DNA of 64,000 nucleotides from assembly GCF_032118995.1 (NCBI RefSeq), contig NC_092657.1, positions 16,226,181 through 16,290,180 on the forward strand. The letters are read 5' to 3'. Both the position numbers and the translations under genes were made by a program. The stretch comes from Asterias amurensis (taxonomy: Eukaryota; Echinodermata; Asteroidea; Forcipulatida; Asteriidae). Position 1 is the stretch's first letter. Every line of letters begins with the position of its first letter. The notes beneath the pieces are model-generated. The model was not told where the DNA came from, made no database searches, and saw nothing but the letters and a program-made list of their open reading frames with translations. Positions 1-64,000 of the stretch are shown here, piece after piece.

Positions 1-152
1 TCTGTTTCCAGGGGAAACATGTTTTCTAAATAAATTTAGATGGGAGACAAAAGTGTAGCAACGCCGAATACTGTGATCTGAATTATCAATTTATAGACAA
101 AAATGTATCGATTATATTAAAATAAATATTTTCGTTTTGATTATTCCTTCAG

Positions 153-1976
153 ACTGTCAGGATTTGTTGGATGCTGGTCGTAAGGAGGATGGTATCTACA
201 CAATCCATCCCATCCAGAATGATAATGGAATACAGGTGTTCTGTGATATGACAAAACATACAGGCTGGATTGTAAGTACATCACTAAAGTGGTGTTTTAT
301 TTAAGGGATTCAAAGGGTAGCGACGAGTCTTAAACGGCCGTTTAAAACCGGCTGGGTCATGGTCGTGTGATCGCACGGCCACGATCTGCAAGGTTTTAAA
401 CGGCGGTTTAGGAACGAGTGGCTACCCTTTTATTTCCATTTATAAATGCCTTCTGGGTTAACAGGCGTAATAAAGTAGGAAACTTTGTAAATCTTAGCCG
501 TTGTCCGATGTACTTGAGCTCTGTACGTGTGTTGCCTATTCATAAACGTTCGTGCGCGTAGTAGTTTGGGTGCAAGACGTTTCCCGTTTTCCTTTCACAC
601 GCAGCCCGCCTAACTCACCAACAGCGCCCGCATCGTCCGTAAAACGTTTTGCACCAAGACGCGTAGTATATGAAAACAACCGGTTATAAACAGAGCTCCA
701 GCTGGTCACTATCAACCGTTTACACACCACCGGATGAAGCGCTCTCACCAACATGAATAGCGAAACTGTCTGAGGTGAATATACGTCAACTTCAAACCAA
801 CACCTTTTTTTTAATGAAAAAAGATGATGCACAAGGTTGTTGGTCCGAATTCCCACCTAACCGCTGATTTCACAATGACTATAATAAATATTGTCGTTGA
901 GTTACTTAATCACATGTTGTTGATTTGTGTAATTCGCAGTCATAGACGTCAAACCAATGTGTGTATGAGAGAGACTGGCTGTTGCCAGCTTGGTGTGTAT
1001 ATCCCTTTTGTGGGAGTTTGCTTAGTTCCCTTACGGGAAGATCATTCGGATGGACGGACGGACGGACGGACGGACGGACGGCCGGACGAACGAACAAACA
1101 AACAAACAAACAAATTACTCTTCGTACGGTTAAGCCGTTTTGAATGACCTTCCACTGAACCTCAGACTAGTAGACGTCCTCTCCAGCCTTAAAACCAACC
1201 ACAAAACTCACTTGTTTAGATTTATATTGATTTTGTACTGTCTTTTGACAGATATGGTGGTTTAAAATGTGTCTTTTGTCTAAACATTTAATGCATTATT
1301 TCATTTTGTCCATTACACCTTTTAAGGACGAACCTGGTCCACTGTTTAACTCACAGTTTGCAACGTCTTCCATTTTTGTTTTCATGAAAAAATACTTTAG
1401 AATAACAGCCAATGCAATAACTGTTGTTTAAATGTATTAAAATTGAGTCATTACTACACGAAACTGAGAAGTTTGCAATGAATACACAAATTATTGCAAA
1501 TATTTTCCAAAGTTTTCAAAACCTCATTGTTTGCCTTAAAATTTTAGCGTGATTTGCATAGATGAATATTTATAACAACAGTGACGTTATTCTACATGTA
1601 CGAATTTAGTTTTAGAGGGTGTATTATTCATACCGGTTATCTATGTTTAAAAATAAATTGAGATAAATCTGACGGCCAGGTCAAAATATTATCATATAAA
1701 TAATTGCTTTGAAGGTGTTCCAGCGGCGCGTTAATGGGTCAGTCAATTTCGACCGCAGTTGGGCAGAATACAAGAAAGGCTTTGGGTCAATGGATGGTGA
1801 GTTCTGGCTTGGCAATGAGATTCTACATAATCTGACTGATGCTGAAGGGAACTGGGCAATCCGTCTGGACCTAACTAATGAAGAAAATAAAACGGGTCAT
1901 TTGCTGAAGAAACAGTTCCGCGTCGGACCTGACGATTACACCCTGTTTCTGGAGAACTCCGAGATACCACCAACTG
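153..1976 (+). CDS. FBG domain, N-terminal half (exons 153-271 and 1715-1976)
   Basis: The first exon reads D-C-Q-D-L-L then DGIYTIHP and VFCDM; the two cysteines match the first FBG disulphide. The second exon continues as VFQRRVNGSVNFDRSW, then GEFWLGNEILHNLT, then FRVGPDDYTLFLE. These are canonical FBG blocks in canonical order. The junction between the two exons is phase 0. The second exon ends in phase 1 at the point where an ordinary FBG domain continues into the GTAGD segment. The long intron (272-1714) carries two small palindromic elements and a microsatellite. Confidence 0.9.
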
Positions 1977-4900
1977 GTATGTCTACTTTTAGTTTGTTCT
2001 CGCCATTACCAGGGCTCCACTGATTATATTGATAGTCTATCAAGGTTGTTTTAAAGGCTCCATTTATTGTAATGTTTTTGAAAGAATCACAAACTATGTT
2101 TGACGGGCCTGTTCTCAATTACTATGTTGCTTTATGTTAAGAGTTCAAAACCGCCATTCAATTTAACATTAAATTTCACACAATTAAATATGTTAGTTGA
2201 CTCCGGGCACGATCTAGACGAAGCTATTTTTAATTCAACAGTTACTTTAAATAATTAAAGGTTTAATTGTTTTTGTTTCTTTCCAGTTGGTAGATATTGT
2301 GGACACAAACTAGGAATGGAAGACGGGAGTATTCCTGATGATAGGATCACAGCATCTAGTCAGTGGGATAAACGGTTTCCGCCAAGTAATGCACGACTGA
2401 ATCTGAACGGTTTTTGGGGACCAGCTGAAAATCAACTCGATCATTCATGGCTCCAAATATTTACTGGTTCAGAGCCAGTGCAGATTGAGGGCGTCATCAC
2501 ACAGGGCTATCCATACGACTATTACTGGGTGACACAGTACCAGGTACAATACAGCAATGATAGCACTGCATGGCTGTATGTCAATGGGGACTCTACTCCA
2601 CAGGTAAGAGTACTCAGCAAAAACACACTCCATCTCGACACACCAATCAAGCTCTACAACCATTATTCATGACCAAAGGCTTAATTACATATTGTATTTC
2701 TTAATTTTTTCCACCCCTGTTTTTTAACAGACATTCGTTGGCAACACTGATAGAAACACCCCAGTTACCAATATATTCCAGCAACCTATTCAAGCACGGT
2801 ACATCCGCATCAGACCAACAGCCTGGATTGGCTGGCCAGACCTACGTATTGAGCTCATTGGATGCAGAGGTATTGTTTCAATCAATCACCACTTTTTCAA
2901 ACGTCAGGCTTATTGTACATAATCTCACTATAAGGATTTGGGTACTTTGTGTAACACAAAACACAAAGTCTACCGATTTACCTTTACATTTAACTTACAC
3001 AGATTGATGATAATGTCAGTAAAAAGCTTATATAAAAAAATATTGCTTGCTGATGTGATTTAATTTTTGAGAAATGTGTAAAACAATATCACGAAAATTT
3101 ACTTGTTTTACTAATTTCTCAAAAACTACAGCACTAAGGGACGCAATTTTTATTTTCAAACTGTGTAAATCTGATGATATTTTGTGGTGTCATTAAAAAA
3201 GTACACAGACCCTTAAAACGAGACACGCCTAACTGATTTCGAACGTAAGTCTATGAATCTCATCTAAAAAGTAACTAGAAAACAATTTATTGCCAGACTT
3301 GCACAGAACACTGCACATAACAAATTCGGTGCATCAAGTGCAAACCAACAGCCTGGAACACATAAGGTATTGAGCTCAGTGGATGCAGAGGTAAAGGATT
3401 TAAGTTAATGATGTATGCTGTTGACCACAGTACAAATAAAGTCACTGCAACATATAGAAATGGGAAAAAAAAAGTCGTAAAGTCAGAATATGTTTGCACT
3501 CAACCTCACTCCCCTTCAAATAATTATTAGACTACACATTAGCTACTATTATGAAAATGTACTATAAAGCCAAATTAAAACGTGTTTCTAAGGTAAACCA
3601 AGGTCTCAATAAGAATTAATTAAAATTAAACAATTCTGAAATTAACAAGACCAACTTCAAAATTCGCAAAAACTGAATGTTTTCACCAAAGGGTGGTTTG
3701 ATAAAACACTATGAATTTATTTATTTTCTCAGCTCATAAAGTTTGTCAGCAGAAGCTTGGAATGGGAGATGGTACCATCCCTGATGAAAGCATAACGACA
3801 TCGTCTACTGATGACTGGTCCTGCAGCAGGAACCCTTTTGGACGGCTAGATGTGCGTGGTGGCTGGTGTCCCACATTGAATGACATATACAGTGCTTGGT
3901 TCCAAGTGGATCTAAAGCATCCGGTATTGATTCAAGGTGTTGTTATACAGGGTAACAACCACAACGAGAACTGGGTTAAAGAGTTCATCGTATCTTACGG
4001 TGACAACGAGAAAGACCAGCGCTTCATAGGAGGGACAGATGAGGACAATGCACAGGTAGGACTTCATACCTAAATGACATAAAACCTTTAAATGTAGAAT
4101 ATTGTATAAATCAACAACACCACAAGCAATTTATTAGGCAGATTATATTTTGTCTTAATGAATTCACTGAAACTGGCAAGTTCACTATTCCTTCAAAGTC
4201 AATCATTCTTTTGTACAGTGTTTCCAGATGTCTACAGCGTTTTACAAATATGAACAAAAGGAACGTTTAAACCAGACTCTGCATGACATTTTGGATAACA
4301 GAGTGTTCCTCAGAACAACGAGCGGCAGCACGCTTTACACAAATAAACTGCAGTAATAAGCGTCTGCATTTATTTAGGAATCCCAACTCTCCAGAAGACG
4401 ATCAATGCATTCTGAGCGAAAAGTCTCGTTGAAACCAACGGTTCTTTTCAGAACAACCCCAACTCATTTATAGATATTCGTTACATGGTGTGACCGCAAA
4501 TCTTTCCATACCGTAATCAACCTTGCAAAATTTCTACTAATCTAAACTGTAAACAAAAACATATAGGGCCTATATCGTGTACGGATCGATTCTTGAGACC
4601 TGGGCGGAATCAAGATGTTTTTTTAGTTCTAAGATAGCTGCTATTATTGAGCATCACATTTGTTTTCAACAGAGATTCCCTGGAAATACAGATTGGTATA
4701 CCAGAGTAACCAACATGTTCATTGAGGAAATCAGAGCACGCTACATCCGCATCACACCAACTGGGTATTATCAGCGTCCTGGGATGCGTATTGAACTCCT
4801 TGGATGTAATGGTAAAGTCATAAAAAAAACAATTATTTATCCCGTTGATTTCTGTAACAACTGACAACAACATAACCATAAATTCTGCTTTTTTTTGGTT

Positions 4901-7900
4901 TGTTGAAACTTTGTTTTATAATGTTAATGGGCTACGTCTCATATTTTATGCAAACACTTACTGAATTCAAATTGATCTCATTTGACAGAATTTTAACGTT
5001 ATCATAGACAATCGCTGCAAATACTTTTGCTTTTTATCCAAACATGTATCATTTAAACATGTATTACATAGAAATGATAATCCTTATTTATACTTTATTT
5101 TGATTAAGCAAATAACCATTAGTGGCGAAATTTAAGGGCTAAATACAACCGCTGTAGGGGTGTACCTCTTTCCCCTTTATAAAAGTGTATTTATTTCCTC
5201 CTGGCTTAACTGTTGGAATATGTATATATTATTGCCTGTTTAACAACGTTACTGTGGAAACAATAAACCTTTAACCTTAAACCCTACTAATAATAATAAA
5301 TAACAACCCGTTTTTTATAGCGCTTTTCACACCCGGAGGCCGCCCCAAAGCGCTTCACATTATTATCCCTGGTCACTAGGCCTTAATTTACTCCTTAAAT
5401 TATTTCAGCTCCCTAGTGGGGAGTATGCAGCCTGTTCAACGTTATTATGCACTATTCGGCTATTAAAACCAATCACAAGAACCATCTCTGCCCTCATCCA
5501 CATGTACCCATTTACCCCTGGGTGGAGAGTGGCAACTACAATTAAGTGTATTGGTCAGGGACACAAGTGTAACGACCGGGATTCTAACCCACACTCTGCT
5601 GAACAGAAGTACCAGAGCTTGAGTTCGATGCTCTATCCGCTCGGGAATAACACCCCACAACGATTCATTTTCAATTTCAATTTGAGAAAACATTGTTTTG
5701 TCAGTGGCGGTAAAGCCACTTGCTTGTTTTTTCCGAAAAATACCACACTGTGATCGGAATTCGAACAATACATTATAAAAAAAAATGCACTCCGATTAAC
5801 CTATTATTGCGTTGCCTTTTATTTTTAACTGATACAGAACGTTTATTTTGTTTGGATCGTCTCGGAATGGGAGATGGCAGCATTCCAGACTACAGAATCA
5901 CAGCATCAAGTACACAGCAGAGGGAAGATGGTACCTGTCAACCAAGCAAGTCGCGACTCACTCAATCAACAAACAGTCAGACTATTGGCTGGTGCCCTGA
6001 TCATAATGACAACAACCCATGGTTACAGATTGATCTAGGATCTAAAGTCATAGTAGAGGGAATTATGATGCTGCAGATATCTGATCAGGGAACCAGTGAA
6101 GATGTGAGTCATGGGTACAGGCTGGAGTACAGTGATGACCAGAGCACTTGGCATACTATGGGTTCAGCACAGGTAAGAACATACATGTTTAATGTAAACT
6201 GATTAGGTTATTGGAACCTAATTATGTCAACCTGTCAAGCTTCTTCAGTCTGCTTCAATTCGCACCTTATCGCATTTTGCTCCCCATACCCGGAATGCAC
6301 TCACCATCTCAATCAGACAGGGAGTCAGACTTTCAATGCAAATTCGAGAAGTGTATCAAACATTATTTTTACCTACTATAACACCCTGTGTTCTTGATGA
6401 GTTGGGGCTTTATAATGGTTTCACAAATTCATTAAGTCCGACTCTACGAACTGACAAGCAAAACTATTCAAACGGATTTGATTGATCTTGTTCAACTTGT
6501 TTGTAAACAACCACAATGTCCCTGTGCCAACGATAGTTTAGTTTAAGCTTCTATGGCTACTTTTTAACGACACATTTTGTATTTTGTTTAAATCAGACTT
6601 ATGGTCTCGAAATAAATTCAACTGTTGTGATATGCACAGTTGAATTGATTTCGAGACCATAAGTCTGATTTAAACAAAATTCAAAATGTGTATTGATAAT
6701 TCTGCTTTGCTAAGTTAAATGGTTTTTGTTTTACTAGTGAGTGACATGCTATTTAATGGAGATAGCATGATAATTTGTAGTTTTTGTTTCTTAACAGATT
6801 ATCCGAAGAAACACCGCAGCAGACTCGGTAGCTACCAGCATGTTCAATCCACCAATCACTGCTCGTTATATCCGCATCTCACTAAACCAGACTGATGGCT
6901 CTCTGTGGATACGTGTTGAACTACTAGGGTGCAAAGGTTAGTTCTAACGAGATGTCTGAGACACATTGTCTTTAAAAAAGTTATATTCGTCTAAATATAA
7001 TAGTGAACTGATCGTGAAAACTGTGTATATACATTTAAAAAAAATCCAACACAGCAATATTTTAAACATTAAAAGAGTGATTGACAAAGTTACAATTTAT
7101 ATTTTTAAAGTGTACATATTTGAATGAGGTTTGCTCAGCTTTTTGAAGCACCTTACAACTCTAAAACCAAGATTGTTCTATAATAGTTAAGGTAAATTCA
7201 CGTTTTGTAATCTTTCTTTAAAGTAATGGCAATAACAACTTATTTGATTGATAAACGGAATTGTTTTCCCCCACAGACTTTCGTTCTGAGAATTGGTTCT
7301 TACAAAAATGTCTCTCCGTTTTGTTCTCTTAGAATGGACAAGTGTTTTTGCTTTAATTGCTCTGGATGATCAGAAATCTATCAAAAGCTTGGTGACCTTT
7401 TAAATTTTAATGTTCACATTTTTTTTTTTTTTATGAAGTAAGTATTTCTGAACTCAATTGATCAACCAAAATGTTTTTGTTTATTTAACTCACGAACCAG
7501 AGCCCAGTTTGAGCCTATCGTGTTATAGAGAAGCCTTTTACAAAGACAGTCCAGAACTTTACAGAACTGGAGAACAACGCATTAAATTCAAATATTCAAT
7601 CAATCAAATGTTTGTATTTACAGTACGCTGGGTATGTAGACAACGCCTTCTTAAGCAAGCCCATATCATTCCAGACGAATCACCACGGCTTCAGATTGAC
7701 CTGCTGTTATTAACTCTAGTTGAGGGAGTCATAGCACAAGGGAAAAATGAAACGTCATTTCAAGTAGAATACAGCCTTGATAACGTTACTTGGGTTTATG
7801 TTAGCCACCAGGTAGCACCTGAAGGAAAACCTCAGGTAAATGGTTCTGTCATTGCACAAACAAAATTGGTTTTGTAAAGGGGCATACCGGCTGAATTGGG

Positions 7901-9144
7901 CTATTTGGGCTACAACATAGACTAAGATAATGACTTCAAAGGTCTGCCAGGAATGGCGAAGAGCAGTCACTATCAAAATATGTTTTATGATCCTACACCA
8001 CTAAATTGCATATACGGTGAGCCGGTGTGCCTCTTTAAATTGACGAGTTTGGTTTCTCGTGGACTTGTTACTCAACTTTAGCTTTAAACAAAGACAACTT
8101 GGTAATCCCAAAAACTCGTACGCACAAGGAACATTGCAACATTATGAACAATGTTTTACTTTGTGACTAAATAAAAGTAAAGGTATAAACCAAATTTGCC
8201 TTAATCATGTTGTTCTATCTCCTGTGCTACAGACATTCCATGGTAATACTCTGCAATCCGCACCGCTAACCAACGTGTTTAAGCAGCCGATCCGGGCACG
8301 CTTCATCCGTGTCACTCAAACAGACGTCGGACATCCAGCCGTAAGCATTGAACTCGTTGGATGCAGAAGTAAGTTCCTTGAAAGTAATAACCCAACTGAA
8401 TTGTAATTCCAACTGCTGGTGTTGTTTTACTTGTTGGTTTGGCTTTAATCTTAATATAAAGAAATAAAAACGATCTGAAACGTGTGTAAAGCAAGCCTTG
8501 TATTAAAGTGTTTTGAAACAGTATAGCCTGCTAATTTACACCTTTCAGTATAGCCTGCTAATTTACACCTTTCAGTATAGCCTGCTAATTTACACCTTTC
8601 AGTATAGCCTGCTAATTTACACCTTTCAGTATAGCCTGCTAATTTACACCTTTCAGTATAGCCTGCTAATTTACACCTTTCAGTGTAGCCTGCTAATTTA
8701 CACCTTTGATATAACATATATTCTAGAACACGCGTGCAGTAACTTTTCTTAAAAAAAAAACTTACCAGACATTAAAAATTGCTTACTTAATTTTTGAAAA
8801 AGTACCTGAATCCTTTAAAAGAGCATCAAATGATATTTGTATTTTATTTTGTTTTTCCAGATGATATTCTTGAGACTGCCAACAATCAAGCCTTCAGCAT
8901 TCACCATCATACAGATAATAACCAAAACGACACAAACTGCCCAGGTCTGAATAGTGAAGGAGGATGGTGGTTTAATAGATGCTCTGGTATACCTGGTGTA
9001 GACAATAACCTTAATGCTGAATATATCCAACCTGGAGATACTATGGGTCCATACAAACGAGTTATTAGAGCTACTGAATGGAATGGGTCTCGTATTGTAA
9101 AAACTGAAATCAAAATACGCCGCCAATCTCCACCTCGTGGCTAA
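153..9144 (+). CDS. Fibrinogen-related gene with four discoidin modules inserted in the FBG domain (3' part, 11 exons)
   Basis: Exons, each bounded by AG and GT where internal: 153-271, 1715-1976, 2287-2603, 2731-2869, 3733-4055, 4673-4811, 5838-6172, 6798-6936, 7624-7835, 8233-8368, 8861-9144 (stop TAA). After two bases that complete a codon from an upstream exon they sum to 801 codons including the stop, with no frame break. Order: N-terminal half of a fibrinogen C-terminal (FBG) domain, four F5/8C modules, C-terminal half of the same FBG domain. FBG proteins are usually secreted lectins that bind acetylated or charged glycans; discoidin domains bind carbohydrate or phospholipid. A secreted or cell-surface recognition role is therefore likely, but that is inference. 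The 5' exons, signal peptide and promoter lie upstream of the window. A possible polyadenylation signal AATAAA is at 9935-9940. Confidence 0.87.
312..430. mobile_element. Small palindromic element (MITE-like)
   Basis: Terminal inverted repeats AAAGGGTAGC / GCTACCCTTT, with a second inner pair around TTAAACGG. About 119 bp, noncoding, within the first intron of the fibrinogen-related gene. A related fragment is near 28317-28380. Confidence 0.6.
555..664. mobile_element. Palindromic element, GTGCAAGACG family
   Basis: Left arm TTTGGGTGCAAGACGTTT and right arm AAACGTTTTGCACCAAGACG are inverted copies around a GC-rich centre. A second copy with the same arms and centre is at 55412-55550. The open frames across it are incidental. 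Confidence 0.6.
1051..1115 (+). repeat. Tetranucleotide microsatellite (GGAC)n then (AACA)n
   Basis: An uninterrupted run of GGAC units grades into GAAC and then AAAC units. It generates the repetitive low-complexity frames on both strands here. Confidence 0.9.
2287..2869 (+). CDS. F5/8 type C (discoidin) module 1 (exons 2287-2603, 2731-2869)
   Basis: The module opens with RYCGHKLGMEDGSIPDDRITASS and closes with RYIRIRPT and IELIGCR, so the terminal cysteine pair and the F5/8C signatures are present. It enters and leaves in phase 1 and has one internal phase-0 intron. The second exon is 139 bp, the same length as in modules 2 and 3. Confidence 0.9.
2933..3200. mobile_element. Palindromic element, GGGTACTTT family
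   Basis: It begins GGATTTGGGTACTTTGTGTA and contains opposed TTTTTGAGAAAT and ATTTCTCAAAAAC blocks around an AT-rich centre. Similar copies lie near 21530-21816 and 61538-61895. It sits in the intron between discoidin modules 1 and 2. Confidence 0.5.
3331..3390 (+). pseudogene. Relic of a discoidin 3' exon inside an intron
   Basis: This intronic stretch matches the end of the 2731-2869 exon: a shared 13-base block CCAACAGCCTGGA, then a near-identical run through ATTGAGCTCA and GGATGCAGAG into a donor-like GTAAAG. The part in between is deleted and the frame is lost. It looks like the remains of a fifth module, or of a duplicated half module. The 5' half of a module is not recognisable next to it. 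Confidence 0.65.
3733..4811 (+). CDS. F5/8 type C (discoidin) module 2 (exons 3733-4055, 4673-4811)
   Basis: It begins KVCQQKLGMGDGTIPDESIT and contains GGWCPTLNDIYSAWFQVDL. The second exon gives RYIRITPTGYY and IELLGCNG. Boundaries are phase 1, internal intron phase 0. The 617-bp internal intron carries a short retroelement copy (4379-4511). Confidence 0.9.
4379..4511 (+). mobile_element. Short retroelement copy (AAGACGATCA family)
   Basis: This 133-bp stretch matches 19639-19780 along its length: AGAAGACGATCA, AACCAACGGTTCTTTTCAGA, ACATGGTGT and ACCGCAAA in the same order. Further copies in the opposite orientation are at 12805-12900 and 46370-46526. The better-preserved copy at 19639 has a 10-bp target duplication. 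Confidence 0.6.
5287..5660 (-). mobile_element. SINE-like element in an intron
   Basis: On the minus strand a tRNA-like head (about 5560-5660) is followed by a conserved body with ACACTTGTGTCCCTGACCAA and a tail ending in AAGCGCTATAAAA and a TTA microsatellite (plus-strand TAATAATAATAA at 5287). Head, body and simple-sequence tail is the classic SINE layout. Family not identified. Confidence 0.55.
5838..6936 (+). CDS. F5/8 type C (discoidin) module 3 (exons 5838-6172, 6798-6936)
   Basis: It begins LFCLDRLGMGDGSIPDYRIT and includes IGWCPDHNDNNPWLQIDLGS. The second exon gives RYIRISLNQTDG and VELLGCK. This is the most complete module (335 + 139 bp) and the closest to the canonical F5/8C pattern. 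Its internal intron contains a long palindrome (6570-6691). Confidence 0.9.
6570..6691. mobile_element. Near-perfect 122-bp palindrome in an intron
   Basis: The left arm (ACACATTTTG...TTTAAATCAGACTTATGG...TTCGAAATA) is mirrored by the right arm ending TTCAAAATGTGT, with a short TGATATGCA loop. In pre-mRNA it would form a long hairpin in the intron of discoidin module 3. Confidence 0.75.
7624..8368 (+). CDS. F5/8 type C (discoidin) module 4, internally shortened (exons 7624-7835, 8233-8368)
   Basis: The first exon is only 212 bp against 317-335 bp in the other modules. It runs from VCRQRLLKQAHIIPDES directly into PRLQIDLLLL, so the ITASS to W-P segment (about 35 residues, including the early strands and loops) is missing while the frame is kept. 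The second exon (136 bp, one codon shorter than its siblings) is normal: RFIRVTQTDVG then IELVGCR. Binding by this module is doubtful; it may act as a spacer. Confidence 0.82.
8519..8707 (+). repeat. 27-bp minisatellite, seven units
   Basis: Seven head-to-tail units containing GCCTGCTAATTTACACC, almost identical (one T-to-G change in the last unit). The unit is a multiple of three, so it makes repetitive open frames on both strands that are not genes. It lies in the last intron, just upstream of the exon encoding the FBG C-terminal half. Confidence 0.95.
8861..9144 (+). CDS. FBG domain, C-terminal half (last exon)
   Basis: It reads DDILETANNQAFSI, then NCPGLNSEGGWWFNRCSG, then KTEIKIRR and a stop. 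These match the FBG FST block, the second disulphide (N-C ... W-W-F-N-x-C) and the terminal KxxEMKIRP block. It starts in phase 1, so it would join exon 1715-1976 directly if the discoidin exons were skipped. The usual calcium-loop DxDND block is replaced by HTDNNQND, so calcium binding is uncertain. Confidence 0.9.
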
Positions 9145-12100
9145 CAATATTTCAGGATGAAAATGTTCTAAGCCCATTGACAGTCAAATGAATAGGAAAC
9201 GCACAATCGCATGTTGGTGTGTTTATTTGTCAAATTGAAAAGCTGTTCAGCCGAGTATTAAACATGTGTTACAAAAATCCATTTAAAATTTGGTCTTTCA
9301 CCGTCAAAAGATCAAGAAACGCAGACTAGTATGTTTGTGCATTATTTATCATACTCACATACGGTTTGCCATACAAGATGGCGACTTTTCATGGCAAAAA
9401 GGGTTATTCAATACGGCCGTCAGCTAAAACAAAACGAATGCAGCATGACTGGTAACCTGGTATTTTACTTGGCTAAAAATTGTTAGGCACTATTTTTTTT
9501 CTCAACGTTTACTCACCCTCAAGTACACTCATTTAAACAGAAGCAAGCTCACACACCAATGAGAGCGGACTACTTGCTCTAAGACTTGTTTGTTCTTTTA
9601 AGAGATGCAAAGCTTTACTACGATTGTAGAGTATATCAACCGCAGCCTGAAGTTAAATTGACATTCACATTGAGTAAGAACCGATTGGCGGTTAGGAATT
9701 ATACTGCGTGTTCAGATCAAGCTCTTAGTGTGGTAACAAAAACGGCTTTCGGATGAAAATATTTTTTAGATTACGTAATTGAATTTGCCGGGTTTGCCCT
9801 AACATCTTTATTTATTCATATTGTGCACTTATTAAGCATTGTTTTAATCAAAGTAATTTTGAATTGTATTTCGTAGATAGATGCTGAAACCATCTTTAAA
9901 ATTCAGAAGAAGTTATCACATCAATGTAAAGTTAAATAAACTTGTCGTACACAAGGGATACCTAAAAACAAACTGCTAAATAAGTTACAGTTACTCTACG
10001 GTTTAGGGGAAACACAGGTGGAAATGAATTTATGGGCAATGAGTGGGGTATAACTTAAGGAAAACAAAACCTTTGTAATTGATTTGAATTTTACAGAGTT
10101 CCAATTTTAAGAATGGTTTCTTGTAGAGGTTGATGTAAACAACACATTTAAAAAGGTTTTATGAATAAAGCGAACGGATTATTTAACTTTTCAGCACAAT
10201 TCGGAAGGAAGAAGTATTAAGTAATTAGCATTGCCGCTTTAAAAAATTATGACTTTATCAAAATCACGCAAATGTAATACTTTGACTGCTATTTTCTACA
10301 AACAAAAGGTACAGCGTTTTGTCCCTTTTACCCAGCAATATAACTTGTCAAACAGCCATATCAAACAATGCGTACCATGGTAAAATGAAACAGTTGCCAT
10401 GGTAATACGTTAACATTTTCAGTCTGTTCACCTGTATATGTTACATTAAAACAAGTCTCTTAAAACAAGTTACGAGCTTTGTGGTGATCAACATCCCCCT
10501 AACATACCATAACAACATTGAAGGAAAATTATTACATTATGTTCCCATGCCTAATTCTCGATGGTTTTAATGTCATTTCGTTAGAGATACTGTAAGGGCC
10601 TTGTCACACAAGGCCAATTTACATGGAGGCAAACCACTTGAAGCGAATGTTACAGGACTTCTTTTGTGGCAAATTTGTCAAACAATGCAGTTCCGTTCCC
10701 AGTTGGACAAACAACTTAGCCTTGCAAGGGAAAGATTTGTTCTTGAAATTTGAACAGAAACCTTCGAACATATCATTATGTATACAACTTTTAACAACGA
10801 CTGCTGAATGATAAATGAACAGAGAAGTTGTACCTTTGCTTTGACATATGTGGTAATACTTTTACAAAACTTTTGTTTTCCAATCTTAAGTATTACATTT
10901 CAGCTTGATTCAGGAACTTCTGTCACATGCGATTTTCACTAAATTTTAACTTATTTTAATTAATATCTGCACCTATCAATATTTGTGTGTTAAGGTAGTA
11001 TTATATTGGTGTTAATTTATTTGGTAAATTATTGGTAAAATTGTCATCTCAGAAACCATTTTTAAGACTAGGTTAAAGAAAAAAACAAATACATAATAGC
11101 TGCGATTGAGTTGAAGAATAAAAACAGTTTTATATTTGTCAAAAAAGCAAACATGGCAAAAAGCCTTAAAAGAATACATTACGTTTTACCAAAATGTGGG
11201 TAAACAAAAAAAACTTTGTTTTAAGAATGGTTTCTGATTTATAGTGTCATAATTCAATTGTAATTGTTTGAAAAGCTCCTAAATTTAGAGAAAAAAAGTG
11301 TTTATTTTAGTGGTGGTACTTGCCGTTAATTGTTTAACAAATTCAGTAACTAGGGCATTGGGTTGGATTCAAATCCCGGTCGCTGGGTATGTATGGCTAA
11401 ATGGAAGATATATAGTTATTGTGAGTGTTTTGGATTAAGTTATAGTGACTTATAAGTGACAGCATGTCTGTCTACAGAGAGCTGAAATGGTTTAGGGGAT
11501 AAAAGAATAATCCGCAAAACTAATGGAAATTGTAAACAGAACAACCAATGTTGGTGGTATGTGTCATGTAATCAAATAAGAATTACAAGCAAGCAAACTC
11601 AAGACGACACAAACACATGAACACATTTGATAGTTAACGGTAAAAATAGGTCACAGCTACTTGTTAAAAATCATTCAACTAAATTTTAAGTAAGAAGTAG
11701 ATCATTATTGAGCTCTCCTACTGCCAGTTTTCAAAAATTTACAAAGTCTCTTGGTTTTAGTGGAGAAAAACATGATAAACTAGACTAAAATGGTACCAGA
11801 AAGATATCTGTTGAACAAAGAGAATATTATTATAATTAACATTTATTTCTGAACACTGACCTTTAAAAGTTAAAGGCAAACGATGGTAACGAGCATCAAC
11901 TGGTACTTGTTTTATAGTTCGCTATTGTAAGCAACGGAGTTCATTTACATCTGGTGACCAAGCAGGTCTGTTACACTATCGCAGACGGTTTGTTAAAGCT
12001 TTGAATTCTGAACAAATCACAATCAAGTGAGAAATCAATAATCTTTATCTAGGTAACCTTATTATATAATCAGTCAAAAGAACTTTTAAACCTTTCAACA

Positions 12101-13317
12101 TTTGTTGAGTTGTTATGTATTATTATATCGATGTATGTATTAATGGTAATAGTTGAAATCATTGTTAAATGCTAGAATTCTCTTTTGATGAATTAAACAT
12201 CAAAATGCTAACGACCAGGAAAACGAGTTGGAAGACTTAGGGTTTTACTATTTTCTGAGTAAACAAATAATGTATTGAAAATAATGAAAAAAATAAAATA
12301 AAAAATATTTTGCAAAAAGCAAGGAACGTTTATTGATATTGATACTCAAGAATTCAAGCGTTAAGAATGGTTTCTTCTGATTAATAAGAATGTCTTATTT
12401 AAACGTAACTTTATTAAGCTAACAAAAAAATTAGACCTAGATTTTACTTCAATTGCATGTTTTAATTGAATGTTTTTATTGCACTGGAATCAAAGTAAAG
12501 TGGCAAAGATAATCGGTTTGTGGGTTCGAATCTTTGTCGATTCAAAAAGGTTTCAGGCCATCACATAATGCCTCGATAAATAGGGCTTTAAAATGATTAA
12601 GAATAACGGTAACACTTACCAATCAAAAAGGGGGTCAAACTGCTACGTTGTTGAATTATCAAAAACAAATCATTATCCTTGCCACTTTTAAAATTTTACA
12701 TTTTGTTCCTCGATTGTGATTTGCTACGTAAAGTAAACTTGTTGGTAGTAACTAATAATATACCGTGTAAGTCCAACGACGACAAATCTCTCATTACTTT
12801 TTTTTAATGAAAGGTTTGCGGTAACAACATCTAACGATAATCTCTAAATGAGTTGTGGTGGTTCTGAAAAGAACCGTTGCAACGCGTTGGTTGCACTGTT
12901 TTTAAATACTCTAAAATATGTCGTGGACTTAATACTTTTAAACTTAGAACCAAACATTTAATGTTTTTTTTTCTTTTTTTTTCTTTTTTCAAATTACTAT
13001 TATTTATTTATTTTATTTGTTACCTTTTTTTTTTTTTTACGCGATTCATTGGATGAATTTACTACATCATTACTACTATTTATTACATCACCATACAAGT
13101 GCACAAAACGTTAATAATACACGCTGTAAAGCTGCTTTTAAAAGTTACAGGAAGTCCTGATTGTATCAAGGTCGACTTACACAGTCTATTGATTTGTTGT
13201 GGAAATGTACGTACAGTATGTCTTGGCGTGCCTAGTATAGTGTTCAAATTTAAACTCAGCTATTGTCCACGCGCATTTACCGGGGTCCATCACACATTTG
13301 TATACAGGTTTTGTTAA
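9145..13317. other. Intergenic stretch without a recognisable gene
   Basis: This is the 3' flank of the fibrinogen-related gene, then AT-rich sequence. It contains a possible SINE remnant around 11340-11520 (GGTTGGATTCAAATCCC resembles a tRNA B box), an inverted short retroelement copy at 12805-12900, and the string TTAAGAATGGTTTC at 10107, 11221 and 12361. No exon with a protein signature was seen on either strand. Confidence 0.6.
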
Positions 13318-13327
13318 TATCCCCCGG

Positions 13328-13975
13328 TCCCACTGCAGCGATAACGAGAACGATAACGAGAACGATAACGAGAACGATAACGAGAACGATAACGAGAACG
13401 ATAACGAGAACGATAACGAGAACGACGCAAAGAGAACGCATTCCATTGGTTGAATGAGCGTGTGCGTATTCTGCGTGGAGCAATTCAACCAATAGAATTC
13501 CGACTTTCAACAAAGGTTAAGTCATCAAGATAGTTATAGTAAGGGGTGTTGTCATCAATACAAGCATCGTTGATCATAATAAGAAACAATACTAGGTCTA
13601 ATTTTGTTCCTTGGGGGACTCCAGTGTGAATTGTTTCCCAGGAGGAAAATGTTCCTTTATACTTGACACGCTGCTTACGACATTCAATAAAAATAATAAC
13701 ACAGGACACAATACATGGCCGTACTTGTAACTGAAACAGTTTTTGAACCAATATATTATGATCAATTTGGTCAAATGCTTTTGAGAAATTCGTTAAAACA
13801 ATGGTGGAAATTGATTTAGGGTTGTCTGCATTTTCGTACAACTGATGCAAACTGATACAATTTTACCAAATAATGACAAGTGGATAATTTGCGTTGATTG
13901 CCAAATTGGTTATGCGTTCTCTCTGCGTCGTTCTCGTTATCGTTTTCGTTATCGCTTCAGTGTGACTCGGCCTTT
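13328..13975. mobile_element. Palindromic element with (GATAACGAGAAC)n ends and an internal LINE fragment
   Basis: The left end has about seven units of GATAACGAGAAC (13339-13424) after CACTGCAGCGATAACG. The right end has the inverted form GTTCTCGTTATCG...CGCTTCAGTGTGACTC. An inner inverted pair ATTGGTTGAAT / ATTCAACCAAT lies at 13443-13495. The reverse transcriptase fragment probably inserted later. Confidence 0.6.
13485..13862 (-). pseudogene. Decayed non-LTR retrotransposon reverse transcriptase fragment
   Basis: The minus-strand frame has the RT block NFSKAFDQIDHNILVQKL, then GVPQGTKLDLVLFLIMIND, then YLDDLTFVES, which resemble CR1/jockey-like LINE reverse transcriptases. The first block has T-N where an L-D or similar is expected, so the first catalytic aspartate appears lost, and the GTKLGP motif is altered. 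Only about 120 residues remain. It is a dead 5'- and 3'-truncated copy. Confidence 0.75.
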
Positions 13976-15277
13976 AGTCACCAAAACTCGTTACTAAACT
14001 GTGCATTTTATTAATTATGAAGGAAATCCCTGTGTCAAAAACAAATGTGTACTCAGTAGAAAAATAAAGTTGACTTTAAAGGAAGAACAAAAGATGACTG
14101 ACTGAAAAAAATGTTTCAGACAAACCCCAACCGTTATAGCTGTATTTTGTCACTGGCATATTCATGACCTACACAAGCTCACCAGTTAAAGGGGGAGGCA
14201 CAAAGGGACCAGTCTAGATGACCTTAATCCCCGCTTATCTTGGACAATCTAACAAAATGCAATCAGAGGTTCACGGTTGTAATCCGATAATCCCTTAATC
14301 ATATAATAGCGTTTGAAGGTAGACTGACACTCATTTCACCAAGATGTCTGTTGTGGGGCATCAGTCAATTTTAATGAGTCTCAGTTTCTCCTGCTTGACC
14401 TCTTGCCTACTGAGTATTCATGAACCACAGGATTTCCATTCCAAAAACCTAGATCGGCAATACCTTATTGTAACTTTGTTGTACCTCGCTACACAACAAG
14501 GCATTACAGCGTGTTTGATTATGATGCCCTCCCTTACCTCTCAAGTGCTTAACTGCGGTGTCAGGTACAATATTGTTAAACAAGGCAAATAATCGCATTG
14601 TTTTTGGCTGCCCTCAAATTTAAAATTGTTAATGGAAAGTTGTAACTGACTCTACAATTTTCCGAAAAACTGTTGTTTTTCGTACCACCAAAGTAAGTAT
14701 ATAAATTACAGCTAATAAGTCAATTTGCAGAAATGTATATAGATAAACCAACAGTAAAGTGCACATGTTGTGAACGTTGAAGGTTTGTGGATATTAATTT
14801 ATTCTACAAGTTCGAAAACCTTAAATAATAGTTTGGTGCCCAATAAAGGTTTTCCATTACAGGGGTTACTTAAGACACAGAGCATGTCAGTGAAATGTAA
14901 TAACATTATGTCATGAATGATTCTAACATTATAGTACTTGAACTATTGTTATGTTTTGTTGTAGAAAGAGGACGCTAATACAAAATATGGTGTAATACCT
15001 AAACGTTGCAGGTTGTACCTCTGTCTTGCCTAAACTTGCTCAAAGGTGAAGGATTATATTCTGCGGTTATAACCCAATGAACAATAATGCGGCAGCACAC
15101 TCACAATGGAAATGTCCAATGTTTACGTCATTTTGATCGAAGAGACGTCATCGGCCGAATTGCTTGATGTGAAGAGCCACCATTGGCTGAGAGTCACGCG
15201 CATGCACTTTTCATTTGTTTGAAATCAGAAAGGGCGGTCAATAACGCGTATTGCAACCCATCTGTTCACATTTCCTT
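13976..15277. other. Intergenic stretch, no supported gene
   Basis: AT-rich. A plus-strand frame at 14344-14592 has a hydrophobic N-terminus and a CATATAATAG string about 45 bp upstream, but no domain, no clear donor and no homologue that I recognise. I do not call it. Confidence 0.5.
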
Positions 15278-15640
15278 AAAGCCATTGGACCCTTTCGGTA
15301 CAGACAAAAAATACTACAAGTTCACAGATTACAGAAGGTAGTGGTGAAAGATTTCTCTTGAAACTATTATTCCATGAAATGCTTTACTTTTGGAGAAAAC
15401 AGTAAAACAATATCAATTCTCGATATCGAAAAATACAGATTTATTTTAAACACATGTCACGACACGGCGAAACGTGCGGATACAAGGGTGGGTTTTCCGT
15501 TATTTTCTCCCGACTCCGACGTCCGATTGAGCCTACATTTTCACAGGTTTGTTATTTTATATAGAAATTGTGATACACGAAGTGTGGGCCTTGGACAATA
15601 CTGTTTACCGAAAGGGTCCAATGAATTTAAACAATGGGAG
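15278..15640. mobile_element. Palindromic element, CATTGGACCCTTTCGGTA family
   Basis: Starts TTAAAGCCATTGGACCCTTT and ends with an inverted GAAAGGGTCCAATGAATTTAA. Copies with the same inner blocks (AAACACATGTCA, GACACGGCGAAACG, TTATTTTCTCCCGACTCCGA) are at 63545-63925 and, inverted, at 31425-31765. Confidence 0.65.
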
Positions 15641-15805
15641 ACTTTGGGGCGCTAGGTATCAGCAGACTTTCCATTGTTGACGTAGTTCTGAGTATGCACA
15701 AACAAACGAGAACAATGGATTTTGCCTGGTAAGTCTGCTGCCACCAAGCGTCACAAAAGTCCCCCATTGTTGTCTGATGGTTAGTCTGCTTCCACCTAGT
15801 GTCCC
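15641..15805. mobile_element. Palindromic element, GGGAGACTTT family
   Basis: Opposed blocks GGGAGACTTTGG and AAAAGTCCCCCATTG flank inner inverted copies of CAGCAGACTT / AAGTCTGCTGCCACC. A second copy is at 48625-48770. Confidence 0.55.
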
Positions 15806-16517
15806 AGATAAGTGCCAAATGGATACCTTTTTCCAGGGGGTTGTCTAACTAAAACTTGAAAACAAGAAGCATAGCTATAATAAATGAATGTATCATGATT
15901 TATGAAATTAGATACAGACACTTATTATCCCGCCAACATAATGTTGGATTAATTGACAAATCACTACGGCCCGTTTTGGACAGCAATAACTTCACATTCT
16001 ACAATCCCGGCCAAATGCTTGGGCCACCCATCCCCAATATTCCAATAAACATTACCTGTCCACTTCCCCCTGACAATAAAAATTCTGTCACCTTTACCCC
16101 GCCCCCTCCCCCACCCCAGACGTGCTCAGACATTGCGAGGAACAATTATGCAGAATACTTGGTTTCAGAATATATTTTTGTTTCTCTACCGGAGAGTGGA
16201 GTGTTTGACGGGTAATATCGGCACTGTATGGACCCTTATGTTCAACAACATCAAGCATCTTCTCAATCACTTGCAAGATCAGTGTGATGAACAAATAGAT
16301 AGGGGCGTACAGTTTAATAAAAGTGTTGATGTTTCTACCGATGACCATTACATAAACGATTAATTGGTTAAAATGTGTATAAACTAAAGATTTAGGTTGT
16401 GTGGGTCGTCATACTTTGTATAAAGCAAAACCTACGGAAATAAGAACCAAACAATTAAACAACATTGTGCTTGCTTGTGTAGCTTTAATTTAAAACGCGA
16501 AAGCAGTGATAACATTT

Positions 16518-16883
16518 ACCGATGCTATGTCAGATTTTTGGCCGATTTGACCAAAAAACCTTGATTGAAAATTCAATAGGTATTTTGATTGGGGTCGAGA
16601 AAGTTACAACCTTTCATTTGAGCCATTGCTCGCAAAAGTCCGCCAATTATTCAGTGAAATAAAGTGCTCAAAATTAGTTTTTGTCGGGATCCCGACAATA
16701 TATCACGTGACCAATTCTTATGTGTTTTATAAGAAACGTTTTAAATTTTTGTCATGGTTCCTGACCATTAAAAATAAAAGTTAAACTTGTTTTCGCTAGA
16801 GCGGGTACTCTTTGAAATACCATTCACTCAACAAAAATATATTATTTAATGTTTTCGGCCCAAAATCTGACATAGCATCTTTA
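16518..16883. mobile_element. 366-bp MITE with 25-bp terminal inverted repeats
   Basis: The left end starts GATGCTATGTCAGATTTTTG. The right end is its inverted copy, ending CAAAATCTGACATAGCATC, with one mismatch over about 25 bp. No coding capacity. Terminal duplication not clear. Confidence 0.75.
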
Positions 16884-18887
16884 ACTGACACAAGTAGTTT
16901 CTGTATAACATTTAAACGAGTCAATGTTTTTTAATGTAACCAAAAAGAAGACCCCACCGCAATTAAAAAAAAAAAAAATTACTTTACAATGTTTAGGTTT
17001 ATAACAAATCAAATGAACTGTACTGTTTTGTCTATGCATTACATAATATTATTTACAAAACTAGTTAAGCAAAATAACTAATACAAAACAACACTTCAAA
17101 TTAAAACCACCACAATTAATTACAACGCTGCCTTCGATATATTAAGACTAGGAGTTGATGGTGCGTTTTTGAAGTTTTATCTGGGATGTGTTTTGCTTTC
17201 ATCAGCCCTTGGCCTCCTTTGATGGTTGGAATTGTGACGTACGTATAGGATAATGCCCGAGGGGCGCGCCTTTTGTACCCACGAATGGCGCGTTCACCGA
17301 GGGCATTATGCGACTTAACCCACACCTGTGACGTCATGCTATTGTAAAATCGCTCCACTAATTTGCACGAATGGCGCGATAGGTACAACCAAAGAGAACT
17401 ATTCGCCCAGCAGTGCAGACGGGTCAAATTGTCCACACTACGCGATTCGCATGCAACACAATAGAATTATGCAATAAAGTAAATGACGTCAATGACCATA
17501 TTTTTTTATTTTATTTTTTATTTTATTTTTTTAATACAGGTTAGAGCTACGCATAAATCATCCTTTAGGACTTTCCACAAGCGAACAGCTAAATTATTAA
17601 AACCAAAAAAGTGCAAAAATAATATGCCTTTTTTGCGTTTTCACGAAGTAGCACTCGCCTATGCTACAACACAGCATTTTGTATTACTTTTTGAAACGAG
17701 GTCAGCGCTCGCGCTCACACAACTGCTGTGCTACTTCGTGGAAACGTTTTTACCACACTTTGATTCGAGTGCGTATCCTAGCAGTACAACGGTAAACAGG
17801 AGTTCGGTGCTACTTCGTGAAACTAAAATTGGCGCGTTTGAGCAAAAAAAAAAAAAAAACACTAATGAGCTTAATTAAAAAAAGTAAAGCTGTCTGAGCT
17901 TTGAAACTTCATGGAATTGTAGGTCTTCATTTAAAAAAAAAAACAATGACAAAATAAAATCCTTAAGCACGTAGAGTGCTACTTCTTGAACAAGCTGACG
18001 AAATTAATAAAAGTTAAGTTTCAAACATGTATGTAACCTTCAACAATGATAAGAAGCTGAATACAAAGGCCATCGGAACATAATTTATTTTAACCCTCCC
18101 CGAATTGAACCTAATAAATCCCCGGGTGAAAGTTCTTGTTCGTTCATATTTTTTTTTTTGTCAGCGAATTGCGCAATCTTTCACAGACTAATGTCCATCA
18201 CTCACGCCGTAACGCTCGTTGATACGCCATTAAGTCGGGTGGACACGACCGTTGACATGGCAATTTGCGCAGACACGTTGTGTCGGAATGCGCAGTGCAG
18301 CGCTGCGTTTAACCGTCGACCCGATATTGATGGTTTTTCTTGAAGCACCTTCTCTATAAATTTGCTTTGAGATTATTTGCGATAGTTCGTAATACAGAAA
18401 CAAGTACATGGACAACCAGTTCAGAGTCTTATAGTTTAATTAATTTTCTGTCAAAGAGCCGTAATGACCTATACATATTTCATTTGGGAGCATTTCTAAA
18501 ACTGGGCAAAAAAAACATTTTTATACACGTGAATTATTTATAAATGATACCATTGAAGGCTGACAAAATTCTACATCAGGTACTTTGGTTTATTGCATAA
18601 TCTCGAGAAAGAGCACCTCATGTATTCTTTAAAATATCCTTCTTGTGGCGGTCGACAAAATGGACTTTAGAGATTTAGACGCGTCAATATCTGGTCCCGA
18701 AAACGCAAAAGTAATCTTAATTTTTTGGAAATATAAATATTTATGATTCTAGAAAACTGAATCCTTGTTTGATTTAGACAAGGTTAACAGCATCAAATAG
18801 TGAGTTATTCACAGCTACTTTCCACACACAAACAGATACGTTTTACAAAACTGCCATTTTGACAGAATTACCAAATGAGTCATTTAC
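16884..18887. other. Noncoding stretch with a repeated GTGCTACTTCGTG motif
   Basis: CACGAAGTAGCAC occurs at about 17641 and its inverse GTGCTACTTCGTG at about 17731 and 17809, with a diverged form near 17978. This suggests a small fold-back element followed by partial duplications. A GC-richer island at 17230-17460 has no protein signature. No gene supported. Confidence 0.4.
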
Positions 18888-19064
18888 CTGACAAATGTGT
18901 CCCTGCATCTACAAAAGCGAGCATCCACCCAATTAACCAAGTTGAAGTGACGAACTGTTCTTGTAGTGTAGGTAACATCATACCTAGACCTTTTAACAAG
19001 ACTATCCAAGCTACCTTGCTTGTAAATAAACCCAACACGGCAATCCAACCATGAAGACCACCAT
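18888..19064 (-). CDS. Single exon resembling TM1 of a monocarboxylate transporter (SLC16-like)
   Basis: On the minus strand an exon follows an AG at 19065-19066 and ends at CAG|GTAAATG. It is phase 1 at both ends and open for 58 codons, beginning DGGLHGWIAVLGLFTSKVAW and continuing GLGMMLPTLQEQFVTSTWLIGW. D-G-G...G-W followed by a hydrophobic helix and G-x-x-L-P-x-L-x-x-x-F is the SLC16 N-terminal signature. SLC16 proteins carry monocarboxylates across the membrane with protons. The preceding and following exons were not found nearby, so this is either one exon of a widely spaced gene or an orphan relic. Confidence 0.5.
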
Positions 19065-19402
19065 CTCAACAAGTATCAGTAAAATAGTTCCAAACGCGTT
19101 CAAACCAGCCAGGAACCATTTTATAATGACGGTGGATGATATGAGATTGAATAAAGCGGATACAGCAACGTTGGATCTGCTTGGTGCTGGGGCGCTCACC
19201 CCTTATTACATCAGCGCAGTCTAAGTCCAATATGAAAAAGTATACGGTGTACTATAAGCAGCCAACCATATAAAACGGCATTAAATACACAGAGATAACC
19301 GAGGAGCCCTTTCTAGTGCACGACTTCATGTGGGGTGTGCAATGATGCGGTGTCTGTCTTTATTGCTCTTTAATTCATTCTCAATGCCATATCATTCGTT
19401 TA

Positions 19403-20170
19403 GCCATGGATGAAGGAAGAGAACAAGCTCGGACGACCCACAAATCCGCAAAGTAACAAAAGAATACCCTGACAATGCCCCTGTCTGACCAGTGGAACAA
19501 GATAGGACACCTCCAGCTGGACGGCCGATTAATGAGCAGGATTGGATTTCTTTGTACAGAACGTGCGGTACCGCCTCTCTGCACCATTGCCTTCGTGTAA
19601 AGTTGAATCATTGGAGACAATAATTGTGAATAATATACATGCAGCATCAGAGTCCAGCATTCTCAAGAAGACGATCAGAGCATACTGACCGAAACGTCGA
19701 GTTAAACCAACGGTTCTTTTCAGAACCATCTCAACTCATTTAGAGATTATTACATGGTGTTACCGCAAACTCTTCCATATAATAATATACACGTTTTCAT
19801 ATACCGTTTGGTGGTGTTTCATTGAAACATCATGGCATATTTGTACATTTTGTGTGACTTTCCGGTCAATAGCGGTGGTTCAAAATGTGGGTATTAGCAC
19901 ACGAGGGTGGTTGGTATTCAATTGTGTTTTTCGATTTGGTGGGCACAAGTGCACACAATTTTTATCAGGTCTCAAAAAAGTTGATTTTTGTCTGTATTAT
20001 ATCCATACGACATACGACACCATGGTTGGGTGAAGAACCAAGTGCGCACGCACAAACTAACATACGCGAGGTCGCCCATTGTCTGTATAAGGTATGTGGG
20101 GGTATTATGAGGTGTCGTTAAACGACCGCGGTACCACGGGTTCGACTTTTGAAGTCCCTTCGTTGGGCTC
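19403..20170. repeat. Paralogous segment A
   Basis: Matches segment B (42626-42711, 45118-45157 and 45549-46040) collinearly, including CCTCCAGCTGGACGGCCGA, TTTGTACAGAACGTGCGGTA and CCATTGTCTGTATAAGGTA. Segment A lacks the two transposons found in B and carries one that B lacks (19639-19780). What the segment originally was is not clear. Confidence 0.75.
19639..19780 (+). mobile_element. 142-bp nonautonomous retroelement with 10-bp target duplication
   Basis: Flanked by perfect AATAATATAC copies at 19629-19638 and 19781-19790; the paralogous segment B has no insert at this point. It contains the hairpin GGTTCTTTTCAGAACC and the string GACCGAAACGTCGAGTTAAA. Short element with a target duplication of this length suggests retroposition. 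Family not identified. Confidence 0.7.
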
Positions 20171-20211
20171 CTTCTCTTCCTTCCTCCATGGTTTAGCTTC
20201 CCTGGGTCCCT

Positions 20212-20897
20212 TGGCCCAATTTCATAGAGCTGCTTAACGGTTAGCATTTTTTTTTTCCTTAACGTAGCAAAAATAATTGCTTAAACCATGGAAGAATGTA
20301 CGCATATTTCACGAGGTTAAGCACATAAACAATCAGCGCGCACACGATTTTAGATCGTTTGCTTATTAAGCAAAAAAGAAGAAGGTAGCCCCCCCCCCCC
20401 TACTGAAAATGGCGGGCGATATAAACGAAGAGTGGCGATAAAGCAAAAATTATCGCCTTCTCAGTCTTACATGTACTATTTGTAATGCTTCAAAGCGCCC
20501 CTTAAAAGGTTTACACACTAAATTGAGAGTAAATCAGAAGATAATACATTGTACAAACATTTCTGAATGATTTTACACACTCGTTTGCTTCGCTACACCT
20601 ACCTTTTAAACACGTACAATACACACCGCTGCGCCGGCACAATAACAACGTTTGAAATGATATTGCACTATGCGCTGTGTGAATGGGGTGTTTGAGCAAA
20701 ATAGGGGGTTTGAGGACCCTTTTTGTTTGCTTACCGCTTGAAGCCAAAAAACCTTGCTCAAAGCAAGGCTATGAAATGAAAAATGTGCTAGGTGCGCCAA
20801 ACTATTTGGCACAACAACGACCTGGTCAGCTCTATGAAATTTAGCTATATGCATAAATCAGTGCTTATAAGCAGAAATGGGGCTTTAAGGACCCTTT

Positions 20898-20949
<52 letters not shown>

Positions 20950-21094
20950 TTGCTTGCTTGCTTGTTTGCTTGCTTGCTTGTTTGCCGCTATTAGCAAATA
21001 ACATTGCTTAATCAAGGCTATGAAATGACAAATGTGCTAGTTGCGCCCGATAAGCACAAAATCTACCATTAAGCAGCTGTATGAAATTGGGCCG
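20212..21094. mobile_element. Long fold-back element (CCCAATTTCATAGAGCTGC family) with CTTG array
   Basis: Left end GGCCCAATTTCATAGAGCTG, right end inverted CAGCTGTATGAAATTGGGCC. Internally GGACCCTTTTTG and GCTATGAAATGA...AATGTGCTAG blocks occur twice, and 20897-20985 is a long (CTTG)n run. The same terminal sequence marks 31919-32159, 47952-48194 and 48793-49037. Confidence 0.6.
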
Positions 21095-22309
21095 TGTTGT
21101 GCTCCGGTGCGTTTAGTCTACCTGCAGTACACTCGTTTCCTTTGTGATTTATCTGCGCTGATAAGCATCGTTTTTCATGCGTGACCTCGATTTGAATATT
21201 AATTAGTCCAAAGGGCTTCTGAATGTCAGTCCTTTTTTTTGGCCTTATCTAAAAAGTATTGACAAAAATAATGTACCTGTTCATTGAAATGAAGACCATA
21301 TCTGTCGTTTTGTACGAAACAAATCGGTGCAACTCAAATTTTAAAAAGAGAAATTTGTACGTAAAAAAAATGGCTTTAAAAGAAAGAAAACAAGTCATAA
21401 AAACACGACAAATTTTCCCGTTAGGAGTGTTGGCAAGAGTCCCCAATACATGGATAAATTATTGCATATTCTTTCAGGAAATGTTAAAAGCGAGACCGGA
21501 TCTTACCTAGTCCAGTCAGGATACAGCGATTTCCACCGTCAATGCAAAACTCCCATTACGAAAAAATCGCTGTAGTTTTTGAGAAATGAGTAAAGCAAGT
21601 CACAAAAATAGTTTCCGACTCGGGAGACGAACACTATTTAAGCATGTAAAACGTATTTTCGTGACCCTTTTTTTTTTTTTTTTTTTTTTTACTTATTTCT
21701 CATAAAACTACAGCACCCAACCAAGTAACTATTTTTTTTAGTTTTCTACCATAGGTATTTTTCAATGGTGTAAGTTGACTGTACATATTATGTGGACATT
21801 GTGTTTTGTGTTTATTTATTATTTTTTTATTTTTAATATTTAGACATACACAAAAGTAACAAGTCAGACTGCGTCTGTCAAGGTTAAAACAAACGTATAA
21901 GAACTGTCATCAAATGATGTGTAAAACCAGGCACATGTCTTACACAAAGTACTGGCATTCCTTTAATTAGAAAGTCTTCAAAAGCTTCCACAAGGACTGT
22001 TTTTACTAAAACGCAGCTCAAGGCATTGTAATTTGTTTGTGCTTCCCAAGTTAATATCATCGTCTTGAAGGCCGTGTGATTGTTTGCCGCTTGAAAAAAA
22101 AAGTTAATTACGGACAGACTCCACGAAGCACTAACCAGAAAATAATATCGTTATACGTGTTGACAGGCATCTCATTTTAAAGGACTGGCCAATTTGGTGG
22201 TGAATACTCTGGCTAAGTATGGATATAATGAGTACCGACAAAGAGCCTTAATTACATAATCGCTGCTGCCAAGGCTTTTAAACATGCAAGCATAGTTATT
22301 GTTCACTAT

Positions 22310-22706
22310 TTAAAGGCACTGGGCACCTTTGGGAAACGACTAAGACCAGTCTTCTCACATGACGTGTCTCAATAAATGCATAAAATAACAAACCTGTGAA
22401 CAAACAAATGACTACCTTAATTTGTCGTCGAAGTTGCGCCCGAGAGAATAATGGAATAAAACAAAAACGCTGTGTGTTTTCAGATGCTTCAAGTAGACAC
22501 CTTACCAGCTGAAGTCTCGAATTATACACAATTCAAATATTTTAGTGAGAAACTACTTCTTTCTCAACAACTACATACCTTCAGAGGGAGCCGTTTGTCA
22601 CAATGTTTTATACTATCAACTGCTCTCAATTGCTAGCTCGTTACCAAGTAAATTATTATGCTAGTAATTACTTTGAGTGATTACCATTGGTGTCCAGTGC
22701 ATTTTA
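22310..22706. mobile_element. MITE, GACCAGTCTTCTCAC family
   Basis: Diagnostic order: GACCAGTCTTCTCAC, ATAAAATAACAAACCTGTGA, AGAGGGAGCCGTTTGTCACA, ATGTTTTATACTATCAAC, TTTGAGTGATTACCATTGG. The family is the most frequent in the window. Confidence 0.6.
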
Positions 22707-22780
22707 ACTGACCAAATGTTCATAAAACTCCAAGCCATCCCAACTTGAAGGTCTGGCCAACATGATGACGAAAATTTGGT

Positions 22781-23124
22781 TTAAAGAAGTACGTTGCCTT
22801 GGATCGATCGAGTTGGTCTTTGAAAAGCGTTGGTAACCGTTTGTTATAAAATGCCTATGGTTGAAAAGAGGTTTTAAAGGTAGAATACAATGATCTACAT
22901 ACATTTACGTGGTTTTCATTTTACTTTGTGAACTAACACAAATTTGACTCCCATAATTGGCCGACCATGTTTTTCGACGATGTATTAAAAGAACAATCAC
23001 GCAATTTCGAGTGATACTTGTGTGGATCATTATATCTTTCTAATCATATGCATTTTTTTAACAAACGGTTACAAACGCTTTTCAAAGACCAACTCTGCCG
23101 ATCCAAGGCAACATGTTCCTTTAA
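22781..23124. mobile_element. TTAA-flanked palindromic element (ACGTTGCCTTGGATC family)
   Basis: Bounded by TTAAAG and CTTTAA, with opposed ACGTTGCCTTGGATC and GATCCAAGGCAACATGTT ends and an internal TGACTCCCATAA block. Older copy: several indels between the arms. Confidence 0.7.
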
Positions 23125-23906
23125 GTGTGGATAACGAGCATCGACCAAAAGCCCTAATTACAGAAACGGTACTGCCAAGGTATTGTTAATCAAGATTATT
23201 ATTGGTATTCCAGTTAACTGTTCAAACGTGTATAAAACCCCAGGCCTTTCAAGTTTAAAGGTCTGGTCATTATGAGAGCGATTACTCTGTCTAAGTGGGG
23301 ATATCGAACAACAGCCTTAATAATAGAATCGCTACTGCCAAGGTTTTTAATATGCGAAAGTTATATTGGTATTCAATTTACTACACACGTAGACTTGACT
23401 CAAGCCCCAAATCGTCTAATCGTCAGAAAACTTCCCCAACCGTGCCGCGACTCGGTACCGCAATAGCTGCATTTTGACGGTTGATACGCTTATGGATGTC
23501 TCTCATGAGAACGGGACTTGAATCAAGTCTACTGCCAACGTAACTATTAACGAACTTGACCGAGAATAACACAGCCAATCAAAACCCGCCACAGTTGCTG
23601 TGTGTGGGTTAATCTTCAAGCTGATACACGGTTCGGGCACTGTATCTATACCACTGCTGCGAATACGTTGAAGGGTGAAGTCGATAAGTCGAGCTTACTG
23701 CAATACAATTTTCAGATAATACCACAGAGTAAGTTGATTTTATTGATACTAACTGTTAACAGTGACTTTCCCTGCTGCAATAAATACCGCTTTAGAGTAT
23801 CCATCAACGTTTGTTCGATTTGTTTGATTGATTACTTTGATTGAATCAAAGACTACTGCCAGTGGCTTTTTCAACTAAAAGTTTGAACAGTTTAGAATAT
23901 CTACAA

Positions 23907-24890
23907 ATGATCAACATGGAATTCATTATCACAGTCTTGTTTCTGATTTTGCAAACCTGCCAGTGTGCAAACCAGCAACGGTTCATCGAAACATTCTACT
24001 TCGCTGGAAACCGAGCCTTACAGAGTTATGTGTTTCAGCGCAAGACTGTATCCTCTCCAGTGATATGTGGGCGAGACTGCTCTATGGATCCACAGTGTGC
24101 ATCATTCAACTACCAAATAGATGACCGTGTTTGTGAGTTAAACAATATCACCAGAGCAAACAGCCCCGATGACTTTATCGAATCGCAAGGAAGTGTGTAC
24201 TATGATGAAACAGTGACCACTCTTTCATTCGACATTCCTATAAAGAAATGTACTAGCTGTCTGGAGTTGTATCAAATCGGTTACCGCAGCAATGGTTTGT
24301 ACACAGTCTTTCCCATAAGTCTTACTGATGGGTTACAGGTTTTCTGTGATATGGAGACAGATGGAGGGGGCTGGATCGTAATCCAGAGAAGACAAGATGG
24401 AACTGTTGACTTTTTTCGTACATGGGCTGATTACCAATCTGGGTTTGGTGATCTGCAGAATGAGTTCTGGTTGGGGAATGACATCCTGCGTGACCTTACT
24501 GGGTCAGGTCAATGGGAGCTCAGAGTAGATATGGAAGATTGGCAGTCCGACACATCATGGGCTTCTTATGGTGAGTTTGCTGTTACAGGTGACAACTACG
24601 CTGTACAAGTTGGTTCATATGATGCTCAGAGTACAGCAGGTGATTCAATGACATTTCACAATGGTCTTTCCTTTGCAACGAAAGATCGGGAAAATGGTGA
24701 ACATAACGCGCCTTGTGCCAAGGATTTTGAAGGTGCCTGGTGGTTTAAAGACTGCTTTCGGGCTCATCTGAATGGGAAATACTACCCACAGCAAGATGTT
24801 CCGTTTTCACATGGAATACAATGGGCCATTAAGAATGGATTTGAATTTTCCCTCCAAAAATGCAGCATGAAAATCCGGCAAGTTTTGTAA
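23907..24890 (+). CDS. Intronless fibrinogen-related protein: signal peptide, PAN/apple, FBG
   Basis: The likely start is ATG 23907; the ATG at 23916 has a better context (AAC before, G after). The open frame continues upstream but without an ATG. Protein of 327 (or 324) residues. EFIITVLFLILQTCQCA is a signal peptide. Then a PAN/apple-like module: C-G-R-D-C, C-ASFNY, C-ELN. Then a complete FBG domain: CLELYQIGYRSNGLYTVFP, FCDMETDGGGWIVIQRRQDG, EFWLGNDILRDLT, STAGDSMTFHNG, KDRENG, CAKDFEGAWWFKDC and KCSMKIRQ. It is probably a secreted, ficolin-like recognition lectin. It lacks introns, unlike the gene at 153-9144, which suggests retroposition or intron loss. A possible 5'UTR intron (donor GTAAGT at 23728) and a CCAAT at 23574 are weak. 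Confidence 0.93.
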   Translation: MINMEFIITVLFLILQTCQCANQQRFIETFYFAGNRALQSYVFQRKTVSSPVICGRDCSMDPQCASFNYQIDDRVCELNNITRANSPDDFIESQGSVYYDETVTTLSFDIPIKKCTSCLELYQIGYRSNGLYTVFPISLTDGLQVFCDMETDGGGWIVIQRRQDGTVDFFRTWADYQSGFGDLQNEFWLGNDILRDLTGSGQWELRVDMEDWQSDTSWASYGEFAVTGDNYAVQVGSYDAQSTAGDSMTFHNGLSFATKDRENGEHNAPCAKDFEGAWWFKDCFRAHLNGKYYPQQDVPFSHGIQWAIKNGFEFSLQKCSMKIRQVL

Positions 24891-24945
24891 TTATCAACTC
24901 AATCATCTAACTTGCTTTCCATTGAGAAAACAAATTCACAAGGAA

Positions 24946-24951
24946 AATAAA
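24946..24951 (+). terminator. Polyadenylation signal AATAAA
   Basis: Canonical hexamer 55 bp after the stop codon of the intronless fibrinogen-related gene, followed by a T-rich stretch. Position and context fit a short 3'UTR. Confidence 0.7.
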
Positions 24952-25883
24952 GCTTTTTTTCTGACTATTTCTTAAAACATTTGATAACGAAAACTTGTTT
25001 AAACATTTCTAAATACAGCCACCCAAGTTGAAAAGTTTACACTAATAAGTTAGCGGTCGCTTTTGTTTACAGCTTACGAATCAAGTTTGGAAAAACAAAA
25101 GTCAACAATCAATTGAAATATTTGAGTGTGAGTGTGTATACGAACATATAAATAGATACATACATATATAATTTTTTTTTCGTTTTAATAAACAACCTTA
25201 CGATATTATGAGATGAAACTATTTTGGACATCTAAGTTGTTTGTTTCAACACTTCAGATTGCTTGTTGGATAGGCCTACATGTTACACTCTAACTATCAA
25301 AGTCAAAAATAAACTACTTTGGCATCGGAATCGACTTTTTTTTGATGAACCGAAAATGGTGCAGTTGCAGAAGTCCAGTCTAAATAAAAATCACTTTCAA
25401 ATAATTCTGTTATCGAATCTGAAACGTCCGTTCGACTGAATTGTTCGTAAAGATCAGTAAAATTACTTGATGTCATAAACATGTTTTCATCCAAGAAAAA
25501 GCAATTGATAAGAAGAATTTATTGCAAAGATTAGTACAACAGCAATTTCTTTTTTAGTAATAATCAGTTTGTTTTTCAAATTTGATGAAGTGGACATGTC
25601 ATTCGTTTATTAGCTGCTAATTTAAACAGAGTTTGCAGAGTGCTTAGGAAATTACTTTTTGAATCTTATCTTTATATTAATTATATTGAATTACTTAATA
25701 TAATAATATTAGCCGTATGACAAAAAAAAATAGTTTAAAAACAGTTCTTTGATTATTATGAGCCTTCACTCATCCAAGGAAACAGAAAGATGGATCAGAA
25801 GAAATAATTGCAAAGGTCAGTACAACAGCAACATTACTTCTGGATTAGTAAGTCAGATAACTATATCATTAAAAGCAGTGCAC

Positions 25884-26268
25884 TGAGTGGACACTATTGG
25901 TAATTGTCAAAGAATACCCTTCACAGTTGGTGTATCTCAACGAATGAATAAACTAATTAACCTGTGAAAATTTGAGCTCAATCGGCCATCGAAATTGCGA
26001 GATAATAATGAAATAAAAAAAACACCCTTGTCACACAAAGTTGTGTGCGTTAAGATGGTTGATTTCGAGACCTCAAGTTCTAAATCTGAGGTCTTGAAAT
26101 CAAATTCGCGGAAAATTACTTTTTTGTTTTTACTATGGCACTTCAGATGGAGCCGTTTCTCACAATGTTTTATACCATCAACCTCTCCCCATTACTCGTC
26201 ACAAAGAAAGGTTTATGATATTAATAATTATTTTTAGTAATAACCAACAGTGTCCACTGCCTTTAACT
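25884..26268. mobile_element. MITE, GACCAGTCTTCTCAC family, with internal hairpin
   Basis: Contains TTTCGAGACCTCAAGTTC opposed to the inverted TCTGAGGTCTTGAAATCA, then AGATGGAGCCGTTTCTCACA and AATAACCAACAGTGTCCACT. It interrupts the tandem array. Confidence 0.65.
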
Positions 26269-26488
26269 GCAAACTGCTAATTCAAACGGTTGTTGTTGTT
26301 GTTGTTGAGTGTTGTAGAAAGTCCGATTTGAAGAAGGCTACACTCGTTTAGTATACCATAATTGTTTTAATCTGTTTTAGTTGTTATGTGTAGACCTTGT
26401 TTAGAAACAAAACTATTGGATAGCTTAAATTATGTCACATCAAAGAACAGAAAAATATGGACCTGATGAAATGATTGTAAAGAACACG

Positions 26489-26752
26489 GCCCAATGTCAT
26501 GGCTCTGCTTACCGTAAGCACAGAATCGGCGCCTATGGAAGCAGGGAATTGTGTGCTTACGGCAAGCGTATGTCACGGGTAAGCGGCGAATTTTGGCTTG
26601 TGCGCGTGCGTACTCAACGTATTATATATATGACTCCACGTTACAAGGCATTCTACGTTTACTAGTGCAGAAAATCGGCGCTAGCATGTCAAGCGAAGAA
26701 TCGCGATCGTAAGCGCAGAATTTGGCGGTAAGCAGAGCAATGGAATTGGGCC
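26489..26752. mobile_element. Fold-back element inserted in an array unit
   Basis: Ends GGCCCAATGTCATGGCTCTG and inverted AGAGCAATGGAATTGGGCC, with inner GTAAGCACAGAATCGG / CGTAAGCGCAGAATTTGG. It splits an array unit exactly between ATTGTAAAGA and GTACAACAGCAAC. Confidence 0.7.
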
Positions 26753-27737
26753 CAGTACAACAGCAACATTCCCTTTGTGGAAACTTGAAGTGTGCTTCAA
26801 ATTTGCTGGCGCGAATATCGCACTATTGTGAACTGCTAATTCAAACAGTTGTTGTTGTCAGAGTGTTTTAGAAAGTACATTTTGAAGAAGGCTTTTCTTT
26901 TTAGTGTAAATAATTATAAAAATCTTATTGATATATTCGTCTGAAAAGTAGATCAGAAAGAACAATCTTGATGACTGTACATTTTTTCTGTGTTAACCTT
27001 AGGATTAGACAAAAGCTTATTGGATGTATATAAACATTTATTTGTATTATTTGTATTACATTTACACAAATCTTATTGTTATATTCGTCTAAAAAGTAGA
27101 TTAGAAAGAACAATCTGGATGACTGTATATTTGTTTCTGTGTTAACCATAGATTAGACAAAAGCTGATTGGATGTTTATAAACATTTACTCATCCAATGA
27201 AACAAAAATTGTGATCAGAAGAAATGATTGCAAAGATCGGTACAACAGCAACAATTCCTTTCTAGAATCGTAAATGTTTGGTTTTAAGTTGTTTTAATGA
27301 AGCATTTGTTGTTGTCGGAGTTTTTAAGACAGTACATTTTAAAGAAGGTTGTTTTTATTTTAATAATATTAGTTGCCATAAGCTTGAACTGTTATCTCTG
27401 TGGGAGTTAGAGTAATTTTATTTATTTATTTATTTTTTTTTTTTTTCGGGGGGGGGGGATGACTGGACTCATCTGAAAAAAAAAAAAACATATGGATCCG
27501 AAGAAATTACTGCAAAGATCAGGACAACAAATGTTTGGTTTGAGTTTGATGACGCAGATTATTTTGAACTGATAAATCAAACATTTGTAGTTGTTAGGCC
27601 ATAGAGTGTTTAAGGAAGTACAATTTGAAGGAGGTTGTTTATATATTAATAATCTTATTTGTCGAAGCTTTAACTTTTATATGTTGTGTGAAAATTTGAT
27701 TTGAAAAAATAAAAAATATATATACATATATATATAT

Positions 27738-28145
27738 CAAATAATAAACCACAAGGGAAACTGAATGGGTACATTTTTTTAAAATGATTTAGGATTGAAC
27801 AAAGACAAATTGACTAGAGCGGGATTTGAACCAACGACCTCCGGTTTAACGTGCCGGCGCTCTACCAACTGAGCTATCTAGCCCTATGTTGGTAGTCTCC
27901 CAGTTTTCTCAATATCCTTGTTCGAGGTGCCTGTCAGAAGCCATTAAACCGCAAACTGCCATGTAGCCAGGGATCACACCCGGGTAACGATAGAACCTGG
28001 GAAGCGGCAGACAGGGGATCGCCTTAAGGGGGTGCGACTTTGTGTATCAGATATCAAATAATAAACCATTTTTTGTTTAATGATTTAGGATTGAACAAAG
28101 AAATATTGACTAGAGCGGGATTTGAACCAACGACCTCCGGTTTAA
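27738..28145 (-). mobile_element. tRNA-derived SINE, one full and one partial copy in tandem
   Basis: On the minus strand TAGCTCAGTTGGTAGAGC (A box and D stem) and GGTCGTTGGTTCAAATCC (B box) lie at 27814-27886. The acceptor arms still pair, but the anticodon stem has a mismatch and the base before the anticodon is not U, so it is a tRNA fossil rather than a gene. A second copy of the flank plus the first half of the tRNA part is at 28054-28145. A third copy is at 53669-53752. Confidence 0.7.
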
Positions 28146-28600
28146 AGTTGTGTTATCAATCAAGTCTGAAGCTTGGGAAGTTGTAGAGCTATCGTTAGAA
28201 TTAAATCGCTGCTATAGAATTGCTTCAAACGAACCAACCATAAAGATAAAATTAACTCAGACGAAGACGTGCTTACTTAGGAAAGACCATCAGGGATAAT
28301 GCATTGATAAGTAAATAAAGGCTCCGGCCTTCTGTATCGCATGGCCACGACCATGCAATGTTTTAATCGGCAGTTAATATACAGCTAATTCCACCAAAGA
28401 TTCAACTGGCGACACCATTTTTTTTGTTTTTGTTTTTTTTGCCACGTGGTTGCTGGACTACAATTTGTCTCCAAACACAGCACAACCCTATGGGCAGACT
28501 ACTCTAGCACCCCCCCCCCCTCCGCCCCCGTATTCGCCCATGCGTTTCTTGTACACAAAATTGCTTTTAATATTGCAAGTTGTCGAAACTCTCCCAATGA

Positions 28601-28852
28601 GTGCGTTCGATCTTCCCTGTGTCGACCCACGCGGGTGCTCACCCGGGTGTGCCCCTGACAAGCACTTGTCGAACGACCACACTCGCCCTCTCGTGGTGAC
28701 GTCATGCACCTCGGGACAGCCCTAGGTGACCCGTTTCACAAGCAGGGGATTTGGGGCTGACCCAGGTCAGGCCCTGGAATGACATCAAAGCTATTGGAAC
28801 GTACCGTGTGAGATCGGCGACGACCCAGGGAAGCTTATCGATCACTGCACCC
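28601..28852. mobile_element. Palindromic element, GTGCGTTCG family
   Basis: Starts GTGCGTTCGATCTTCCCTG, ends inverted GACCCAGGGAAGCTTATCGA...GCACCC. Inner CACTCGCCCTCTCGTGGTGA is shared with 51233-51479. Confidence 0.6.
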
Positions 28853-29215
28853 AACGGCTCGGGCTTTCCTGCTGCATGCCCGCCCTCTATTGGTCGAGCC
28901 AAACCTAAACTAAACTCCTAAACTAAACTAGCGGTGATCAAGCATATAGTTATAATATTGATATCAGAAGACTTTCTCCTTTAATTTGCTGAGATGAAGA
29001 GCAAGGAGCCATTCCAACTGCTTTTCTCCACATGATTCAAGCTTCCCTACCATACATAATTCAAATCAATAACAGTTTAATTCAATTTCATTCAATAAAT
29101 TAAATTAAATTAAATTCATTCAGTAACATTAACATTTCAAAGTAGTCTTTGTTGGGGACGTTCGCTGTGTTATTATCGTAGTCGCCGATATCGCAACATT
29201 ACCTGAAGCTAGGTA

Positions 29216-29558
29216 TAGACGATGTGACCTATGTTTACATTTAAACTGCCCTCTGTTTACAAAACACTATACGTCATGTTTCGCCGGGCAAAGAGTTGCG
29301 TAGTCAATGGACCCAATCCACAAGTGGGGCTCTTGGGGCTGGCTCACGTGGCGACGTGTCTGGGTTTTTTCCCTGGTTCGAGGACGAACGTGGGGTAATT
29401 GTGTGCCCACGTTCGTCCTGGAAAAAATTAAAATACGTAACATCGGGGGTCGACCCAGGGAAGCTAAACGAACGTACCCATTGTAAGATTGCCCGGTGGT
29501 ATGCGCGCGAATCATGTTATGGTTTTCGTGTGACGTCAAGGTCACATCGTCTATATGT
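29216..29558. mobile_element. Palindromic element, GACGATGTGACC family, split by a second element
   Basis: Ends TATAGACGATGTGACCTATG and GTGACGTCAAGGTCACATCG. An uninterrupted copy at 54245-54432 shows what belongs to it (GCCCTCTGTT, TTCGCCGGGCAAA, GTGTTATGGTTT). The middle, about 29330-29482, belongs to the GTGCGTTCG family. Confidence 0.65.
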
Positions 29559-29761
29559 AGAGTACCACACGATCACGCATCCAAGGCAGGCTATGTAGCG
29601 CCCTCTACCGGTGACTAACAAAAACAAAAGCCTCGCCAAACAAAACTTTATACGACGTCGTTTCAATACTCTTTTTTCGAGTTCCTCGACCACGCAATAC
29701 TTCCCTACTCTGTTGAATTGGATTAGGCCTTTTTATAGTCGGTTAGCTTGTCTATCACGCT

Positions 29762-30072
29762 TTAAAGGGAAAGTACACCTTTGGTAATTGTCAAAGACCA
29801 GTCTTCTCACTTGGTATATCTCATCATTTGCATAAAATAACAAGCTTGTGAAAATTTGGGCTCAATCGGTCATCGAAGGTACAAGAATAATGATGAAATA
29901 AAAAACACCCTTGTTTGACGAATTTGTGTGCTTTCAGATAGGAATAAAATACTTCTAGCTAGAAGTACTTTACTATTTTAGTGAGAAATTAGCTCTTTAA
30001 AAAAGCTCGTTACCAAGTTAGTTTTTAAGGTTATATTTGTTTTGAGTAATTACCAAACATGTACCTTCCCGT
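29762..30072. mobile_element. MITE, GACCAGTCTTCTCAC family, deleted copy
   Basis: Contains GGTAATTGTCAAAGACCAG, GAAAATTTGGGCTCAATCGG, the hairpin CTTCTAGCTAGAAG, and TTTGAGTAATTACCAAACAT. It lacks the central GAGGGAGCCGTTTCTC block. Confidence 0.6.
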
Positions 30073-30229
30073 TAAATAGGAGGACTTTAAATGTTTGAAC
30101 ATTATCCCCAAAAGTGTAAGTACGAACAAACATGTTGTTTGTAAGCTGTCCCGACATACCTCCCATGGGAAATCTTTCATATAGAACATTGCTTTTTACA
30201 GGTGCCCAGCTTTATCATTGTGTTGCCGT

Positions 30230-31310
30230 TTTGTCTGAATAATTGTAATGCTTGATCGCATGATTGAACTAAACAAAACTAAGCAATATTTAAACAATAA
30301 TTTGAAACGTATACATTTTGTGTAACTGCCGCTTTGCATGGATGCTTGCTAATTATTATGTTTCGCCTGATAGAACTCAAAGACAAAGTTTCATTTAAGT
30401 AATGGTTTAAAAACTTTTCATTTTTTATATTTTGTTTGCCGTTTTGCACGATTGCTTGTGACGATTTATTTGCATGATTGAACTCAAAAACAGTACATTC
30501 AAATAAAGATTTTGAAAAGTAGTAATTTGTTTTGCCGTGTTGCATTGAATCCTTGGTATGCTTAATCGCATGATTGAACCTATCTAAAAAGTTACATTTT
30601 CTGTTTAAGAAATTGTTTTGAACAGTAAACCTTTGTGTTACCGCGTTGCATTGAAAGCTTGTAATGGTATATTTCATGAATTAACTCGAAAAAAAAAACC
30701 ACATTTATAATAATGGTTTTAAAAAAGTAAACATGTTTCTTGACGTGTTGCATTGAATGCTCGCAATGGTCTATTGCCTGATGGGGAAAAACAAGTGTTT
30801 TAAAGGTAAACGTATATGTTTTGCCATACTGAACGAATGCTTGCAATGACGTATTGATCGATGGAACTCAAAAACAAAGTAATTATATAAATAATAGTTT
30901 TGAAACGTATACGATTGTGTTGCCGTGTAGCAGTGAATGCTTGCAATGGATTATTGCCCGATGGAACTCAAAAACAAAGTTATTATTTTTAAATAATGGT
31001 TTTGAAAAGTAAACATTTGTGTTGCCGCGTTGCAGTGAGTGCTTGCAATGGTTAATTGCATAATTGAACTAAAACACAAAGTTATTATTTAAATGAGAAG
31101 TAAATAAATGTTGATTGATTTGAGAAAAAAAAATAAAAAATAAAATAAATAAAAAAATGTCCTGCCGCGTTGAATGGATGCATGCTTATATTTTTAACTC
31201 CATTAACATAGTTACATTTCAATAGCGGTTTTGAAAAAAAAAGTAAGCACTTATTTCGTTTTGCCGTGTCGCAGTGAATGCTCGCAATGGTAATCGCCCG
31301 AGGGAAAACA
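30230..31310 (+). repeat. Tandem array of about nine 100-140-bp units
   Basis: Repeating order: TTGCCGTGTTGCAGTGAATGC, TTGCAATGGTTTATTGC-like, TGATGGAACTCAAAAACAAA, TTATTATTTAAATAATGG, TTTTGAAAAGTAAACAT. Units are diverged and AT-rich. The minus-strand open frames across the array are by-products. Confidence 0.8.
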
Positions 31311-31424
31311 ATGTTTAACACTAAACAAAAAATGTTGTCTAAACAGTATTGTTCAAATGAACCAGAACGCGCTTATGGCTACAACATCGGTATTATCACT
31401 AAACCTGGTTCAGTTTGTGCTGTC

Positions 31425-31765
31425 TGATACCTTTAAAGTCACAACTTCTATATCAAATAACAAACCTGTGAAAATTTGGGCTTAATCGGTCATCGGAGTC
31501 GGGAGAAAATAACGGGAAAACCCATAATCAGCGCGTTTCGCCGTATCATGACATGTGTTTAAAATAAATCCGTAATTCTCGTTAACGAGAATTGATATTG
31601 TTTTACTGTTTTCTCAAAAAGTAAAGCATTTCATTGAATAATATTTCAAGAGAAGTATTTCACCACTATTTTCTGTAAACCCTGTAAGTTATTTGTAAAT
31701 CTGTGAACCTTTTTTTTTTTTTTTTTTTCTGTACCGAAAGGGTCCAATGGCTTTAAGGCATAGAT
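31425..31765. mobile_element. Palindromic element, CATTGGACCCTTTCGGTA family (inverted)
   Basis: Same inner blocks as 15278-15640 and 63545-63925 in opposite orientation: AATTTGGGCTTAATCGG, TTCTCGTTAACGAGAATT, GTACCGAAAGGGTCCAATGG. A long T run lies at 31711-31729. Confidence 0.65.
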
Positions 31766-31918
31766 TTCCGTATGGGTTCGTTGTGCAGAGATTGTTGAAT
31801 CGCTGTACAAAAGGGGATTAGTTGTGGCGACAACATAGGCATACTTGGATCTTTTCAACTTATTATGCCATGGCCAGTACCTTGTAAAACAGTACATGGT
31901 TCTACCTAACAGAATAAA

Positions 31919-32159
31919 GGCCCAATTTCATAGAGCTGCTAAGCACACAAACTTGCTAAGCATGAAATTTCTTCCTCGATAAAAACAGGATTACCAGTCA
32001 AATTTCCATTTGTTGCATAGTACTTGTTACTGGTATTCAGCTTTTGTTTGCTTATCCTGAAAATCACATGGAAATGTTAGTAATCCTGTTTTTTTATCAC
32101 GGACGACAGTTCATGCTAAGCAAATATGTGTGCTTAGCAGCTCTATGAAATTGGGGCCA
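31919..32159. mobile_element. Palindromic element, CCCAATTTCATAGAGCTGC family
   Basis: Left GGCCCAATTTCATAGAGCTG, right TAGCAGCTCTATGAAATTGG. Inner GTTACTGGTATTCAGC...TTTGCTTA blocks recur in the copies at 47952 and 48793. Confidence 0.8.
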
Positions 32160-32283
32160 GAGCTTTAGTTGAGCGGTAGACTGCTGTGTTTGACTCCTCA
32201 CTACACCCTATGGTGTTTCAAATATAGCTGAATCACAAAGTATTGTAACGGCTCAAAACGAACTGAGAAAGCTTTATGTTTGT

Positions 32284-32760
32284 TAAAGGCACCGGACACT
32301 TAGACCAGCCGTCGATTTCACAAAGAGTTAACTCGTCTTATCTCGAGTTAGGACGTTACTCGTCCTAACTTAGGATTAATCTTAAGGTTTGCATGTTACA
32401 GAGCAGAGTTGGGACGCATCCTAAGTCCTAAGATTAGTCTTAAGTTAGGAAGAGTTTTGTGAAATCAACGGCAGTATTATTACTTGGTGTATCCACACAT
32501 AATGCAAAATGTAACAAGTCTATACAAACTTGGACTCAGTCATCGACGTTGAAAGAAAACAATACCATCAAAAATACCTCTAACTCAATTGTGTGTTTGA
32601 AATGTTAATATTTTAATATTATTTTGAGTGATCAATTACCCCTCTCTCCAAAACTATGTTACGTCAGAAACTGTCATTGGCTCTCAAATTGCTCGTTACC
32701 GAGCAAGTTGTTATGCTAACAGTTATTTTGAGTAATACCAATAGGGTGAGTTTTGGGTGA
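32284..32760. mobile_element. MITE (GTCTTCTCAC family) with a nested palindromic element
   Basis: Outer parts TTAAAGGCACCGGACACT and TTTTGAGTAATACCAATAGG are separated by a second element at about 32308-32474, whose arms are GATTTCACAAAGAGTTAACTC and GAAGAGTTTTGTGAAATC with GTCCTAACTTAGGATTA inside. Nested insertion gives relative age: the inner element is younger. Confidence 0.65.
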
Positions 32761-33275
32761 AAAAAAAACGTCAGGCCACACTTATTAGTTTGTCCACAAA
32801 GTAAAGTCATTTTGGATGGTAGGGATTTAGCAACTGCTAATTATTATCCCACACTTTGATTTAGGCTTTAAGACCACATAACAAAAAAACAATCATAATA
32901 ATTAATCGGTTTTTTTTTAAGGATGGGAGAGGGAGGGATTATTGTTATTTATTTGTTTTCATAAATGTTTTGTTGACAAGCCGAAATATGAAATCAAGAA
33001 TAAAGAAATCATCACAATCACTATAAAACAGAGGGTTTGTGTGTTTTTATGTTTTCAATATAGTTTTGTATTACAAATGTAATGACATCTTCTGTAACGT
33101 TTTCAAACCACTAAGCACAGTGTAGCCCAACTAAATATTTAAAGAATTGTTCTTGCCTTGCCAACATGAATAAAAACCTTCTTTGAACATATTTTCAAAC
33201 CTGTACATTGTGGAAACAAATATCAGAAGAAAGGCTTGTTTTTTTTTTATGTAGTGGATGAGCCTTCATACAAAA

Positions 33276-34900
33276 CCAAGTCGGACAATAAAACTAAACA
33301 GAAAGGTACATGAAGAAAACTGGCATGCAACTTCATAGTATAACAATAATCTGTAACAGTTTTTAAACTGTTACAAATTATTAAAATTCCCTTTTGGTGA
33401 AAAATCCATTTTGAATGGTTAGGGGGTTTGCAACTGCTAATTTTTTTTTCCCATACTTTGATCTAGGCGTTTAAGTGGATGAGCCTGCTGTAGTATTTCT
33501 GTGAAGCCAAATTGAACTCAATAAAGAACGATTTGAATACCAAGTGAATATGTCTCATGAGCGTTTTATTCTCCGGTTCTCGACCATGCTGCTATCCCAT
33601 AATATGTCTCCCAACTTCTAGAGGGCGCTCTAATTTGCACAGGTCTCAAATGCGTAGCACAGTAAACAATGCGTGTAATGCATACATGTACATGTAATAT
33701 CAGGACACTACACATACATACATAAACCAAGTCGGACAATAAAACTAAATAGAAAGGTACAAGGAGAAAACTGGCATGCAACTTCATAGTATAACAATAA
33801 TTTGTAACAGTTTTTAAACTGTTACAAATTATTAAAATTCCCTTTTGATGAAAAATCCATTTTGAATGGTAAGAGTAATTATTTTCCATACTTTGATCTA
33901 GGCGTTTAAGTGGATAAGCCTGCTGTAGTATTTCTGTGAAGCCAAATTGAACTCAATAAAGAACGATTTGAATACCAAGTGAATATGTCTCATGAGCGTT
34001 TTATTCTCCTGTTCTCGACCATGCTGCTATCCCATAATATGTCTCCAAACTTCTAGAGGTCGCTCTAATTTGCATAGGTCTCAATTGCGTAGCACAGTAA
34101 ACAATGCGTGTAATGCATACATGTACATGTAATATCAGGACACTACACATACATACATAAACCAAGTCGGACAATAAAACTAAATAGAAAGGTACAAGGA
34201 GACAACTGGCATGCCACTTCAGTATAACAATAATCTGTAAGAGTAAACATTCCCTTTTGATGACAAATCCATTTTGGATGGTAGGGAGTTTGCAACTGCT
34301 AATTATTTTCCCATACTTTGATGTAGACGTTTGAGTGGAGTGATTAAACCTAAAATACACAAATCTGGTCTGACAATGAAACTGAATAAAAAGGTACAAC
34401 GAGAAAGCTTGAATTCAACTTCAGTAACAATGGACTGTAATAGTTAAATTCATTTTGGATGAAAAGTCCTATTGGATGGTAGGGAGTTTGCAACTGCTAA
34501 TTATTTTCCCATACTTTGATGTAGACGTTTGAGTGGAGTGATTAAACCTAAAATACACAAATCTGGTCTGACAATGAAACTAAATAAAAAGGTACAGCAA
34601 GAAAGCTTGAATTCAACATCAGTAACAATGGATTGTAATTATAGTTAAATTCATTTTGGATGAAAAGTCCTTTTGGATGGTAGGGAGTTTGCAACTGCTA
34701 ATTATTTTCCCATACTTTCATGTGGGCGTTTGAGTGGGTGAACTTACATACACAAATCTGGTCGGACAATGAAACTGTACACAAAGGTACAATAAGAAAA
34801 CTTCCGTAGCAATAATCTGTAAGAGTTAAATTCCGACGACAAAAGGCAAAACTTTGTAGCCCATCGGCAAAACGACTGACCGAGTTCAAGTGGATATGAT
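33276..34900 (+). repeat. Tandem array whose unit shrinks from about 440 to about 195 bp
   Basis: Units start at CAAGTCGGACAATAAAACTA-like strings near 33276, 33726 and 34162, then at CAAATCTGGT(C/T)(T/G)GACAATGAAAC near 34363, 34558 and 34756. All share GCAACTGCTAATTATTTTCC and CATACTTTGAT. The first two contain an extra 240-bp part with CTCATGAGCGTTTTATTCTC and GCATACATGTACATGTAATA. The minus-strand frames here are repeat products. Confidence 0.85.
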
Positions 34901-35261
34901 GGGTTTTATATTGCAAGGGGTTGTCGCGCTATAGGTAATTGATGTACCATGGTCTACCAACCAACCGAAAATAACTTGTTTTCTTTCTTTTCTAAAAGGC
35001 TCGGTGAGGGGGCTGAGATTGTTATTGGCTGAGTTGTGGAATTTATTTTAGAGTTTTGTTGTGTAGAAGTATTCTTGTAAAGGGACTATTTCTTGTTAAA
35101 AAGGGTAATTTATTTCCATCACGCAGCTTTCATCAAACCTGCCAACAAATGGAATGCATACATTGCAGCCATTTCTATGACGTCAGCCTCCAGACCTGAT
35201 TAAAGTGAAAGTTATCATACGAATCTACACTTAATTGTATTTTCTCCTTTACCATCCGATA

Positions 35262-36075
35262 CTTAAAGGGAAGGTACACGCGTGTGGAAATTACTCAACA
35301 TGAATATTAACTTAAAAACTGGCTTGGTAACGAGCATTTGGGAGCTGTTGATAGTATTAAACATTGTTGGAAACGACTCCCTCTGAAGTAACGTAATTTG
35401 TGAGCAAGTGGTAATTTCTCACTAAAATATTAAAAGACTTCGAGCTAGAATTCTGTTATTCCTATCTGAAAGCACACAAGTTAGTTCAAAACAAGGGTGC
35501 TTTTTCTTACATAGTTTTCGATGACCAATTGAGCCCAAATGTTCACAGGCTAGTTATTTTATGCTTATGATGGGAAAACACCAAGTGACAACACTGGTCT
35601 TTGACAATAACCAAATGTATACAGTGTCTTTAAATAACTGTTTTAAGGAGCACGATTCAATGTCTATGCGTATTTATGTAGATTGTAATATTCTACTTTT
35701 AAAATATCGTTTAATTACTCAAAATAATTGTTAGCATATCAACATGGTAACAAGCTAGCAATGTAGAGCTGTTATGGTAGTATACAACACCGTGTGAAAC
35801 GGCTCCCTCTAAAGTGATGTAGTTTTTGAAAAAGAAGTAATTACTCACTAAAATATTGTAAATTATTTCGAGACGTCAGCTGAGATCACGAAGTCAAGCA
35901 TCTGAAAGCACACAACTTGTGCGAGCAAGGGTGATTTTTCGTCCATTGTTCTCTTGGAACTTTAACGACCAATAAAGCTCAAATTTGCACAGGTTTCTTA
36001 AGTTGGCATAGTTTGAGATACACTAAGTGAGAGAACTGATCTCTGACAATTCCCCGAACAGTTTCCAGTGCCGTT
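35262..36075. mobile_element. Two adjacent MITEs of the GACCAGTCTTCTCAC family, reverse orientation
   Basis: Copy one 35262-35632, copy two about 35640-36075. Both run AATTACTCA, TGGTAACGAGC, GAAACG(A/G)CTCCCTCT, AAAGCACACAA, GACCAATTGAGC-like, AGTGAGA/CAACACTGG. Tandem arrangement of two independent-looking copies. Confidence 0.65.
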
Positions 36076-36747
36076 AACAACAAAATAATGATGAAGGCCT
36101 ACACAAAATATTTCGGGATCGTGTATGTGGTTTTCCCCTTATTTCGTTTCGCAAACTAAACGCTGCGGAAACTTGGGTCAATGTTGATGGCCCAGTTTGC
36201 AGGAGAGGTGGTGAATAATGGATGGTAGTGCTTACGGCTGTGTAAGCCAAGCTTCTGTTGAAACTAAGCCTAATCTATATGGACTGTGAAGAGGGGGGGG
36301 GGGGGGGGGGGTAACCGTGATTCGGCCAAATGAATATGAGGCAACGACCCCCTAACGACAAAGTAAATTGCAGCGCCCACACCTTGAAGTGACCCTCAGG
36401 CATTGTAAGTCTGGCAACTTGGATAACAAATTTTGCTTTTTAAAGTGCAAACACGCTGTGAAGAGCTTCATTTTTAATTATTGATTCATACACCGAAAGC
36501 GGTTCCATATGGATTCAAAAATTATGAGTGTTCCAATAAAATTTGTCACAACTTAATAAGAGTGCACTTATTTTGGGGCATTAGGTGACTTGTGACTTGA
36601 CTTAACTTGAGAAAAAAACTACTTGCGACTTGACTTGACTTGAGGAAAAATGACTTGGTTACAACACTGTTATAATACTGCTCGTTTCTGCTTGTAACAA
36701 ACAGAAGATTGCATAAAGCAAATAGTTCTGCTACAGCAGCCCTACTC

Positions 36748-36990
36748 TCTTAATGTAAAAAAGTGAAAAGGCACTTTTTGAAGAGCCATATGAAGGACAA
36801 CTCTTTTTCGAGTGGTCTTCCACTCTTCTCTTTTAGATTGAAGTTCGCATCTTATTGAGTGATTTTGCACTCTGTCCTGAAGTGAAACCCCTCTAAAAGA
36901 GTGAAATAACTACCACTCTTTTTAAAGAGCCATACGAGGGACAGCTCGAAATGTAGAGTGGTGTTTTTCACTCTTTTACATTTAGAGAGT
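36748..36990. mobile_element. Palindromic element, AGAGTG-rich
   Basis: Left ACTCTCTTAATGTAAAAAAG, right CTCTTTTACATTTAGAGAGT. Inner AAGAGCCATA...GGACA(A/G)CTC appears twice. Noncoding. Confidence 0.7.
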
Positions 36991-37169
36991 ACGAAATTGG
37001 GTCCAGTGCCTTAAAGTATCATCTTTTTGTTTGTATGTGCCATGCTTTTATCCACCATTAGCTATTACTAGTTGATATTTGTTGTTTTTTCCTTAAGTTT
37101 CTCACATCAAAATAATTTCGATAACTTCACATATTCAAGCAAAATAAACATATCTAAATATTCAAATAC

Positions 37170-37424
37170 CTGCTTTTTCTTGACCGATGATTGACAACAA
37201 GAATTGTGCTTTCAGATGCTTGATTTCGATCATGAGGTCTCGAAATCAGATTCAAATATTTAAGTGGAAAATTACCTAGTTCTCATAAACTACGCTTAGC
37301 TTCAGAGGAAGCCGTTTCTCACAATCTTTTAGACTATCGACAGCTCTCCGTTGCTCGCAACCAAGTACTGTTTATGCTAACAATTATTTTGAGTAAATAC
37401 CGATAGTGTCCGGTACCTTTAACT
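37170..37424. mobile_element. MITE, GACCAGTCTTCTCAC family, 5'-truncated
   Basis: Contains GTGCTTTCAGATGCTTGATT, the hairpin GAGGTCTCGAAATCAGATT, GAAGCCGTTTCTCACAATC and TTTTGAGTAAATACCGATAG. About 430 bp upstream of the peptide-gene TATA box. Confidence 0.6.
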
Positions 37425-37852
37425 ACCAGTAAAGATTAGTATTTCAGTGTCTCAATCAGATCAACTGGTATAAATTCACAAACTTAAAAACAAAAAATCC
37501 ATAACAATTTCAAACCATTTTTGTTTGCATCGATACTATACAAGAATGAGGCATGCGTCAATAATGCTATAACATGATTTGCTTAATTGCCCTTTAACGT
37601 TTGTTGTTGACTGGAATTTGAAGCTTTGAAGGTGAATTTGGTTCCCATTTTCAAACCATTCAAAGCCATAAAAGTTGACAACTTCGCCTTGTCAAGCAAA
37701 ATTCCACGCTCGGTTCTTTTGTTGACTTTTTGCCTACGTGGGCTTTCTGTATGTACTACTGCAGCTGCTATTGAAATACTTGTAATTGTACTTTCTCCAA
37801 ACCCGATTCACCTCACCTAACAGCAAGGTCGAATGAGGGTAGATCAACAATA

Positions 37853-37862
37853 GTATAAAAAT
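37853..37862 (+). promoter_or_regulatory. TATA box of the secreted peptide gene
   Basis: GTATAAAAAT, a good TATA consensus. It lies about 30 bp before the presumed transcription start near 37885 and about 160 bp before a consensus donor (AAG|GTAAAG, GT at 38014). No other TATA consensus of this quality was noticed next to a gene in the window. Confidence 0.5.
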
Positions 37863-37884
37863 ACTTCAGAGTTCGTTTGTAATT

Positions 37885-38013
37885 TTGTGTCAAGGTACTG
37901 CAGTTTTTTGGAAGCTCTCGTCAGTTGAAGGAGTGTCAGGCTACAGTGCAGTTCAGATTTCAGAGTCCCAGTTGATCATCAGTTGAAACCTGTTCTCATA
38001 TCTAAACATTTTA
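37885..38013 (+). other. Probable noncoding first exon of the secreted peptide gene
   Basis: It runs from the expected start site 30 bp below the TATA box to CATTTTAAG|GTAAAG. It contains no ATG-led frame that would join the next exon. The next acceptor, TTTTTTTCAAG before GAACTCAATATG at 39948, brings in the start codon nine bases downstream, the usual layout for a small secreted-peptide gene. Transcript evidence would be needed to fix the ends. Confidence 0.45.
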
Positions 38014-38262
38014 AGGTAAAGATTTTCCTATTATTAAGTATTGGTTGAAGCTTAGCATGGTGTTAATGAATATGAACAATATTAATTATTAGCAATCTTG
38101 CGTTAGGACTATTTGTTTTTTGTTGTACATGAACAAATTCAATATTTTGGTGATCGCGCCTATGTTTCGGCTGCTCCAAAGTTTGAATGCACTACTCCTC
38201 TTTATGTTTACGGGGGATTAACTCGCTGGGTGGTTCCTTCAATGCTAAATTAAAGACCCACT

Positions 38263-38742
38263 TGTTAAAGACACTGGACGCTATTGGTAATTGTCAAAGA
38301 CCAGTCTTCTTACTTGGTGTATCTCAACATTATGCATAAAATAAAATAAAAACTTTGAAAGTTTGAGCTCAGTTGATCGTCGAAGTTGCGAGATAACTAT
38401 GAGCATAAAACCTTACTTGGTAAAGAGTAACGGGGAGAGGTTGGTAGTATAAAACATTGTGAGAAACGGCTCCCTCTGAAGTGCCATAGTTTTCGAGAAA
38501 GAAGCAATTTTCCACGAATTTGATTTCGAGACCTCAGATTTAGAATTTGAGGTCTTGAAATCAAGCATCTGAAAGCACACAACTTCGCGTGACTAGGGTG
38601 TTTTTTTTCTTTTGTTATTATCTTGCAACTTCGACAACCGATTGAGCTCACATTTTCACAGGTTTGCAACTTTATGCATATGTTGAGATGCACCAAGTGA
38701 GAAGACTGGTCTTTGACAATTACCGATAGTGTCTAGTGTTTT
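38263..38742. mobile_element. MITE, GACCAGTCTTCTCAC family, complete copy in the first intron of the peptide gene
   Basis: Contains TTAAAGACACTGGACGCTAT, GACCAGTCTTCTTACTTGG, AAAACGG-like GAGGGAGCC block inverted (GAAACGGCTCCCTCTGAAG), the hairpin around GAGACCTCAGATTTAG, and the inverted end GACTGGTCTTTGACAATTAC. Both ends are inverted copies. Confidence 0.7.
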
Positions 38743-39196
38743 TAAGTATTGTTTGAAGCTTTGTTTGCACCGTGTGGATAAATAGGAAGAAACCATTAAT
38801 TAGTAAACTTGTAGGTTAAACTATTTTTGTGTGTATTGTGAATGTGTTGGCGCTGAAAAGAGTCAGTGTGGTATCGACGTTTCGAACATAAACTATGAAT
38901 GAATAGTAAACGTGTGAATCTCTGTCGTGGGAGTGTAATTCTGAAAAGGAGCCGTTGTGGTCTCGACATTCTGAACAGTATACTATGCTTGCTCGCAAAG
39001 TTACTATTCATATTATAATTATTTTCTTCCTAGGCCCAAAGTAGCTTTTTGTATGAATTAATTCAGTAATTAATTATTGTTGGCAATGAATAACATAAAA
39101 AAATTAGTAAACCTCTTCGCGCTTCTAACGCTTTGCATCAACTGTGCTTTATAGTTCATATTATTATAGTTCAATTTATTTTCACTCAATCATTTA

Positions 39197-39382
39197 AGCC
39201 CGGTTCATTCTTCCTGCGAATGCGAATGCGAAGCGAATTTGACGTGAATGTGACGTCACACCCACCTTTCGCAGCGATTATCGCAAGGGAGTAGAGCAGA
39301 GGGCAACTGCTGCGAATTGTTCGTTGCGAATTTGTGACGTCAAGATTCGCTTCGCATTTGGACTCGCATGAAGTATGAACCG

Positions 39383-39425
<43 letters not shown>
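39197..39425. mobile_element. Palindromic element with adjoining 41-bp poly-T tract
   Basis: Arms AAGCCCGGTTCATTCTTCC and TGAAGTATGAACCGGGTTT, with inner GCGAATGCGAAGCGAA / TTCGCTTCGCATTTG and paired GTGACGTCA blocks. The poly-T run occupies about 39385-39425. Confidence 0.7.
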
Positions 39426-39427
<2 letters not shown>

Positions 39428-39956
39428 GAGGGTTTGTTTGCTGGATTCATTTAATGCCAAATTAAAGACTTATATGCATCAAGTAACAGACCTGTGAAGA
39501 TTTGAGCTCAATTGGTCGTCGAAGCTGCGATGGACAAACTACAAAAATGAAACCCTTGTTGTGTGCTTTCAGATGCTTGAATTCGAGACCTCAGCTGAGG
39601 TCTCGAATTCAATTCAATTTAAATAACCCTTTTTGTATTGGGAACATACTTTTTTCTGAAAAACTACGTTTTACTTCAGACGGAGCCGTTTTTCACAACT
39701 TGTGTTACTATCAACAGGTGCTCTCCTTGCTCGTTACCAAGTACGTGATTGTGCTAACAATAATTTTGAGTAATTACCAATATGATTGTGTGCTGTAAAA
39801 TATACTTTTATAGTGATGTGTTCCCCTGCATGGGGGTGTCTACTGTTATGATATTTATGTGTTTTTTTGTGCCGCATTTGTATGGACTTTTCATTTCATC
39901 CTTAAACCACTTTTTTTTTTTTTTTTTTTTTTTTTCTTTTTTTCAAGGAACTCAAT

Positions 39957-42900
39957 ATGAAGGGCCTTATGTTCTTGACGGTATTGTTGGTGATTGGCTG
40001 CGTTGCTGCGTACACCGATTCTGATAGTAAGTATTTCCAGGGATTATAATTAGTAAAATTTTAACATTTTGCTCAAATTTGAACTTGTTGCCGAAGGCTC
40101 AATTACATTGTAATGTAAATATTCAGTAGGATTTAACACTTAGTATGGTATAAGTGAAACCTAGGGAGATTTTGCGGTAAGACAGAGTGGAAATCTTTGG
40201 ATAAGTGTTTGTTCTGTAAAGAACCAACGGACAATGCCTCATTGTTTAAATCAGTACCCGGGAAAAATCCCATTGAAAGAAATCAATTTATTAGCCTTGT
40301 TGAGATATGGCGGACACAAAGCTACAAGGTTTGGGTAAATTTGTGTATACACGCCCAAACCAAACAGTACACTCCTATCACGTCCGCCATACCTCAAAGA
40401 GGCTTATGGGATTAAAGGGGATTCAATAAGACTTTTCGAGGTATGGCGAACGTGATAGTCTTTCACTGTACGTATACACAAACTTACCCAAACCTTATAG
40501 TGTTGTAACATTGTGTCCGCCATATCTCAAAACGTCTTCTGGGATTGGTGTGGAATTTTGGACATAATCAATGGACTCCAATGGGATCAACAAGGGCTAA
40601 CCCCTACTCATTTCGAAAAGTGTGCTGGGTTCGTGGTACGTGCGTTACACAACACACGAGACCAATGGTTGTACGTCCCATCCGAAGGACGAAGCAATGG
40701 TTAAGTGTATTGCTTAAGGAAACAAGTGTCACGACTGTCCAATGGGGATATCTTCGAAACATATTAATATGATTCAACGGGATTAATTTGGGTTCAATGG
40801 AATCCCTGTGAATCCTATTGGATCTCATAAAAACAAATTGTATAGGTAAGGTTCACGTTTGGTATTTACTCAAAGCAAATATTAACCTAAAAACTGACTT
40901 GGTCAGTTGTGAGAAATGGCTCCCTCTGAAACAATGTAGTTTTTGAGAAAGAGATAATTTATCACTAAAATATCAAAGGACTTCTAGCTAGAAGTCTTTT
41001 ATTTATATGTGAAAGCACACACAATCATCCAACAAGGGTCTTTTTTCTTTTACAGTGCCGTTAAATGTATCCTACATGATGTTTGTGCTGGGAGAGTAGT
41101 TAACAAAAATAGTTTCCATGCTTTGGAAGTGACGTTGCCGAGCGCGGTTAAGAGCACCGGATTCAAACTCTGTCGCTTCTTTTAAGGAAACAAGTGTCAC
41201 GACTAAAAGCAAGACGTTAACCATTGTTTCGTCATTTGGATGGGACATAAAGCCGTTGGTCCCGTATATTGTGTAACGCATGTACAAGAACCCAGTGCAC
41301 TTTTCGAACGGAGAATGGTTTCGCCCCGATGTTCCAGGCAGTCAAATAATACTATTTGATCCGAAAAAGACTGCCGCTGTAAAAGCCCACCTGTGCAAAA
41401 AATGTGTGTACCGGTCACTACATCGCACGACACGACGCCCCCCGTACGCTATTCGCATGCGTCGGCCGTTAAGACGAGCGGCCTCCGCATGTGGATACTG
41501 GTACGAGTGCGGGTGACTTGTGCACAGTAGTCGCACAGTGGGCGTTGAGCGATGTGACAGGGTGTATACGGTTGGGTCGTGCGGTGTGTAGCAGAAACAT
41601 TTGCTTAAGCCTTAGCGTATTTCACGGGTTAGCAGAAAGATTGGGCGGCCATAGTGCGTGTTTACCGTGGATTTGCATTGTGACTTCATTTATTTTTGTG
41701 CGGTTTGTACCGGAAGGTTAGCATGCCTTTTCGTGTGCTAACGGTTAGTAGCGCTTTGAAATGGAAATCTGACAGTAAGTACAAAACCGGCCGCCAAGCA
41801 GCGCTGTGAAATTTGGCCCAGCTTGAAACTATTATAAATGCTGAGAGTTAGGTCCCATAATTCATATTATCTTCGTCCCAATCTCCGTGCAAGTAAATAC
41901 TTGCCGCTTTGTATTCTTTTGAAAAAATCACAGCCTCATTCATACATTTATTGTTGTTACTGTGATCATTGATCATTATGCATTAAAAAAGCAAGTCTGT
42001 GGACATTTTGGGCTAAATCCTTCGGGAGAAAAGTAGTGCAAAACTACTTGAGTACCATACACACCCAAACCCAAACATGCAATAGTGCACGTACATTCCC
42101 TAAAAGCACTGTGGGTGACAAAACATAAAAAAAAATACTATAAGTCTCGATTCGTGCTTCAGTGTGTATTCTTTTTGACGAAGCCAGACACATTAAAACC
42201 TTAGATTTTTTTGTCTGACCTCCCCATAACACTAATACGTTCCGATAAGTAGGATTTAATAAGCAGTTTTCCATTGTGCAGTAGGCCTATACGCATACAA
42301 ATTTGGATATAAACCCCAAACCTGAAACCTTAAACACCCCTGAAGGCATATTAAAGTGCTCCTTTTGTAGAGCCCTTGGAAAGCTTAGGCTTATTGTGTG
42401 ACCTCCCCATTATACTATTAATAATGAGTTCCCACAAGTAGTTACCCTAAGAGTGCACTGGGCTATTCGGAAATAAACCCTTAACCTTTGTATACACCCA
42501 TACAGGGCGTATGGAAGTGCTCCTTTTGGAGAGGCTATACATTGTACAAGCTTATAGGCGACTTGTCTGACCCCCCCCCCCCCCCCCATACTAGTGCTCC
42601 TTTTGAGGAGACCATACCTTGTACAACCATGGAGGAAGGAATAGAAGGAGCTCGAACGAACTGCAAAACCGCAGAGTAACAAAATAATACCCTGACAATG
42701 CCCCCGTCTAAAGCCCTTTTTACACTACAGGTATTTCCCGGGAAATTCCCGGGAAATGTTAGTCGATCTGTTCACACTACAAAAAAATTCCCGGGAAATA
42801 ACATTTTCCCGGGAAATAATTTACGCAGTTAAGGGGTAGGGTTAAAGGAGTTAACCCCAGGGAAAAACGTTTTCCCGGGAAAAGCAGCTAGTGAGAACGA

Positions 42901-45900
42901 AAGCGGGTCTAACTTACCCCACCTTTTGCTTCCACTGTGTTGAGACGTCATTAATCTCGAAAGGTCACAGACGTCAAAAATAGCGCGCCAAATAATTCGC
43001 GTGGTAACAATAGCCCTTTTTTGTTTTCTCCTTCTGAAAGTGTTTACGTTTAGGTACGAAAATAAAAGTGAATAACATCTGTAATTTACAAATAAATATA
43101 TGAATTAAAAAAATTGACCACGTGAATGGAAAAGGAATAGAATAAATAATTGGCGTGAACAAGCTTCCTTCTCGTACACACGCCATGTGTGTATGGTATT
43201 TCGTATTTTTACATGTACTTGGCCGTTGGTGGACTTGTGTTGTCCAGAGTCAGATTTGAGTTCATCGATCAACATTGCTGTCTACCACCTGACAGTAAAT
43301 ATTTTAGTTCAAACTGTTGCTCAATTTCTTACGATGGGTAGAAGTGACCGATGGAGTGATGATGAAATTTTGAAACTAGTTGCATTTTGGGCCGACGATG
43401 CAGTCCAAAAACAGCTAGATGGGCATTGGCCTACAAGACACGGGAAAGTTTTCTCAAAATTGGTTGACTGCCTGCGTGGTGCTGGGTATGAACGGACCCC
43501 TGCCCATTGCAAAAAAAAACTGAAAACCTTGGGTAAAAAAGACTTTAGGTCGGTAGGATACTAGTTTTGTTTTTCAAGGCCTAAATATTTTCTATTGCAT
43601 AAGTGTTCTCTTGCAAACATTTCTTTTTAGAAGAAACATATATTTAAAAGTCGTTATGAAGCCATGAAAAAACCTTGGGTAAAAAAGACTTTAGGTCGGT
43701 AGGATACTAGTTTTGTTTTTCAAGGCCTAAATATTTTCTATTGCATAAGTGTTCTCTTGCAAACATTTCTTTTTAGAAGAAACATATATTTAAAAGTCGT
43801 TATGAAGCCATGAAAAAATGCTGGCCAATATAGGGTTAAAGCCTATTCAGTGTTCTTTCTTTGCACGATGGGAAAACAGCACTGTTGATGTTGGAAGGGA
43901 AGAATGCTTCTTTTGCTTTCTACTTCTATTGTCAGATTGTGCAAAATCGACCATGCGGTATTTTTTTTCTATAAAACCTTTAATTACCTTGGCCCTAACA
44001 TCATGGACATTAGTATGCAATCCTTCGAAAATGCCATTCAGAAAATTTCTAGGCCTTACCCCAGGGTTGATTCCCTTAACCCTGCCCCTGAGCAGGGTGA
44101 ATTATTTCCTGGGAAAACATCATTTCCCGGGAAATTCCCGGGAGTATTTTTGTAGTGTGAACAGATCAACCAAAAGTTCCCGGGAATTTCCCGGGAAATA
44201 ACTATAGTGTGAACAGGAAAAAATTGAGATGAACGCCAACACACAACCTCTGGGTAAAACACGGACACAAAAGTCCATTCAATTACAGTTCTCAAAAGAA
44301 AAAAAAAATGTCGCAGAGTAGAAAGCTCCCTTTCGCTTTTTCTAATAGCAACTTGCACCCACCAGTGGCCGCTCTTCATGGTAGACCAGATTGACCTTTG
44401 ACCAATACTTCAGCAAGTGCCATGAAACCCGTCAATCGCACGACAAATTCCATCCGATTGTTATACCGCATGTCTTTAAAGGAACACGTTGCCTTGGATC
44501 GGTCGAGTTGGTCTTTGAAAAACGTTTGTAACTTTTTTTTATAAAATGCATATGGGTAGAAAGATGTTGTAAAAGTAGAATACAATGATCCACACAAACA
44601 TGCCTCGAAATTGCGTGGTTTTCCTTTTACCTCGTCGACTAACACGTCGGCCATTTATGGGGGTCAAAATTTTGACCGTGTTCCTTTAAAACACTGTCAC
44701 AGCAATCGTCTTCTCCTGACAAGACGTCAGCGACGTCTTCCCCGAACTGCAAGACTTCTTCTCCGCCGTAATCACACAATATATTGGTATAACAACACGC
44801 AAATACACAATTTATGTGCAGCCATTTTGGGTCGCATGTGGCAAGGATTTTGCAGCCGGCCGCGTGGCATTATGGGAACGGACTTCCGTTCACAAACATT
44901 GTAACTTCCGCATGGGCTGACCTGTTTACCACATTTCCTGGGGTTTGATCGTAAGTGTGAAACGTCCGTGCATATTCCTGGGAAATAGTACTCCCGGGAG
45001 TTACCAAATTGGGATAGTGAGAACGGTTGCTGGGGTGGCGGTGGGGTTAAAAACTCCCGGGATTTTCCCGGGAGTTTATTTCCCGGGAAATGGCTCTGTA
45101 GTGTGAAAAGGGCTTAACAAGTGGAAAAAGATAGGAGACCTCCAGCTGGACGGCCGATTAAAGGAACACGTTGCCTTGGATCGGTCGAGTTGGTCTTTGA
45201 AAATCGTTCTGTAACCGTTTGTTGTAAAATGTATATGGTAAGAAAGATACTGTAAAAGTAGAATACAACGATCTACACAAATATGCCTCAAAATTGCGTG
45301 GTTTTCTTTTTACCCTGTCGACTAACACGGTCGGCCATTTATGGGAGTCAAAATTATGACTCCCATAAATGGCCGACCGTGATGGTTCGCGACGTAAAAG
45401 GAAAACCGTGCAGTTTCGAGTGATACTTGTGTGGATCATTATATTCTACTTTTAAAACATCTTTCTAACCATATGCATTTCATAACAAACGGTTTCAAAC
45501 GCTTTTAATAGACCAACTCGTCCGACCCAAGGCAACGTGTTCCTTTAACGAGCAGGATTAGATTTCTTTGTACAGAACGTGCGGTACCGCCGCTCTGCAC
45601 CGTTACCTTCGTGTAAAGTTGAATCATTGGAGACAGGCATTGTGAGTACACACGTTTTCATCTACCATTTGTGGTGTTTCACTGAAACATCATGGCATAT
45701 TTTTTTTCATTTTTGGGACTTTCCGGTCACTAGCGGTAGTTCAAAATCTGGGTATTAGCACACGAGGGTGGTTGGTCTTCAATTGTTTATTGTTTGATTT
45801 GGTGAGCTAAAGTGTACACGATTTTTATCAGGTCTCAAAAAGTTGTTTTTCTGTATTATATCTATACGACATACTACACCATAGTTGAGTGAAGAACCAA

Positions 45901-48900
45901 GTGCGCACGCGCAAACTCACATACGCCAGGTCGCCCATTGTCTGTATAAGGTATGTGGGTAACTACGAGGTGTTGTTAAACGACCGCGGTACCGCAGGTT
46001 CGACTTTTGAAGTCCATTCCTTCCTCCTATTCCTTCCTCCATGCTCTTACTAAGTTCCGATAATTAGTTTTCCCTTTAGTGCACTGCCTTGTATGGAAAT
46101 AAACCTAAAACCTTACACCTATAGGGCGTATCGAAACGCTCAAATGATTTCCCTGCAAGGGTTGGCGGAGGTACGTTTGGAGTTTATGACATAATCCTTT
46201 TAAGCACCGTGTAAACAGTTTACAAGGTGCTGTGGCGCAAAATTATACCGATCTGACCAGGAACACCGGGGCGAAACAATGTTTACCCATATTATACACC
46301 GATGTATGTTGGCATCATACACCCAGTACATATGTATTGAACTTCTGGAGAGAAACAAAAAGAAAGACATAGAAGGGTTTGCGGTAACATCGTGTAATGA
46401 CTATCTCTAAATGAGTTGGGGTGGTTCTGAAAAGAACCTTTGGATCGACGATCGACGTTTCGACCAGTATGCTCTGATCGTCTTCTTGAGAATGGTTACA
46501 TGGTGTTACCGCAAACCCTTCTATATCTTACTTCCACCATGCACAGTTTCAAATCCTACTCAAAATAAATGACGTTGTATAATCATTCTACATATTTCGC
46601 TTTACTGTAGATAACTTGACTCTGCGAGAGCTGCTCGTCAAACTCAAGAGACATCTGGAGGCCGAGGGTTAGTATACAATGTTTGCATGCACTGCTGAAC
46701 TTACCCTTGTTTGTGATACCGTTTGTAGTCCACACCTTTGGTCATAGACCTTTCTGCAAATGCCCATTGCCGAGCGCTAATTTTTGAACGATGGGCATGC
46801 TGGTATACTTAGCCATGTAAAGCTTGATCGCTAGCTAGACCAGAATGCACCTCATTCAACGTTTAGTTTTGTTTTTCTTTGATTTGTCTTGTTTTTGGTT
46901 TTTACTGTCCCTATAACACCCAGCAGGGTGGATACGTGCGCATGAAATCTTTATTTATTAATGCGAGCACGTGCGATAAGGTCTATGACATGATCTCCAC
47001 GCACTGGGTGCGTTCGATTAGCTTCCCTAGGTCGACCCCGGTGTGCCCCCGGTGCGTTCGACGTCGTTTCAGGGGCTCACCCGGGTCAGCCCTCAGTGCC
47101 CAGCTTGCGGAGTGGGTCACTCGGGGGGAGGGGGCTGACCCGAGGTGCATGACGTAAGCACGAGAGGGCGAGTGTGATCGTTCGATTAGCTCTTGTCAGC
47201 AGGGGCCCACCCGAGTGAGCACCGCTGGGTCGACACAGGGAAGCTAATCAAACGCACCCGCTGTGAATGAAGAATAACGAACCTACACCTTACGAGTCTT
47301 ATGGTGAGAGCGCGCCCTCTTGTAGTTATTGGATAATGGATAGATACTTACAACAGAAGAGTCTTGAACCGAGGTCAGGGTTTAAGCAACCGATAAATCT
47401 ACTTCGCGGTAGTAGAATAAAGAAAGACAACTGTCTAAGAACAAACTCTACCTGGCAAGCCAAATATATTGATACTTCACCATAAAATGTTGAAATTCAT
47501 ACATATATAGGGTTTAAGTGGTAAGAATAACACACTTTGCGTTTTGCTTCATTTGTAGAATATGCGGCGCGAGAGGAGCTTGAAGGTCGAAACTTTGGGG
47601 AATACAGTAAGTATATACCTCTTGCATTTTCCTGTTTATTTTTGCGTTTATTTATTTATTGATTTATTTATTTTTTCTATCCAAACCTGTTCAAGCCTAG
47701 CCTTGATGCAAGGCTGTTGGCGTAGCATGCCCCTGGCCCGGTGCGGCACGGTTCGGTAACAACTGCACGCAGTGCATACACGAACACCTGATACATTGTG
47801 TATGTACATGTACATGTACAGTACATTATACAGCGAGAACAGTATAGCGTAGTCGTGAGTACGGTCGTGTCTTCTTTCAACCTCGTACGCGTGGCTCAAG
47901 CTACTAAGAAAGTACTCAGCACAAACATGTACAATGCAATGTTCCCGTACAGGGCCAGTTTCATAGAGCTGCTTAAGCAACAAATTTGCTTAAGCACGAA
48001 AATAGCTGGCTTATTTTACACATGTTAATGGCAAAAATGTCATGCCATATACATTGCATGGACTGGTATTAAGCTGTTGTTTACTTAGCATAACAATTGA
48101 GTGTAGTCTTGGCCGGTAATCTGATTTTACCAAGCAAGGATCTTTTTGCTTAAGAAATTTTTTTTTGCTTAAGTAGCTCTATTAAATTGGGCCCTGCAGA
48201 TGGTACATGTACATACGCTGTACTTGTCTGTGGTGCGCTGGCGGAATTCAGTAGGGACTCAGACTGTGCCGGTCGCGACTGGCTTGAGCGCCTTGATCAA
48301 AGCTAGTTCAAGTCCAACACCTTCAAACATTCAATGCAGTCGTGTAAGAGGACCAACTTTACCTGAAAGATCTACTCACTCCATTCTACTAGAAACCTCC
48401 TCTCTGCTTACAAAGACTACTTTGTTATATACCTAATATTGCCACGCAAACATATTTTAATATGACTTCGAGACCTCAGAATTAGATATTGTGGTCCAGA
48501 AACCAAGGATCTGAAAGCACACAACTTCGACTAACAATTAAGTTCAAACTTTTCAAAGTAAAGTTTTTTTTTCTGCATATCGTGTGAGATACACCAACTC
48601 AGATGACTCGTATTTACCATTAGGAGACTTTTGAGACGCTTGGTGGCAGCAGACTTACCAGGTAAAATCCATTGATCTCGGTATTGTGCCCAGGCTCAGA
48701 ACCACAAACAATGGAAGTATACCTGGTAAGTCTGTTGGCACATAGAGTTCCAAAGTCTCCCGTTACCGAATGTGTCCAGCGCTTTCAGACCAGGGGTCAA
48801 TTTCACAGAGCTGCTTAAGCAACAAAAATCGCTTAAGCACGAAAATACGTCGCTTATTTTTCACATGTTACTGGCAAAAATTTCATGCCACATACATTGC

Positions 48901-51900
48901 TTGTGACTGGTATTTAGCGGTTGTTTACTGAGCATAACAATTGAGTGGAGTCTTGGCCGGCAATCTGATTTTACTAAGCAAGGATTTGTTTGCTTATGCA
49001 AAATTTTATGCTTTAGCAGCTCTATGAAATTGGACCCTCGTAATTTTTCAACTCAGTGATCTTGCAGTATTGGATTCTCCAGTGATGCAAAGACTCCGAA
49101 CAGGATATGAGTGTTACTCATAAAATGTAATTTCGATTCCTCTGAAGGGATTGTTCAACACACCGTTTGATATTGTTCAAATTTGAATATCTCATGCAAT
49201 CACCACCACCATGCACTTTGAATGTCTGGCGATTGGCATTGTTGGTTACCGAGACCGTGTAACGTTTAAGTCCAATCTAAAGCTCTACCATCAGGATGAG
49301 GTGGATCCGTTTGGTTCAAATTATAAGTGACCATTGGTGCCGATTTGAGCATGGGGAGTTTTCCAGTTTGACTCACCAATATTTTTTAACTAAGTACAAG
49401 GGCACGAAGCTGGGATGTTTAAAATAGTCACACGTGAAGGACTGGTCTGCCAGCCATTTTGCAAAGCGCTCTCTCTAGTCTGCTGCATCCCAAATCATTC
49501 CATTTCCGGCTTCCCCACCACGTAGTATAGAAGGCAGCACAATCTTCATCACCTTCAACATTATTCGGTTCTCTAGTGTTCCAGTTTCTGTAAGCAACCT
49601 CCACGTTACCCTCTCTGCACTTCCATCTCCCCTCCACCTCTCGATCATTACAGTCGATCCATACTACCCCATCAGATAATTGCGCTGTAAACTCGTTTTC
49701 TTGATCAGAGCTTGGTGCAGCAAGAACACCACCCAGGTTTCTACACTCTTCTCTAGCATCTGACCAGGTAAATCTCGTCTCAGTGATCTTGTAGCATGAG
49801 ACTCTCCAGTAATGCCAAGACTCAGAACAGGATGTGCCGTCGTCACTCATAAAAGTAAAACATTGCTGATCATGAGATTCAACCACTCTAAAGCAGCAGC
49901 TATCTAGCAAAGCAGTGCACGTTAATACGAGGAGCACAACATTCACGTTGGCGCTACTGAACATGTTGTGTAAACAAAATCTTGGGACCAGAGTACGAGT
50001 TCTAGCAATAGATGGCTGTTCTCAAACCTTGGCAGTTAGTATGAATTTGATTCATTGAAGTTGACACACCAGAAGTGTTTCCCGGGTTGATGTTTCCGAT
50101 AGTTCTATGCGGCTACATATTTGTCTTTGATGTTCGTATAGTTGCAGTTTTGACTTCTAGAAATCTCGTGAAAGTTTAGAAATTGAGAAACAAGTTTTAG
50201 TTGATCTTACGCAGGCTGTGTGTACTGTTGCCCTTTGCCGATCTGTTTTCCTGATTAAGAAGCGACGAAGGAGAATACCAAACTGGGATCAACAAGTTCT
50301 GAAACAAGCTGTACAATAAATGAGGAATAGCTGGGATGTGCACTTACTAATGGACTTCAGTAACGATGAACGTCCAACGGCAGCTTACACGACAGTATAA
50401 CCTAAAGATACAGGTCTCCATACGATGATGTTCTTCGCAGAGAGACAAAGTCGACCCACCAAACGGTTGCATCGTAAGACGAGTTGTGGTATCTCCTGTT
50501 CTGTTCCGCAACCAAATTCGATCCTGACCTCGTCTGTTAAAATGCGCACACTTTGATTGGCTAGACTAATAATGAATCATGAATAAACATGAACACACTT
50601 TATAACTTAACCATTCAGAGAAGCGTTGGCAGCTACGGTTCCGAAAGTTGAACATGGTACGACCTACTTTACGTGCATGCACATTCTCCGTAATAATAAC
50701 ATTGATCTGCCCGCGATGTGATAATCAATGCAATTTCCACCTGCTTTGAAGCACACCCGAAGTAGTTAAGACATAATGTTGGCCTCCATTTTGCACCTCA
50801 CCATGACGTCGTAACACACGCGCCACCCACATAAGACAAGGGGGCTCGATACTAATTTAGATTCCCAATACATGACGGAAATCATGTGACGCACTATGTA
50901 ACTCCTTAACGAATCCATTGATCTGTTCGTGGTGTGATTTTCAAAACGCTTGAAAGCACGCCCGGAGATATTACTAAGCTTGGCCTCCATTTCCACCACA
51001 GCGTACACCCACACAACACAAAGGAACCTTTCGATCGATTCAAAAAAGTCGATACGATGAATCTTGGCTCTTTGTGAAATCAGCCCCAGTTCGATATTAA
51101 TTTAACAGCCAAAGGTAACGTCAAGCTGCAGACCTGCGAGCTCGTTTTGGTGACGGACTAGGGCCTTTGTCTTTTTCCGCAAGAATAAGACAGACCCCTG
51201 CCACTAGATCCAGTGATTCCATTGGTTACACTGGTTGCGTTCAGCTTCCCTGGGTTGACCCCGCAGTGCTCACTCGGGTGAGTCCCTGGCAAGAGCAAAT
51301 CAAACGATCACACTCGCCCTCTCGTGGTGACGTTAAGCACCTCAGGTCACCCAAAAGTGACCCACTCCACAGGCAGGGCACTGGGGGCTGACCCGAGTGA
51401 GCCTTTGGAATGACGTCAAGGCTATTTAACGCACCGGGGCAGACCAGGGTCGACCCAGGGAAGCTAAACGAACGCACCAATGATATCATGCAAACGCGCA
51501 GTGACATAGAGGCCCAAACAGTCAACTCTGCACGTCCGCAAAATAATTTGACTACGTGCTTCTATATGATATGAGGTTAGGTCAAAGGTGATTGTACACG
51601 CCGGTCTCGAGGCAGGTCTTTTGACGTTATTCACAACCCTCGAAGTTTGACGTCAAATGTTCAGGCTAGTTTGGTGATATCATGAATGCTATGTCATTTT
51701 CACGTTCGCCTCTCGTTTTAAAGGGAAACTATTGGTGGCGCCCTGTAGTGAATCCCAGATATTGTATTACAAGCGCTTCTTTTACACATCAAATTAATGT
51801 TGTTTTCAATTTGCTGCACCTTGTTTATGAAACAATCTCCCTCTACACATCAAACTAGCCACCACTATCTCAAGTTCTAATAGTCTTCTCCAACCATTTT

Positions 51901-52391
51901 TGTTCAACGGAGGTGTTAGATGCTAATATATGGAAGTGCCATGGCTGAGCTATTAAGAACACCGAATTCAAACTATGGTGTCTCTGATCAGCAGAGTGTA
52001 GGTTCGAGTCCCAGTCGTGACACTTGTGTCCTTAAGATGGAATGTAAAGCCGTTGGTCCCATGTGATTATGCGTAACGCATTAAAAGGATCCAGTGCACT
52101 TTCGAAAAGAGGTTTCGCCCCGGTGTTCCTTTCTGTGGATGCTAAATGCGCCGTAGCACTTTGTAAATAAGGTGCTAAAAGTGGGTGTCAGAAATTCAGA
52201 ACTTTTATTAACCTTTCTTTCGGTTAACAAGACTTCAATATTATAACATTGTTATAATGCAGTTGTCATTAAAAATTGTATCATTTCTTTTAGAACGATT
52301 TTCATGCTTGACTGGGCGTGTCGACTGCCCGTCGGACCGACCATATTGCCATGATGGTCCGGACGGAGTTGGGAGATGTTTTTCAGCTTAA
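39957..52391 (+). CDS. Secreted cysteine-rich peptide precursor, 90 residues, four coding exons
   Basis: Coding exons 39957-40026, 46611-46667, 47559-47606 and 52294-52391 (stop TAA). All three introns are phase 1 and every junction has AG and GT. Exon 1: signal peptide MKGLMFLTVLLVIGCVAA, cleavage expected after A18. Exons 2 and 3: a charged helical propeptide, residues about 19-58, with LRELLVKLKRHLEAE then ARE(E)LE. Exon 4 opens with the dibasic pair K59-R60, followed by a 30-residue C-terminal peptide with C63, C70, C77 and C87 (spacing C-x6-C-x6-C-x9-C), ending CFSA. Layout is that of a neuropeptide, hormone or antimicrobial-type precursor, but I do not recognise the family. Introns are 6.6, 0.9 and 4.7 kb, packed with transposons; the last also holds a lectin gene on the other strand. 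Confidence 0.78.
40297..40531. mobile_element. 235-bp palindromic element
   Basis: Arms TTGAGATATGGCGGACACAA and TTGTGTCCGCCATATCTCAA; inner GGTTTGGGTAAATTTGTGTA / TACACAAACTTACCCAAACC and TATCACGTCCGCCAT / ATGGCGAACGTGATA. In the second intron of the peptide gene. Confidence 0.85.
40621..41345. mobile_element. Two tRNA-derived SINE copies (40621-40736 minus, 41124-41345 plus)
   Basis: The plus copy has AAGAGCACCGGATTCAAACT, AAACAAGTGTCACGACTA, GGGACATAAAGCCGTTGGTC, GTGTAACGCATGTA, CCAGTGCACTT and TTTCGCCCCGATGTTCC. The minus copy carries the middle of the same element. The full head is seen in the copy at 51931-52186. A MITE remnant (40843-41060) separates them. Confidence 0.7.
43334..43564 (+). 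pseudogene. Transposon-encoded Myb/SANT-like DNA-binding protein fragment
   Basis: From ATG 43334: RSDRWSDDEILKLVAFWAD, then HGKVFSKLVDCLRGAGYERT and PAHCKKKLKTL. The spaced aromatic residues and the C-KKKLK third helix match the Myb/SANT-like proteins that accompany Harbinger transposases and help them bind DNA and enter the nucleus. The next segment (after an AG at 43630) gives FKSRYEAMKKCWP, probably the following exon, but a 146-bp tandem duplication over the intron (43525-43816) and stops show the gene is broken. Confidence 0.6.
44476..44689. mobile_element. TTAA palindromic element, internally deleted, nested in the Harbinger-like insertion
   Basis: TTAAAGGAACACGTTGCC at the left and GTGTTCCTTTAA at the right. 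The left arm and the centre TCAAAATTTTGA are intact; most of the right arm is missing. Confidence 0.75.
45158..45548. mobile_element. TTAA palindromic element with demonstrable empty site
   Basis: Between GGCCGA and CGAGCAGG the element runs TTAA-AGGAACACGTTGCC ... GGCAACGTGTTCCT-TTAA. Segment A reads GGCCGATTAATGAGCAGG at 19524, so the duplicated target is TTAA, as for piggyBac-type elements. Arms of about 190 bp are nearly complementary. Confidence 0.85.
46203..46277 (-). mobile_element. 3' fragment of the tRNA-derived SINE
   Basis: Minus strand reads GTTTCGCCCCGGTGTTCCTG and CAGCACCTTGTAAAC, as in the copy at 51931-52186. Confidence 0.55.
46370..46526 (-). mobile_element. Short retroelement copy (AAGACGATCA family), inverted
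   Basis: Minus strand carries AGAAGACGATCAGAGCATAC, GAAACGTCG, GGTTCTTTTCAGAACC and ACCGCAAACCC in the same order as 19639-19780. It ends about 85 bp upstream of the second coding exon of the peptide gene. Confidence 0.65.
47006..47259. mobile_element. Palindromic element, GTGCGTTCG family
   Basis: Arms GGGTGCGTTCGATTAGCTTC and GGAAGCTAATCAAACGCACCC; inner GACCCGAGGTGCATGACGTA. In the third intron region of the peptide gene. Confidence 0.8.
47952..49037. mobile_element. Two palindromic elements, CCCAATTTCATAGAGCTGC family (47952-48194, 48793-49037)
   Basis: Both begin GG(C/T)CA(G/A)TTTCATAGAGCTGCTTAAGCAAC-like and end with the inverted CTCTAT(T/G)AAATTGG(G/A)CCCT. The inner ACTGGTATT(A/T)A...TTGTTTACT and TAACAATTGAGTG blocks are near-identical, so they are close relatives. 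A GGGAGACTTT-family element (48625-48770) and a MITE remnant (about 48465-48615) lie between. Confidence 0.7.
49051..49147 (-). pseudogene. Relic fragment of the C-type lectin gene
   Basis: Plus-strand CTCAGTGATCTTG, then CTCCAGT(A/G)ATGC, AAGACTC, GAACAGGAT and CACTCATAAAA align collinearly with 49785-49870 of the intact lectin gene (about 80 per cent by eye) but with indels and no open frame. It indicates a former second lectin copy some 400 bp downstream of the intact one. Confidence 0.65.
49428..49964 (-). CDS. Intronless secreted C-type lectin, nested in an intron of the peptide gene
   Basis: 178 residues from ATG at 49964, with an A three bases before it. The N-terminus NVNVVLLVLTCTALLDSCC is a signal peptide. 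The C-type lectin domain runs from C46 (SCSESW) through VSCYK, WSDAREECRNLGGVLAAPSS, VWIDCND, the EPN sugar-binding motif (TREPNNVEGDEDC), WND (RKWNDLGC) and LCK. EPN plus WND predicts calcium-dependent mannose-type binding, by family knowledge. It lies opposite to and inside the last intron (47607-52293) of the secreted peptide gene. The lack of introns suggests retroposition. No close polyadenylation hexamer was found. Confidence 0.93.
   Translation of the reverse strand: MFSSANVNVVLLVLTCTALLDSCCFRVVESHDQQCFTFMSDDGTSCSESWHYWRVSCYKITETRFTWSDAREECRNLGGVLAAPSSDQENEFTAQLSDGVVWIDCNDREVEGRWKCREGNVEVAYRNWNTREPNNVEGDEDCAAFYTTWWGSRKWNDLGCSRLERALCKMAGRPVLHV
50690..51020 (+). repeat. Diverged direct duplication
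   Basis: ATTGATCTG..., TTGAAGCACACCCGAAG and GGCCTCCATTT occur at 50701-50790, and again at 50927-50995 in the same order. Noncoding. Confidence 0.45.
51233..51479. mobile_element. Palindromic element, GTGCGTTCG family
   Basis: Arms TTGCGTTCAGCTTCCCTGGG and GACCCAGGGAAGCTAAACGA; inner CACTCGCCCTCTCGTGGTGA as in 28601-28852. Confidence 0.75.
51931..52186 (+). mobile_element. tRNA-derived SINE, best-preserved copy
   Basis: The head has an A-box-like TGGCTGAGCTATTAAGA and the B box GGTTCGAGTCC (52001-52011), with a long variable arm between them, as in class II (Leu/Ser) tRNAs. The body has GACACTTGTGTCCTTAAG, AAAGCCGTTGGTCCC and CCAGTGCACTTTCG. It ends about 105 bp upstream of the last coding exon of the peptide gene. 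Confidence 0.75.
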
Positions 52392-53013
52392 AGGTAATTT
52401 TGTTTTGTTTATGCAAGTCGCCAGGCACACATGGCCCGATGACACTCAATCCTCCTTACAACACTTGCTGATAAAACAGCAAGCACACAGCAATGCCCCG
52501 TTTTGTTGACCGCTTGAGGGCGCTGTCAAAATACTGCGTCACTTGCTTACTTACTTACTTGCTTAAGTCGAGTGATGTCCTCGAATCAAGATGATTCCCA
52601 AGCCTTTCTGTCCCCCATTGCTGACTTAAAATCTGCTGATTCAAGTCCCGTGTCCATTTTAAGATTGTCAATGTAAGTTATTGCCGGTCTTGCAGGTTTG
52701 CTCCTCCCATGCTTAGGGGTCCACACAGCAATATTGGACACTGGTTCGTCTTTGCTTCTGCCATCAAACGCATCCTTCACAATTTCCTTAAAACACTGTC
52801 TGATAACATAGCACACAATAATGCCCCGTATTCGTTGACCGCGTGAGGGCGCTGTCAAAATAGTGTCATCACTTCGGGGGGGGGGGGGGGGGGAATTTTT
52901 TGTTTAGGCTGTATGTAGTTGCATTAAACATCCGACGTCGCTTTTTGAGGGCTTGTGAGTTACGCCAAAGATTGGCGTCAAAAGCCTTCGTCAAAATCCC
53001 GACAGTCACTTTA

Positions 53014-53402
53014 CAAGCAGTGGACACAAATGGACATTACTCGAAATAATTATGAAAAAAAAAAATATATTGATTACGGGTAATGATGAGAGGTTGATAT
53101 TATACAACATTGTGAGGATCAGCTCCCTCGGTGACGTAGGTTTCGAGAAAGATGTAATTTTCCACGAATTTGATTTCGAGACCGCAGCTTTAGAACTTGA
53201 GGTATCGAAATCAATCAACTGAAAGCACACAACTTCGCGTGACCATGTCGCGTGACCAAGGGTGTTTTTATTTCATTTACATCTCGCAACTTTGACGACC
53301 GATTGAGCTCAAACGTTCACAGGTTTGTAATTTTGTGCACATGTTGAGATACACCAACTGTGAAGACTAGTCTTTGACAATTACCAATAGTTTCGAGTAT
53401 CT
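53014..53402. mobile_element. MITE, GACCAGTCTTCTCAC family (reverse orientation)
   Basis: AGTGGACAC...CATTACTCGAAATAATT, GATCAGCTCCCTCGGTGACG, hairpin GATTTCGAGACCGCAGC / GAGGTATCGAAATC, GACGACCGATTGAGCTCAAA, GACTAGTCTTTGACAATTAC. Upstream a (G)20 run at about 52874-52893. Confidence 0.65.
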
Positions 53403-53668
53403 TTATCGCATTCGTAACAAAAACAATTGTTTTATTGTTTTGACAACAGGTCCATGCGATAGAAGTGGAGCTGGGTAACCGGAACACCGAGTAATCATTG
53501 AAGCATTTACTCACTGTTTTAGTAAACACATTATTATTACTCTAGAGTAGTCAAATAATATATGAAATGTCCTAAATGTCGCAATTCACAAATTGAAAGC
53601 AAACCGTATAGTCACCAGTTGTGCACAATAGTTTACAAACAGATTTGTATAGATGTGTGAGGTTGAAC

Positions 53669-53752
53669 AGAGACTTGACTACAGTGTGAATCGAACCAAC
53701 GACCTCCGGATTAGTGTGTTGGCGCTCTACCAACTGAGCTATCTATCCCTAT
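53669..53752 (-). mobile_element. tRNA-derived SINE copy
   Basis: Minus strand: TAGCTCAGTTGGTAGAGCGC and GGTCGTTGGTTCGATTC, as in 27814-27886; the anticodon stem is unpaired, so not a functional tRNA. Confidence 0.65.
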
Positions 53753-54244
53753 TTTGGCGGTTTCCCTATTTAGTCAATATTTTTCTTTGGTAGTAAGAGT
53801 ATTTTGCTTATAGTAATCCAAATTTAAAGAGGCATGAAAACCTGGTTTAGAGGACCACTGCCAGTGAGATTTCTGGCCAAAACTTCAGCAAAACTTCACA
53901 GGTCTTACTTGTAAATGGAAGTATTAAAAAAAAAAACTAAAATAAATGTTAGTACTAAAGCAACATGAATCATACAAATCTACAAATTTGTTAAGAAATT
54001 GGCTGATAAATGGTAACACTTTCTTCCGGTTCTTCAACATTTTATGTTAGCTAATACCTGGCCAAATTCAATTAGGTCTGCTTTAAACACAATAAGCTTA
54101 GCACAATAAATTCATGCTTACCAGAACAGGGATACGAGCCAAAATACTTTGTCACATGTACGATTGTAGGAAGTAAGTTTAAGTTAATAAACTGAAGAAT
54201 TTGCATTGAGTCTCAGGGTGTCAAATTTGATGTAATTGTACAAG

Positions 54245-54432
54245 TAGACGATGTGACCTATGTTTACATTCAAACCGCCCTCTGTTAACAAAACACGGTA
54301 TTTTCGCCGGGCAAAAATACGCGTAGTCATAGTAATATTGCACACACTTTCTAGCTGGCTGCCAAAACACAAAGGTTTTGCCACGAATCGTGTTATGGTT
54401 TCTGAGTGACGTCAGAGGTCACATCGTCTATA
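54245..54432. mobile_element. Palindromic element, GACGATGTGACC family, uninterrupted copy
   Basis: Arms GTAGACGATGTGACCTATG and GAGGTCACATCGTCTATAG. Serves as the reference for the split copy at 29216-29558. Confidence 0.8.
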
Positions 54433-54439
54433 GGAAGGG

Positions 54440-54800
54440 CATTGAACTTGGGTGAGGTAATCTAATATTAGGGTGGAGCATTTTTACTATTGGACGGGGC
54501 CGTTGTAAGAACGGGTGGGGCACCAACATGACTAAGGTAAGGCGATTTATTAACAGGTTGGGGCAATGTCAGAAAAGATTATGTATTACAACGGGGAGGG
54601 GCGCTTATGGGAAAAGGATTGGCGTTGTAAGAACGGGTGAGGCAGCAATTGAACATGGCGGGGCAAGGTAATAACGGGGTGGGGCCATGTTACAAAATCG
54701 GGTCGGGCAATGTTACAACGGATGGAGCAATGTAAGAACGGGGTGGGGCAAGTATGAACGTGTTTGGACAATTTAAGGATGGGGTGGGGCAATGACTCTC
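54440..54800 (+). repeat. Degenerate G-rich minisatellite (GGGGTGGGGCAATG...)
   Basis: Variations on GGGGCAATGTAAGAACGGGG recur about every 25-35 bp. An inverted array with CCCACCCCATT units lies at 57165-57300, where the strand is C-rich. Confidence 0.7.
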
Positions 54801-54834
54801 CTCGGCCCTCAAACTCGTCCCTAGGACTAAAACT

Positions 54835-55385
54835 CGTTCCTCAAACTTGATCCACGAACTTGACCTCCTGACTTCCTCGACCCTCAGACGTGACCCTAAT
54901 ACTCGACCCTATGACTCCCCTCGACTCTCTACCTCGACCATCTGGTTAGTCCTTAATCCTCAGAATCGTCCCTCGAACTCAAACTCGTCCCTCAGAGTCA
55001 ACACTTTTGGACTCGACCCTCTGATTCCCCTCGATCCTCGAATCCGACCCTTAGACTCAGACTTGATCCAGGGTCTCGACCCTCTGACTCACATTGACCC
55101 TCAAACTCGACGACCCTCTAACTCGACCCTCGAGTCAGACTTGATCCAGGGTATCGACTCTCTAACTCCCACTCGACCCTCAGACTTGACCTTTAGACAT
55201 GGACTCGACCCAGGGACTCGATCCTCTGATTCCCATTGACCCTCAAACTCGACTCTCGGACTCAACCCACAAACTCAACCCTCGACCCTCTAACTCGACC
55301 CTCGAGTCAGACTTGATCCAGGAACTCGACCCTCTGACTCCCATTGACCCCAGATACGCCCGCGGACTCGGACTTTTCCCTTGGA
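54835..55385 (+). repeat. Degenerate minisatellite of CTCGACCCTC units
   Basis: Units such as ACTCGACCCTC, TGACTCCCATTGACCC and GAGTCAGACTTGATCCAG recur throughout. The two long plus-strand frames (54847-55239, 55199-55516) simply translate these units (SDLIQGLDPL-type peptides) and are not called as genes. Confidence 0.85.
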
Positions 55386-55411
55386 CTCATATGATGTCCG
55401 TCTGTATTTTG

Positions 55412-55550
55412 TTAGTCTTGGTGCAAGACGTTTCTCGTTTTCCTTTCACGCACACCGCGGCCAATTCACCAACAGCGCCCGCACCGACTCAACCCGCACC
55501 GACTCACCTGACTTAGTCCACTCACGAGAAACGTCTTGCACCCAGACTAG
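55412..55550. mobile_element. Palindromic element, GTGCAAGACG family
   Basis: Arms TAGTCTTGGTGCAAGACGTT and AACGTCTTGCACCCAGACTA. Same family as 555-664. Confidence 0.75.
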
Positions 55551-55602
55551 TATTTTGTTTACTCTGCTGTGATTTTTTGTTTCCGAATTGTGTTGTTCCT
55601 AT

Positions 55603-56195
55603 TTAACAAGAGTTAAGTAGCAAAAAACAAACAAATAAAACAAGTCTGGCTGGTTGATTCAGTGACCCATATCCTGGAAACCCAAACAACCTGGCTTGTT
55701 TATGTATCTTATGAAAAATATCGATCCTGACTGCCTGATGAACGTTTTTGGTACTTTGTAAATCAGAGACCAAGGGAGAGCGACGGCACATGTTTAAAGG
55801 AACATTACATAATTGGTTTTTGCTAACAAAACAGTGGCAGTGTAAGGACTTTATGTAATCCACACATAAACTGACAAACCTGTAGAAGTTTGAGATCGGT
55901 CGGCCATCTGGGTCACGAGAGAATAGTGAAAACCGAATACAAATTTTGCATTGCATCGATGCCAAAATAAAAATGAATAAGACTCCAAACGCGAAGTAAG
56001 ACTATCTATTTCTCATCCAAATATTATGACATTTCAGACAGAAATATTTCAAGAGATGTTTTCTACTATCATCATCATTGGACCGAGTAAGTTTTATGTC
56101 AATATGTGATCTTCACGATTTTTGTTTCTTACCAATTCTGTAATGTCATGATCATTATGGAAAATAAAGTATAGTAAAGTATTTGGGCACTTCTT
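55603..56195. other. Repeat-derived or unannotated stretch
   Basis: A minus-strand frame of 120 codons (55603-55965) overlaps TTAAAGGAACATTACATAAT and GATCGGTCGGCCATCTGGGT, which read like another dispersed repeat, and has no protein signature. No gene called. Confidence 0.4.
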
Positions 56196-56411
56196 AGGGC
56201 CTTGTCACACGAGGCAACTTTTGCAGGCAACTTGGAGGCAACCAACTGCAGTGCATACTACATTACCACTTTGGTAGCAAACGGGCCATGTTTCAAACAT
56301 TGTCTTACGATCCACAAGAGAAATAGGTGAACATTCAAATGTGAATGCCTTTTCTTCATGGAGATTGCTTGGAACTGGTTGTCCGTAAATTGCCTCGTGT
56401 GACGTGGCCAT
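56195..56411. mobile_element. Palindromic element, CCTTGTCACACGAGGC family
   Basis: Left AGGGCCTTGTCACACGAGGC, right inverted TTGCCTCGTGTGACGTGGCC. A fragment is at 10597-10760. Confidence 0.7.
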
Positions 56412-56492
56412 TACAACAGTTAAAATAAACTTTCCAGTTCAACAAGTCAATTAATTATGTTTCGACACAACCGTTGGTAAAGAGTTTGAGTT

Positions 56493-56745
56493 TAAATTAC
56501 TTGCGTTATTTTCATGCTGCCTTTCTTGAAGGGAGTAATAGTTTTAGTCCTAGTCCCAACTCCAGTCGTCACTTTATTCACTGTCCATAATATTGTTAGT
56601 TACAAAACTTGCCGTATTTTCATGCTGCATTTCTTCGGGGAGTATTCAAACCTTTTCAGTGTATTCCCTCCCTCCTCAATGAGTTGTTGGTCACAAAACT
56701 TGCCTTACTTTCAGTGCTGCATTTCTTGAGGGAGTAGTAAAATGC
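56493..56745 (+). repeat. Three diverged copies of a short tandem unit
   Basis: AAACTTGCCGTATTTTCATG-like, CTGCATTTCTTGAGGGAGTA and GTCACAAAACTTGCC recur at about 56510, 56605 and 56695. Confidence 0.55.
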
Positions 56746-56769
56746 TTGCCAGCTGTGCCAAGTAATCTC

Positions 56770-57157
56770 TTAAAGGAACACGTTGCCTTGGATCGGACGA
56801 GTTGGTCAAAACAAAAGCGTTTGTAACCGTTTTTTATATAATGCATATGGTTGGAAAGACGTTTTAAAAGTAGAATACAATGATCCACACAAGTTTGCCT
56901 CGAAATTGCATGGTTTTCCTTCTACTGTGCGAACCAACACGGTCGGCCATTTATGGGAGTCAAAATTTTGACCCCCATAAATGGCCGACGTGTTAGTCGA
57001 CGAGGTAAAAGGAAAACCACGCAATTTTGAGGTATGTTTGTGTGGATCATTGTATTCTACTTTTACAACATCTTTCTACCCATGCATTTTATGAAAAACG
57101 GTTACAAACGCTTTTCAAAAACCAACTCGACCGATCCAAGGCAACGTGTTCCTTTAA
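56770..57157. mobile_element. TTAA palindromic element, full length
   Basis: TTAAAGGAACACGTTGCC to GGCAACGTGTTCCTTTAA, centre TCAAAATTTTGA at 56965. Arms about 190 bp. Confidence 0.85.
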
Positions 57158-57349
57158 TAGACGACAAGTCTATTTTTCCCACACCCCATTATTACATTGC
57201 TCAACCCCATTGTTATATTGCACCACCCCATTGTCTTGCCCCACCCCATTCATTGCATGTCCCAACCAATGATTTCATTGCCCCACCTCGTTCTTACATT
57301 GCATGCCTCGTACGACGACTCTCTGGTGCGATAAATAATTATAGCGCCC

Positions 57350-58323
57350 TCTGTTGATTAGTTGTGTCCAAGCGATGCTGTGTCAGTCAAGTTAAGTTTC
57401 ATCAGATTGAAGTATGACATGATTATGTTGTTTAATTGGGAAACTTAAGGATTGCATTTGCCAATAAGGATGATAATTCCATTTCCTTTCTGATTAGACA
57501 AAACATAATACAAAACAGTTAAATAAACACAAAATCATTGTCAGAAAATAACACACACACAACCACATTCTGAAGCTTCTGTCATTTATTTAACTTTTTT
57601 CCAATAACATTTCAAATAATTTTTCACAAGCCTTCCTCAAGTTTTCACTTAAAAAGAAAAGAAAATAAGTAACACAAAATTTGAAGATTCACTACAAATC
57701 CTTTGGACAAAACAATAATAAAATAATTGTAAACTCTTACATCCTGGTTGGTGTACATGGGCCGAGACCGGTTTAACAAAGAGCTAAGATTGATATAGTT
57801 GATTTATAAGCAAAGTGTGATGTCAAAATACAATTCATTATGGTAACACTGAAAATATGTTTTGTGATGCATTTTACAAGCCTCTCATTTTATGCATGAC
57901 ATCATAATTCATATCCAAAATTAGGCTATGGGCGCACGTTCCCCAACACTTGCAGTGGCTGCGCTCATCGCCTCGTTTTGGGTTAAAATTGTGACGTACC
58001 TCATAATGCATAAATATTAAGAGAGGCAAATTGCTTTATGAAATCGGCCCCTGATTCATTGGCACTGAAGTGTTCTGTGTCTGAATGCTCAAAACAAGCA
58101 TGATTTCTCTCTTGTGGGAAGTTCCAGTAGTCGGCACAAGTTTGCGGTACATCAAAACTGTCCATCCGTTTACCAGGCCAAACTTCATGGAGTTGCCTAT
58201 CACAAAAAGATGCTCATCTCACAACAAAATTATGCTTACTGTACCAGACTAATGTTACCAGCCAAACTACATGTACCTCAGTATGACTGTTATCGTGCTC
58301 ACTTTTGCTTAGAAGCATTGTTA
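57350..58323. other. Noncoding stretch, partly repeats
   Basis: A minus-strand AATAAA (plus TTTATT at 57584) could serve as a distal polyadenylation signal of the NDUFV3-like gene, but 2 kb of repeats lie between, so this is weak. 57750-58050 resembles a palindromic element (GACCGGTTTAACAAAGAGC ... TTTATGAAATCGGCCCC). Confidence 0.35.
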
Positions 58324-58553
58324 AGGGAGCATCTCAAAAGTCGGGCACATTCCTAGTGCAAAAGAACGTTCCTGCGGGCATAAGCCTGCGATCCAATGGA
58401 TCGCGGGTATATGCCCGCAGGATCGCAACATCATGACAAAGTATACGCGGAGCGTTCCAAAAGACCGGTCCTGTGGAACGGACAAAAGCGGCGGGGATAC
58501 TCTTGCGATCCAAAAAGAACGTTCCTACCGTTCCGACTTTTGAGACGCTCCCT
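58324..58553. mobile_element. Palindromic element nested in another element
   Basis: Ends GGGAGCATCTCAAAAGTCGG and inverted CCGACTTTTGAGACGCTCCC, flanked by TAA on both sides, with inner AGAACGTTCCT pairs and a GATCCAATGGATC core. It interrupts a CCCAATTTCATAGAGCTGC-family element whose right end is at 58575-58596. Confidence 0.7.
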
Positions 58554-58658
58554 AAGCAATATTTTCTGATTAAGCAGCTCTATGAAATTGGGCCCTGTGG
58601 CTGATTACACAAACAGCTAAGGTTAAATGCAAATCAATAGTTAGTTGCTGAGGTTAAG

Positions 58659-59015
58659 TTAAAGGAACACGTTGCCTTGGATCGGACGAGTTGGTCCATA
58701 AAATGCGTTTATAACCGGTTTTTTTAAAATTCATATGGTTGAGATGTTTTAAAAGTAGAATAAAATGATCCACACAAATTTGCCTCGAAACTGCAAGGTT
58801 TTCCTTTTGCTGTGGGAACTAAGTACACGGTCGGCCATTTATGGGAGTCAAAATTTTGACTCCCATAAATGGCTGACCGTGTTAATCGACGAGGTAAAAG
58901 GAAAACCGTGCAATTTCGAGGCATGTTTGTGTGGATCATTGTGTTCTACTTTTACACCATCTTTCTACCCATGTGCATTTTATAACAAAGGGTTACAAAC
59001 GCTTTTCAAAGACCA
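58659..59015. mobile_element. TTAA palindromic element, right end lost
   Basis: TTAAAGGAACACGTTGCC at the left, centre TCAAAATTTTGA at 58853. The right arm stops at TTTTCAAAGACCAA, where unrelated sequence begins. Confidence 0.8.
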
Positions 59016-59084
59016 AAGTGTGATGTCATGGTACAAATCACTATTGTAATACTGACAATTTATCTCATGATGAATTGTATTGGT

Positions 59085-59715
59085 TTGTGACATCGAGCCC
59101 TGGATTGTGGTTGTAAGTCTACAGAAATGTTCTCCTGCGCCACTTAGAGTGCACAACTTTTGAGATGCTCCATAATCCTGGCCAGTGGTTGCAATTTTCA
59201 AAACACTACCATTCTTATCGCAAGTGTCTATGGTTTGTTAAGGTATGGGTTGGGCTCATCTGGCCTACTGGACTGGGTTGGAAGCCTACAGGAATGTTCT
59301 CTTCCGCGTCTTGAGTGCTTGACTTTGGGATGCTGCATTACCCTGGCCAGGGGTTGCAGTTGAAGTGTCTATGGTTTTGCAGGTATGGGTTGGGCTCTGG
59401 TATGCTGGAGATTGTGGGAAGAAGCCTACGAAAATGTTTTTTTTTTTTCACCTATGAGTGCCTGACTTTTGAGATGCTCCATAACCCTGGCAAGTTTTTC
59501 AGGAATGGGTTGGGCTCTGCTGGTCTACTGTATTGTGGTTGGATGCCTGCAGGGATGTTCTTGTGCACCTACGAGTGCCTGACTTTGAATGGTTCCATAA
59601 ACCTGGCCAGTTAGTGGTTGTAGTTGGTTGGAGTGTCTATGGTCTCCCAGGTATTGGTTGAGCTACATGTACACAGTTTGAAGTATCTTATGGTTTTCCA
59701 GGTATTGGCTGAGCT
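59085..59715 (+). repeat. Tandem array that runs into the last codons of the NDUFV3-like gene
   Basis: GGTATGGGTTGGGCT-like strings start at 59242, 59392, 59512 (GGAATGGG), 59650 and 59701 (GGTATTGGCTGAGCTATG). Between them TTGTGGTTGGAAGCCTGCAG, AATGTTCT, GAGTGCCTGACTTT and CCATAACCCTGGCCAG recur. The last unit lies inside the coding exon (59688-59830). Confidence 0.75.
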
Positions 59716-62700
59716 ATGCGGTATTTTGCCATGTCAGATTCTACATTGTAGAACAGCAGGTCATCGTACTCTGGCACCTCATAGGTATACGGTTCAATGG
59801 GACTCGTTGGCTTAGGAACTTTGGCAGCCGCTGCAAAGAAAGCAATGACATAAAGGAAATTCTCAGATGTAATCAACATTCCTGGAATGTTAATTACATC
59901 TGAGATGTTCAGTGTCAAATCAAAACTTCTAGGGTCAAGTTGATATGCACTGTATGCCCGAAATTGCACGGTTTCCTTACAAACTGTATACATTGCAAAC
60001 TAACATGTCACGCCAAGTTGTGGAGTTAATTTGTTTTACTCCACAAAGGGTAGACCGTGCTGGTTTGCACAGTAAAAAAAACAAAAAAAAAACATAGGCC
60101 CCCTATATAATTATTAGGCATATTTTGAGTGGATCATTTTATTCTCCCTCAAAACATTTTTGTAATCATAAACGCATATTATAACAAATGGGTTATAAAC
60201 AAATTTTGTAGACGAATTCGTCTGATCCAAGGCAACGTGTCCCTTTAATATCAGCTTAAAGCACTTGTCACATGAACATTTTTATTGTCATAAATTTCTG
60301 AAGTTACTACCCCGGTAATCTACATTCATAAATACCTCGGACAGTTTCGCTATTCCTATGATTTGGTGGAGAGCGCGTCACATGGGTGTGTATAAACCTT
60401 TGTTTATGACCAGTAAAAAGTGTTGAAACGTGGGCGTGACACGTGAGCTTGCACCTGTGCTAATAAGACAGTTTCTTCATTCCTATTGGTCGAGAGCAAC
60501 GGCTGAAACAGTTGTGCCACATCACTCGATACGCGCGACGCGCACAGCATTCCCTTATAAGGAGTTGCTGGAGGGGTGTTGTGTTGAAAGGAATCATTGA
60601 ACAATTATAATTTTTGCATTTATTTTACTTTTTGACCAAAAGTGTTGATGTTTTGAGCGGAAAGGTATATGAATGGGAATCTAAGTGTGTTGAATCGGCT
60701 TTCAACTAGTGGTTTAAACCGGCCGAGGCCTGGTTCTTGTTAATTTACCACAACTTTCTCTCGGTTAAATTATCAAGAACCAGGCCTCGTTGGGAATAAA
60801 CCACAAGTTGAAAACCTCTTCACCACACATTGATTCCCTTATTTATGTACATGAAATTTGAACCAACTTTTAATTGAGACTAGAAAGTCAAATTTGAAAT
60901 CACTTCTCACCTTCCTTTTTCGTCTTTGTCTCTATTTTTGATTCAACCGTCCCCGAGGTTTTTGAAGAGCTGGTAAACCTTGGCAATTGCCTCAAACACA
61001 GCTGGGCCTGAAAACAAATAAGTTAAGGTGTCCTGTATTAAAACATTGAATTCTAAAGCATTATCTTTTAATTTTCATTGTGCATAATTATGTTAGCATA
61101 CTCACACAGTAAAAATCTAGTAGTTCAGCCAAATTGAAAATGTAGGGCCTATAGTGATACAAATTAGTTCGTGTCGTGGACTCACACAGAATCCCTTGCG
61201 AACAACAGTTCCCCGAAGGAGCCAAAATGGAGCATTTTGAATGGGAAAGGAACAGCAAATTTCTTATTTATGGTCTAAAAATACACAACACAAAAACAAG
61301 TGACGTGTTGCACAGACAGAGGCAATAAACAATTTGAGATCTACATTTTGATCTACACCTTGGCATGCTTGGTTGGTACTCCTAACTAGAACTACACGTA
61401 TGAGGTTGGTTCCGCTATCGTCTCCACGAGCTTACGAAGGAACAAACTTTGTAGTTCTAGAGTAGTAGTCAGTAGGTTGGTGGCTGGCTACTTTTTTGTA
61501 GTGGACCGCGCTTCCGACTAGGTGCGTAAAAGGATTTGGGTACTTTTTGTAACACAAAACACAATGTCCACATAGTTTACATTAAACTTACACCGTTTGA
61601 AGATAATGATGGTAGAAAGCATACCCAAAAATATTAGTTGCTGAGGTCCTTTAGTTTTTGAGAAATGAGAAAAGTAAAGTAATGAAAATACGTTTTTACA
61701 TGCTCATAATATGATCACTGAGTTATTTCATGACATTGTTTTACTCATTTCTCAAAAACTAAAGCATCTCATCAAGTAATATTTTCAGGGAAGCTTTCTA
61801 CTAAATAGTACTGTACTACATGTATCATTAACTTCAAACTGTGCAAGTTCAGTGTAAATCTGATTATCTGTGGACATTGTGTTATTTAGTTGCGATAACA
61901 TAAACCGTCCTCCCCACGGCCGCCAGGCCGGACGGTTACGAGATTGTTTCGAGGGGAAACGGTTGATCTGGTCCAACACGTACAATTTTGACAGCTAGTC
62001 ACCAGATTTGCCCCATTTTTACCACTTTCAAAAATCATGACACAAATTCTTAGAGTACGAACTTAATCCGCAATGTCTAATTCAGCCTGCCATAATACTC
62101 AAAACAAAAACACCATTGAGGGAATACTTCCCGACCCGCACCCCCCCCCCCCCTTATTACTTTTAAAAGTACATTGGATGTTGGGCGCGATCGGTCAATC
62201 TGCGCGATCGGTTGATCGCGCTGCGCTGTCGACCGATCGCGCTGCGCTATTGATATATCTATTGGTCGCGCAGCAATCGGTCGATCGCGCAGCTATCGGT
62301 CGATCGCGCAAACCCATTCCTGCGCGATCCGCTGATAACGGGAAAAAAATAGTCGTAGCGCAATCGGTCAATCGCGCAAAGATGTCATTGCGCGATCGAC
62401 CGATTGTTGCGCGATCGATCGATTGTTGCGCGATCGACCGATTGCTGCGCGACCAATTGATCTTAATTATTTGATTGTTCAATAGCGCAGCGCGATCGGT
62501 TGATAACCGATCGCGCAGATTGACCGATCGCGCCCAACATATATATAGATTGATACAAAAAGAGGCAGTTCTTGGCCCATATTAACCAAGGCCAAGGGGT
62601 TTTACCAAGGCCAAGGCCAGGGGATAATAGAGTCCACGGCTTCCGTAGACTTTGTAGTTCCAGACCTACATGCAGCAAACTCATTTACAGAAAATGAACG

Positions 62701-62761
62701 CCCAAATTACCTGGTGAAATCTTGACAACTGCCAGACGACATTCTTCATGGAGCCTGCCAT
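59688..62761 (-). CDS. NDUFV3: NDUFV3-like mitochondrial complex I subunit, three exons
   Basis: Minus-strand coding exons: 62711-62761 (ATG to CAG|GTAAT), 60911-61007 and 59688-59830 (stop TAA). Phases 0 and 1 are consistent; 96 residues. Exon 1, MAGSMKNVVWQLSRFHQ, and the start of exon 2, CLRQLPRF, form a basic, amphipathic mitochondrial presequence. A lysine-rich linker (ESKIETKTKKE) leads to KVPKPTSPIEPY, YEVPEYDDLLFYN and ESDMAKYRIAQPIPG. The last block resembles the conserved C-terminus of NDUFV3, the small flavoprotein-module subunit of NADH dehydrogenase, and the total length fits the short (10 kDa) form. Recognition rests on pattern and memory. The introns hold a GATCG-rich palindrome and other repeats. 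Confidence 0.72.
59957..60248. mobile_element. TTAA palindromic element, old copy lacking its left end
   Basis: Right end GATCCAAGGCAACGTGTCCC then TTTAA; central GTAGACCGTGCTGGTT and GAGTGGATCATTTTATTCTC blocks. Lies in the second intron of the NDUFV3-like gene. Confidence 0.6.
60690..60830. mobile_element. Fold-back around GAGGCCTGGTTCTTG
   Basis: GGCCGAGGCCTGGTTCTTG and CAAGAACCAGGCCTCG face each other with ATTTA / TAAAT inside, and outer CAACTAGTGGTTTA / AAACCACAAGTTG. Confidence 0.65.
61538..61895. mobile_element. Palindromic element, GGGTACTTT family
   Basis: Starts GGATTTGGGTACTTTTTGTA; opposed AGTTTTTGAGAAATGAG and CATTTCTCAAAAACTA; ends GTGGACATTGTGTTATT. Same family as 2933-3200. 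Confidence 0.6.
62179..62539. mobile_element. 361-bp palindrome built of GATCG-rich units
   Basis: Perfect 36-bp terminal inverted repeats beginning ATGTTGGGCGCGATCGGTCA. Inside, CGATCGCGCA, GGTCGATCGCGCA and CAATCGATCGATCGCGC variants recur about a dozen times in both orientations. Lies in the first intron of the NDUFV3-like gene. Confidence 0.85.
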
Positions 62762-62809
62762 TTTGATTGAATTGTCAACTGAGGGCGCCCTTCTAATCAG
62801 AAATTCAAG
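62762..62809. promoter_or_regulatory. 48-bp divergent promoter region between two start codons
   Basis: Only 48 bp separate the minus-strand ATG of the NDUFV3-like gene from the plus-strand ATG at 62810. There is no TATA box. The core has GAGGGCGCCC. Both 5'UTRs must be very short or overlap the partner gene. The plus start CAAGATGGCGCT matches most of the TISU consensus (SAASATGGCGGC); the minus start CAAAATGGCAGG is close to it. Confidence 0.65.
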
Positions 62810-62847
62810 ATGGCGCTGTCCGCGAAGGAACTTGCGAGTCTTTTGAA
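62810..62847 (+). CDS. First coding exon of an unidentified divergent gene
   Basis: ATG in a strong context (AAG before, G after), MALSAKELASLL plus two bases, then the consensus donor GTGAGT at 62848. Remaining exons lie to the right; an AG at 63976 precedes a frame that could be an exon, but two alternative AGs give different results and one has an early stop. Function not recognisable from 12 residues; pairing with a complex I subunit suggests a housekeeping gene. Confidence 0.55.
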
Positions 62848-63063
62848 GTGAGTTTATTGCGTAGTTTTTATTGTATTTCGTGTTCACATTACAGTTAATT
62901 GGTGATGGTTTTAAGAAATAGAGCAACACGTTGTTCGAATGGGCTTGAATTTAGTGTCAGGCCAGCGGTTTATCTCCCTTAATTTAGGTCAAATTATATT
63001 CGTAAAGTTGCAATTGTTGGACCATGTAGTACATGACTAGCCCCTTTTATACAGGTTTAGTTA

Positions 63064-63219
63064 GGGTGCGTTCGTTTAGCTTCACTGGGTCAACCCCGGT
63101 GTGAGGCGGTTTTTTTTTCCAGGACAAACGTGGGTATTTATCTTCACACGTTTGTCCTGGAAAAAAAAAAAACACGCCACACACGGGGGTCGACCCAGGG
63201 GAGCTAAACGAACGCACCC
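63064..63219. mobile_element. Palindromic element, GTGCGTTCG family
   Basis: Arms GGTGCGTTCGTTTAGCTTC and GAGCTAAACGAACGCACC; inner TCCAGGACAAACGTGGG / CACGTTTGTCCTGGA. Closest to the copy nested at 29330-29482. Confidence 0.85.
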
Positions 63220-63544
63220 ACAATAAATCGGTCGAATCCACTCTCTCTGGGATCCTTGGCCCCAGCACGTCTGATAATGATATCAAAATCTTTCGCTTCC
63301 TTGAAAAAGTATCTGCAACGATCTGCAACATAACAGGCAACTTACTGATCTAATGCTTCAGAAGTTGCAGATACGTAGCCCCACACTTGGAATTGTTCAA
63401 ATTTTTGAAATTGGTATCACAGGTTTTGAGTAAAAATCAAATAAATTAATTGGGTCGCACTAAATACCGACAACTCACGACAACTCACGACAACAATTTT
63501 TAAATGCACTTTAACACTTTATTTTTTTTCTGAACCGAAAAGGT

Positions 63545-63925
63545 CCAATGGCTTTAAAGCCATTGGACCCTCTCGGTACAGAAAAAACAAAAAAAGTTCA
63601 CAGATTTACAAATCATTTACAGGGCCTACAGAAGGTAATGGTGAAAGACTCCTCTTGAAATATTAGTTCATGAAATGCTTTACTTTTTGAGAAAACAATA
63701 AAACAATATAAATTCTCGTTAGCGAGAATTACGGATTTATTTTAAACACATGTCATGACACGGCGAAACGCGCGGAAACAAGAGTGGGTTTTCCCGTTAT
63801 TTTCTCCCGACTCCGATGACCGATTGAGCCTAAATTTTCACAGGTTTGTTGTTTTAAATATAAGTTGTGATACACGAAGTGTGGGACTTTGACAATACTG
63901 TTTACCGAAAGTGTATAATGGCTTT
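63545..63925. mobile_element. Palindromic element, CATTGGACCCTTTCGGTA family
   Basis: Starts CCAATGGCTTTAAAGCCATTGGACC; contains TTCTCGTTAGCGAGAATTAC, ACACATGTCATGACACGGCG and TTATTTTCTCCCGACTCCGA. Same order as 15278-15640. Confidence 0.75.
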
Positions 63926-64000
63926 AAAACAATATTATATTTAAGTTTCCCCTTTTAACTTTGAATTCCAGAGTAGCGGCTTAGTTACTAACAAGAAAGA

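What the first reader, a model, noticed from the sequence alone, without database searches (positions are those of the whole stretch)
153..9144. A fibrinogen domain split by an array of four discoidin modules
Seen: FBG N-terminal exons, then eight exons forming four F5/8C modules, then the FBG C-terminal exon, all in one open frame of 800 codons. The insertion point corresponds to the GTAGD region before the FST block of an ordinary FBG domain; the intronless gene at 23907-24890 has that region uninterrupted (STAGDSM). Known: FBG and F5/8C are usually separate tandem domains. Domain-within-domain insertion of several modules into FBG is not something I have seen described. The modules would be displayed from a loop of the FBG fold.
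Basis: partly seen in the sequence, partly recalled or inferred. Interest (0 to 1): 0.88.

Follow-up and report, generated by a model that had tools for sequence, protein, structure and literature searches.

The report
Discoidin arrays nested inside fibrinogen domains
A sea star gene family has discoidin binding modules built into the middle of a fibrinogen-type domain, and the exposed loops of two of those modules vary between gene copies much as antibody loops do, which suggests a gene-encoded recognition repertoire.

Summary
Eleven exons at 153-9144 splice into 800 open codons plus a stop: FBG-N, four F5/8C modules (the fourth truncated), FBG-C; the gene continues upstream of the window. 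A predicted Asterias amurensis protein matches all 800 residues. The array sits in one phase-1 intron of the FBG domain; each module is a phase 1-1 exon pair. One related gene has the same intron empty. The genome holds 45 loci running FBG-N, 1-7 modules, FBG-C on one strand; A. rubens and Patiria proteins share the order. A model of a one-module relative shows a closed FBG fold with the module protruding; the window's own model was inconclusive. Patiria's nested gene groups with empty-site paralogues, so insertion probably arose twice, or once with later exchange. Variation between copies concentrates in loops matching factor VIII C2 spikes; module-1 loop dN/dS is 1.32 (interval includes 1) against 0.38 for framework. 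Best reading: a secreted, germline-diversified recognition family; function untested.

The parts
153..271 (+). E1: FBG-N, first exon in the window (starts in phase 1; gene continues upstream)
   Evidence: upstream N-domain stretch
1715..1976 (+). E2: FBG-N, second exon; ends in phase 1 at the insertion site (..SEIPPT|)
2287..2603 (+). E3: F5/8C module 1, a-exon (phase 1-0)
2361..2381 (+). Hypervariable loop 1 of module 1 (QWDKRFP), aligned with factor VIII C2 M2199/F2200
2406..2444 (+). Hypervariable loop 2 of module 1 (NGFWGPAENQLDH), aligned with the C2 V2223 loop
2508..2528 (+). Hypervariable loop 3 of module 1 (YPYDYYW), aligned with C2 L2251/L2252
2731..2869 (+). E4: module 1, b-exon (phase 0-1)
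2824..2841 (+). Variable loop 4 of module 1 (WIGWPD), aligned with C2 W2313-H2315
3733..4055 (+). E5: module 2, a-exon
4673..4811 (+). E6: module 2, b-exon
5838..6172 (+). E7: module 3, a-exon
6798..6936 (+). E8: module 3, b-exon
7624..7835 (+). E9: module 4, truncated a-exon (212 nt against 317-335; the region of spikes 1 and 2 is missing)
   Evidence: the same truncation aligned in P0014-P0016 against full P0013
8233..8368 (+). E10: module 4, b-exon; ends in phase 1
8861..9144 (+). E11: FBG-C and stop codon

Best explanation
The gene encodes a secreted sea star fibrinogen-related protein in which an array of discoidin (F5/8C) modules is inserted in a loop of the FBG domain. SHOWN from sequence: an FBG gene with a phase-1 intron at that spot carries symmetrical (phase 1-1) discoidin exon pairs, so the frame is kept for any number of modules; the order recurs at 45 loci with 1-7 modules. 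PREDICTED: the FBG fold still closes, with the module standing out from it (on a model of a one-module relative). INFERRED: secretion (signal-like starts of relatives); each module's terminal cysteines bring its entry and exit together, so the insert need not disturb the host fold; the FBG domain is the constant scaffold, and the hypervariable spikes of modules 1 and 2 bind varying ligands (microbial glycans or lipids, or other non-self surfaces), making this a germline-diversified immune recognition family. Because module borders in the window are phase 1, splicing could drop modules in frame.
Against: No transcript, protein or binding data were seen. The window's own model has pTM 0.36 and low pLDDT over most of FBG-C, and FBG was not among the 50 structure matches shown. 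The model of P0036 was made with intact FBG rows in its alignment. The 95% interval of the pooled loop dN/dS (0.88-1.91) includes 1; loop 3 alone excludes it (1.09-2.02), loops 1 and 2 alone do not, and loop 4 gives 0.74 (0.23-2.57); the loop borders used there were chosen after seeing the variability. Immune use is inferred from the pattern only. Multi-module rows have lost the Asp-rich motif of the FBG ligand side, so FBG may bind nothing.
Confidence: 0.62

Rival explanations
1. Same nested architecture, other job: a secreted adhesion, matrix or gamete/self recognition protein, whose loop variation reflects another rapidly evolving partner.
For: Discoidin and FBG domains serve adhesion in many animals (recalled). 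The loop pattern fits any fast-evolving partner. No expression data.
Against: Many copies with a near-constant FBG and loop-confined variation is the usual mark of recognition repertoires (general knowledge). No direct evidence against.
Confidence: 0.25
2. The modules are mostly spliced out: the main product is an ordinary FBG protein (E1-E2-E11), with module-bearing forms as isoforms.
For: E2 to E11 is in frame and gives a normal FBG. Predicted proteins P0016 and P0017 lack modules 1-2; the C-terminal exon of P0016 reads like the L035 copy (compared by eye), whose locus holds all four modules; P0017 is called isoform X2.
Against: Module-1 frames are open in the 38 copies read and the module-1 framework is under purifying selection (dN/dS 0.38), which needs translation. 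P0016 carries an unrelated-looking N-terminal piece, so its model may be faulty.
Confidence: 0.1
3. The two FBG halves do not fold together; they are leftover pieces at the ends of a discoidin protein.
For: Low confidence of FBG-C in the four-module model; FBG-C carries an altered Asp motif.
Against: Both FBG cysteine pairs are kept, FBG-C is under purifying selection (0.39), and the one-module relative is predicted to close the fold.
Confidence: 0.08
4. Gene-model or assembly artefact: a discoidin gene lying by chance inside an FBG intron, or collapsed repeats.
For: Exon joining is inferred here, not seen in reads; some loci are near-identical and could be duplicated by assembly.
Against: 45 loci with the same order, borders in phase in the window, two further species with the same joining in predicted proteins; 34 of 38 module-1 a-exons are different.
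Confidence: 0.03

Closest known systems
Fibrinogen-related proteins (FReD/FREP; ficolins, tachylectin-5, MFAP4)
   Same: Fibrinogen_C domain, secreted, expanded families in invertebrates (recalled); best PDB sequence match of the FBG without insert is MFAP4
   Different: Here the FBG domain is interrupted by 580 residues of discoidin modules; snail FREPs carry IgSF domains beside, not within, FBG (recalled; definition also in the abstract start of PMC7588048)
F5/8 type C (discoidin) proteins: factor V/VIII, lactadherin, neuropilin
   Same: Module fold, terminal cysteines, spikes at the ligand face
   Different: Modules sit within another domain, module 4 has lost its spike region, and modules 1-2 have hypervariable spikes across tens of paralogues
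Tandem F5/8C + FBG proteins of amphioxus (P0031, P0039, P0040) and brittle star (P0049)
   Same: Same two domain types in one protein (for amphioxus; P0049)
   Different: FBG is intact and follows the discoidin modules; no nesting
Engineered discobody (PDB 4pt6, only the title seen)
   Same: Discoidin domain used as a scaffold with antibody-like binding
   Different: Man-made; here the variation is natural and genomic

Membership tests
Fibrinogen-related (Fibrinogen_C, PF00147) | Match to the FBG profile | tested here: met
   1e-36 in 2 stretches with the insert, 1.1e-39 in one stretch without
Fibrinogen-related (Fibrinogen_C, PF00147) | Two conserved cysteine pairs | tested here: met
   C120, C149, C427 and C440 of P0036 invariant in 24 rows; the same four are in the window product
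Fibrinogen-related (Fibrinogen_C, PF00147) | FBG as one uninterrupted domain | tested here: not met
   interrupted by eight exons
Fibrinogen-related (Fibrinogen_C, PF00147) | Asp-rich calcium motif (DxDND-like) of ficolin/tachylectin type (recalled) | tested here: not met
   window product reads HHHTDNNQND at the aligned place; one-module rows P0036, P0090 and L040 keep YDNDND/YDHDND and P0042 PDKDHD, but one-module L041 reads YDRPANN
F5/8 type C (PF00754) | Match to the profile | tested here: met
   4 stretches; module 4 alone 4.7e-12
F5/8 type C (PF00754) | Terminal cysteine pair and three spikes | tested here: met
   modules 1-3 by sequence alignment; module 4 keeps the cysteines but not the region of spikes 1-2 (relatives)
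Snail FREP | IgSF domain(s) with FBG | tested here: not met
   no Ig match in the 800-residue product nor in the precomputed Pfam list of P0001; the upstream N-domain tested on P0002 and P0005 has no match over the cut-off. The true 5' end is not known
Ficolin | Collagen-like stalk | tested here: not met
   same; same limit at the 5' end
Immune recognition repertoire | Induction or binding of non-self ligands | not testable with these tools
   no expression or binding data held

The most novel reading that the evidence does not exclude
Sea stars have, at least twice, made a germline-encoded binding repertoire by putting discoidin modules into the same intron of FBG genes; in Asterias it has grown to tens of genes that work as natural 'discobodies': constant FBG scaffold, hypervariable discoidin spikes, and in-frame module skipping as a further source of variety.
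Probability: 0.4. Interest if true: 0.9.

Novelty: new variant of a known kind. Interest (0 to 1): 0.8.

Why it matters
It would be a clear natural case of several modules nested within a lectin-type domain, with the empty intron, a one-module stage and multi-module stages all present in one genome, so the origin of a nested domain can be traced step by step. If the loop variation is recognition, it adds discoidin spikes to the short list of animal scaffolds (Ig, LRR, snail FREPs and others; recalled) that carry diversified binding parts, and makes echinoderm recognition directly testable with recombinant modules.

Tried and rejected
Four-module model: the structure matches of the window's full protein (P0001) were all discoidin-bearing among the 50 rows shown, so it neither supports nor refutes the FBG fold there; not counted as evidence. 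First dN/dS run on FBG-C mixed strands and was discarded; redone. In one search the comparison of modules 1-3 was shifted by one residue; one search repeats it in register (1.44 against 0.43, 1.23 against 0.43, 0.50 against 0.29) and those figures are used. Ordinary tandem arrangement was looked for: amphioxus P0031/P0039/P0040 and brittle star P0049 are tandem, not nested. A single origin of all nested genes was tested and rejected for the FBG tree (AU p 2.3e-5; P0141 dropped from that tree for a bad cut; other rows were cut roughly and L040 and L041 lack the first exon), but the module tree keeps the inserts close (14 nested modules with two Acanthaster modules, 94/80), so exchange of exons between genes remains possible instead of two captures. 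P0142 (Patiria) was left out of the FBG tree because its model stops after the module. Papers: nine answered searches listed no description of this nesting by title or abstract start; the library lacks most subscription journals, so this is not proof. Of papers I saw listings and starts of abstracts; in PMC10625585, PMC11090083 and PMC13428168 I saw passages only: the words fibrinogen and discoidin have 0 occurrences in the main text of the first two. That G000 is the PMC10625585 assembly rests on a near-equal total size (491.51 against 491.54 Mb) and one scaffold length equal to its N90 (15,767,093); the number of pieces differs (23 against 22).

Limits of counts: one search uses start positions that I copied; searches scored at most 150 candidates each, so the numbers are lower bounds. 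Module 2 and the C6 modules are weaker hits (35-57%), as the planned module-2 search did not complete; more modules at the C6 loci are not excluded, save for L040, which was read. Four loci without both ends were dropped from the 45: one C10 FBG-N plus module 1, one C17 FBG-C exon, one C6 FBG-C exon and one C6 module. Of the 249 database proteins listed (75 listed 120 of 168) I looked at the architecture of 45; those searches limit candidates by length and shared words, so other animals are not excluded.
Full report
WHAT IS THERE. Eleven exons, with GT-AG introns between them, give 2405 nt, 800 codons and a TAA. The first two and the last encode an FBG domain; the eight between them encode four F5/8C modules of two exons each. 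The phases are regular: the array is entered and left through phase-1 borders, every module starts and ends in phase 1, and the border within a module is phase 0. Pfam finds Fibrinogen_C in two stretches and F5_F8_type_C in four; without the insert Fibrinogen_C is one continuous match, and the best sequence match in the PDB is MFAP4 over residues 1-218 of 220. Module 4 has an a-exon 35-41 residues shorter than the others and lacks the region of spikes 1 and 2 that the full fourth module of P0013 still has.

THE GENE IS LARGER THAN THE WINDOW. Exon 1 starts in phase 1. A coding stretch for a small cysteine-rich N-domain lies about 0.5-0.75 kb upstream of the window (L081 7250-7489). Two related N-domains have no Pfam match over the cut-off. 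P0002 begins with a hydrophobic, signal-like stretch (by eye), and the product ends seven residues after the Pfam match of the FBG, so I take it to be secreted (inference).

SOURCE AND RELATIVES. A predicted database protein of Asterias amurensis (P0001, 1036 aa) is 100% identical over all 800 residues; its extra N-terminus includes a reverse-transcriptase-like piece that I did not find in the 8 kb upstream, so that part of the model is doubtful. By segment comparison, 15 A. amurensis proteins (P0001-P0011, P0013-P0016) carry FBG-N, modules and FBG-C in the nested order (P0009 with part of FBG-N); P0012 has the modules and FBG-C but no FBG-N match. A. rubens P0017 and P0036 also have the order; Patiria miniata P0042 shows it (its FBG-C was below the threshold), and A. 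amurensis P0090. Amphioxus and brittle star proteins with both domain types are tandem with an intact FBG.

THE FAMILY IN THE GENOME. The window is C10:16226181-16290180 of a 491.5-Mb assembly. Searching it exon by exon and ordering the hits by position and strand gives 45 loci that open with FBG-N, hold modules and close with FBG-C: on C10 thirty with modules 1-2-3-4, two with 1-2-2-3-4, two with 1-4, one with 4 only, one with 1-2-3-1-2-3-4; one four-module locus on C17; one one-module locus on C11; seven with one module found on C6. Four incomplete loci were left out. Copies may include recent segmental duplicates: 34 of 38 module-1 a-exons differ. The 38 module-1 a-exons read, of 39 found, are free of stops, and the 30 FBG-C exons read, of 38 copies at 86% identity or more, keep the acceptor and open frame. 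Splice borders were checked in full only for the window's gene.

HOW IT AROSE. The one related gene examined on C6 without modules (L039, 83-91% identical to P0058) has introns at the same two places of its FBG domain; the second is phase 1 and empty. L040 and L041 show one module at that site, L042 only a truncated module 4. In Patiria, P0042 has one module where ten paralogues on the same contig, 71-82% identical over the part aligned, have no discoidin domain in the listing. In a tree of 41 FBG domains, with the inserts left out, the 11 Asterias nested rows form one clade (98/92) next to the empty L039/P0058, and Patiria P0042 lies within Patiria empty-site genes (98/92); the smallest number of changes is two, and holding all nested genes together is rejected (p 2.3e-5). 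In a tree of modules the nested ones are close relatives, but P0042's module is nearest to Acanthaster modules that are not in FBG in their database records. So either the same kind of module was taken up twice at the same site, or taken up once and later exchanged between FBG genes.

VARIABLE LOOPS. In 12 paralogues, columns with four or more residue types are 27 in module 1 and 20 in module 2 against 4 in module 3, 6 in module 4, 3 in FBG-N and 2 in FBG-C, in short clusters. Aligned with factor VIII C2, the module-1 clusters lie at M2199/F2200, V2223, L2251/L2252 and W2313-H2315. A PDB title names the last in membrane binding, another names a L2251A/L2252A mutant; the membrane role of the first three is recalled. 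With spike positions set from factor VIII (three spikes of the a-exon, three residues on each side; the width was chosen after the clusters had been seen), mean entropy over 34 different module-1 a-exons is 1.74 bits at spikes and 0.60 elsewhere; none of 104 circular shifts reaches this, and 15 of the 20 most variable residues are spike residues (4.4 expected). In 12 paralogues the same positions give 1.44 against 0.43 in module 1, 1.23 against 0.43 in module 2 and 0.50 against 0.29 in module 3. Pooled Nei-Gojobori dN/dS: module-1 a-exon framework 0.38 (0.25-0.55), loops 1-3 1.32 (0.88-1.91), loop 1 1.28 (0.43-3.06), loop 2 1.19 (0.66-2.05), loop 3 1.56 (1.09-2.02); b-exon framework 0.21 (0.10-0.36), loop 4 0.74 (0.23-2.57; 19 sequences); FBG-C 0.39 (0.19-0.75; 23 sequences). 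The loop borders were set after seeing the protein variability, so the excess there is biased upward; one search is the fairer test of place, not of selection.

READING. The most likely working is a secreted recognition protein: FBG as a constant scaffold, modules 1 and 2 as variable binding heads, module 3 more constant, module 4 reduced. The Asp-rich motif of the FBG ligand side is lost in the multi-module rows and kept in four of five one-module sequences (P0036, P0090, P0042, L040; not L041), which fits a shift of binding from FBG to the modules (inference). Immune use is the best guess, not a result.

NOVELTY. Nine answered paper searches listed no description of discoidin modules nested in FBG (calls named under Tried and rejected), and the words fibrinogen and discoidin do not occur in the main text of the two A. 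amurensis genome papers. Both domains and the general idea of domain insertion are known, so I rate it as a new variant of a known kind.

Noticed in passing
window 23841-24890 (+): Intronless PAN-FBG gene with an uninterrupted FBG; the genome search returned 150 scored FBG matches (its cap), nearly all spanning the profile in one frame.
   Followed up: partly
window 49428-49964 (-): 178-aa open frame with a C-type lectin domain (Pfam Lectin_C 9.4e-18) and a signal-like start.
   Followed up: partly
window 8519-8707: Minisatellite of seven 27-bp units, 99% alike, in the intron between E10 and E11.
   Followed up: no
window 3367-3390: 24-nt stretch 96% identical to the end of E4 within the intron after module 1, perhaps a relic of a lost b-exon.
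   Followed up: partly
window 6570-6691: Inverted repeat with 56-nt arms, 96% complementary, 10 nt apart, in the intron between E7 and E8; possibly a small mobile element.
   Followed up: partly
P0001, P0016 (database proteins): Predicted proteins with unrelated-looking N-terminal pieces (reverse-transcriptase-like in P0001 by its Pfam list), probably faulty gene models.
   Followed up: partly
L081 7250-7489: Small cysteine-rich N-domain without a Pfam family; by eye a similar stretch starts Patiria P0042, Acanthaster P0091 and brittle star P0049, in front of either FBG or discoidin modules.
   Followed up: partly
G000 C10 15904832-15913843 and 15992070-16001081: Two loci with the same spacing and identical FBG-C exons (L018, L019), recent segmental copies or assembly duplicates; both have an extra module-2-like exon.
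   Followed up: no
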